Positions 1 through 64,000 of a DNA stretch of 64,000 nucleotides are shown here, in pieces. The position numbers and the translations under genes were made by a program. Under the pieces are notes generated by a model. That model was not told the DNA's origin and searched no databases. It saw only the letters and a program-made list of their open reading frames with translations. The DNA is from Monosiga brevicollis MX1 (taxonomy: Eukaryota; Opisthokonta; Choanoflagellata; Craspedida; Salpingoecidae). Within the stretch, counting starts at the first letter, position 1. The number at the start of each line of letters is the position of its first letter. The stretch lies in assembly GCF_000002865.3 (NCBI RefSeq), contig NW_001865045.1, forward strand, positions 871,594-935,593, written 5' to 3'.

Positions 1-46
1 CCGCGCTCATGCCCCGATGTACACACTGTTTTGTTTTCCATCGCAG

Positions 47-1436
47 GCACTCGGATGGTGTCACGTGGTCCAGCGTCTTTGCTACAAACAAGCACGCCAC
101 CGCTGTGCCAGCATTGGGAAATGCTTCGCCAGCGCGCAAGGCAGACGTGCCCACGGAAATGACTCGTTTTGGCCTGCTACTGAAGCATTACCTGACCTTT
201 TATTGGCGTGACCGCTCTGTGTATCTCTACCGTGCCGTGGCCTACATTGTGCTGGCTTTGTTTTTGGGCACCTTGTTCTTGCGCCTTGACCACACCACGG
301 CACGCATCCCAGAAATTTCTGGAGCAGCGTTTTTTGCTATCTACGTACGTTTGTCAGGTTGACCCCACTCATCTGGTCACCCACGTTGGTGTGCTACAGC
401 TCTCCCGCTGCTGCATTGCGCTCACTTCTGTCAAACTGTCGTGTGCCTGCTTTGAACATTGGGTTAGATGATCATGTTTGTGACTGTATCGAGCGTGGCC
501 ACCCATACCTCGGACCGTTTTGTCATGGCTCATGCCTATGCAAGCAATCAGTACAAACTTAAGACCTGGACCTTGGCTCAGTTTCTCGGCGCTCTGCCCT
601 ACACGGTCTTGGGTGCTGTGGCCTTTCAAGTCGTCTTTCATTGGCTAGGTGGCCTGAATGATTCCTTCGACGCATTCATCTATCAAGTCTTAGCCAATGT
701 TGTGCTTCAATGGGTGATGGAGGCCATTGCATGGTCTGCCATTGAAACATTTCAAAATGCCATGATGGCCGTGACCATGACCCTGGTTCAGGTGGCTTCC
801 CTCTTTCTCTACTCTGGATTTTTTATTCGGGTACGTCGAACCCTGGCCGGGCTGCGATGGTGCTTTGGTCGCCGCGTGTGGACGCCTGTTTCGTTGCTCA
901 CTTGGATTGTGTGACTCGTCGACTTTGTCATTTGCTTCCATCTTTGCCAGCCTGAGGACATGGCACCGGGCGTGGCCTGGATTACATGGCTGATGCCCAC
1001 GCGCTACATGCTCCGAGGCGTGTTTGTGAACTACTTTGATGGGCAAGACTTTTACGATCCACCCACGGGCATGACGGTATCAGGCGAGTCAATTTTGCAG
1101 TCTGTCTTTGACATTGACGTGGATGAGAACAACCGCTGGGTCATGTGGGTCATCACCTTGGCTTGGGTGGTTCTCCTGCGCCTTGGCCATTACGGCTCGA
1201 TGGTCCACCATCTCAAGCACCTCGGCGCAGCCATCGGCAATCCGACCACTGCCCGGACTGCAGACAGCAAAGCCGTCAGTTCTCAGCGCACCAACGATGT
1301 TGCGTTGGAGAGCGTGCAGTCACATGCCACTGTGCCCGCTTCGTCCATCCTCACGACGACCGTTCCTCCCTCGCAAAGCATTGCGGTCACCCCCGCCCAG
1401 CATCCGCCGGTCACTTTTAGTACCGATATGGTATAG
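47..1436 (+). CDS. ABCG-family half-transporter, C-terminal membrane part (5' end outside window)
   Basis: Three exons are readable: 47-344, 468-830 and 951-1436, all GT-AG and in phase, ending at TAG. The translated part starts in the linker after the (absent) ATPase domain and runs through the ABC2-type membrane domain. A hydrophobic TM1 follows the phrase LLKHYLTFYWRDRS, as in White/ABCG2 proteins. Then come several helices and a final loop and helix ending in a roughly 70-residue Ser/Thr/Ala-rich tail. ABCG half-transporters dimerise and export lipids, sterols or xenobiotics across the plasma membrane or organelle membranes. The substrate cannot be told from this part. The nucleotide-binding domain must lie upstream of base 1, so the gene is partial. 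The hydrophilic tail after the last helix is longer than in animal ABCG2. Family assignment is firm; the subfamily member is not. Confidence 0.85.
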
Positions 1437-1852
1437 CCAACTCCACTTGTAGAATCCACATTGACATTGTCCTTTTATTTCCCTTTCTTCTCTTGTTTCT
1501 CGGAGTTGTTGAGTTCTGCTCGGAGAACGTCCCCCAGACCGCCCAATCCAAGATCCGATCTATCCTGAAAAAATTGCTACGTTCACATCTGCCTTCTTCG
1601 GTGTGAGGTCGGGGAGGGGGTTCTGGTCCACACGGCATCAGATCTCAGAGTATTAAAAACACACAAATGCGCACACTCTCCACACACTCCACACGCACAC
1701 AGAGCACCGCTGCATCATGTCCAAACTTGATGAACAAGCCAGGACAAATAAAAAACGGAAAAAAACGGAAAAAACCGGAAAAAACCGGAAATGGCGAGTG
1801 ATGAAAGTCATCACATCGTAGGCATTTTATTTTGAATCAAGCAACTGGAGCA
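1437..1852. other. Intergenic gap: ABCG 3' flank and DUF72 promoter side
   Basis: No coding region is seen. An A-rich tandem array of four or more copies of a unit like AAAAAACGG or AAAAAACCGG lies at about 1747-1792, directly before the DUF72 gene. A CACA-rich stretch lies at 1660-1700. No TATA box can be identified with confidence. Confidence 0.5.
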
Positions 1853-3117
1853 ATGGCGACACAGGAGGCAGCGGAGTGCACCAGCTCTGCTGCTCAGTCA
1901 GACGGCAGCGTGGAATCGGCATCAGTTGGAAATACCTACGTGGGCACTTCGGGTTATGTGTACGCTCACTGGCGACAGGGTGCCTTTTATCCGACAGGAA
2001 CGAAACAGGCCAAAGAGCTGGAATACTACAGCGGTCGACTGTCGGCCGTTGAGGTCAATGCGACCTACCACGGTCTGCAGACGGTTGAAACGCTGCGCAA
2101 GTGGCAGACCAATGCCCGGCGAGGGTTCAAGTTTGTGCTCAAGGCCCATCAGGACATTACACATCGATCACGTCTACATAACGTCGACAGTCTGTGGCAG
2201 GTTTTTGTGGATCGGGCTGTGGACGGGCTCGGTGATGCACTAGGCCCATGCCTCGTCCAACTGCCACCGTCCTTTGCCCGGACACCGCAGACAATGGCTG
2301 ATCTTCAGACATTTTTGGCGCTTCCTCGTCGTGGGTTGAGACTTGCCTTTGAGTTTCGCCATCGCAGCTGGTACACTGAGGTGCGGTGCGCGCCTGGTCA
2401 GCAATACGCACCGTTGGTCCTTCTCTCTGCACCTGCGAGGCTCACTGCAGCTCATGTCTGCTTGCTGCACAGGAAGTGTATGCCATGATGTCAACTCACA
2501 ACGCCTGTATCGTGGATAATGTATCTCCCGACGGCACCACGCTGCGCTGCGAGCGGATTACTGCCGATTTTGGCTATACACGCATGCACAAGCGACTGAA
2601 ACCCGATGGAGGGCCTGACACGACCAACTACACGGCTGAGCTCCTGACGCCTTTGTTGCCCACTCTGATGGCCCAACGGCAAAACGGAAAGGACCACTAT
2701 GTGTTTTTCATGAACGATCTCAACGCTCATGGTCCACACAATGGCGTGGAGTTGCAAAGGCTTCTGGCGGCCCAGCTCAAGGCAGAGGGCAGAGAAGCAG
2801 AACCGGCGCTCGTCACCAACTGGCACCCTCTTTCACGCGAAACGCAGAAGGGGGCACTGAAGCGCATGTTCAAGCAGGCTCACGGGCGTCCATCCACAGC
2901 AGGCACAGCAGGCGCAGCAGGCACAGCAGGAGCGCCCTTGTCCTCTGCATCGGTCTGCGATGCGACCGCGGCCACGACAGCACACAGGAGTGTGAGTGCC
3001 ATGTTGCCGGTCTCGTCCAAGCAGGCCAGCGAACGGGGGTCGTCCCATGGAGGATCTCCTCGAAGCAAGGCCCCCAAAAGGGGTCAGCCATCTATTCAAT
3101 CATTCTTCAAGAAATAG
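1853..3117 (+). CDS. DUF72 (YecE-like) protein with C-terminal PIP-box-like tail
   Basis: Two exons, 1853-2380 and 2473-3117, join in phase (GAG then GAAGTG) to give 390 residues. The first in-frame ATG is 1853. A low-complexity N-terminus of about 35 residues precedes GTSGYVYAHWRQGAFYP, the typical start of the DUF72 TIM-barrel fold. The usual family features follow: the VEVNATYH strand, FKFVLKAHQDITH, an LVQLPPSF strand, AFEFRHRSWY, and a late FGYTRMH segment. The C-terminal extension of about 85 residues holds Ala-Gly-Thr repeats and basic patches. It ends in GQPSIQSFFKK, which fits the PCNA-interacting consensus Q-x-x-(I/L/M)-x-x-F-F exactly and has flanking basic residues. DUF72 has no established enzymatic role. 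The PIP-like tail suggests, by inference, recruitment to the sliding clamp in the nucleus. Its 3' end faces the aminopeptidase gene. Confidence 0.85.
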
Positions 3118-3396
3118 TGCACCCCGCGTCATAATAGAGTTGCTTGTATCTTGCCCCTTTGCCCGCTGAGCGGGCCAAACATGCCACACCAGGCAATGTA
3201 GACCCAGGACCTGGTGTGAAGGATTTGCTTGCTGCACCAATTATTGCATGCAGCAGTTGTTGTCAATTGAAGTGCGCATTGCTTCAAGCCCGTGGACACA
3301 AAATGAAGAGACCTGACGAGGCCGGGCATTGAATTGCTTGACCCAAGGTTGAAATCCCGCGTTAACAACCTCACACAGGCACAGACTTGCTCCAGT
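3118..3396. other. Convergent 3' gap between DUF72 and aminopeptidase genes
   Basis: No gene is seen. The interval holds the 3' untranslated ends of two convergent genes, and no clear polyadenylation signal was identified on either strand. Confidence 0.4.
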
Positions 3397-6248
3397 TTAA
3401 GGATTGCTGTCCCACGCGTCAACGTGCACCGAGCCATCCAACTGAGGGAAGCGCTTGAAAAAGGTCTGCCCGATATGCAACCCCCGCCATGAAGCAAAGT
3501 GGTGAGAGCAAGCATGTCTGAAAAAAACAAAAAGTTGCGGGGCGGGAAGAGACGGACAAACCTTGAACAGATCAATGGCATAGGCAACATCCTTGACACC
3601 TCCCATTTCTCGGATCGAGTGCATGGCCAGTTGGGGATTGCCAACGTCAATCGTGCGAATACCCAGTCCCGAAGCCAGAATGGGGCCGATGGTGCTGCCG
3701 CAACCCATATCCTGACGCACCACAAAGTCCTATTGTTTTTAGTCATTCACGCGCACCCAAGATGAGAAAAAGCAAGAAGAGCCACGGTCATTCACACTAG
3801 CGCCTTTCATGAATGTCAAGCGTTGAACAGTGCAGAAGGATGAGGCAAACTTCGTTGCGCCCAGGTGTGAAGGGACAACCTGAAGGGGAACGCCGGCCTT
3901 CTTGGCCAGCAAGCGGAGGATTGAGGCTGTGACGGCATTGGTGGCATAGCGCTGGTTGGCGTTGAACTTGATGACAACACCTGTTGCAAAACCAATAACA
4001 ATGAGCTGGCAGAAAAGACAGCGAATGCATTCCAAGGCGAGCTTGTCAGGAAGAGACACGACACACCCTGGTTCATCTTGGGGCGATGGAGGCCTTCGTG
4101 CTTTTCACTAGAAAAAGGGAAAGGGCAGCGACACGCCACCACCACATGTGAGAGATAGGCACGGTATATATATACACTTGGACCGCCTAAGAAAAACAAA
4201 AAGAAACATTTGAACACACACCCGCGGTTCATGTGAACGGCATGGGCCATGTCAGCAGAGATGACAAAGGAGTTGGCCATGGCCCGTGCAAAGTTTTCAG
4301 CGCCATCGCCACACAGGCGACGCAGCGTGTGGTCAAAAAGCGCCGAGCCCGCGCCCTGGGCACTGTCCGAGCCCACTTCTTCGTGGTCGAATAGAGCAAT
4401 CAGGCGGATGCTGGGGTCTTCAGCAAGACTACCCTCCTTGGCCACCGAGGCCAGCAAAGCCTATCAGCAAAAAAGGATCAGTTGGGGTGTAAAAGGGCGG
4501 TATGGATCGAGCAAGGCGCTATTGCGACCAGGGTGAACCGACCTTGAGGGCACAGAATGAGCTGTTCAAATTGTCTAAACGAGGGGCAAGAATAAACTCG
4601 TTGTGCAAGCCTCCGATGGCCTACACGCATTACACATGCCAGTTTGTCACGAGTTGAATGTGGTCCGAGCAAACATGCTCCCCACTACCCTTCCCTCTCC
4701 CTTGGTGGATGCGTGGCACGGTACCGAAGGTTGGGTGTCAAAGAGACACATTTCAAAATCCAAGATGCGATCCGGCGAAACGCCACATTCCGTCGCGATC
4801 AGCTCGACAAGGGCAGCGTGATGATGACCTTGCTGATTGATGTCGCTCTATTCCGGCAGGCAATGCATATGCAGAGTACGTCGGTGAAGGGAGGGTGAGG
4901 AGCCCGAGTTGGTCACACGCGCTTGGTGCAGACCGGCGGAATTGTCCCGGGTATGATTGCATTTGTGTTCATCGCACCCATTCACCATCGGCATCTTCTT
5001 TTTCCTTCTTGGCATTGAGCTGAGCTTCAGCCTCGGTGGCCAGAACAGCCGCAAGGTGTGTTTCCTTGTTGGGGTTGAAACCATTGGTGTAGATGTCACG
5101 CTAAAATTGAAAACCATCGAGTGAGGCAGTGGCTGACGAGGTGTTTTTTTGAGAATATCATGCCACCGATTTGGGTGGGCGCAGGGCTACGCACGTCGAG
5201 GTGAATGGCCAAGTTGGGCACGCGCAGGATAGGGCGGTTAATGCGCACCAGATGCTGGCTGACACCACCCTGAGAAACATGGCCAAAATAGGCAAACAGC
5301 GCAATTGGTGAATCACATTGCCTCGCAGAACAAGTAAAGATGAAAATTCTAGGGTACAGAGCCAATAAACAGGGGCACATGTTTCTTACATCGTCGTTGC
5401 CAACCATGACCCGGCCGGCAATGCCGAGGTCGCGGTCGAACCAAGTGTGCCAAAGGCCGCCACCATAGCATTCAACAGCCACGCCCAGATAGCCTGAGAG
5501 GCACATTCAGCCATATCAAGCAACAACCACATGCAGCAGAGTTGCAGAGAGCCAGGTCAGGAGGAAAATATAGGTGCAGGTGAGAAGAGGAGCAAAAATT
5601 GACCAGGGGCGTACCCTCACGAGCAATCTTGCTGTTTGGCTTGACCTAACTCGCAATCCAAATCCGCAAGTGAGTTGGAAAGCTGGCAGCTCGGTCGCAG
5701 AGTCTAGGCAGAGTCGAATGGGGCGTGGTCCACAATACTCACACGGAGGCAGGGGGAATCGGTGTGGGCGCCGACAATCGAGAACCCGTGACCTGGCTGC
5801 CACTGCTCACCGACGGTAAATGCCACCAGGGTGGACTGGTTACGAGTAAAGTAGTACTGCAGGGTGCAAACACAAGGCAAGTGTTACGACAGAGAGTACG
5901 CCGACCTTTCGGCAAAGGCAATGCCGAATGGCAAAAGAAGATGAAGGGGCCAAGAACCGTACCTTGCCACCCTTGTCAATGTTCCAGGCGTCACCTTCAC
6001 AGAGTTCTTCAAACTCATTTTCACTGAGAAGGGTCTTGGCAGCCTCAACCGCTGTATAACGTGGGGCCATGGTTGAGCGAAGAACACAAGATGAGGAAAT
6101 GACATTGCCGATCATTCGTCGTGTCCAAGAGACTTGGCTCATTCACATGCAAAGTTGCTGCAAAAAACTGACCGTGGAACGGGCTTGGGCTGGCATCGAC
6201 AAACTGCAAAAAGGCCTCGGCGGCTTCGACGGCAGGAGTGGGAGCCAT
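3397..6248 (-). CDS. DNPEP: Aspartyl aminopeptidase, M18 family (DNPEP-like)
   Basis: Fourteen exons close in frame to 476 residues, the usual length for the family: 6248-6173, 6051-5963, 5856-5743, 5645-5615, 5493-5390, 5269-5195, 5100-4978, 4847-4725, 4620-4543, 4460-4222, 4107-4067, 3980-3880, 3729-3562 and 3465-3397. M18 enzymes are cytosolic zinc peptidases that remove N-terminal Asp or Glu. Visible landmarks are SPSPFHAVEAA near the N-terminus, [10 protein letters not shown] (zinc His and Asp), [21 protein letters not shown] (bridging Asp), [14 protein letters not shown] (catalytic Glu pair), [10 protein letters not shown], and the C-terminal [10 protein letters not shown]...[10 protein letters not shown]. 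All metal ligands I can place are present. One oddity is that the usual HPN after ADMAHAV reads HMN. Exon 4 is only 31 bases. The start was chosen because exon 1 joins SPSPFHA in frame and no earlier ATG fits. The gene shares a divergent upstream gap with the MYND/hydrolase gene. Confidence 0.95.
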
Positions 6249-6852
6249 GGTGCTTGTGAAGCGCAAAGGGCGGTACAAACAAACTTTGTGTGGCTGAAAC
6301 TGGGAGCAGCAAACGGTTGAAAGCCAGCGACCGGGTTGAGATCCGGATCGAACAGTGAGGGGACGAAGACGAGCCAATAGGCGCCAAGTGTTCGACATCA
6401 GTTGGCTGCACGATAGGAGGCGCACAGGCAAGACGAAAACAACCACTTGGGTCAGTTCAAGACTGCAATGAACAGTCAACCCAAGGCGAGAAGGCGAGAA
6501 GGCGAGAAGGCAAGAGGGCGAGAGGGCAAGAGGGCAAGAGGGCGAGAAGGCGAGAGGGCGCTTGGTGGTATCAAACGCGCGATCGGGTTCAGTGGCCAAG
6601 CTTTCAACCCAAACCTTTGTAAGCGGAAGTGTGACTTTTGTAACACTTGAACGGTTCAATGTGTGACCCTCGGAAAAGTGGTTTCGTAAAATTGAATTGA
6701 TGCAACTCGGAAATAAACTTGACACAGCGAAATGTTCACACGAACACGAGACGTGTGTCGCTCTCTCATCATTTAGAATTTGTGTTGAGCGACCCTGGGC
6801 TCCTCGACTGCTGGCAGCTAGAACCTCATCAAACGGACTGGCAGTGGACGGC
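6249..6852. promoter_or_regulatory. Divergent upstream region (DNPEP / MYND-hydrolase)
   Basis: About 600 bases lie between two divergent start codons, so both promoters should be here. No convincing TATA box was found. The middle carries the GA-rich minisatellite listed separately. An ATG at 6700 is in frame with the MYND gene, but it would add 51 residues of no recognisable domain. I therefore leave it out. Confidence 0.45.
6483..6562. repeat. GGCGAGAAGG-type minisatellite
   Basis: About eight imperfect tandem copies of a ten-base unit (GGCGAGAAGG, drifting to GGCAAGAGGG and GGCGAGAGGG) lie inside the divergent promoter gap. The unit is purine-only on the + strand apart from one C. Confidence 0.85.
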
Positions 6853-7869
6853 ATGGTGTTCAAGCCAGCATGTGCGGCCTGTGGCCGGGTGTTAGAGCAG
6901 GCGCTGCAGTGTTCACGGTGCAAGGCGAGCTATTATTGTAACCGGGAATGCCAACGGCTACAATGGAAGGAACACAAGCGGGTGTGTCGACCTCCGACGG
7001 CGGAAACTCCCGGTGGCGGCGGCAGCGGCAGCTCATCGGAAAAGACCAAAGGAGTGGCACCACCACGCGCCTTCAAGGATCGCGTGACGCGCACGTCATT
7101 TCGAGATTTTCCAAACGCCGAGTGGTTGCCGGCACCACAGCGCCATCGACCGGACCGCCCCGCGCCCAACTTGCTGATCCTGCTGCATGGTCTTGGAGAT
7201 GACGAGCAAAAGTTTGCGGCACTGGGACGTAACATGGCACTTCCCGGCATGGAGGTACTCAGTGTGCGGGGTCCGTACGTGGTGCCGCCCGGGGACATGG
7301 GCTTTGGATGGTATCCGGCCTACGAGGCAGATGGGGAACTCATCAAGGGCAAACCCGGGGAGCAGCGGCGGATTGCTGGTCTGGATGCGGCGGTGCAACG
7401 CCTGCACGGCTTGCTGGACGAGCTGACGGGGATGGGCTGGCACATGCGAGGCGTCTTTTTGCTTGGGTTTGGACAGGGGGCGCTGACGGCGCTCGATGCA
7501 GGGCTCTCCTATCGCCAATTGCTGGGCGGGGTGATGGCGTTATCGGGTGGCTGTTTTCTTGAGGAGTACGACGACACGGGCCTCGAGGCTTTGGCCCAGG
7601 CCCGTGGCTGGCAGCAAGCAGAGCTGCCATTGCATGTGACCCACTTGACCGCGCCAGTGTATCTGCCGATGGAGCGTGCGATTACCCAGGCGACGCTCCT
7701 CAAGCCATGGTGCAAAAAGCTAATTTTTCACAGCTACACGGACAGCCAGCTGTTGGCTTCGGAAGCTCAGGTCCGCGAGCTGTTTGAATATCTGTCCCCG
7801 CTCATGGTGACAAGCCTCCACGAGATGTCCCTCAACGGCGAAGTCCATGAAGTGGCCTCGGTGCAGTGA
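6853..7869 (+). CDS. MYND zinc finger fused to a catalytically degenerate alpha/beta-hydrolase
   Basis: A single uninterrupted frame codes for 338 residues. Residues about 7-45 form a complete MYND finger, with spacing C-x2-C-x8-C-x2-C-x5-C-x3-C-x7-H-x3-C. A Gly/Ser-rich linker follows. From about residue 110 there is an acyl-protein-thioesterase/carboxylesterase-type fold with the opening strand NLLILLHGLGDD and a VLSVRGPY strand. At the nucleophile elbow the usual G-F-S-Q-G reads GFGQG, so the serine is replaced by glycine. The region where the Asp and His of the triad should lie (TAPVYLP and HSYTDSQLLASE) has neither in a canonical place. The protein therefore looks like a protein-binding module attached to a non-catalytic hydrolase scaffold. 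MYND fingers are known to bind proline-rich peptides. The ATG at 6853 directly precedes the finger, and upstream in-frame sequence shows no domain. Confidence 0.85.
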   Translation: MVFKPACAACGRVLEQALQCSRCKASYYCNRECQRLQWKEHKRVCRPPTAETPGGGGSGSSSEKTKGVAPPRAFKDRVTRTSFRDFPNAEWLPAPQRHRPDRPAPNLLILLHGLGDDEQKFAALGRNMALPGMEVLSVRGPYVVPPGDMGFGWYPAYEADGELIKGKPGEQRRIAGLDAAVQRLHGLLDELTGMGWHMRGVFLLGFGQGALTALDAGLSYRQLLGGVMALSGGCFLEEYDDTGLEALAQARGWQQAELPLHVTHLTAPVYLPMERAITQATLLKPWCKKLIFHSYTDSQLLASEAQVRELFEYLSPLMVTSLHEMSLNGEVHEVASVQ

Positions 7870-8504
7870 CAAAGAGCCGACTGATGCCGAATTGATTTAG
7901 CGAAAACAGTGAGCGAGTCTCTTTAATTTGATCTGACAAATGTGATCCCCTCCTGCTGGCAGGCTGCCAACAGCCCGTTCCCCACGGCAAGGTCGTATGC
8001 CTTTGTCCCAAAAATAGGAGGTCCTTCTTGTCCCCCCCCCCCATCCCTGCACACGTATTTGATGTGCGGTTTCTTGTTTTTTTGGGTTGTTCATATGGCA
8101 GCGCAGAGCTTGATTGAGGGACGCGGCGCGGCTGTCTGGATAACACGCAACCGTCAGCTTGTGTTGATTGCCCAAGCAGCGACAACAAGCAAAATCGTAT
8201 CATCTCTTTGGAAAACGAGGACATCCATCTCAATCTAATCTAGCTGTCAACGATGAAGTTTCGGAGCCAAATCGACAGGTGGCGTGAGCTCGTCACCAAA
8301 AGACGCGTGACGCAGCCAGGCCAAGAAGCCAGCCCACACCGCCAACAGCCTGCCACCGCGAGCCATCGCCGCCCTTGAGCAGCGCATCGGAGTTCAAAGT
8401 ACATGCATGATTATGGAACATGTACACACACATGAAGAAGCGAGAGTTCGAGAGCAGAGAGAGAGAGAGTTAGAAAAGAGAAGGGTAACAGGTAGAGAGA
8501 AAGG

Positions 8505-8578
<74 letters not shown>

Positions 8579-8731
8579 ATCAGCTGCTGGCTGCCTGCCA
8601 TGCACATGTAGCACGATGGGTCAGGACAGAACTAGGCCTGAGAGCTGGGCGCTCCTCTTGGAACACGTCACGTGTAAACAAGTGCAAGAACAGAGAGAGA
8701 GAGAGAGAGAGAGATAAAGTCCTTGAAACGC

Positions 8732-8783
<52 letters not shown>

Positions 8784-9277
8784 GAGAGAGCGAGAGAGAG
8801 CGAGAGAGCGAGAAGGAGCTGACTCGTCTTTTTAGTCTGTGAGCTGCGCTGGGTTGCGCTTCAAGTGCCACATCAACGTGTACATGTATGTATCCGCCCC
8901 CGCCCCCGCCCCCCCCCGCCCTGCCCCGCCTTGCGTGTACCATCTCATCTCTCCGCCCACACACTTGCTTTCGCCTTCTCCGTTCCACTCGTTCGTCCAT
9001 CTCCGCGTTTTCCTGGCATTTTTCTTCCTTGGTGCTATCAGGAGTGATAGCGTCCTCCTCTCCTGCTTCCTCCTCCTCTCTCACCTTCCCCTCCTCCTCC
9101 TCTCTCATCGCCACTGCCCACCGGCGTCAACAGCCCAAGCAGGTCTAGCAGTGGGCATCACGCTCTAATCCATATTTTGTTTCAGAGCCCACACTCGTCG
9201 GGTTGGGAGCCGTCTTTCTTTTGGATGCCAAGGCCTCCGCAGTCGTGACGCGCATTGCCCCTCAACCCATCGGCACC
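7870..9277. repeat. Intergenic region dominated by (GA)n microsatellites
   Basis: Tracts of GA/AG repeat lie at about 8511-8574, 8693-8716 and 8738-8781, with imperfect flanks from 8455 to 8816. There is also a run of C at 8032-8042 and pyrimidine-rich sequence at 8895-9110. Long open frames here come from the repeats and carry only Arg-Glu or Ser-Leu strings. I see no gene. The stretch probably holds the MYND gene's 3' end and the promoter or 5' untranslated part of the next gene. Confidence 0.75.
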
Positions 9278-9805
9278 ATGCCGTCCGAGCAGACGGGTCA
9301 TGGCCGGTCCTTGAGTGCGTCGTCAATCGGGTGCCTGCTCCGTCCATGCGTTTGGGTCGTCCCTCCGGCCATCCTCGTTCTAAATTCCACCACCCTACAC
9401 TCATCTACCCATATCGCTCCCAATAGAGGCACGTGTGCTGGACACGGTCTGCGAGCTCGTCGTCATGCGGCCCATTGCCGTGGCTGGTTCCGTCATGAGC
9501 CTGGCCTTTCTCCTGACGATCAGTACGCTCTTACTATGCGCTGACCACCCCTCTATCTGTGTCCTGCTGATGGAGCCTAACCCTTGCAACTGTGTGCATG
9601 TCGCAGTCGGCTTTGTTGCTTATCCTTTTGAGATCGATACGACCGGCACTACCTTTGTGCCAAAATCGAGTGAGGTCTACCGTGTCGCCGAGACCTTCCT
9701 CATTACCGAGGAGAAGACCCGTTTCAATCCCTACCGCAATGTCGAAGATTTGGAAGGCATTACTGTGGCACAACAAACCATCGAAGAGTACGCTTGTCTC
9801 GCCGT

Positions 9806-9859
<54 letters not shown>

Positions 9860-12800
9860 TTTCTCTCTCTCTCCGGCCCGTGGCTACCGGAGCATAGTGG
9901 TCATGGTCATGCCATGCTGACATGATGGATTGACGCGCTTTTCCAACTAGGTACCTTCTCACCATGATCGTCGTCGGCAAAGGTGGCGCCAATATCCTGA
10001 CTACCGAGGGCATCAGTCTCATCAAGAGCACAGTCGACCGCATTCGTGCCCTGCAGCCCGACGCAGATGTGGCTGGCTATTCCGACGTCTGCCTTCGTGG
10101 TCAAAACACTGGCGAATGTGCCCCCCTTTCCAGCCTCCTCAAGTATTTTTATGCCACTGAATATCCCGACTGCCCTGGCGTCTTCAATCCCGACGGCAAA
10201 AACAGCGACCTTGCCATGCCGGTGGAAGACGTGCTGCGCAAGCTGATCGATCCCTCACAGGGCTACACGTTTTGTACCGAGGCAGTGGCTCCCGCCTGCA
10301 ACCAAACTTGCATGACTCCTAACCAGGACGACATCGCCTCCTACTTGGGCAACAATTTCGGCTACGCCAACACCACGACCCTTGCAGGCGAGCCCAACCT
10401 GGAGAGCGACGTCACTCGCCTCATTATGAAATTCGGCATGCCTCTTGCCGGTTACAACAACTCGGATGATCGCTTCGATGACCAGCAGAAGATTATCGAA
10501 GGTTCGAGGTTTTCCATTTTCATCTCTTGTTGGCAGGGCTCAGCACACTCTTTTCTTTGGCTCACCTCAAATGGCGAAAATCACTAGACTTTGTGCTTCG
10601 CGCACAAGACGAACTTGACGATGCCGATCACGAATCATCAAACATGGAGTTTCGGTACATTTCCGAAGTTTATGTATGCCCTGACTTGAGCTCGAGTGAA
10701 CATTCTCTTGGAGCGCGCGAGCGTTTCTTCTTGTCCTTCGGCTTATCCCTTCCCTCGGTCTTTGTCGACGCAGATTGAAAACTATTTCTGGGATCTGGTC
10801 ATTGGTGATACGGCCCTCGTCTCAGTTGCCATTGTGATTGTTGGCATCTACGTCATCTTCCATACCCAGAGCCTTTTCCTGGGTCTTTTGGGCATGCTGC
10901 ACATTCTGATCAGTTTTCCCGTGGCCTACCTCTTTGGCCAAGCTGCCATGGACTTTGGAGGCATGGTACGAATAGCCCTGAAGCCTGTCACCGAATGCCT
11001 TATTGCCCAGACTTCTATTTGCACTGCTCTTGGCGTCCCCCGATTGCCGGGCTTGTCTTTTTCCCCTGACTTACGTCTCATTTTCTTCTCCGACCCCGCC
11101 ACTTGGCTTCTTTCGTGAAACAGGGCATTTTGAATCTTATGGCTCTCTTCATTATTTTGGGCATTGGCGCTGATGACATTTTCATCGTCGTTGATGGTTG
11201 GAAACAAAGCCAGCACGAAGTGAGCATGCCCCATGGCATGGCCCGCATCACTTGTCAAGCCGATGAGTTTTCGGACCTCAACACCGAATGGCTCAAGAAG
11301 CGCATGCGCTGGGCATACGCTCGCGCTGCTCAGGCCATGCTCATCACTTCACTCACCACCGGCGCTGCTTTTGTCATGAACCTCACTTCAACGGTGCCGG
11401 CCATTCAAATTTTTGGTGGCTTCACCGCTTTTATGGTTCTTTTCAACTACCTCCTTGTCATCTCCTTCTACCCAGCCATCGTGATCATCTATCAACGTCA
11501 TGCCCAGTATTGGGTTTCTCCCCTCTCCTTCTGCGTCAAGAGCGGCCACATGCACGCCGGTTTTGAAAAGTCAGATGATGACCTCCCGCAAGCCCAAAAC
11601 CCCGTCGTGCCTGCGGGTGCATCAAATCCAGACAACGACCGCGACGTCTCTGGCTTTCGAGGCATTGAGCGCTTCTTCTACAAGACCTACGCTCCCTTCA
11701 TTTACAAGCAACGTTTTTTCATTACCGCGGGTTTTGTTCTTTTCTTCATCATTACCATCATCTTTGCGGCCCAGCTTGAGGCGTCGGAGACGCCGGCTCA
11801 ATGGCTTCCGAAAAACAACCATCTGCAGCAAACTCTGGACATCCTCGACAACAATTTTGGTGTGGACGAGGACCCACCCCAAGTGGCAGTCTTTTATGGT
11901 GTCAACAAGGTCAGCACCAAGAGCACCAATCCCTACAACCCCAATGATGTCGGCAAACTCTCGTTCTATGATGCCTTTGATCCCTCTTCTCCAGCGGCAC
12001 AAGAACAGTTCATTGAGCTCTGTGAGCTGTACCGAGCTCAGTCTTTTGTCTTTAACAAAGAGGTTATTTGTCCCATGGAAGAGTTTCGTGATTTCCAGCT
12101 TGGCAACGGGGAGCCGTTCCCGGTACCCCAAGCCGATTTTGCTGAGCTCTTGGGCAACTTCACGCAATACTACGAGTTCATCAACGGGCCGGCCCCCGAC
12201 TATTCCGGTTTTCTGGAATCTTCCATTCAGGATGCTGAGACCCGCGAAACTCGGCGTCAAAACGTCATTGAACTTTTCCAGCTCATTCGCTTCGACATTG
12301 AAAGCAACACGCCTGTTGTGCGCTCCATGGCCATCGCAGTCACCACCACGCTTTCGGCCAGCTCTTCGGGCAAAACTGTGCAAAAGGTGTATGATGCTGT
12401 TGCTGCCATCACCGACGAACAAAACGACCTCGCTGAAAACCAGGCCTTTGGATTCCGTGCGTATCACACCAGTGACCAGTATCTGGACATGGTCCTAGAA
12501 CAAACGCTTCTCAGTGCCGCCGTGAGTTTGAGTGTGCTTTTTGCGTGCGGGCACACCTGCCATCCATTTTGCTCCGATTTCCGCTCATTATTCTCATGGC
12601 TGTTCCGTTGTTTGTCGGTTGATTGCACCCCCAGGTGACGGGTATCGGTGCCTCTTTGGCACTGGCCTTTGTGATTATCGTGCTGACGACACATGATCTT
12701 GTTCTTTCAGTGATGGCCATCGTGGCCATCGGAGGCGTCGTCACCACTTTGATTGCCTTCATTGTTTGGCTGGGCTGGAGCCTCACTGTCATCGAGTCCA

Positions 12801-13566
12801 TCTGCTTGACCATTCTTGTCGGCCTCAGGTCTGTTGACAGTGACCTGCGTTTTGTGTGTGTAGGGAAACGCAAGCCTGCGCGATGTTGCTCAGGTGACAT
12901 CTCAACCAACGTTCTTTTGCTTTCCCTCTAGTGTGGATTACGTGATTCATTTGGGTGTTGCCTATCAAGAGTCAAAGGCCAGCACTCGCTTTGGCCGCAT
13001 GCGTGATGCGCTTGTGGTCATGGGCATTAGCGTGTTTTCGGCGTCAGTGACGACACTTTTGGCTGCCATCGTGTTGACGGTGCGTCGCTTCTTTTCGTCG
13101 CGAGCTGCAACCAATCTGTATACACATACACATCATGATATTTTATACCAGAACCACTGTTTCAAAGCGTACGCACGCTCACCACGCATTTCTGCTTGTT
13201 TAGGCCACCACTATCATTTTTTTCTTCAAGTTCGGCCTTTTCATCATGCTGACTATTTTAGCTAGGTACGTCCTTGGTGGTAAAGCTTGTTGACCTTGCT
13301 TGTCGTTGCGTCAATCTTATATCGCTGTGAACTCCTTTCCCCCTCGCAGTACACTTTGGTCCTTTGGGTTCATGATGAGTTGGCTCTCGATCATGGGACG
13401 CACCGACCATCACAATGACCTCAAGTATCTCTGGCGTAAACTCCTCGGCCTCTGCGGGCGAGCACCGCCGGACACGCCTCCAGTCTCTTCTCCCAAGGCC
13501 AGCGTGGGGCCGAGCGCGGCCAGCGAGCATGAGATGGAGTCTGTCACGAGCACCGTGTCCGTGTAA
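9278..13566 (+). CDS. Dispatched/Patched-type RND transporter with sterol-sensing-like helices
   Basis: Exons from the second on are clear: 9427-9522, 9607-9787, 9951-10501, 10588-10667, 10774-10965, 11124-12521, 12635-12828, 12932-13079, 13204-13265 and 13350-13566, all in phase. They give about 1,040 residues. Exon 1 (ATG 9278, ending near 9330) is a guess, because its donor does not match the phase of exon 2 cleanly. TM1 is preceded by ELVVMRPIAVAG. A large lumenal or extracellular loop rich in Cys and Asn-X-Ser/Thr follows, then TM2-6. TM4 carries GIGADDIFIVVD, and TM10 carries GLSVDYVIHL. The paired Asp in TM4 and single Asp in TM10 match the cation-relay residues that Dispatched uses to drive sterol-modified Hedgehog release. 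A second large loop with NNFGVDEDPP separates the halves. Patched or NPC1-like members are the alternative. The TM4 double Asp favours Dispatched. Confidence 0.85.
9811..9874 (+). repeat. (CT)n microsatellite in intron
   Basis: An imperfect CT/TCTT tract lies in the third intron of the Dispatched-like gene, between the donor at 9788 and the acceptor at 9950. Confidence 0.85.
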
Positions 13567-13749
13567 GGGTCTTGTGTGCGAGTGTTTTTTTTTTAACTGG
13601 TTGTTAGTATGTTTCTGATTCACAACGGATACCTGCGAAATGCTAAGTATCCTGCCCACATCGAGTCGGTGGTACATGTTTTGCAGTGTCAGTGAGTTTT
13701 TGGACGGCGTTGTGCGTTGACGCAAATATAGGTAAGATGTCTAAGAATT

Positions 13750-13787
<38 letters not shown>

Positions 13788-14118
13788 AAATTTCCTGATT
13801 TGCTTGTACTTCGGGGATGTGTACGACATGGTACAGCTCACATCGTGGACACCATGCATGCGATAAAAGCTTGCGACAGAAACTGCTGCTCGAAAAAGCA
13901 AGGCATCACAAAGGCCGCAAGGTTTTCGGAAAAGGGGATAGAATGGATAACACGCACGACACAAAAAGTAAACAAACAAAACACACTTAAGCGCATGGCT
14001 TTGGCGTGTTGATGCGGGTATGGACAGACATTGGCGATGTTCACATTAAGAACATACGAATGGACAAACAAGATACAAAGGGAGACAAAAGCACGGGACA
14101 TGAAACGTGTTCATATGT
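13567..14118. other. Convergent 3' gap (Dispatched-like / RhoGEF)
   Basis: No gene is seen. An uninterrupted A-run of about 33 bases lies at 13750-13782. Short ORFs that span it are homopolymer artefacts. Confidence 0.5.
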
Positions 14119-17100
14119 CTACATGACCAAGCAGGCGTTGTCAGCCGCAGCACTATCAGCGTCCGACGGCGGGGCGGCGTCTGCCGCACTCGAGGCGGGG
14201 GCACCAGAGAAGCGCCTTGATTTGCGACTGCTGGCACTGCTGCGCATGCGAAAGTTGCGCTTCATTGTTGATGATCGCCGCTCGTTGCCCGGCGGTTCCG
14301 AGCCCCGACGGTTGTTGGTCAAAGCCTCCAACTCGGTCGTGAGACGCTGCAGCCAGAAGTGCACGGTGCCAATACGGTCATGAGCTTGTGCCGTCGCCCC
14401 CACAGTGGCTGGTACTCTGGACGACCACGCACCTTCATACTCTCCATCATGCGTTGCTCTGAGTTAGTATGCTCTGCTTGCTGACGCTGAGATGGGAATA
14501 CAAGGCCAGTGAGTGCAAACGTGTCGCGGTCTCTCCTGCGTCATCAAAACTTTTAGAGCACCCCACCTGAAGCTGGCTCTCTAATTGCAGGATCTTTTCT
14601 TGAGAGGCTGAGAGCTCGGCCCGAGAGGCCGAGAGCTCAGCCTGAGAGTCGAGAGAGGTGTGTTCGCGCTTAGCAAATTCGTCTGCCACCTCTCGTCGTA
14701 ATTCTTGATTGCGTGCTTCAAGTTTTGAGACATTTTGCTGCAGGGTCGTGCGCGCCTATCGCGGTCATGGCGTGTATCGTGAGTAAGGTCAAGACCAATT
14801 ATCTACCACCAAGGTGTAGCTGTGAAGAGGTTGTGCCAGTGCATTTCGAGTACCTGTTCTGCAGCTGCTAGCTGAGCCGCGCTGGCAGTCACCTGCTCAC
14901 GCAATCGAGCAATTTCCTGATCACGGGCTTCAAGCTCAGCCTCGCGAGCAGCTTGCTGTGCTTCCAACTCTGCAACCCGCTCTTCCAAGACGGTGTTCTG
15001 AGCACTTAGCTCATCTTTCTCGGTCTTGGTGGCATCAGCTTGAGCCTGAAGTGTTGTATTCTGACGTTGCATTTGGCGTTGTTGGCGACGGAGTTGCTGA
15101 ATCTGTTCGGCATCCTGCTTCAGGAGCAGATCTACGACGGCCTATGCATGGAAAAAGATGGGGTGTTAGAGCGACGCTTGCAAGTTTCTGCACTCTTGTC
15201 CAACCTGACAAAAAATCACCGTGCCAGAAACGCATTCAACGTACTGCTGAGGCAGAATCTAGGAGGGTTGGGGCCGTGGATCCGGTGTGTGGAGTTGCCG
15301 GGCCTGATGAGGCAGCGGTGTTGTTGTCTCCATTTGAGCTGGCGTTGGCAAGCGCAAGGTCCTTGCGCGCTTGGGCCAAATCATCCAACAGCTCACGCAT
15401 GGCCGTGCTTTGGTCATCCAGCTCTGCTTGGAGCTCAGCTACCGCTTGTCGCAGGCGTTCTTGCGTGTCTAGATAGTCACCGATGGCATAGTCCTGCTTC
15501 CGGTGCATGCATAAGACGGACAGAACAATGGCAAAAGGCATGAACATGGTAGAGACACGAGCCAAGAAGGGGCGTAGCAGCACGTACGTCAGTGGTACTC
15601 TCTTCCGCTTCGAGGGCTATCGAATCACTGTTGCTGATTGATGGGCGAGGACTCGTTGAGGATGTGACCATAAGCGATAGGGGTCGGGTGGCAGAGCCAG
15701 AGAGCGACGAGGCGGTCGACGAAGGCTTGCGCCCGCCGCCCGATGCCAGCGTGCTCAGCAAGGTGGCCGCCTCCAGCGACATGGCTCGCTCCCGCTGCTG
15801 GTCGAGTTGCTTGGCGACGAGCACAGCCTTGGCGGCCTCGCCTTTGGCAGAGCTGGAGGGGAGACGATCGCGACCGGTGAGCCACCGCTTGGCCTTGCCC
15901 CGGTGGGGAGAGGGAATGGCCACGGGTAATTTCTCCGGCTGACAAAGCCAAGCCAGTCGGTCGGCCAGGTCAAAGTTGCGCGCGACGTAGAGCGGGGCAT
16001 CGGCAGTATTGCCATCACCGTTGCTCATGCGCAAGGAGTGACGGTCGGCAAAGGACGCAAAGTGCATGCCCAAATCATACATTTCCTTCACGCTGAGATC
16101 CGTGCCTTCCCGGGCCTTGAGCGATAGGATGGCTTTGGAAAAGAATATGAGCCATCGAGTGCTCCCCTTGCCGCGATCCTTGCCTTCGGGATAGAACACA
16201 ACATCGCTGATCTCATCGCGCAGCTCGCCGAGCTGAGCATAGTCACAGGCCAATGAGGAAAGTCGGTCACGGAGGGGAATGGTGCGCGCAATGTGAATAT
16301 CGCCGTGCTCCAGACGCATCAAGTGAACCAGACGGGCGTGTGTGTTGATGTCGAGAGCCATCTTTTTCATGGCGTCGACGGCTAAGGAGAGGCTCGCGTA
16401 GCCAGGTTCCTCTGGACGACTTTGCTTGAGCTGCTCGCCCAGGAGCAAGTGGTACTATATGCGTGATTGCAACGGAAAAGCGATCAATCATGAACAATGG
16501 TGCAGAGGGTAAGGGAAATGTCCAAGCAAAAAAACAACAAAAAAAAACAAAAAAAAAAAAAAAAAAAAACAACAAGCACACAAACAAACGCAGGCGGACC
16601 GCGAAAACAGATGACAAAAGGAGAATCCTGGAGTGTTAAGACTGACCCGCATGACACGCTGGACGGGTTTTAAGAGATCATCTTTGAGAGCCAGCGGGCG
16701 ATTCAGCTGGCTCTGTTTGAGGTTCAACAGCACTTGGAAAGACTTTTGAGATTGCTGCGTAAAAACCCATACAATCATAAGGCTTGGTGAACCGGGAAAG
16801 ACAATGATCAAGTCTGGGGTCGAGAACTGTCAGGGGAGCGGGAAGTCGAACCAGCTTGGTGACGAGTGCAGTGATGGAGCGGCTGTGATCTCCGCAGTAT
16901 CGCTGGTAATGCTCCGTGAGCTCTTCAACCTTGTCAAGGATGAGTTGAGCCAGTTTGACGCCCTTGGGGTCCGTGGAAGCGGTGACCATATCGCTGAGAA
17001 ATTGTTGATGGAATGCCAGCAAGGCCGGCAGATTGATAAAAATCAAAAGAATCTCCTCGTCTGAGACCAACTACATGGTGGCAGCAAATGACGGTCAAGG

Positions 17101-17634
17101 AAACGACAAAGCTGGGAGCGCAACAGCAGCAGCCTCACAATTTCAACAACCTGAAGGCAGAGCATGCCAACAAAACATAGCAAGAACAATCGGAAAAACC
17201 AAAACAAAATGACACACCTCAGCTGGCAGAGCTGTCATGTACTCGTTGACGAGGACGTCCAGATCATTGACGTATTGCTCCTCGGTGGCCAGTAGCTCAG
17301 ACGTAGCCTTGCGGCGGCCCATCTTCATCCATGCGGGCAGATTCACGCTCCATCGTCTCGTGTCAGAGGCAGATACGGGAGCGGTGTTGGGTAGAGCGCA
17401 GTCCAGCGGCATAAAGGTGGGGAGTGTCATTTCCGAGGGTGGGCGTGAGGCAGACATCCCAAGAGGCTTGGCAACGGGGGAATCGGTGGTGCTTCTGGTC
17501 GGTTCTAGGCTGCCCGCGTCGGGCTCTGGCTCAGTTCCACTTTCTGGTGAAGCATCGATAGCGGGGATGGTGGCCGTGCTCTCGCCCCCGGCCCCCGCTG
17601 TTGGTGTCGATGGGGGGGTTTCGGTGTCGGCCAT
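14119..17634 (-). CDS. RhoGEF: DH-PH domains followed by coiled-coil tail
   Basis: Readable exons are 17634-17218, 17070 to about 16864 (or 16852), 16754-16647, 16454-15588, 15496-15245, 15141-14854, 14755-14567, a short one near 14460, and the last about 14403-14119. The total is about 870 residues. An acidic, Ser/Pro-rich N-terminus of about 110 residues leads into the DH domain. Its first helix is ELLATEEQYVNDLDVLVNEY, and the conserved LLKPVQRVMRYHLLL is the third conserved region. DH domains load GTP onto Rho-family GTPases at membranes. A PH-like segment follows (STRWLIFFSKAILSLKA to the DLADRLAWLC helix), then a Ser-rich linker. Three heptad-rich exons (Gln/Glu/Leu/Ala) form a coiled coil of roughly 240 residues. 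The tail is basic and Ser-rich. The junction between the short exon near 14460 and the last exon does not close in frame by any normal-length intron that I can find. Confidence 0.85.
16547..16569 (+). repeat. A-rich run in RhoGEF intron
   Basis: A poly-A tract with few interruptions on the + strand. On the gene's strand it reads as a T-run in the intron between 16647 and 16454. Confidence 0.7.
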
Positions 17635-19128
17635 GGCGCTTGGTCACGGCCTAGCCTACAGTGAGGTATTCTGGAGCAGGGTTGTAAGGGTGCCAGGGCG
17701 AGTCATACACCGTTCAGGCCACCCAGTGAGCCAGCAGATTGAGGACTTGATGAGCCTTACCACGCAGGTCTCATAAAATGCTTGCGCCGTAAATCAGCTT
17801 CAGTTGTCGACCTGCAATTCAGCTCAGGGCTACTCCAGCCCGGGGTCAAGAGCAGGTCAGCAGAGGGGTGCCTACTTGGCAGCTGGGCGCGACAGCCTGC
17901 AAAATCGAGGAGACTACTGTCGGACTTGATCAGGCCAATGCCGCAGCCTATTAACTGTAAGACACGAAATGCCGGGCAAGGGCAAGGCGATGAGGTACGG
18001 CTGCCAAGCCGCTCCAGCTCTTGCCCAGTCCACAAGCTCAAAGCTCAAGTTGGACAACGTCAAGTCAAAAACCAGCTTGCCCCGTGTTGGAGAATGTCAA
18101 CGCGCGCGTGGCGGCCAAACGCAGCCAGAAAGCCCCGAGACAGTGGGATGGTGCTTGACCATGCATGCTCAACGAACCTTGACACCTTGGGCCACGAGAT
18201 CGAGCTGATCGGCACCGATCAGGGCCTGCGCAAGAAGAAAAAAAAAAAAAATCCTTTGGAGCAGCAGCTCACCAGCAGTCCTGAACGATGGGCGACGATG
18301 GCGACGGCGGTGGGGGGTTGACGAGGACGGTCGATTACCGGCTCTCTCTGCTGGATGAATGGATGAATGGATGGATGGATGGATGGATGGAGGTGTGACG
18401 AGGGCGAGCTCGACTCTCTGTACGTGTACGTGTGTGTACGTGTACGTGTGTGTGTGTGTGTGTGTGCAGAGAGTGCAACGACGAAAAACAAATCAGATCT
18501 CTCTTGGGACCTTTGGGATTTTCCTTTGATGGGTTGATGATGCTGATGATGGAGTTGTTGTTGTTGTTGTGGTCGCTGGTAGGGGGCGTTTGTGGGCCAG
18601 ATGGAGGCGTTGAAATGAAGGTTAATGAAGAGATGGAGAGAGTTGTTGGCGCAGATTCAAAGCGCACGACAGCATTTTTCTCTGAGATTGAAGCCAGCTT
18701 GATGCATATCTCTGGTTCCCGCATGCCTGCCGTGCTACACCACTTTGAGTTGTCATCGAGCATCTCTGCCGCCTCAACGAGACCAGCAACACCTCTCTCA
18801 ACATCCCTCTCTAAAGTTGTCGTATCGCATCTCGTTATGCTGACATTTGCCATTTCGGCTCGTGCAAATCAGCTCGAGCTCAAACAGCTGTTGTCAACAA
18901 CATTCCTACTCCGAGTTGGCTGACATATAAATCTGACTTTTCGGCATGTCAGACACCCGCGTGCTCGTCGTCGCGTCGTCGGTCGCACACATCAATTTTT
19001 TTTTTTTTTTTTTTGGGAGGTGGTGTCGAGGTGAACCCCGAGGCAGAAGGGAAGGAGGCGATCAGCCCCGTCCTGGTCTTGGGAGACATTGGGTTTTAAG
19101 CGAACTCTCGGCCGCGTGATTGGTCGTC
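17635..19128. promoter_or_regulatory. Divergent upstream region (RhoGEF / DHX37) with microsatellites
   Basis: About 1.5 kb lie between divergent start codons. The stretch holds an A-run at 18237-18250, GGAT tandem repeats at about 18355-18390, a (TG)n tract at about 18428-18468 and a T-run at about 18992-19014. A 172-codon minus-strand frame at 18335-18853 is open, but its 3' half is translated repeat. Its 5' half has no domain that I recognise, so I do not call it a gene. No TATA box was assigned. Confidence 0.5.
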
Positions 19129-21701
19129 ATGTCGCACCACCAGCGCGCGCCGCGCTTCAATGCCAAGCGTCGGCAGGGCAATGCCGCCACCAATAACAGC
19201 AGCCTCGAGGCCAGCAACGTTCAGGTCTCGTCCCGTTCACTCTTAACACGCTGACTGCGGCACACACAATCGTGGGATGAGGCGGGTCTTGAGGCCGTAA
19301 ATTTATGCTAGAGCCAAGCCTGATGCCTCTCTTGCCCTGCCATGTGGTTTATGCTACCTAGAAGAAGAAGTTGGCTGCCGTGCTGGACGCCGACTTGCGC
19401 GAGGAACTGACGGATCGCAACGACTACACCCAAGACATTGACCAGGAGGCCTTGAGCCTGGTACAGCAGGAACCGAAGCGGGTGAAGGCTGAAGCTCCCA
19501 AGCGTGGCCTTCTTAGCCGTGCTCAAGTCAAGCGTCTTCAGAAGGTGGTCGAAGCCAAGTGCGTTCAATTGCGTGGTTTGGATTCATTCCGTTCCCGTGA
19601 CCTTTGTCATGTCCAACCGGCCGGCTGGTCGGTCTCACGTGTGCACTTTTTTGACCAGGGAAAAGAAGGAGCGGCGCGCTCAAATCCTTGACAAGCTGCA
19701 AGCTCAGCAGTTGGATGCCCGGACTGCTTCACTGCTCCGGTCCACAGCAAGCCTGTCCCAAGCACGACTCACAGCCCAACAACGGTAGACCCCATTCCCC
19801 TCCCGCTGTATTGTGCAGCGCTGGCATGCCCACTTGTAAACACATGTTGCTTCTCTCACAAGCATATACATGTGTTGATCAGGCTTCGTCACGAGTTGCA
19901 GTTGCAAAAGGCTGGTTTAGGGGACCAGGCCGCCGCCCTCACCCATGCGGCAACCACGGCCAAGCCTCGCCAAGCCGATCGCGATGCCCGCCAGCGAGGT
20001 CACATTTCACTCAATGTTGCCCGCGAGCAGCGAGATGACACTGCTGAAAACGAGTCTGAATCCGACGACGATGTCAGTGTCTCGGGTGGCGAAGATGAAG
20101 TCGAGACTGCTCTTGCTGAAGACGTCGGCGCCGGTGCATCATCCGAGGCCATCGAAGATGAAGACGCGGGGGATAGCGCCAATGAACCAAACGTTCCCAA
20201 TAAGCCCTTTGATCCTCTAGCCTATCGTCAGGCCTTGGCACAAGCCCGCAAGGATGGGCCATCGGCTCGCGACCTGATGCGCGAGGCGGCCCTCCGCAAG
20301 CGCGCACGCCAGTTTCATGAGAGCGCTGTCACCGTCAATCGATTGCCTGAGATTGTAGAGTCTCGCGCTGACCTGCCCATCATGAAAGAGGAATACCGGG
20401 TTTGTACCTTTTGCAGGGCGTTGATTCACATTCATAGTTTTTCTAGGCTGACAGCCGCGTTGTGGTTTGCGTTGACTCTTCGCTCCAGATCCTCGAGGCT
20501 CTGGACGAGAGCGACGTGGTCGTCATTTGCGGTGAAACGGGCTCGGGAAAAACCACTCAGGTGCCCCAATTTCTCTATGAAGCCGGCTATTGCACAGGGT
20601 ACGCATTCGCAAGCCAACGGTCTCTTTCCCCTGTGCCATGGTCATGCAGCGCAATGGTGCCTCACTCTGCTCTGCCGCTTGCCACTTTTTATCAGCGAGC
20701 ATGAAGGCCAATCTCAGCAAATTGCCGTCACCGAACCGCGCCGAATCGCCGCCATGAGCGTGTCCCAGCGAGTTGCACACGAGCTCAATCTCTCTGACAA
20801 AGAAGTTTCTTATCAAGTTGGTCCCGAACTTCCCGTTTGGCCTTCTCGTTTATTTATCAGGTTTCAAAACTTATTTGCACCTTCTTGTGTTTCAGATCCG
20901 TTATGAGAGTACAGCCACTCGAATGACCAAGATCAAGTTCATGACCGATGGTGTTTTGCAAAAGGTGCGTGCTCTCTGCAGCCTAGCTCTCTTAGCGTAC
21001 CGCAACGCTGACACTTGCTCGGTGCATGACAGGAAATTGAATCAGACTTTGCTCTGCGTCGTTACACCGCAGTTGTCATTGATGAGGCGCACGAACGCAG
21101 GTAAGATCTGCAAAAAGTCTTGTAATCTGGCTATTCAGGGGTCGTTTGTCAAACCCCACTCATTGGGTCTGCCACCTTATTCTAGCATGCACACGGACGT
21201 TTTGATTGGTTTGCTATCTCGAGTGGTTCCTCTTCGACGTCAGATGCACGACAACGATGTTGTATGTGACTCGCTTCTGACAGCCATTCAATGACGGCTT
21301 TGCTTTCGGCGATGGATTCATTCTTGGCATGACATGGCAATAGAAGAACAATGTGCCTGAAAGTCGCCGTACTCCACCGCTGAAGCTTATTATCATGTCT
21401 GCTACGCTTCGCGTTGAGGGTAAGTTTGGCGCATCGACAAAAACAAAACTTTGTTGGCATGATCCCCTCAGTGAACTCATCAATCTGGGTGGCTGCACAT
21501 GTTTACAGATTTTGTCAAGAATCAGCGATTGTTTCCCACCATGACGCTCCCCGTTATTCATGTTGATGCACGACAATATCCCGTGACCGTACATTTTGCC
21601 AAGCACACGCTTGTCGACAGCGATCCCACAGCTGCTGTCGTCAAGAAGGTACGTCCTGCCCCAGGCAAAGTCGTTTATACTCTCTCTTTTTTTTTTTTTT
21701 C

Positions 21702-21770
<69 letters not shown>

Positions 21771-24700
21771 GCGCATTGTTCGCGCTCATTTCATCGTTTG
21801 TCTCTGGTCATATCAGGTTTCACAAGTACATCGCCGTCTCCCTGCCGGAGGCATTCTTGTCTTCATGACAGGCCAAGTAAGCATACCATACTCTTGCTGT
21901 GACTCGACCCTGCCGCAAGGACTCACTCGCATTGATTTTGGATCATTCCTTTCCCCTTTCCCTGTCACCCCGATCAACTTAGTCGGAGATCTTGGACGTT
22001 TGCCGACGACTGCGAGAAGCGTTTCCATCGCGCTCGACACCCGCAAAGGTTGCCTCGCCCAAAGTTGAGGCAGAGACTGTAGAGGTGAAAGATGTTGATA
22101 CCGAGGTTGAATTCTCGGGCGCTCTGCCCGGTGACGAGGATGCGTCCGAAGGCGAGGAAGAGGACATGGACGAGGATGAGAGCGTCGGTCGCGAAAGGTC
22201 TCATGACGGTGCCAAGCCCGGGGCTTTCTCTGTCACCGAAGGCGCTGCTGAACCCCTTTATGTTCTCCCGCTCTATGCCGCTCTTCCTGCAAAGATGCAA
22301 GCCAAGGTGGGTGTGCGTGTGTGTGTGCGCGCGCTAGGTCGACCAAAGTGTGCGTGCTTGTCTTTTTGCACTTTTTTTGCTGTCGCTCGCTAGGAAATCT
22401 GGTTCATTTGTCCGTCAATTTGATTTTGCCAGGTGTTTGCGCCACCCCCGCCGGGCCATCGCCTGTGCGTGGTCGCGACAAACGTCGCCGAAACGTCGCT
22501 GACCATCCCTAACATGCGCTACGTGGTTGACACGGGCCTGGTCAAGGATCTTCTGTTTGACGAATACACGGGCGTACAGCGCTTCGACGTCTCCTGGACG
22601 TCGCAGGCCTCTGTACGTATTTTGGCTGGCCTCAAACGTCTTGGGTTTCATTCTTGTGACACCAGCGCTTATTCACGCCTTGTGCCTCATTTGACAGGCA
22701 GCCCAGCGAGCTGGACGCGCCGGTCGTGTTGGCCCCGGCCACTGTTATCGCCTCTATTCATCAGCCGTTTTTCAGCACGACTTTCAAAAGTTTAGGTCTG
22801 TACTCTTTGCTTGCCTGTTGATAACCTGCTCTATTATTCTCATCTCTGTGACCCTTTGGTCAATGATTCCATCTTGCAGCGAGCCGGAAATTTGCAAGCT
22901 GCCTGCCGATGGCTTGGTGCTTCAAATGAAGGCCATGGGCATTGAGAAGGTCGTTAACTTTCCCTTCCCGACACCTCCTGCTCAAATTGCACTTCAGCGT
23001 GCCGAGAAGCTGCTTCGCCAACTGAATGCTCTTCAAGATGATGGCAAGATTACCACACTGGGGAAAGCCATGGCTCAGTACGTTGACATTGGCTCTCTTC
23101 CTCTGTTGGGCTCTGCCGCTTGCTTGCCTTTGTGCTCAAGCCTGCTCATACAACTCAACAATCTTCAACTCGCGACGTAGATTGCCTGTGGCCCCGCGCT
23201 TTGCCAAAATGCTCACGTTGGCTCGGCATTATAAATGCTTTGATTACATTGCTGCTGTTGTCGCCTGCTTGACTGTCAAAGTGCGCATGGTGGAGCTCTT
23301 CCTGCCCGCTGCACACGCAAGCACATCTGTTTTCCACTCACGGGCGCTTGGCGTGTAGAATGTCATCAACTACTCGCTGGCGGGGCTTGTGGATGATGAT
23401 ATGCCGGGAGACGCAACTTCATCCATGCGGCCAAACGTGCGCGAGGCCCTTGCCAATTGGCGATTGGCTGGAGTCAAGGTACGCACGCTCATGTTTTGGG
23501 CTTTCTTCAATTCTGAGCCCTCAACCTGCTGTCATCACATTACCCCGCCGTCAGCGGCGACTGACATCGGATGCGCTGAATCAATAGGGTGGTGCTGATG
23601 CCGCAACGTTGCTCGCGGCGGTGGGGGCCTGTGACTTTGGTGCGTGCTCGCAGTTTGTGCTTTTAGCGACGCGGAGACAGCTGGCGGGTCTCATTGCGCC
23701 GCCGGTGCGGGGTGGCCTGTCTTTTGCAGAACTTTCACAGGGCCGCGATCTTGAGTCATTTTGCGAGAAAATGCTGTTGCGCCACAAAGCCATCGTTGAA
23801 ATCAACAAGCTGCGTGAGCAGCTGGATCGTCAAGGTGAGTTGCTCGACACACAAGTGTCCCACTTGCTCAGTGCCATGCCTGAATCTTTGCATCTTCAAC
23901 TCATTGTTTGCGGGCCTGACTTTAGCCGGGCTGGTCTGGGGCGAGGAGCAGGCCGAGCAGGCCGAAGACACAAAGACGCGTAGCCTGCCACCATTGCAGC
24001 CCCCGACCGCAGCTCAGCTGGAAACGGTTCGCCAGGTCTGTGGCGAACAACGTGACCTGTTTTGACTTTTGGGGCCAGGGCTTGGCTTTGGATTCACGGC
24101 ACCCTGTCTCTTTACTTTCAGATCATCTTGGCTGCTTTTCCAGATCACGTCGCTCGTCTTGACGCCGACGCTAGTCGTGCTGATGATCCCATGAAGCCAT
24201 ACATTTGCACCAAGGTGCCAGAACCGGTGTACATTGAACGTCAATCTTGTAAGCTTCAAGCACAGGGTACAAACGTCTTCATCTTCTTTTGCATCTCTAT
24301 CAAGACGTCTCACCCTGTTTGTCATTGGCAGCAATGCGCGACTCAAACCCAGAGTTTATCGTGTTCATGTCCTTGCGCCAAGGCACCAAGCGCACATACA
24401 TGCAAGGTATCTTGTAACTCCTTGTCGCCCGGTGCTTGGTTGACGCCCACCAGGCAGGCACAATACAATGAATTGCAGCCTTTTACTCACGTCCATAACC
24501 GGATCATCCTTCTTAGGCTGTGCCATGATTGATCGAGCCTGGTTGGCTCGGCTTGCTCCGCAGAGTTGCGATTTTGGCAAGCCTTTGCCTCAGCCAGAGC
24601 CACATTATGATGCCGAGGTGAGTGGAGTGGCGCTGCTCTGAAGCAGCTGGTTGTGAGGAGTCGCGGATCGCACTATTGCGTGTAACGTTTCAGCTCATGT

Positions 24701-25184
24701 CAAATTCGACAGCGCGACGATGTTCGATGCTTCCAGAGGGGTACCTTTGGTCCACACCGCTGGCCTTTGCCTCCAACAGATGTCTCCTACCCCAGTTCCC
24801 CAGAACGTTTCAAGTTGTTTGCGCGCGCTCTCTTGGCCGGCGAAGTCTTGCCGGAACTGAAAGCACTGACGCCTTATCTGCGCAACAAACCAGACATTCT
24901 GCTCAAGCCTTGGTCCAAGGTACGGGGTAAAAGGAACCGTGCCCTTGCGTGTAACTCCAGAGTCTGACTGCTTTGCCGTTGCCGCGCACACTTCCTAGGA
25001 ACGCATTGTCGCTTTGTTGCAGCCTCTGATTGATCACGATGTCGACTCGCGAAGGAAGCTTCTGGCACGCCTGAAACAGGACAGTCACTTTCTGCTCAAG
25101 CCGTTGGCCCTTTGGCTTCCAGCGGAGCAACACTCGACTCTCACTGCGACCTGGAGTGCCATTGCAATGGGTGCTGCCCAGTAG
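19129..25184 (+). CDS. DHX37: DEAH-box RNA helicase DHX37/Dhr1 (U3 snoRNP release)
   Basis: Twenty-five exons sum to 3,771 bases and close in frame at TAG, giving 1,256 residues: 19129-19224, 19362-19558, 19659-19784, 19883-20399, 20447-20598, 20696-20816, 20896-20964, 21033-21100, 21186-21261, 21344-21419, 21509-21648, 21817-21876, 21983-22306, 22433-22612, 22698-22795, 22880-23077, 23181-23280, 23359-23478, 23588-23834, 23926-24035, 24122-24248, 24332-24406, 24517-24617, 24713-24919 and 24999-25184. The basic and acidic N-terminus matches DHX37. Motifs present are [13 protein letters not shown] (Walker A), [33 protein letters not shown] (DEAH box), IIMSATLR, the acidic insert after [22 protein letters not shown] and [10 protein letters not shown]. 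The C-terminal LPEFIVF-like segment ([10 protein letters not shown]) is typical. The enzyme unwinds U3 snoRNA from pre-18S rRNA in the nucleolus. BUD23, another 18S factor, lies 23 kb downstream. Confidence 0.95.
21703..21769 (+). repeat. (TG)n microsatellite in DHX37 intron
   Basis: About 33 TG units follow a T-run. Both lie between the exon ending at 21648 and the acceptor at 21816. Confidence 0.9.
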
Positions 25185-25405
25185 TGCTTGCATTGTTCAG
25201 CATCGAAACGCGGTTGTGCGGACTGTTGCCAGACAAGCTGCTGTAGTTTTATCAAATTGACATGCAAGAGCTTCTGTTTGTGTTCAATCAAACACATCCG
25301 ACTCAAGTCCTTAAATAGCCAGAAGCTTTGTCAATTAAACGAGACGCACTCTAACCAGAGTGTGGGTGGCACCCCATGTCCGACATGGTATTGTGATTCA
25401 AGACC
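25185..25405. other. Convergent 3' gap (DHX37 / SLMAP-like)
   Basis: About 220 bases lie between two convergent stop codons, and no gene is seen. Both transcripts must end here, so their 3' untranslated regions are short or overlap. Confidence 0.5.
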
Positions 25406-25825
25406 TTACAGCGGTTCGATGGGCTCACCGCTGGGCAGGCTCGCATAGAGAGCCCAGACAATAGAGATCAAGGCCAACGCGCCACTGCCAATGGCAGCGC
25501 GCATGTAAAGCGTGACCTTCTCTTGCATGCGGCCAAGCATGCGACTTTGCTTGGAGTGAGCATCGTTTGTGGCCTGTAACTGCTCCCGAAGCCGCTGTTC
25601 TTGAACAAGCATCTCGTCAACCTGCAAGCACCAAAGCACAAAACTTGAGGGCGTGGACATCGTGCCAGGATACAATGCCAACCAGGGCCTCAATGTAAGC
25701 CAGAGCTAGGTTTTAAAAACCAACCTTTGTCGATGACTCTTCTTGCTGGCGTTGAAGGGAAACTTGACTGGCACGCAGAAAGTCCAGCTCTTCATGCATT
25801 TGCTTGCTTGCATCCTATTGTCCAA

Positions 25826-25884
<59 letters not shown>

Positions 25885-28483
25885 TTATCGCAAGTTGGGA
25901 TCAGTGAAAGCGTGTTGCCCTCCAAAACGGTCCGAGCTGCGTGCGCAAGGGTCACCTGTGAGGCTTGCAGATCCGTGTGCAGTTGGTCTTTCTCGCTATG
26001 ATCCTTCTCAAGGGAAGCCTTTAGCGTGTCGATTTCTTGCTGCAGGACATTGGTCTGTAGCTCAGCTTCATCCTTTAAAAAAAAAAAAGAAAAACACACA
26101 CACAAGACAGGTCGCTTGCTTCATGAGGGCACCGGCTACAGATCAGACATGTCGCAGAAAGCAAATGACGAAGAAATATTGCAAAGCAAAAGTATCCAAC
26201 CAGTTTCATCTGCACTGTCTCCAGATCGTTTTGCTTGGCCCCCAGCGCTGATTGTAGTCGGCTGGTCTCTGCTTGGACCTCGTCCAGCTTCTCCTGCAGG
26301 CTATTTGCGCGAGTCTGCGGGACTCGACAAAAAGGCGGGGTGAATCAATGACATATGAATGATGGAAGAAGGTGACCCTCGACGCGCCTCTGCCAACCTT
26401 ACCCTTTCCTCCTCTTGCGCATACTGAGCATCACCGAGGGCCTGCCGGAGTGCCTCCAACTGCTCTGGAGTGACGGTGGCTTTTTCTAGGGTGGAAAATG
26501 TTGTGCGGAGTTTCTCAATCTGGCTGAGCAACTGTGATCCCACGGAACGCAGGCAGCAAGGCAAAAATCTTTGTCAGGATCACTCCTGCTTGGGGGGCTT
26601 CGATATCGCAGCACAGGGTTTGATTTTGACAGTTGGAAGCAAAGGTGAAAAGTGAGCCCCTACCTCATTGCGCTCTCCGCGAAATTTCTTCTCAGCATCC
26701 TGGGCCTTGCGTTTCTCTGTCTCCACTTCCGTCTCGGCGTGTTGCAGTTGAGCCTGTCAGGACGCCGGACCACCAAACCATAAGCATGCACACCAGCCAT
26801 TGTTCGGGTGGCTGAGTTGCCCTTGGGCATGCTTGCGATGCCGCTAGGCATACCTTGCAGGCGTCAAGCATGGTCATGCACGAGTTTCTCATGTTCATAG
26901 CTTCCTGAGCAGCACGCTATGGAAGCAGAGACGACAGCCATGCGAACAGGCGGGCGTGCATCAACCCATGCGAAACAGCTACTTGGTCGAATCACAAAGT
27001 GTTCAGGGCTTACTTGAGCCTTTTGAACGCGTTCGTTGGCGTTTTCCATAATGTCGGGCACCGGTTTGACCTCGGATTCAGTCTTGGGCTCGTTTGCCAG
27101 ATCGTGGCACCGCTTTTGATAAAACTGGATTTGCTCGTTGAGCAGGTCCATGCGCGCCACAAGCCGGTCTTGATCGACAAGTTTCTGTTGCATCCACGTC
27201 CCCAGAGGACGTTTGATCGGAATTGCACAAAGTGAAATTGGCAAAATTTGAAATCGGGATTCCTCAAAGGCCGCCCACGCTTCGCAAGGCGAAAAAAGGT
27301 CACAGACCTGGAAGTAGGTAGCTGCGATCTTGGCCATTTGCGTAAACTCGCTCTGCAAGGTGGCGAGGCGGCCAGCAATACTTGATTCCGCGTCTTCGGC
27401 TGCTTGTACCTTGGCCTGCAGCTGGCTCAGAAGGGTTTGCTGCTGAACATGTGCTTCCTGCATGGCCTTGATCTGTGGGAAACAAGCGATTGAGAGCCAA
27501 GAAAAATATAGATATAAATATATATATAATACATACATATTAAGAACAAAATGAGCCAGGGAGACAGAAAGCGCATGGCGTGAGGGCATGGTCTGGACCC
27601 TAACCACAAGAAAACAGACACACCTGTTCAATCAGCTCCAGGGCATCAAGGGTTTCGAGAACCTCAATCGGAGTTTGCAAGGCTTGCAAAACCTGTTGCC
27701 GCGAGATTGAGGCGTCATCGCCTTTCACCACGACTTCAAGAACCACACACCTGAGCAGGAACAACAAACATGATGCACCGTGATCGCACGAGACTGCACA
27801 AGACACAGGCTATGGCATCGTGGCCAGAAGATGGACCTACTTGTGGGCGGCAGTATTGTTTTCGACAACATCGACACCCAGCCTCAACTTGTCACCTAGT
27901 CGGGTGAGAGAAAAATGCTGGCGTTAGCATCCATCGGAAGTTGAAAAAGACGCAGGACCATCAAGTCCACACCGGTTTTAAGCTGACGCGGGGCTGACTC
28001 CATGCCACCAGGGCTGAGGCGCTCATCGTTGACATAAGTGCCATTACTACTCTTGGTGTCCCTGATGAAAACCTTTTGCGTTGAAAAATGCAAGAGCGCA
28101 GACCAGTGAGCTAGGGCACCAGGCATCGGCAGTGGTTCGATGTGTTCTTTTGGCTTTGGTGAAGCAAGCTGCGACCCCAAACCTTGTTGTCATCGGCCCA
28201 GATTTCAGCATGACTGCGCGAAAGAACTTTGCTGTCAAATACTGCATTGTCCTTGGCAGGCTTGGCCTTGTTTGGCACAGCACGTCCAACCTGCACGGCC
28301 AAACAAACACCAATGATGAACACAACACATGCTGCTACACAAACTGTAGCTGTACCACCCCAGGGCACCAGCCACGCGCACCTTTTGAGCATATTTGAGC
28401 ACAATCTCCCGACGAATCTCAGTTCGGCCAGGCGTAGCCACCGGGATGAGGATCAGAACCGGGGCTCCGCTGGTCGAAGCCAT
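25406..28483 (-). CDS. SLMAP: SLMAP-like protein: FHA domain, long coiled coil, C-terminal membrane anchor
   Basis: Fourteen exons sum to 1,647 bases and close in frame, giving 548 residues: 28483-28382, 28290-28183, 28072-27973, 27895-27841, 27750-27624, 27472-27308, 27184-27014, 26916-26854, 26753-26664, 26531-26403, 26314-26201, 26072-25956, 25814-25725 and 25621-25406. Residues about 5-125 form an FHA domain. It shows VGRAVPN, FDSKVLSRSHAEIW and IRDTKSSNGTYVNDERLS, which carry the Arg, Ser-x-x-His and Asn residues used to bind phosphothreonine. A predicted coiled coil rich in Glu, Gln, Leu and Lys fills residues about 150-510. The end is one hydrophobic helix (IGSGALALISIVWALYASL) and a short polar tail, as in tail-anchored proteins. 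This order is that of SLMAP, the STRIPAK phosphatase-complex subunit that links PP2A to Hippo kinases. TRAF3IP3-like proteins are the close alternative. Confidence 0.9.
25829..25882 (+). repeat. 54-base A-run in intron
   Basis: An uninterrupted A homopolymer lies between the SLMAP-like exons 26072-25956 and 25814-25725. On the gene's own strand it is a T-run some 15 bases upstream of the acceptor, and it may serve as an extended polypyrimidine tract. Confidence 0.9.
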
Positions 28484-28682
28484 CTTGGCTTGACGAGGGA
28501 GGCACGACGTCAAAGATGCACCACGGAAAGAATACTCTTTTCGGCTCTTGTACCAACTATCCGTCTGATCCGAATGCTCTTCCTTGTCTTTACTCTCGAG
28601 GTGATGGCCTCGAGTGAGGGCTTCCTTCCTTCACGACGCGACTCCAACGCGCGCTGCCGTTTCGTCCGAAAAAAAATAAAAT

Positions 28683-28714
<32 letters not shown>

Positions 28715-29016
28715 ATAAAAAAAAAAAAAAAAAAATTGGCTTTTTTAAAAAGTTCTCTTGGAAATAAACATTTGGAGCTCATGGGGTGAAGTGTCTCATT
28801 ATTCACACTTTGGGAGGAGCGTGGAGAGATGGCTTGTGAAACAAGAACTTGCTCATGATCTGATCTGCCTGAACACTAAGATATGCTACATGAACCTGAT
28901 GACTGGTTTGTAAAGGCTTTCTTATGATTTCGGCGCGCGCTACAATTTCTTCACGATCTTCTGCACAAACTGCTCAGTTTTTCTTGGCTGTTCCCCCACA
29001 CCATCAGATCAGGAAG
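28484..29016. promoter_or_regulatory. Divergent upstream region (SLMAP-like / GH18)
   Basis: About 530 bases lie between divergent start codons. A (GA)n plus A-run tract lies at about 28675-28735. No other element was recognised. Confidence 0.45.
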
Positions 29017-31925
29017 ATGCACGCCCGCCTCTCAGCCACCCTCGGCGTTGTGGCCCTGGCCTTGCTTGTGACCCTGAACGGCGCTGCTGCTCAGGAACAG
29101 AAGTACATCTCGGGTATGTGCGTAGCTAGGGCGTTGGGGTGGATCTTAGCTTGGAAGTAGCTCAGGCTCTGTCTATCTCAACTGTAAACCACGCAACTTC
29201 GCAGGCTACATCCTGCTCAACGGCGCTCGCAATGGCCGCGTTCTTGGCCTCGAGGTCAGTCAGTGCTCCATGATGTCCGTCTTGCAACAAGAAGGCGCGT
29301 GCATGGGCACAAGAGAGTGGCTTTGCCGTCATCAAACAGCATGTCGTGTTGCGGTCACTTTGGCTGTGCCTATGGGACTAGGAACTCGCGGACCTCGCCA
29401 ACAACGCCAACAACCTACCTGTCAATCGTGTCATCATCAGCTTCTTCTCTCCGACCATGTCTTACAAGGCGGTCGGTTTTTCTGGTTTTCGTTTTTACGG
29501 AGGATCTCCGGCTGCGGCGGTGCCTCTACTGGCTTATCCGTTGGAATGCCACACCTCCCCCCCCCTTCTCTCGCGCTGCTTTATCCACCATTCATTCGTT
29601 GTTGTTTTTTTTTTTTTTGTATTTTTTTTTTTTATAAAATTTTATTTGGGATTACCTTTCTGCAGGGCAGCAAGACGCTGGAGCGCGCTGGCCTGAATGT
29701 GTCCAACTCAGGTGATTTCGGTTACGCTCAGCTTGAGGATTCCATCCTCAAGCTCCGCCAGGCTGGTGTCGAGGTGTTCCTCTCCATGGGCGGCTGGAAC
29801 TACAACTGCTACCCCTACATGTACATGCGCTATTCCGTTGGCGGCTACGGCCCCAATACTCCCGTAAGTCGCCATGCCAACACCCTTGCAAGCCGTACAC
29901 AGTGTAACCCCGCTCATTAAGTTTACGAATCACACTTCTCATTTGACGCTGATGTGTTCTCCCTCTCTGTCACATCTGCAGAACTACTGGAAAATCAACA
30001 AGTTTGGCAGCGGCTCTTTGGATGGCTGCAAGAGCGACACCCAATACTGCTACGTGTGCGAACCTCCGTCCGAGAACACGACACTCTTAAGCTTTTCGGT
30101 GAGAACCTTTTCTGGACTCGCGCTCGACTGTGTAACCCTTAAGTCTCAAAAGCCTGACTGGTTGGCCCAGAGCCAAGTCTCACGCCCCGTCGATTCTTCC
30201 CACCTCTGCAGATTTTCCCCGAGGTCAACCACTCGAGCGTGTGGCAGCAGGCCATCCAATACGTCACAAGCACGACGCAGAATGTGACACCCGAATGGCA
30301 CCCAGAGCTATCTCCAGGCTCAACTTTTGTTGACTCCAAGACAGGCATTGCGGTCCGTTCCGTCACAAACCTCACCAGTTGGCGGATTAAACATGGTTCG
30401 CTTTCTCAACACGTGTGCATTATTGGCTGTTGTACTGCATCAGACTCTGGTCCCGGGCGATGGCTTTTTCATGGCCGCTGGCACGGATCCCTATGAAGTA
30501 TGTCCCGCCCCGACAACCCGTCCAATTAGATCAGCCACCGCGGTGACGACTGGTCACCTCATATCTGCATGCCGCGTTGCAGGATTTTGTCAACTTGGCC
30601 AACGACCTTTCGGTGGATGGCATTGATCTCGATTACGAAGGTGCGACAACGTGGTTCTCTCCACGACCATAGCCGAGCAAAAAGGACCTGGCCTTGGCGG
30701 TGCCTTCGGTCTTGAGTTAACGACGATGATGCGATGTTAGAGTTTTGGCATGCGGACTACTTCAAGCTTGGCAACTCGGAGTCGGGACCTTGGGCGCTCC
30801 CTCAAACCGTATGCCCCACATTGTGATGACGCGGGCCAGTGCCCACTTTTTGCCATGCTCACCGCCATACTTCCACTGTATTATATCATACCCAGGTTTA
30901 CAAGTACACGGCCATTGCCAAGACGCTCATGATCCACATCAGCAACATCAAGCCGGATCTCAAGCTCTCAACGGCTGCGTCGGCGGTCGGTGCCTGGTCG
31001 ACTGCCTGGTGGGGTGGCAACCTCAAGGGCGTGTGGTACTGGGCCAAGCAGTGGTTCCCCGACGTGATTGACTTTATGAGCACCGGTCCCAACGCAGGCG
31101 GCATCAACGTGATGACTTGTATGTTTACACCACACGTTTTATCGTGTAATCTACCTCAGCGCGCCACTATGCAGCCACTGGTGCTGCGTGAACCAGCGTT
31201 GACATGATGCGGTGGCCCGCTTTGTTTCGTAGACGATCTGTCAGACAACCCTCAATTCCACGAGTGCCCCCAAGACAACGTGTGCACTCTGAGCCAACAG
31301 GTGCAATTCTACATGCAGACTTACTCGCAGGCCCAGATTCCGGCTTTTGTGGGCTACGAAGTTGGCACCCCAGCGTGTACGTTTGCATCTGCTCCCTTCC
31401 TCAGCTCCGTGCATTTTTTTTCCACCAATGTCTGACTTTTGCACGCTTGCCTTCTACAGACCCGGCCCCCGATCACGACCCCACCCATCAATTGCCTCTG
31501 ACCATGGTGAGCTCACACATGCGTTCTCAGTTTTTTGTGTCTCGGGTTTTGAGAATTGTTATGGCAGAGAGAGAGGAAACACTCACTTGTTTTTGTTGCC
31601 CCTTGGCAATGGATGGCATCCAGTCGGAACTGGAGTCCATCATCTCTGAGACGCAGCAGCCTTTGGGCGGCGGCTTTTTCTGGGAGATGTTCAAGGAAAC
31701 CAACTCCACGGATCAAGCAACTCCCACTCAGGTCTGTTGACACCCCTGTGGCTTCATCAAGGCCCGCCGACTTTTTTTTTTTTTTTTCTCTTTTTTGGGT
31801 CGTTGTCTCGTATTCTTTGGGCTTACACTATGAGGAATGGGTGATCACAGGTTGCCCAAGCCATCTGCAAGGTCTTGACGCCCGATTCGCCACGCTGCTC
31901 GGGCACCATCCCCCCTCTCAACTGA
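29017..31925 (+). CDS. Secreted glycoside hydrolase family 18 (chitinase-like)
   Basis: Exons are 29017-29113, 29205-29254, 29382-29471, 29666-29863, 29982-30098, about 30212-30283, about 30345-30497, 30583-30640, 30741-30808, 30896-31118, 31233-31376, 31460-31506, 31624-31731 and 31851-31925. They give about 500 residues. The N-terminus is a clear signal peptide (a hydrophobic stretch ending Gly-Ala-Ala-Ala-Gln). SMGGWNYNC matches the family's SxGG motif. DGIDLDYE is the DxxDxDxE catalytic motif, with the proton-donor Glu intact. A late GGGFFWEM forms the final strand. GH18 enzymes cleave chitin or related N-acetylglucosamine polymers outside the cell. A possible role is in feeding or in remodelling the cell's own coat. 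The part between 30283 and 30345 is read as a 61-base intron. That stretch is also open in the upstream frame, so this border is uncertain. Confidence 0.85.
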
Positions 31926-32533
31926 AGGGCCTGATCCAGACGGTGGTATGCTGCACATAAAAAATGCATGGCATGGTCAAGGCAATGTCGTGCACAACAG
32001 GCACAGGCATCGACCGTCCGCCTTTCTGCTTTGATGTCTATTGTTCTTTTTTTTTTACCCCTTGTTTCTGATACGTTCTTGTGTTTCTCTGCCCTTTTGC
32101 CTGGAGCTGCACACCCCTCGCCTGTGAGGGCTCTGGTGGGCGGATGAAGAGATGAATTCATGTGATCAAAGCTCCATCCGATTATGTCAGATAGATAGAA
32201 GAAGAGAAGAAAGCAAGAGAGAGAGAGAGAGAAAGAGAGTCACAGAGTGAGAATGGCATGTGTGATCTGAGTTACAGTTGGTTCGTTCAACTCCCTCTAC
32301 GCTGACGTCATCGTGCGGTCACTACCTCTGACCTTTGCTTGTGCCCACCTTTGAATCTGTCAAGTGACTCTGCACCTTCCCCCCCACCCTCTGACTCCCA
32401 GGCACGAGCCAGTCCGCCTCTCTGCCTCACACACATACACACACAATTCATTAGAGTCGTGCGGTGCGTGTGTGTGTGTGGACACACCGGCACGCTTGAG
32501 CTCGGGCGGAAGGAGAGGGAGGAGCCGCTTGTC
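31926..32533. other. Gap between GH18 and the ankyrin/phosphatase gene
   Basis: About 600 bases of 3' flank and promoter. They contain a short T-run (about 32048-32056), a short (GA)n tract (about 32216-32238) and CA/TG-rich sequence just before the next ATG. No gene is seen. Confidence 0.45.
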
Positions 32534-35500
32534 ATGGATGACTACGTGTTCGCTGCCGAATCAGGCAGCGTGGAAGATCTGCGCTCGATCTTGAGCCATT
32601 TTGACCGACGCCTAGAAGTTGACCAACGCGATGGCACTGGCTACGGCGCGATTCACTATGCAGCTTCGGCTGGCCAAGCAGAGGTGAGGCGCGATCGGCC
32701 ACATGGCGCCTCAAGTCTGCATGCAGCCTCCCCTGATCTGCTGCGTCTAAATGTCTCTCTGTTTTGATCTATACCCTTGCAGGCCCTCGCCGTTCTCCTG
32801 GAGTTTGGCGGTGATGTGAACCTTCTCAATACACAGTGCGTTCATGTGCCCCTCCTTCCTTGTGCAAGGCGCTGCCTCGGCTGCGATCCAACCACGTTCC
32901 CGGCTCATGCTTGAGGTATCCCATTCTTGTTTGCTTCGACTTTTTCCCTTTGTAGAAAGGGTCAGACGCCGTTGCACTGTGCCTGTAACAGCTGCCACCT
33001 GAACGTGGTGAAAGAAATCTTAAAGCATCGTGAGGTGAGAAAACGTGTCGCTTGGGCAAGAACTCGTAGCGATTTGAGCCGATGGCGACTTTGAAGCTTC
33101 AACTTACCTTGCTTGTTCCGTCGTGGCTTGTGTACCAATTACTAGAGCATCAATTCCGTCAACGCCGTTACACGCAAGACAAAGGCGTCTCCCCTTCATT
33201 GTGTCGCTGTGTGCTCAAAGCCGGTCTGTAGTGGTGTTGACGTGTCCTTGTCCGTGCCCGTCCCGTGCCCTTTCCCGCATCTGTTTTCGTTGACATCCGC
33301 AAATCATGCACTATCACCAAGCAAAATCTCCGCTTTTCTCACTGGTTTCTCTTTTGCCTGACAGGTGGCCCCTGCCATTGCCCGGCTCCTCGTCGAGGCT
33401 GGTGCGCTCTGTGATGCGTGAGTAGCTTCTACTACGCCCGTCCCGCTAGCTTGGTCCATACCTTTTTTTCGTCTGCTGATATTGCTGGTATCGGAATGTA
33501 GGCAAGACACGACTGGTCACACACCCCTGGCTCTAGCGTGCCAACAAGGTACTTGATCTTTGAGCTGCCCGGAGCCGCCCCCATCTGAGACGTGGATGCT
33601 GACCACACGTGTTGTTAGGACGCTGCCCGAGTTTGGTAAAAATGCTCTTGCAGCTTGGTGCCAACCCCAACTCAGTCAACCGTGATAATGTCGCCTGCAT
33701 CCATCTTGCGGCTGTCGGAGGCAACGCCGGTATCCTGATGGCATCTATGCTTGGTCTTGATGCGTGGCGAGTGCAAACGAGACTGATGTTTGTACGCACT
33801 TTCTTGTTCGCCCTGTCGTGCAGAGATCGTCAGCCTGCTATGCCAGGCTGGGGCAACGATTCCCGACGGCATGGTTGCCAAGAACTCTCCACCGGTGCGT
33901 CAGCACATTTGTTAATCGCGATTGTTGTGGGTGGTTCTGCACTGCCCATGGTCACGACTCATTCAGGTCTTTCCCTTTGTCAAACAGCCGCCCATCCTTC
34001 TTGCAGCTCATCACGGCCACGCAGGGGCCGTACAGGCACTCTTGACAGCTGGCGCCCACCCCGATGCAACCGACCTTCGCGGCCATCGTGCGTTGCACAA
34101 GGCCGCGCGGGCCGGACACGTCCCGTGCGTTGAGGTACTTCTTCGTGGCAAGGTACGACGGCACAACCAAAGCCTCGGACATCAAGCTCCAAAGTTTCAT
34201 CTTGACTTGAATTTGGGTGTTTGAATCTGATGCTCTTTCTTTCCCGTTACTGTACAAACTCCCTCGGATGCAGGCCAACCCGAACGCGACGGATAAGAAC
34301 AACAACACACCGCTGACTTACGCCTCAGACATGGGACATCCCGGGATCTGTTCCCGACTGTTGCGCGCCGGAGCGCAAATCTCCATCGCCTCCACAGCAT
34401 CTCAAGGAAATCCACTGCATGCCGCAGCGCGCAATAGTATGTGATAATGGGGACAGCATCACTTCTACAGAATGTCGCTGCTCTCCATGGACGTTCATCG
34501 CGGGCTTGTTCAACTTGACATCACGTGCAGCTATGACTTTTTCTTACAAACTCCTTTGTGCTGGCCAATGTAGAACGCAACAAGGTTGTTCAAGTTCTGG
34601 TGCAAGAGGCTAGCCGCGATGACTTGGACATTAACGCCGCCGACAAGAATGGGTACACGGCGCTGCATCTCGCAGCCCTCAACGGTGACGTGGCTACCTC
34701 TCGCGTGCTCGTGCAGCACGGTGCCGATACGACCCGACGCAACAAACGCGGCCGCACCCCATCCCAGGAAGCCCAGCATGCCAAACACGTGCAGCTTGCC
34801 AATTTACTTGGAGATGCGGCTCGTCTGCTGGACGAGCCTGTCTTGGGGGCGTCGACACCCACGCCTGCGCAGCTCCCTCGCACATCATCTCAGCGTCTGC
34901 CCCAGCGCCGTTCTGTCCGCCACTCCGCCAGCGCAACCCAGGCAAGACCAGGTAGCATGGGCCCAGGAGGACTCACGGCTGCCAGCTTGGGCCGAAACTC
35001 ACTGCGCCGTACGACCAGCAATCCCAATGGACCACGACAATCCTTGCGCCGAGCCAACAGCTCTTCAACTCCCAGCTCTTCCGCTCCTACCGTGTCATCC
35101 GATGTGAGTGCCTTGCCGTCTTTGGACCCTGCGTACCTGCAGCAGCAACTGGCACAAGCACAGCAAAGTGCCAGTGCAATGAGCGAACGCGCCACGCTGC
35201 TGGCCGCTTTCAATCAGCTGGCCCCAGTCGGTCGCCAACACTCAGCCAACGCCTCGCGCGCTGCCGTCAATGCTCGCAAGCAACGCTACCGTGACATCGT
35301 TGCATATGATCACACCCGCGTGAGCCTTGCAGCAGCTGGCGGCCACCTTGGCTCTGACTACATCAATGCCAACTATGTGGTGGGCTACGAAAAGGAAAGA
35401 GCCTACATTGCTTCTCAAGGTCCATTGCCCGACACGGTTGGGGACTTTTGGCGCATGGCCTGGGAACAAACCTCGCGAACCATTGTCATGGTGGCTCAAG

Positions 35501-37979
35501 TGCGCGAGAACAACCGTGTCAAGTGCGAGCTATACTGGCCAGCCGTTGATCACTCGGCTACGTACGGCCCATTGATGGTCTACGGGCGACGCGAAGAAGT
35601 TTTGTCCCCCAACGTGACGCGACGTTTGTTTGAAATCCACCACCAAGACGAAGACCGCGTGCAAGAGGTGGTACACCTACAAATGACCACGTGGCCGGAC
35701 CATGGTTCCCCTCGCAACCCCGAGGCCTTTTTGGAGCTCCATCGTCGCTTCCGAGAGGCACAAAGGAATGCACGCAACTCACGCTCAGGGCCGGTGGGGC
35801 TGCCTATAGTACACTGCAGCGCTGGTGTTGGACGTTCTGGCACCTTTATCTGTTTGGACACGGTCTTTGAAACGCTGCTGGCAGGTCGTGACCCGGTCGA
35901 GCCGCTGGCCATTATCAGCCGCCTGCGCAATTGTCGCAATTTCATGGTCCAGGCCGTGGATCAACTCGACTTTATCTTCCGGGCGATTCCTGTCATGATC
36001 CAACAGTTGCTGGCCGATGCCCAAGCACAAGCCGAGCGCAAAGCCAATCCACCCCAACCTGCTTCTCAGCCGGATTCGACAAATACCATGGAGTCACTCT
36101 CGGAGCAGGAACAGTTTGAGTTGGCGCTTGCCATGTCACTTAGCGATACAACTGGTGCCGAAGAACCGGCCGGTGCCTCAACGGAAGGGCTGTCCGTGAC
36201 GTCAAAGGCGGACTCGTTACCAGTAACAGCACAGCTGATTGAGCTGCCCCGTCATTATCTGGTCTACTACGTTGGCTCCCAAAGAGTCAAGCGCGATCGT
36301 GGCCAATCTGTTGTCACCAATGCCCTGACCGCGGTCATCAAACGGGCGAAGGTACTATCCGCATTTCAACAACCCATTGTTTAGCCGGCTCTTTCATCAA
36401 AGCTTTCTTCCTCTTTCTCCTTGGCTCACCTCATCTTGGCTTGTTCTGCCATGCTGTGCCAGGCTTTTAAACAACTCAATCTACGAGTCGACCAGACTGG
36501 CATTGAGCTCTTGGAGCTTGGGCAGCCGATGGGACTCTTGCATAAAATTAACCTCATCAGCTACTTTGAGGTTGGGGCTTTGCCCGACCCCCTGCGAGTC
36601 ATGTGCAAGCAATTGCCTGCCAATCTCAAGGCGCCAGGCTTCACCGCCTTCATCAGCCATGTTAAGGACCGCAATGAATCTGTATGCCATTGTTTCATCA
36701 ATGCAACCATGGAACAAACCGAGGAGACGCGTTTGGCCATCTCCGAAGCCTTAACGCAAGCTTCAGCTGCTCTTGGTCGCCGCTATCAGCCCGTTGCTGC
36801 TCTTGCGGAGGTATCTCCCTGCCACCCCGGACCCTCGTTCACATTACCCACATTGAGCTACCAAAAGTCTCCAATAATGTTGGACTCATCGGGCCTGTCA
36901 ATGCGTAGGATGATTTGGAACTCGCTATGCAACTCTCCCTTGCTGAGGCCGAGTCTGGCGCTAGTTCCACAAAGCAGGATGAGACGGAGGAGGAACTGCA
37001 ATTGGCTCTAGCTATATCTCAAAGTTTGGCAGAGCAGCAAGGCTCTGCCAGTGCCAGTGCCAGTGCCAGTGACAGTGCTAGTGCCAGTGCCAGTGCCAGC
37101 GCCAGCGCCAGTGCCAGTGCCAGTGCCAGTGCCAGTGCTAGTGCCAGTCATTCCGAAGCCAGCTTCAGTGCTGTTCAAGGTGGTCAAGATGGCCAATGGG
37201 ACTCTTCAGGCAATACTACCTCTGCATCAAAACTTACAACCGCTTACACTACTCAGCTGAATGGTCGTGATGGGCGCCTCGCATCTACGGCTGCCGGCTC
37301 CAAAGCTGCCCCGTCCCGTCGTAACCCATTTGACATGCCCCAGCGCCAGCCCTCAGCATCTACCTCCACTTCGCTGTCAACAACGTCAACCAAGCTTATC
37401 ACGACGTCCCCGTCCAACCCGTTTGCCTCTGATGCAGCCCAGACAGCAGCAACTGATGTGGCGGTGACAGCAACCACGACCCGCACCATGCTGTCCTTTG
37501 GTGGGGCAGAGCTTGCGGGCGTAGACGATGGCATGGGCGTCACCCTGGCTGATAACGAGGACTACATGCCTACGCTGGAAAATTACAACACGAGCACAGA
37601 CGTTGGAGCTGGTGCAACAGCTGCTGCCTCCCAACTTGCTGAGCTTGAGCTCGAAGGTCCAGACACAAGCGACTCTGGCGGCCATATCCGCACAGAAGCT
37701 GAAAAACTCATCTTGGAAGCACAGGTTAGTGCGTGGGCAAGCTGCACCTTAGCTTGGCTCCAGAAGACGCACCGTCTCATGTTTGTCTGATTGTTTATTT
37801 GGTTTTTTGTTGTTTGAAAAAATGTCTAGGCTAAATTTCGCGCAGCGAGGTCGGAGAGCTGCTCCTCCGATCGGATGGAAAATCCTGCCACTCCACCCCA
37901 AACAGGTGTCTTCGGCTCGCCACAAGCCGTTGCTGCTGCTGTGGGCGTGCAGCATTTGGAAGATGAATCCAGCGCCTAG
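32534..37979 (+). CDS. Ankyrin-PTP-UIM-PTB-UIM protein tyrosine phosphatase
   Basis: Fourteen exons close in frame to 1,360 residues: 32534-32683, 32783-32835, 32956-33034, 33146-33223, 33365-33417, 33502-33548, 33619-33729, 33824-33894, 33967-34152 (or from 33988), 34274-34436, 34574-36351, 36463-36810, 36909-37724 and 37830-37979. Residues 1 to about 420 hold roughly ten ankyrin repeats (TPLHCAC, TALHLAALNGD). A basic Ser/Arg linker follows. The classical PTP domain (about 560-805) has the pTyr loop KQRYRDIVAYD, SDYINANY, the WPD loop TTWPDHGSP, HCSAGVGRSG with catalytic Cys745, and QAVDQLDF as Q-loop. All catalytic residues are present. UIM-like helices lie at about 841-857 (EQFELALAMSLSD), at the start of exon 13 (DDLELAMQLSLAE) and just after (EEELQLALAISQSL). 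Between the first and the second lies a PTB/PID domain (about 888-1039; YLVYYVGSQRV). The tail has an Ala-Ser repeat and is otherwise disordered. Function is inferred: dephosphorylation of tyrosine on ubiquitin-tagged cargo. Confidence 0.93.
37046..37149 (+). repeat. In-frame GCCAGT hexamer repeat coding (Ala-Ser)n
   Basis: About seventeen tandem copies of a six-base unit, GCCAGT with occasional GCTAGT, GACAGT and GCCAGC, lie within exon 13 of the phosphatase gene. They follow the third ubiquitin-interacting motif. The unit keeps the reading frame, so length changes would only lengthen or shorten an Ala-Ser linker. Confidence 0.9.
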
Positions 37980-38071
37980 CGAGGGGCAGAAGAGTGGCAT
38001 GTAGTCCAATGTAGTTCTCGGCGAGTCAAGTTCATGTGATCAGCAAGTCCACGTCCATGTCCCACGTCAGC

Positions 38072-47173
<9,102 letters not shown>

Positions 47174-47463
47174 GGTGGCACGAGGCTTGCGCGAGGCGAG
47201 CCTCCGTCTCACTCTCGTCTCAGCATGCCCAGCTCTTGATCCATACAGGTTCTCAACAATGCTCAGAAGCCAGGTGATCTCGCCCACAACCAGACAAGGG
47301 CGGGGGCAACGCGCCGGACGCAGGGCTGCCTGGAGTGTGTGCGCTGTGCTGGAGCAACTTGATCAGGTCTCTCGAGTTTGATGCGTTGCGCAAAACTTCC
47401 ACACACACACCACAATCAACTGCGGACACATTCCGCTTTTTCCGCTTTTTCCTGCTTTTTTCG

Positions 47464-47502
<39 letters not shown>

Positions 47503-47908
47503 GTTATTTTGCCTTTTCTCGCTTTCTCTCTCGTTGAATACGGGCGGTTGAGTCGCTCTTCACCACGATTGAGAAGAACAATGGTCCAAAACAACATGAT
47601 TACGCTGAAGTTGGTTCTTACAAAGTTAGGCTGGCGATGATATGTTGAGATGAGGACATTAGCCGCTTCGAGGACATCCGAGTTGGATGAGAAGACACAA
47701 TCACCGCGGCGGCAGCACGTGCTGCTCTCTGTTGGATTTTGAGATAAGGGAAGACGATGTGACACGACCATCAATTTCACAAGATCGGCACAGACTGAAC
47801 CGAATACAAAACACCTTCTCGACAAAGCCTCTCCTCACAAAGTCAAGCAGAACAGACAGAAACAAAAGCCAAAGCACGATCCACCCCTCCTTCGAGTCTA
47901 GCTTTTGG
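47174..47908. other. Gap upstream of VPS13-like gene, 3' of BUD23
   Basis: About 730 bases. A T-run of about 30 bases lies at 47468-47498, preceded by a short array of CGCTTTTT-like units at about 47429-47470. No gene is seen. It should contain the VPS13-like promoter. Confidence 0.5.
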
Positions 47909-49609
47909 TTAAAATTTGTCGGCACGCTTGCGACCCGTGTACTTGGTATCGGGACGCACCTCGCTAAGCAATGGGTGCAGGGGCAGCGATGACACGTGGT
48001 GAGACTGAGACGAAACGAGACACACAACAGGACAAGGGGGCGGGCGAGAGAGAGTAAACGCACCGCTGGCCAATCTGCTTGCGCCTGCGTTCCTTCTTCT
48101 GCATGATCCAATCGCGTCCCTTGGTGGCTCGCTGCTTGCGCTTGTCTAAAAACCGAGGAAGATGATTCAAACCGTGAATGGGGCCAGCTGCACACCACGC
48201 AGGTGGGTGGGGAAGAAAGAACACAGGTGCGTGTCATTCCCAACATACCACGACGCTCCTGCTTGGAAAAGGACGCGCCAGCACTTTGCTGATTGGCACC
48301 CTCTTCCCCCGTTTTGCCGCGCGGCACGTTGCCCACAACACCCGCAAACAGGCACAGGTAGATTCTGAGGCACATTCGGGGGACAAATCGGCCAGGCATT
48401 CGTGAGAAAGCTTTTGAAGCGCCGTTGGAGCTGAGTGTGTTCTGTCCGATCTGTCCGATCTGTCCGATCTGTCCAATCCTCAGTCTGACGACTCAAGACA
48501 GCACTTACTTCTTTGCACGTGTACTGTGAGGGTAATCCACAACAACGCCGCCGGTAAAGCCGGCCTTCATGGCTGCGTGCGTAATCATCTCCAGCTAGCA
48601 GAGGTGCGAATGTGAACAAACCGGTCAGCAAGCCACGGCGGTCCAAGCCCCCCCCCCCCCCCCCATGCAGAAGATGATGCCCACCCACCAAAGATCAGTG
48701 GGGAAGGAAGCAGATAGGCCGGGCCACTCATGAAATGACTTCATTCCCCCCATAAGTAAGCATGTTCTCCTTCAGGGAAGCTTAAAGGACATACCATACA
48801 ACCATACAGCGTTGTGAAGAACTTTTTGAGGCGCTTGCGAGGCTCGTGCCACCGCTTGTCTTGGTTGCACAGCCACTGAAGTGCGGACACGCTGCCAAGG
48901 CGATATGGTCGTTAGATACGGCTATTAAACGCGCCAAGGGGTACATTTGAGCACTGAGCAAAGACCGCGTGTCTCACCTGATCACGCCATCGAAGGTTCC
49001 TGGTTTGTAAAAAGCCCCTTGGCCCATGTCTGCTTCAAACAGATCACCCTCGCAGCCGCGCTCGTTGGCAACATCTATTCAGCCCACGGCATGGGGTGTG
49101 ATCGTCAGATGAAGGTAAGAGACGGGACTTTGGAACGTGGGCACAGCTTCACGGGACTCGGCAAAGCCAGGCATCGCACCCAACATGTCTCGGCTGATAT
49201 CCATGCCGATCCAGATGTGACCACCATACGTCAGCTGCTCGCCAGAGAGACCAGAGCCGCAGCCCACATCGAGAAGAAAACAGGCGCGCTCAGCAGGCAA
49301 ATTCAACAGCTCCAGACAGCGCTCCGTCAGCTGTCGCTGAATTTGAATCATGCGCGTACTGTGGACAAAGCCCGGTTGCGCACCAAGCAATGTCAGGGCA
49401 GAGGCACTTCGGAACCCGAGAGACATGAGTGTTGGCAACCTACTTTTGTGTATACTTGGCTGCTTCGTCGGCATTGTAAAACTGTCAAGGCAAGGCAAGC
49501 AGGCACCATAGGATTGAATGCCACAGCTCATTTACCATGTTCATCCCAGGCAAGGGCTCTGAGCTGTACTTACCAGCTCGGGCGGAGCGGCATACTCGGG
49601 GCGCGACAT
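47909..49609 (-). CDS. BUD23: 18S rRNA (guanine-N7) methyltransferase BUD23
   Basis: Exons are 49609-49574, 49481-49444, 49358-49180, 49074-48978, 48891 to about 48800, 48594-48509, 48364-48249, 48145-48064 and 47963-47909. MSRPEYAAPPELFYN opens the protein, as in BUD23/WBSCR22. LLDVGCGSGLSG is the SAM-binding motif I, followed by IGMDISRDML. FYKPGTFDGVIS and SALQWLCN are family signatures. The C-terminus has the basic DWIMQKKERRRKQ and REVRPDTKYTGRKR segments, which serve as RNA-binding and nuclear signals. The enzyme methylates a guanine in 18S rRNA during small-subunit maturation, together with TRMT112. The segment usually reading RGxxAVLQFYPE, expected between the exon ending near 48800 and the exon at 48594, is not found in any frame there. 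A 17-base C-run lies in that interval. The gene is divergent from COG1. Confidence 0.92.
48443..48478. repeat. Short CTGTCCGAT tandem array in BUD23 intron
   Basis: Four near-perfect copies of a nine-to-ten-base unit (CTGTCCGAT) lie between the BUD23 exons 48594-48509 and 48364-48249. Confidence 0.8.
48648..48664. repeat. 17-base C-run inside BUD23
   Basis: A homopolymer of C on the + strand lies between two BUD23 exons, in the interval where an expected coding segment is missing. Such runs are common places for sequencing or assembly error. Confidence 0.85.
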
Positions 49610-49869
49610 GATGAAGGCCGTTGGTGATGCTCGACCTGCTCAGGCTCGGAACCAAGTGTGCAAACGTTCAGTGTCCCTAACACCAGCCACTTCACACTCA
49701 GCGCTGACCACCTAAAGCACGCATCCGTCCATGAGACAAGAGCAAGAACCCAAACGCAGCCGCCATCGTACGTGCCGAGTCGCGTCCTCGCGTCTCTCTC
49801 TCTCTCTCTCGCTTCTCTCTCTCACCACGAGGTACAGTTGCTGGGATAAAGAAGTAAAATACTAATTGG

Positions 49870-49922
<53 letters not shown>

Positions 49923-50011
49923 ATTTTTTTTTCTTTTCGAACTTTTTCAGTGACGACTCAGCCCAATACTGCGGCTCAGCTCCCACGAGACGGGTTGCAC
50001 AGACCGCCATC
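49610..50011. promoter_or_regulatory. Divergent upstream region (BUD23 / COG1) with (CA)n
   Basis: Four hundred bases lie between divergent ATGs. A CT-rich stretch lies at about 49790-49823 and a (CA)n tract of about 24 units at 49870-49918. Both promoters should be here. Confidence 0.5.
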
Positions 50012-53000
50012 ATGGCGACAGGTATGCGGGTATAGTATGTGCGTGTGTGTTGTGCGCGGAGAGATGATCAAGGCGGTAAAGGTTTGTGCATCGCGATGGT
50101 TCACTTGGCTGGTGCCGGATGCTGGTGACCCGCCCGCGTAGAGTGGGATGACAAGGCCAACGCGTTGTTTCAGGAGCAAAGCATTGACGAGATCGCCGCC
50201 GCTCATGGCAAGCTTGTGTACGTCCAAGTTGCTCCAATTGCCGGTGGCAGCTCATGTCGTCGCCTGCCACGAGCCTCGCAGGCCTCATGGTTGTTGTGCT
50301 TCTTCAACTCGATTCCGTCTAGGAATGATATCAACTCCAAGAAACAAGACCTACGTCAGATGGTCGGGTATGTGATGCGCTTGCTGCCGCGCCCAGAGCC
50401 AAGGGCATAAGCTCCGTCAATCATGTTCCTGACCACTGATGGCGTATCGGATGCGGCCATAGGCAACGTTATCGCGAGCTACTGCAGGCCGCCAATGATA
50501 TCAAGGACATGGCTGCAACTTCCGCCCAAACGATGGCCGGCGTGCAATTCCTGCAGCAACACTGCGATCAGGTTTGAGCTGTCTCCCATTCCATGCCAAC
50601 ATGTTTGCCTTGCTTGCTCAATGCGTGCCTTCGCCGCTGCCTCCGTCATTTGCTCGTTGCCATCAGTTGCTGGGCACCCCACTGCCCTTTTTCAATGCCT
50701 CATCCGAGGGAACCAAGCTGCAGCACACCGTTCCCCTTTACGCGCTGGCCGTCCAAGTAAAGCTCCTCCTAAAAGGGCCCGAGAAAGTGAGTCATGCTGC
50801 TGCTGGAATCAGGACTGCCTCGTGTTGAGGGCCCACGCCCCCACCTCATTGTCTGTGTTTGTTTGGCATTAGATCTGGGGTGCCCTTGAAACAAATCAGT
50901 TTCTCAAGGCTGTCTACATCTTCCAGCTCTGTTTGAAGATTGCCGAAACCCTTCAGGCAGGTTCAATGCAATTGTGACCGAGTCCCATGGCTTGAAACTC
51001 ATTTCACTCCACCCACAGCGCAACCAAAGTGCTCTACAGCACTTTCCCATCATCAAGAGCAGCAGCGCCTCGCTTGGCCGCATGGACGCGGTTAGTCTTC
51101 ACGTTCACCGCTTGAGCGTCAAAATCCTGCACACGTGCCAACCACAAGCCCTCTTGTACGTTGTTTGTAGGACATTGTGCAGCACTTGGAGCGCGTGATG
51201 GAGCAGGGTGGTGTCAATGCCGAGCGCTTGGTCTCTGCCCTGCTGGCCTGGCAATGTTGTACACAATCGACGCCAGACGCAGCCTTGACGCGGTTCCTGA
51301 GCCTTCAAACTCAAGGCATTGTGCTTCGTGCGCAATCTGCACTTCAAGACGCGACCATCAATAGCCGTGATGCCGTAAGGACAGGTTTTTTGTTTTGTTT
51401 TGTGTGGAGGACACGTGATGCGTCACATCTTCTCTCGATGCTTGCCTGTGCTTCATACACTTGAATTCCTTCTGCCTGGTGTTGCAGATGCATCGCATAT
51501 CCATGTCCGTCTTCGATGCCATCGACATCCTGTACCACGTGGTTCTTCGTCCCGAGGACGACGGTGAAAGTAAGTTGATCATGAGAAGACTGAGCGGCTT
51601 CTTTCTTTTTTTTTTTCTCTTTTTTTTTCTTTGGGGTGGGGAAGCAAACCTCAGTTCTGCCATGGCTCACGCACAACCATTTGGGTTCTCGGTCAACAGC
51701 GCACGATCTCCCCTTGACCACGGCCGAGCGCATCTCGAGCCTAGAGCATGATGCCTCAGGTGCCTACCATCACCTGCTGCCTTCTATCAGGCCAACCAAG
51801 GTTCCGTTGCGTCTCATGCCTGAGCTGTATTTTTTTTTTTTTGCATTTGCGACGCCCAGAGCATGAGCGATGGCTCCGTAATATCACTGCCACGGAAAAC
51901 GTGGAGCTCGAGACCATGCCTGACTACATCACAAAGTTTCATCTCAGATTCAAGGTCTGTTTGCCGCCCCAATCTATCACTCCTCTTTGAAAGACCCAAA
52001 CTTCTCGATACTCTAAACTGTTCCTTACCTCATCTCATCTGACGCGGATAGCACACTGCACGGACCGCAACTCGCGCCGAATGGCAAGAGGAATGCCTCA
52101 ACGTATGTTGCCCTTTTTTTTTTTTTTTTTGTTTACCCGATCCTGTCTCTCTTGCAACCCGCTCGTCAAGTTTTTGTGTGTGGTCTCGCCTTGATCCGTT
52201 CGTAAGGACTCTTCGCAGCCAATGCTAACTCCTGATTTCCCTCTCCGGATCTGTGCACAGTGGGCAGCCTCACTTGCCACAGAGCTCAAAATGTCCATCA
52301 AGAAGTTGCTTCGCAGGGTATGCCCCACAACTCGACTTGTTGACAAGCAATGGTGACCTCTCATCGCTTCCTGCTTTGATAGGTGGACACAGTGCCTGAC
52401 CTTTGTGCCTTGCGCCATCATCTCACGACAACGCTCAAGGTAATTCCGACACACACCTCTGCTCTGCCATTCAGTGGCGATGTTTTATGTCCTGTGCTTG
52501 CCGTTGTTTTGGCTTACGCTGTTGTGGGTATCGCAGGAGCACGTGCGCTCCGCCGCGCGAAGTGAGAAGCTGGGTGTAGACTTGGGTCTGACGTCTACAC
52601 TCATATCCCGCGAGGCACTGACAGAGGCTGTGTGCGGACGCGTCCTCGATCTGTGGGAGCTCTTGTGGGCCGAGCAACACGCCTTGCGTTGCCAAGCACT
52701 GCTTGGTCAAAGATTCGAACGAGGTTTGAACTTTTGTGATTGCAGCAAACGCGTAGCACGGGTTTGCCATTCACGTTTTCATTCTGCTCGGTTACAGCTG
52801 CTTCAGACGTCAAAACAGCAGCCGAGCGCTGCGCCAGTCAACTTTTGACTGGCGCCAAAGTCCGCGATTACAAGGATTTTATGGACGTGGCCGATGTGGC
52901 CTCTTACACCTGGAGTGCTGAGCGGGTGGACAATTACGACTACGGGCTCGTGTCGACCGAGTCGGGACCAGGTTCACAGAACAAAGTGTGTTCAAACTCG

Positions 53001-55457
53001 GGTTTATCAATGTCTTTCCTTTTATCGATGTCTTTCCCGGCAACGGCTTAGACCATGAGCAGCGAGGCCATGCATTGATCTATGGTCTCACCATCCCTTT
53101 TTCTTGCACCTCCCTCCGCGTAACCCCCTTTGGCGACGCTTTTAGATGGATCTGAAGACGAGTTGTAGCTTGGCTGCGCATGGCTTGTATGCGGACGTCG
53201 CGCATGCCTTGACTGCCTTTGAAGCCCAGCTCATGGGTAAGTTTCGCAGCACACCTCATGACAATCAAATCGGCGATATACGCTGCCTCACGTGTCAAAT
53301 CACACCATCCCATAGCCATTGCCACCGAATCAGAGGAGATCTACGCCAACAAACAAAGCGATGCGGAGACCATACTTTTGCAACTTCGGGGTGAATCAAA
53401 CACTGCCGATTTGACACAACAACAAGCTCACTGGCACTTTTTGCACGCTGAGGCCCTGCGGTCAGTGACTTTTGCAATGCCCATCTTGTACAGCTGCTGC
53501 AAGAACGCCCGCTGACGTTCAACACTTCTGTGTTTTTGTGCGTCTTGTTTACCGAGCAGCTCGGTGGACCAACTCGTCGAGGGCCTCCGTACGATTGGAG
53601 AAGGCATCATGAACAACCAGGATGGTGCGTCAAGAAGAGTTGCCCTTGGCCGCAGTTGATCATCCTGACCTCACATTGGCCCATCCGCTCACCTTGAACC
53701 TTTTTTTTTTTTTTTTTTTTTTTTTTTGTTTTTCTTTTGACCCCCGTCGATTTCAAATCATGATTCATAGCCACACTTTCCGCAAAGGGCTCCTGCCTGA
53801 CCATGCTTGCCCGCCTTGCTCAAGGACTCATTTCGCGGTTTGTGAGCTAGTTGTCATTGCTTGTCGCAACCAATTTCTTCGTGACTGCTCACCCTTGCTT
53901 TCCAATCCGCATGCATGCCATTGCCTCGGTTTGTCTGTTTGCATAGCGCGCCGCTTCTTCGCGATTTGATTTTGATGCCATCTGCGGCAACCAATCGGCG
54001 GCGGCAGTATCAGGTCAGCACAAGGGTGCTGCTTGCGGCTCTCACTTAGCAAGAGCCTAGGTCCCGCCACTCTGCTCATTCTGCCTCACTTGGTGTATGG
54101 CATGCTTGCAGTCAAAGTCAACGCACTCTCAAGCCCTGGAAAGAGCCACCCTCAATTTGACAACCTGCGTCCTCACTCTGTTCGAAGCCTGGATGGACAC
54201 ATGGCTGATGCAAGAGAGCCCAGAGCTGCTGTCAGTATCTGCGAGTACCAGTGCAAATTTCTTGGGTCACCTTGGGAAGAAGTGCAACACATCACAACAC
54301 CGCTCTGTCTTTGAATGTCCTGCTTTCATTGAATAATCTGCACGCATTAGCTCGAGACTGTTGGATTGCAACACCGCCAGCCCTGCTGGCTCTTCGACCC
54401 ACGCTCTGGGTTGGCTCGTAGTAGCTACTGATGCGTCAAATGCCCCGGCTGATGCCTCAACAATTCGTTTACCCTCATGCCCATCAGCCGTACGTCGGTT
54501 GTGCTCATCATCACTTGCACGCCCATGACCTTGCCCAAGGCTCACCCATACTCGAATGGTGCTTTTTGCATGCAGGCTCTAATGCAGTATTTGGCTGTGA
54601 TTTCGGGTGAAGCCTCACGATTGGGGCTTACTTATCTGCCGGAGCCGTTCCACACCTGCCTGCGCCAGAAGGTGTTGCAGCGTCTGGTGGAGGTGTACGC
54701 ACAAGATCGCGATTGGACACAGTGCGTGAACCATTGCACATGCTGTGTACCACAGCGCCTCGCAACAACAGCCCTCTCTCCCTGAATTATCTCAGCATTG
54801 CGTTTGAATTCATCCACCCATGTGGTCGTGATATAGAGTGCCACAAACCACCCTTGTGCAAACGTTGGTCGATGTAGAATTTTTACTTGATGTGTTCCAG
54901 CTGGACACAGGTGCGCCATGCTGTGCCACAATGACATCAACATCCCTAGTCCTGGTCCTGACTCACTTGGCCCAATCTGCGCAATCTGTTCTCGCGCGTC
55001 ACAGACGCCGTCCTTCAGTCTGTCCGCAAGGCAGTGCGGGGCGCCATTGACCCGTTTGACATGAATGTTTTTGCGCCACACTTGGAGGCTCTGAGAGCTC
55101 AACACTTCCAACACAGTCATCGCATGCTAGGACTTTTGGTGTGCGACCACAACCGTTTTCAGGATGCGCGCATAGGCACCGCAAACATCAAGCTGGATAG
55201 TTCTTCTGCCAAGTTGGAGGGTGTCCCATTGATGCCCACCCCGCGTCGCTTTGCCCCCTTGCCTGTCGGGCAGGATAGGTGCGTAGAAGCGTGGCACACT
55301 CCTTGACACCTCGTCCCAGCACGCTCCCGACTGAGGACATACTCATTTTGTTTTGAACGGTGGTAGTGCCTTACCCATGAGCTCGGTGAGCATCTCGAAC
55401 AAGGCGCCAGGTCGCGTGGGTCCGTATCTTCAGCGCCACCTCGACGCGGCTGAGTAA
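50012..55457 (+). CDS. COG1: Conserved oligomeric Golgi complex subunit 1 (COG1-like)
   Basis: Clear exons are 50012-50021, 50142-50217, 50323-50367, 50463-50571, 50667-50786, about 50874-50957, 51019-51090, 51171-51374, 51488-51569, 51860-51954, 52052-52102, 52261-52317, 52383-52439, 52537-52723, 52798-52985, 53146-53236, 53316-53460 and 53560-53624. Later blocks lie near 53940-54010, 54107-54240, 54575-54720 and 54880-55280, with the last about 55366-55457. The N-terminal phrases ALFQEQSIDEIAAAHGKLV and KKQDLRQMVGQRYRELLQAA match the start of COG1. PLYALAVQVKLLLKGPEKIW follows. Near the end, AIDPFDMNVFAPHLEALRA matches the COG1 C-terminal signature. The protein is helical throughout and belongs to lobe A of the tether that captures retrograde vesicles at the Golgi. 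Exon 6 appears to end at a GC donor. The borders between 53624 and 54880 are not settled. Confidence 0.88.
53701..53727 (+). repeat. T-run in COG1 intron
   Basis: A homopolymer of about 27 T lies after the donor at 53625. It is one of several long poly-T stretches in introns of this window. Confidence 0.85.
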
Positions 55458-55755
55458 TAGACCTTCGGTGGATGCTCAAGGAAGTCTTCTTCTGGCCGTT
55501 CATCAATATGTGAGCTTTAATCCATCTTGATGTTTTGGTCTACACATCATCACTTTTTGGTGCTCCTACGTCTACTGATTTGAATGATGAGAAAGGACGA
55601 ATGTAATCTGTAATGGTGTTTGCAACATGCGAACGTATTAATGTATCCAAAAAAAAAAAAAAAAAAAAAGCTGGCATCGATCAATTGTGCAAAGCATGAA
55701 CTTTTTGCACGCTGTCTGTAACTCTGAACAGGCTACGTAGCCGCAGCAGAGCCAT
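55458..55755. other. Convergent 3' gap (COG1 / TTC17-like)
   Basis: Three hundred bases lie between convergent stops, with a 20-base A-run at about 55650-55669. No gene is seen. Confidence 0.5.
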
Positions 55756-58700
55756 TTAGTCAAGAAGTGGCTGGAAAATGTGCCCCTCCTCCCGGCATTT
55801 CAAGAAAGCTAGCCGCATCTGAAAAGCCCGGCTTTGTGGAACAAGCACCACTGCTGTTTCATAGAAGAATTTGGCCTCGTCATCCGCCCGCCCCTCCAGC
55901 GCGGCGAGTACAGTGGCGATTGCAAAATAGTGAATAGGCTGGCGAGGGGCCAGTTGAATGGCCATCTGCAGGGTGGTCAGTGCATCTATCGTATACAGCG
56001 AGCGGTGCAGAACGTTGCCCAGCCCCAATAACGCGACGTCCTTGTGATCGGGGGGAGCAACGCTGAACATGCGCCGATAACAGCCCATAGCCTCGGTTGC
56101 ATTGCCTCGTACGCGCCAGTAAATGGCCGCCATATCCATGAGTGCCCACGTTTGCGCGTGCTGGTGACGCATGGCCCAAGCCAGGCGGGCGCCCACCTCG
56201 GCCAGTGGGAGAATCTTGCGCTCAGACCAAGGCAATTGTGTCTCGTTCAGGGTTTGCAACACAACCTCAAGGCAACGCTCGGGTGACATGCGCAACTCGG
56301 CCGCATTGACGACACCGGTAAGGTGCGACAGGCTCTCGGCTGGATTCTCGGCTAATGGGCTTGTGCAACGGGGCTCGCCACGAGGAATGACGCCAACCTC
56401 AGCCGGTGAGGCTTTGGACGCCGCCAAGGGGGAGCTAAAGTCGATCAGTTTATTCCAGTCAATACCGCGGCGAGCGTGATCCACAATCGTGCTCACGTAG
56501 CGTGGCGATGGTATGGTGGTGTTGACGCGGCGTGCGACAGTCAGCAAAGGTAGCGCTGTGCGGCCTGTCACGATGTTTCGACGACCTTTTCGACTGCGAC
56601 CATCAACTGGAGAGGTGAGAACTGTGCCCCAACCCTCATCGTTGAGCGGGACGTAGGGTACCAGCTCTTCTTCGATCACGGCCTCAGAAAAGCCTGTCAC
56701 TGGGATGCTAAAGTTTGCAAGTAGTGGGGCACCCTCGCGAAAGATGTTGCATTGCTCTTGCGTGGGCCAATTGACTGACGGCTTGAGCTGTGGACGCAAA
56801 ACATGGTCATGCTGGTGAGATCCCTGACAAGCGGGTCCAAGTTGATTCCTGACGAAAGCAACAAGCACGCACCAAGGCCAGGGAAAGGAAAAAAAGGGGG
56901 AAGGAGAGAGAGAAAGAACAGAAAATTTAGAATTTCAAGTCCAAGGCCACATAATGCGCTTACCAAGGTCACTTCATCCCGTCGCTTTGCATACATCTTG
57001 TCGACGGCAATCATCAAACTGGGAATGGATGGACTCTAGAAAGGGAAAAAAAAGAAAAAAAAAAAGGTTTGGTTGCGGTTGACACGGTCGTTTGGATGGC
57101 AAGAGAAGCAGGACACCCTCTGCTCCTGGAAGAACACGTTGACCACTTCCCATTGACACCAACCTTGGGATATTCGACAACAATGACTCGTTGGCCGTTT
57201 TCGTCTAAATATTCGTTGAGTTTATCAGTCGGCGAATAAATAGAACCAATGTCCCCCAAATCTTCGCTATCATTGTCGGAAGCTACGGCAGCCCCATCAT
57301 CAGAGTCTGGAGTACAGACACAGCACGTGTGGGCAAGCAGAGTGAGCACGCAGATAGGTTGCTTTTCACGCGCAGAAGAAACATCCAGCTCATGGAGTGT
57401 CAATCTCAGACGAGTTGTAGCCCAACCAGCCAGGACGACGTACTAGCGGGTGCGACATCTTCAGCCGATCCAAGTTCACGCCCGGTATCGTCGCTGACGC
57501 TATTCATCTATGTTTTTCCATGTACACGCAGAGCAATCACTGAGCTTTCCCCTTGTTTGTCAGAGGAGCGGTGGAAATTGACTGATACAACTAGAGCGTG
57601 AATGAGCGCCAGACCTGAGGTCGCATTTCGGGATGGTATTGGCTGCGAGAATCCTTCAAACGATAATCGATACCCGTGCTCACGCCTGCGAGTCAACACA
57701 GCACACAAAAGTTCAGAGCCCAACTTGCGTACACTTGAAAACAGAAGAAACAACAACTTTGACAAAGCAGAAACAGAAATGGAAACCGAAATTGGAAAGA
57801 ACCTGTCATGGCATGAAATCGTACCGGCATTTGTGGAGGCAAGGAGGGAATCATACTCTCGCTGGCTTCGATCAAACACAGCCTGCAACCGTGCCTCTGC
57901 CTCGGAGAGCTGCTCAAATAGTACCTGTTGTCAAGCACACCATGAATGATTATTGACTTGTCAGCTTGATGTGCCTGATGTCACAACACCAGTGTAAAAG
58001 AAAACTCGACCAACCTGAGCTTCTCGATGGCCGCTATGATCGTAGATAAGTTCTTTGAGGGTGTTGAGCTTGTTGCGCAGTTCTTGCGCCTCCTGTTATC
58101 ACACACCAAATACCATCTGAGCATGGATAGAATAGGGTCCAGACAAGTCTTTCGAAGCATGCACAAAGCTCTGCTTCCTGTCGTCCATCCGTGTTTTGGA
58201 CCAGCACACACAGGTAAACGACAAGTGGCGGCTGCACTGGATCATACCACAGCATGTCGCTCAAGTTCCATGCGCTGCTGCTCCAGCTTTGTATGGAGGG
58301 GTACGTCCGCTGCCTGAACCTCATTAGTAACAAACTTGCGCAAGCATCGAATACGAAGGAGCATGTCTGAAGCCAGCTGGAACGAGCTGTGGTAACGGAT
58401 GGCCTTTTCATAGTGCAGCTCTGCCTCATCGTACTGGCCTTGGGCGGCATACACGTTTGCCAGCGTAAAGTGCGGAATGCTTCGCTGTGTACCATTGCAC
58501 AAGAGGGCAAACTTGGCAAGCTGTGTAGCATTCTCCAACAAGCCCGTGCGATGTAGCACATTGGCTGCGCTTACAAAGGCGGCATCTTTGCGCTGCAGCG
58601 GCGCGTGATGCAGTGCCAACCGCACGCACTCGAGAGCTTCTGTTCCATTGCCAACAATGCGCCAATACAAAGCTGCAAGGTTATGTACGGCATCAGAGCT

Positions 58701-61700
58701 GGGATGCGCTTGCATGGCCATGGCCACACGGTGGCCAAATGTGCCTGCAGCCATGGTTTCACCCAGAATATACTCAATCATCTCCTTCAGCCCAAGCTCA
58801 GGTGTGTATAGGGTATAAAACTCGAGAGCACGGCGCTCCTGAAAGCCGTAAATGTGATCCATGGTGTGCATACTGCTAATGTGTCGGCTAAGGGGAATGC
58901 AGGATGGGCGAAGCAAGCCCGTGGTGCTGCTAGGAAGAGCACCGTGCATGTCAATCAGATCCGTCAGCGCTTGACCCGGCGGCGTCGTAGGTGGCAAGAA
59001 GGTGGAAGCGAACTCATTCCACCGTGGCTTCTGCAAAACAGGCATGTGGTGAGCAATGTGAAAGACCAACCAGGAGGACCTGTCAGTGCGGTCGTCAACT
59101 GGCCGGGATGATGCGTACTTGCAGATTGACATCGATACACGTCAGTGCCGTCACCCAATCGTCCGAGTCACTGGAGAGAACACCTGCAAAGTAGTGCTCA
59201 GATTCCTGGTTGCGAAACTCGCTACTTCGCACACCCACGGCTGCCGTCGATGGAGGTGACGCAGCCTTGGGCAGGCTGTCAATGAATTGCCGACAGACCC
59301 CGCCAGCAGATTGAGTTGAGCGCACAGCATGGTTGGCTTTAAGTGCAAGGCTGCCAAGATCAAAACTCACTCGTCTGCATCCGATTGAAAAGTTGCCATT
59401 TCATCAGCGCCAGAAGCGGCCTCAACTTCTTCTTTCAGCTCCTCCTCAAAAGACTTTTCAGGGATGAGGTCCGAGCTTTCAGTTTCTGACAGCGCTTCCG
59501 AGATTCTACCGTCCGGTTCTGGCATGTATACTAAAAGGGGGAGGAAACAGCCCAAAAAGGCGCCATGTCAGCAGACAGCAGAGAGAGTCAGCAAGAAGAT
59601 GCACACGGAGCGGTCAAGGGAGAAACGAATAATTTGCGCGCTCGTACCGATGCGACGACAGAGATTGGTTTGAATATCGGGCGTGTACCCTAAAATACAG
59701 CGGCAATGGCCATCGCTTGGATCGCATTCGGCATTAGCCGGGCACCGCGACTTGGTGCACAACTCGTCTAAAGCGGGGGTGTTTTACATGCACTTGAGCG
59801 CAGACTGGGCGTTTGTTCGAAAACCCAACTCTGCTCTATCCTCAGTTAACATCTACGCAACTCACCAGGCAGACAGCGGTCACCATCTGGATGGTAACCA
59901 ATCCGACAATAGCAGAGTCCGCGTTGACAAAAGGCATGTTCGCGGCATGTCACACCCAAACAGTCGGCTTGAACGCACTGCGCGCCCTGAGCTACAAAGG
60001 GTGCCTGACATTCGCATATGCCCGTGGCGGGATGGCAGCCAGCGTTGTCCACGCACGGCACACCAGCACATTTGTCTGTGACACATCATCACAGCATTGA
60101 CCGGAAGATGCAGGCAAAGGTGCATAAGAATGAGTCGGCCTGCTGTCTTCTGGGAGACAGGCAACCAAACACAACTGCGAGGTTTGCTGCCAACGAACCG
60201 ATAACGCATCGACGGCCCTGAGGCCTGTAGCCCAGATCACAAAAGCATCGCCCTTCGCGGCACACATTGTTGCGCTACGCAAGTTTTGGTCCCAATGCAC
60301 ATCCAGTGAGATCAAACGATGGACACGACGACAGACGGGGGTCAGCCGACCAGGTCTTTTCAAACAAAGGGCCTGTGCGGGTGTTCAGGTTGAGCCTTGC
60401 AGATCAGAACTCAGCAACGTACCGGGCACGTGATGTTGGTGCACGCAGCGTCGGTCACACAGCGACCATCCTGAACCTTGAATCCAGAGTGACAATGACA
60501 CTTGCCTGAAGCGCAAAGCAAACATGACATCATGTCATGAGCCCAAGCCACTGCGGCTACTCAGTATATTTGAAAGGTTGGCAAGGTGAGAGTGTCCGCC
60601 TACCATCAATGGGATTACACGATGCATTGCCGCGACAAACGGCGTCTTCACACAAGTCTACGCAAATCACGAATTTCGGTGAAAGTAGGACGTGACCAGA
60701 GAGCAAAAGACAAGACGACAGACAGTCAGCGAGAACCAGGAGGAAGGTGGGGCGAGGAGAATCATCTCGACCTACTGTCAATGGCTTCGTAATCAAAGTC
60801 ATCCCATGTCAGATCAGGCGGCAACACCTATTCGCATTGCAAAAAGATACAGCCGATGAATGGCACACCCCGAGGGAACAAAGGAAGGACCGGCCATTCC
60901 GCGGATAGAATGGCTAACCATTGTGATGCGCCGAATGCTGATTTCATAGTCACGACGCGCAATCACGGCCTGCAGCTTGATGGTTTTTGCAATGGCTTGT
61001 GCAAGCTGCTGCATGTAGGGCAATGGGGGAGCAAGACGAACAGCCTGGCGTATGCTAGCCATGGCGGTCAGGAGGTCGTTGGTGTGCTGCAAGACATGCG
61101 CGCAAGAAGGCCGATGAGTGACATGTGTGATGACAAATGGCCAGTTTTAAACCCAAAAAGGCGTGTGCAGGGGGAACCACGCGTGACATGGAAGGCCTAT
61201 GCACGCGACTACCCACCACGGAAACAAGCGCTTGCTGAAGGTGCAAGAGAGGCACAGACTGGCACACGTCTAGGGCAGCATCAATGACCAAGCCGGCCTC
61301 CTCGAGTTGCTGTTGTGCCGAACAAGGAGATCAGCACGTTAAGAGGCGGCCATGCCGCTTGTTTAGGTCATGAGGCAAGAGGCAGGGATACTCACTTCAG
61401 CTCGAAAGAGCAAAGCTGCCAGATTACCAAGCACGATGCCGCGATATTGTTTTGGTGTTTGGTGCAAAGAAGCCTGAAGGCACTGGATACCCTGTTGTAG
61501 CGCACCGAATATGATATTGAACGTGAGCCCGGACATGTGCAGGCGGAATCCTCTGTGATATTCTCTGACCTCTTTGGCGTTGCCTTGCATGCGCCAGTAT
61601 ATACTGGCAAGCATGTTGAGCAGCCAACCCGTGCGTGCATTCATGGCTTGAGCAACAAAATGCCCATACGCTGCCACGGTTGGCAGGGGCGACTGTGATA

Positions 61701-62919
61701 GTATAGACCGGAGCGAAGCAACCAGGTAAGGTGGTCCGGCTTACGTGTGGCTGGTAATGGATCTGAGCAAGCCTGGGAAAAACAGGTGTTTTGTAGGCGC
61801 GACAAACCGTGGATACTTCAACGTCATGCCATGCCGCAGGCAGAAGGCTCGGTTCAGGAGGCAGCTTGAGGTTAGCAGCGTTGCCAACTGCCTTTAAATA
61901 GGACATATCAAGCGTGCTGTGGAGTGTGGGGCATGAATATGTATGCAAGGCAACAAGAACCGGGCGCCAAAGTTGTAAGAAGAGAATAAAACCCCCCCCT
62001 TGACCACGGTCAAGTCAGCAAAACGCATTTCATCGCAAGGGCTCGCGCAAGGGTGGTAAGTTGTGGGCACCTTGATTCCTGGCTTCGCGTACAGTGCGGC
62101 TCAAGCGACGGCGAGGCAGGGATGGCATTTTGGTCGAAGTAAAGTCGGGACCTGGAAAATATGACACCAAACGCAGCCCGAATAAATCAAACAGAGGCGT
62201 CAGGAAAGGAGGTGGGGTGGGGAATTTCGCATTACAACATCAGAGGACAAGCTGACAAGCTCGTGTGCTGATGCCGAGCATGCCAAGCGAAAGAGCTGAG
62301 ACAAACGGACCGCAGGCCCCGGTGTGCGGGGAAGAGGGCCAGGCTGATGTTCAGAGACACTTCAGCCAAGGTGAGCTGCTCGCGGTAGTCGCGGAGCTTG
62401 GACAGCAAGTCCGGCATCGCCGTGGTCTTGCTGGGGCGGGTTGCATTTTTCAAAAGGAGATGGTCGATAGCAGCAGTCGCCGACCTAACCAGGCAAGCAA
62501 GACGACGTGTTCAAGTCTCATGAGACGGCCCAAAAATGGCCAAACAGAGTTGATACTGGCGACTTGACAGTGTGAGCCGACAGCCTCAGCTCGAAAAACC
62601 ATTGTCGCATCCGTGGCACGGACATACCGGTAATAATCCATGCGTTCCTCGTGACGCAAGAATGACACAAGGTGGGGCGAGTGCGTTTGCGGAGGCCGAT
62701 ATAAAAAGTCCTCCTGCTCCGCAAGCACGCAGAGCACGGCAGTGAGCCGTTGGCAGAAGAAAGAAATAGGCGAGGGGTACAGCAGATGGCACACGAGCAT
62801 ACGCGGCGGGTGATGGTGTTGTGATCGGTGATCGACCAGTGGTTGGCAGCATGCACTTGTAGTAGCACGACCAAAGCTAGGACGACCGTGGCTCCGGCCA
62901 CGGCCGAGAAGGGCCACAT
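55756..62919 (-). CDS. TTC17: TTC17-like secretory TPR protein with inserted EGF-like modules
   Basis: The first exon (about 62919-62804) encodes a signal peptide (MWPFSAVAGATVVLALVVLL) and then ANHWSITDHNTI, like the TTC17 start THWVVTEDG. The next exon (62713-62628) has PPQTHSPHLVSFLRHEE, matching TTC17. Three related TPR-type modules follow, each with an L-x-x-x-A-x-x-YWR core: at about 61677-60820 (LLNMLASIYWRMQGN), 58780-58320 (VHNLAALYWRIVGN ... ANVLHRTG) and 56200-55756 (LMDMAAIYWRVRGN ... GNVLHRS). Human TTC17 has two such modules. Between the first and second, exons at about 60780-59560 encode at least five EGF-like Cys modules (for example CREGRCFCDLGYRPQGRRC). An acidic stretch (about 59555-59370) and a coiled-coil segment (about 58310-57850) follow. 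The signal peptide and disulfide modules imply an ER-lumenal or secreted protein. Many small exon borders were not fixed. No start or stop separates the EGF part from the TPR parts. Confidence 0.82.
59560..60785 (-). other. EGF-like module block within the TTC17-like gene
   Basis: Cys-rich exons on the minus strand read, in order: CEDAVCRGNASCNPIDG, a GKCHCHSGF module, CREGRCFCDLGYRPQGRRC, CVDNAGCHPATGICECQAPF, CREHAFCQRGLCYCRIGYHPDGDRC and CPANAECDPSDGHCRCILGY. Each has the C-x-C-x2-G-(Y/F) ending of EGF-like folds. They sit in separate short exons, as EGF modules often do. Confidence 0.85.
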
Positions 62920-63649
62920 GTTGTCGTGCGCTCGATGGCTTCGACGCCCACTGACACCACCGTGCCGACCCGTCCCACTGCCCTTGCGTGGCGTGTTTCG
63001 CACACGCGCAGTCGTCCAGCGCCCGCCAGGGTCACTGCAGGACGTGGGGTATATAGCTTGGCTCAGTAAGGAGTTCTCACCCACTGGGCAAAGGCCCAGG
63101 TACGTGTTGACACGCCCAGGCGCCGGCGTATGTATGCTGATGGACATAGATTACAAACAATGAATGAGCAGAATGCAGCAGCGAGCGCAACAGCGGGGTC
63201 GAGTCCCGACAGACCTTTTTGCGTGTAGAGCAAAAATGCTCGGTCAGCCCGACCCACGCTCGCTCTGCAAGGTTCCACGCAGCAGCCACGCCGTGAGCCG
63301 AGCAAGCCAACAAACCCAAGGCCGCACTCCACCCAATCACATTGAGCCAACCCCAGCCAGACAAACAAAGCGACCGACCAACCGACAGGGGCACCCCCTC
63401 CGTCCGTCTGATCGACCAACAAAGAACAACAAAAATTCAGCAAAAAAAAAATCCGATACACACACACATACACACACATGTTGAATGTGGTTGTTGTGCT
63501 TTTCCTGCTCTTTACTTCTCTTGCTCTCGTTCCAATCGTTCTCTTCCCTCGTTTTTTAACAATTGTCCAAGACTTTAAAATGGAGAAAAGGCACTTGTGC
63601 ACAAATGTATTTTACTTGTTTTGGTCATCGACTGCGGACATCAAACGTC
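62920..63649. promoter_or_regulatory. Divergent upstream region (TTC17-like / RCC1-repeat gene)
   Basis: About 730 bases. Upstream in-frame codons run before the TTC17-like ATG, but they read as a basic, Pro-rich stretch with no signal peptide, so 62919 is preferred as the start. Short CA-rich sequence lies at 63457-63477. No gene is seen. Confidence 0.45.
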
Positions 63650-63885
63650 ATGCCCACCACAGCACTGGTCTGGGTGAGTGACGCGCCGAGGGCGGCGCGG
63701 GTTAAAGAACGGTCTTGAAAAATGGGATGCGAGGGGACAAGTTGGAGGATGGGATGGGAAGGAACCATTTGGCAAGCTGCGCATTGCCCGGTTCTGTCCG
63801 GCTGACCAGAGCTACTCGTCGTCACTTGTGTTGCCAGGGTGCCAACTCTTACGGCCAACTCGGCCTTGGACACCTGGAGGATGTG
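63650..63885 (+). CDS. RCC1-repeat protein, first two exons (continues past window)
   Basis: Exon 1 (63650-63673) reads MPTTALVW and ends at GTGAGT. Exon 2 (63838-63885) continues in phase as GANSYGQLGLGHLEDV and ends at GTACGT. Together they give the classic RCC1 blade opening, VWGANSYGQLGLGH. RCC1-like propellers serve as GTPase exchange factors or as protein-interaction modules. Which of these applies cannot be told from one blade. Bases 63886-64000 are intron as far as I can see. The ATG is well placed, with no upstream coding signal. Confidence 0.8.
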
Positions 63886-64000
63886 GTACGTCAGCGCCAA
63901 GCACCTCCACCAGCCGCCACCCATCCCTGAGCCAGTGCGCTAGAGTCCTGCGCTGGCGTCAGTTTTTGACCCGTTGTTGTATCTACTACGTGTCAAGGAA

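Follow-up and report, generated by a model that had tools for sequence, protein, structure and literature searches.

Introduction

The ANKRD13 family carries ankyrin repeats followed by several UIMs that bind Lys63-ubiquitin, and it has been linked to EGF receptor endocytosis (PMC10732073). Sts-1 and Sts-2 (UBASH3, TULA) are tyrosine phosphatases with their own ubiquitin-binding UBA domain that regulate activated receptor kinases and their endocytosis; Sts-1 is reported to act on the EGF receptor independently of its UBA (PMC10252698). HD-PTP (PTPN23), which has a PTP domain, has been linked to the sorting of ubiquitylated receptors by ESCRT and is reported to bind ESCRT proteins via its Bro1 domain. 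Tensins have a PTEN-like PTP-superfamily domain, C2, SH2 and PTB in one chain, without UIMs. Receptor PTP sigma and LAR are transmembrane proteins. To our knowledge the ANKRD13 family is without a phosphatase or a PTB; it has a conserved middle domain of its own and no catalytic domain between ankyrin repeats and UIMs. We likewise know of no catalytic phosphatase in the adaptors Numb, ARH, Hrs and Eps15. NPF motifs occur in several endocytic adaptors, and many PTBs of the Numb/Dab kind bind without phosphotyrosine.

Choanoflagellates are one-celled relatives of animals. Their phosphotyrosine system is large and combines domains in unusual ways (PMC3082566). Here we describe a gene of Monosiga brevicollis MX1 in a 64,000-nucleotide stretch of contig NW_001865045.1 (the window; coordinates below count from its first letter). 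The order of modules in the predicted protein is ankyrin repeats, classical PTP, UIM, PTB, UIM, UIM and a tail with two NPF motifs. As in Sts and HD-PTP, a phosphatase domain stands in the context of ubiquitin, but Sts is built of UBA, esterase, SH3 and PGM phosphatase, whereas the Monosiga protein has a classical Cys PTP, UIMs, a PTB and ankyrin repeats. With Pfam (E up to 1), no UBA, SH3 or PGM domain, no Bro1 domain and no PTEN-like PTP, C2 or SH2 domain was found in it. It shares the succession of ankyrin repeats and UIMs with ANKRD13, but has a PTP, and the ANKRD13 middle domain was not found in it by Pfam. The nearest solved catalytic domain is that of the sigma/LAR type, in which two PTP domains are present (two matched stretches), while the Monosiga protein has a single PTP and cytoplasmic readers. 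Its PTB is matched by profiles with Numb and ARH rows, and its third UIM appears to be double-sided as in Hrs. The initial annotation of this DNA knew of no animal PTP with both PTB and UIM. This needs a qualifier, as tensins also join a PTP-superfamily domain, PTEN-like in their case, and a PTB in a single chain, though without UIMs.

The protein was not described in the titles and abstract openings among the literature matches listed; the main Monosiga phosphatase catalogues were outside the scope of that search.

Results

Gene model and catalytic domain

The features of the gene, all on the + strand, are as follows.

32534..37979, +: whole coding span, 1353 aa, 14 exons; ATG at 32534, stop codon ends at 37979
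32534-32683, 32783-32835, 32956-33034, 33146-33223, 33365-33417, 33502-33548, 33619-33729, +: exons 1-7
33824-33894, 33988-34152, 34274-34436, 34574-36351, 36463-36810, 36909-37724, 37830-37979, +: exons 8-14
32534..34803, +: ankyrin-repeat region, residues 1 to about 400, exons 1-11; PF12796 179.3 bits, nine PF00023 stretches
35269..35988, +: classical PTP catalytic domain, residues 556-795; PF00102 237.6 bits, cut-off 20.9
35692-35700 and 35815-35817, +: PTP active-site positions, WPD and Cys738, respectively
36100..36153, +: UIM1, residues 833-850; PF02809 16.8 bits (cut-off 21), strict consensus
36232..36774, +: PTB/PID domain, residues 877-1020, with intron 36352-36462 inside; PTB profile 30.3 bits when spliced
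36805..36953, +: UIM2, residues 1031-1047, with intron 36811-36908 inside; Pfam fragment score, strict consensus
36981..37037, +: UIM3, residues 1057-1075, two overlapping registers; Hrs UIM 2d3g, E 0.047, 17.4 bits
37046..37148, +: 17-copy TGCCAG array, in frame, giving a Ser-Ala run (spacer)
37323..37331, +: NPF motif 1, residues 1171-1173, possible EH-domain ligand
37416..37424, +: NPF motif 2, residues 1202-1204
37545..37598, +: acidic Tyr-bearing stretch LADNEDYMPTLENYNTST, possible phosphorylation sites

Splicing of 13 introns of 70-141 nt, all GT..AG, yields one open frame of 1353 residues; GT-AG and frame were themselves the criteria by which the exon ends were placed, and both features are partly built in for that reason. 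The gene had been called one in-frame gene. A single gene is supported, but the frame is continuous only once the introns are spliced, and 'one spliced gene model' is the better wording. All four module types, ankyrin repeats, PTP, UIMs and PTB, are supported in the order originally given.

In the PTP domain we see KQRYRDI (559), DYINANY (585), WPDHG (697), HCSAGVGRSG (737, with Cys738) and the Q-loop MVQAVDQ (781). The HCx5R loop, the WPD Asp and the Q-loop Gln are all present. The best PDB match is receptor PTP sigma, with 43.5% identity to sigma D1. The catalytic signature is thus intact, and the domain is predicted to be an active enzyme.

PTB domain

The spliced domain matches a 12-row PTB profile over its whole length (30.3 bits, E 3.7e-6). 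Against the first, 7-row profile the domain scores 27.7 bits, while the highest-scoring of 5000 shuffles reached 7.3, and the hhalign probability is 91.7 against at most 4.2 among 300 shuffles. A 4-row profile gives a weaker match that is broken into two pieces (19.2 bits, E 0.01), and Pfam gave no PF00640 or PF08416 match to the PTB in either the whole protein or fragments. The domain holds an insert of about 16 residues, and in its last helix Leu1013 replaces the conserved Phe found in 10 of the 11 profile rows covering that column. Taken together, the profile tests support a PTB-like domain, which may bind NPxY motifs.

Structure-based searches contributed little. Single-sequence AlphaFold models of exon 12 only (pLDDT 46) and of residues 500-916 (pLDDT 38) were too poor for use; the best 50 of 1157 Foldseek matches to the former were unrelated folds, with no PTB among them. 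Two PDB matches of the PTB alone, at E of about 0.04, were OSR1 kinase chains, not PTBs, and were set aside. No relative was found in a viral-contig scan with the exon-12 protein.

UIMs and C-terminal tail

For the whole protein, Pfam PF02809 lists just one UIM, at 10.9 bits. As fragments, UIM1 scores 16.8 bits and UIM2 with UIM3 18.3 bits, both under the cut-off of 21. The strict consensus (an acidic run, then hydrophobic-x-x-Ala-x-x-x-Ser-x-x-acidic), which was formulated after the motifs had been seen, occurs three times in residues 796-1125, while at least two occurrences were obtained in 3 of 20000 shuffles. The key Ala and Ser are retained in all three UIMs, and in UIM3 in both registers, so that UIM3 resembles the double-sided UIM of Hrs. 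These motif counts support UIM-like motifs with putative ubiquitin binding. The profile check proposed at the outset therefore came out unevenly: ankyrin repeats and PTP are far over their Pfam cut-offs, the UIMs are below and the PTB has no Pfam match. Routine annotation would for this reason probably read 'ANK-PTP', and profile cut-offs are able to conceal half of a protein's logic.

None of 20000 shuffles of the tail had two NPF motifs. Clathrin box, DPF/DPW and FxDxF motifs were looked for and none were found.

Discussion

We tentatively propose, with slightly less than an even chance of being right, that the protein is a soluble phosphatase retained at endocytic sites by cargo that carries both ubiquitin and NPxY motifs, where it would perform a task like that of Sts-1 or HD-PTP with other parts. 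The ankyrin repeats would bind a protein partner and the PTB would dock on an adaptor or receptor tail of the NPxY type. Avidity for ubiquitin would come from the three UIMs, with UIM3 as a double-sided one, and the enzyme would consequently dwell on cargo with both marks. Scaffolds with EH domains may be bound by the NPF motifs of the flexible tail at sites of clathrin or on early endosomes, and the PTP could there dephosphorylate the receptor or its adaptors, by which the signal would end during sorting. The endocytic reading is strengthened by the Hrs-type registers of UIM3 and the two NPF motifs of the tail, both of which are new relative to the initial annotation. Weighing against it are the UIM scores below the Pfam cut-off and the lack of a Pfam PTB match, the weak 4-row profile match, Leu1013 and the insert in the PTB, and the failure to find clathrin box, DPF/DPW or FxDxF motifs. 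A further-reaching version is possible, if doubtful: the single chain could work as a coincidence detector, removing phosphate from tyrosine only at sites where an NPxY tail and ubiquitin are found together. It would then be an independent, non-animal answer to the Sts-1/HD-PTP task that arose when an endocytic adaptor of the ankyrin-PTB-UIM type acquired a classical PTP by shuffling, and that catalogues overlooked since neither the PTB nor the UIMs reach Pfam cut-offs. A phosphatase bearing both a PTB and ubiquitin readers would suggest that receptor shut-down during endocytosis was built into one molecule outside animals. The protein offers a directly testable construct.

These proposals presuppose one transcript. 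The model rests on exon ends picked by reading, and at least two adjacent transcripts could have been merged on paper. We find this very improbable, since 13 GT-AG introns restore one frame and three of them lie within modules (one each in an ankyrin repeat, the PTB and UIM2), which favours a single transcript. The exon 10/11 junction lies within the ankyrin repeat and is spanned at 22.4 bits, above the cut-off. Introns 36352-36462 and 36811-36908 cut the PTB and UIM2, and the two unspliced PTB frames score 9.1 and 13.1 bits against the 12-row profile, as compared to 30.3 once joined. The two places where a break had been suspected, 36351-36463 and before 34574, are therefore inside the PTB and inside an ankyrin repeat, respectively. 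It is confirmed, at the level of the predicted gene, that one gene encodes all four module types.

With the architecture accepted, the targets might be the endocytic or ubiquitin machinery itself (adaptors, kinases, a p97-type unfoldase) and not receptors, with a phosphotyrosine-independent PTB and substrates picked by the ankyrin repeats. The profiles that match the PTB include Numb and ARH rows, without giving a subtype call for the PTB itself, and the UIMs of ANKRD13A, which likewise has ankyrin repeats, bind Lys63-ubiquitin (PMC10732073). In the same species, the PTB of the kinase HMTK1 bound many NPxY-type peptides and is suggested to bring the kinase to its substrates, which favours the cargo reading. 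Some of the peptides were bound without clear phosphotyrosine dependence, in line with a machinery-directed role; one NPxY peptide, bound much more strongly when phosphorylated, speaks against it (PMC3082566). Parts of two primers published for HMTK1 have exact matches in the genome studied here, in agreement with M. brevicollis as its source. On balance we regard that role as rather unlikely. Otherwise the protein may simply be a phosphatase with ankyrin repeats, in which the PTB and the UIMs have degenerated or serve other partners and neither ubiquitin nor NPxY is read. The sub-threshold UIM scores, the missing Pfam PTB match and the Phe to Leu change in the PTB helix are in line with such decay, but the Ala and Ser are intact in every UIM, UIM3 has its two registers and the PTB profile scores are well above those of shuffles. 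Decay of this kind we hold to be unlikely, and the endocytic cargo phosphatase remains our preferred reading.

Other PTP genes of the genome

PTP genes gave 83 exon matches at about 39 places, the present gene included; the places were grouped by eye, and 10 kb around 20 of the 38 others were compared. A strict UIM-like match was seen at none of these 20. A stricter count (three acidic residues) found none anywhere and missed the gene's own UIMs too. With the 12-row PTB profile, the best frame at the 20 other loci reached 8.3 bits, less than either unspliced frame of the gene itself, whereas with the 7-row profile one other locus (L033) scored 8.7 bits, above the gene's own exon-11 frame (6.4). 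All 13 UIM and all 13 PTB matches in the genome are more than 100 kb away from any PTP match; these genome searches are weak evidence, as they missed the UIMs and PTB of the gene itself. The PF08416 search had no match, and its controls were likewise silent. A simple ankyrin regular expression was too strict for comparing PTP loci. Up to E 10, the PTB-UIM segment used as a query matched only its own gene, three times. The genome also codes for EH, Cbl_N and VHS domains, which counts in favour of the endocytic reading.

Domain architecture of the phosphatase

We regard the phosphatase gene as encoding a classical PTP of new architecture. The sequence shows its modules to be intact and ordered as ankyrin repeats, PTP, UIM1, PTB, UIM2, UIM3 and tail (residue numbers refer to the spliced product).

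32534–37979, plus strand: phosphatase gene, read as 14 exons that join into a 1353-codon open frame
36352–36462, plus strand: intron interrupting the PTB
36811–36908, plus strand: intron interrupting UIM2
Residues 556–795: classical PTP
Residues 833–850: UIM1
Residues 877–1020: PTB
Residues 1031–1047: UIM2
Residues 1057–1075: UIM3

The ankyrin repeats and intact classical PTP of the initial annotation are borne out by Pfam, with 179.3 bits for PF12796, nine PF00023 stretches and 237.6 bits for PF00102; the motifs KQRYRDI, DYINANY, WPDHG, HCSAGVGRSG and MVQAVDQ are retained. The closest solved relatives of the PTP domain in a PDB search are receptor PTP sigma and LAR. Identity to D1 of receptor PTP sigma is 43.5%. 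When 20 PTP loci were compared, the paralogue that scored the most bits was 41.4% identical (239 aligned positions). Between ankyrin repeats and PTP, the Ser/Arg-rich linker carries RRTTSNP (residues 468–474), by consensus a basophilic-kinase and 14-3-3-like site. Elsewhere in the genome, two tandem PTP domains (G000:C4:35331–36974, L001 and L002) lie within a single 4334-codon open frame.

The PTB by itself matches nothing in Pfam and nothing of use in the PDB, yet the annotated PTB/PID domain is recognized by profiles built from other PTBs, reaching 30.3 bits with 12 rows (HMMER, E 3.7e-6 in a PDB-sized search). With seven rows it scores 27.7 bits (best of 5000 shuffles 7.3), and within the whole protein 21.4 and 24.5 bits with seven and 12 rows, respectively. 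In hhalign the probability is 89.4 against four PTBs and 91.7 against seven, where the maximum among 300 shuffles is 4.2. The 4-row profile gives a weaker score, 19.2 bits split over two pieces (E 0.01). Its specificity shows in the PDB, where each of the 35 sequences listed at E up to 1 comes from a protein known to carry a PTB domain, Numb and ARH being among the rows of the profile. The domain has Leu1013 where Phe is kept in 10 of the 11 profile rows reaching that column, and an insert of about 16 residues ahead of the last strands.

All three annotated UIMs match a strict consensus but stay under the Pfam cut-off of 21 bits: searched as short pieces, UIM1 reaches 16.8 bits and the UIM2–UIM3 pair 18.3 bits, and the whole-protein search returns a single UIM at 10.9 bits. 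The consensus, drawn up once the motifs had been seen, has three matches in residues 796–1125, where at least two arise in 3 of 20000 shuffles. Across the window's open frames (63489 residues) it matches five times, at UIM1–3, once where the ankyrin repeats begin and once on the minus strand, and 20 other PTP loci add none (362153 residues with the window). UIM3 has two overlapping registers, at 1062 and 1064. Against the PDB at E up to 10, the UIM2–UIM3 stretch matches two chains: UIM3 matches the UIM of Hrs (2d3g; 17.4 bits, E 0.047) and the entire stretch AN1-type zinc finger protein 2B (4xkh; 14.6 bits, E 0.4). The Hrs UIM is described as double-sided, binding two ubiquitins (PMC11520951).

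Gene model

One alternative, placed last of three, is that the architecture is an artefact of the gene model. The annotated single gene does have one frame running through ankyrin repeats, PTP, UIMs and PTB, but only after 13 introns are spliced out. All 13 are 70–141 nt long and GT...AG; because the exon ends were chosen by reading, these ends and the open frame are partly by construction. The PTB scores 30.3 bits spliced versus 9.1 and 13.1 bits in the two unspliced frames (12-row profile). The intron ahead of 34574 interrupts an ankyrin repeat: a 38-residue piece straddling the junction of exons 10 and 11 reaches 22.4 bits, above the PF00023 cut-off of 21.1. Judged from the sequence, splitting the gene at either candidate break point, before 34574 or between 36351 and 36463, would cut a domain.

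Possible function and known systems

On the reading judged most likely, the PTB would dock onto an NPxY-type tail and the UIMs would contribute ubiquitin avidity, while NPF motifs could link the phosphatase to EH scaffolds and the ankyrin repeats might bind a further partner; the PTP would then dephosphorylate cargo or the cargo's adaptors. Foremost among the alternatives, the phosphatase would act on the machinery and not on cargo; next comes the possibility that the reader modules are present and unused. The tail has two NPF motifs, a number reached in none of 20000 tail shuffles, along with an acidic tyrosine stretch and a Ser-Ala run encoded by a 17-copy hexamer. A motif search of the phosphatase found no clathrin box, DPF/DPW or FxDxF. 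The genome (39.5 Mb, 57 contigs) has six EH matches, one Cbl_N and four VHS (three over cut-off), and so encodes domains of the kind borne by the partners required for an endocytic role. At L019 (G000:C54:1586127–1587282), a UIM match and a VHS match share a strand and are separated by about 1 kb, the arrangement that an Hrs- or STAM-like gene would have.

We know of no match to this module set in HMTK1, Sts-1, HD-PTP or ANKRD13A. The phosphatase differs from each of these precedents in at least one defining property and so works like them at most. The HMTK1 PTB of M. brevicollis is described as binding NPxY-type peptides, one far more strongly once phosphorylated, and may steer its kinase to substrates (PMC3082566). 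The EGF receptor is a proposed substrate of Sts-1, which carries a UBA described as dispensable for that effect (PMC10252698). HD-PTP is described as serving ESCRT sorting. ANKRD13A combines ankyrin repeats and UIMs in one protein (PMC10732073).

At four other PTB loci (L009, L011, L013 and L015; minus-strand loci as reverse complement), GNPF in three frames and DDPF in the fourth sit shortly past the last PTB helix. In L011, L013 and L015 the frame continues into an apparent kinase-domain start, as seen by eye, and L011 lies between HMTK1 primer matches. Parts of both primers printed for the cloning of HMTK1 (PMC3082566) are present in the genome without mismatch, about 1.5 kb from each other on a single strand of one contig; the 3' part has one genomic match and the 5' part two, and we accordingly take the species to be M. 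brevicollis. An NPF/DPF common to PTB-kinase linkers might be functional.

M. brevicollis phosphatases have reportedly been catalogued in 2008 and later, and this gene may already stand there. The full architecture may be absent, because the PTB and UIMs miss the Pfam cut-offs. Four adjoining minus-strand open frames, taken unspliced, match nothing in Pfam at E up to 0.001. The dinucleotide CA is repeated perfectly 68.5 times at 39289–39425, some 1.3 kb past the phosphatase gene's stop codon.
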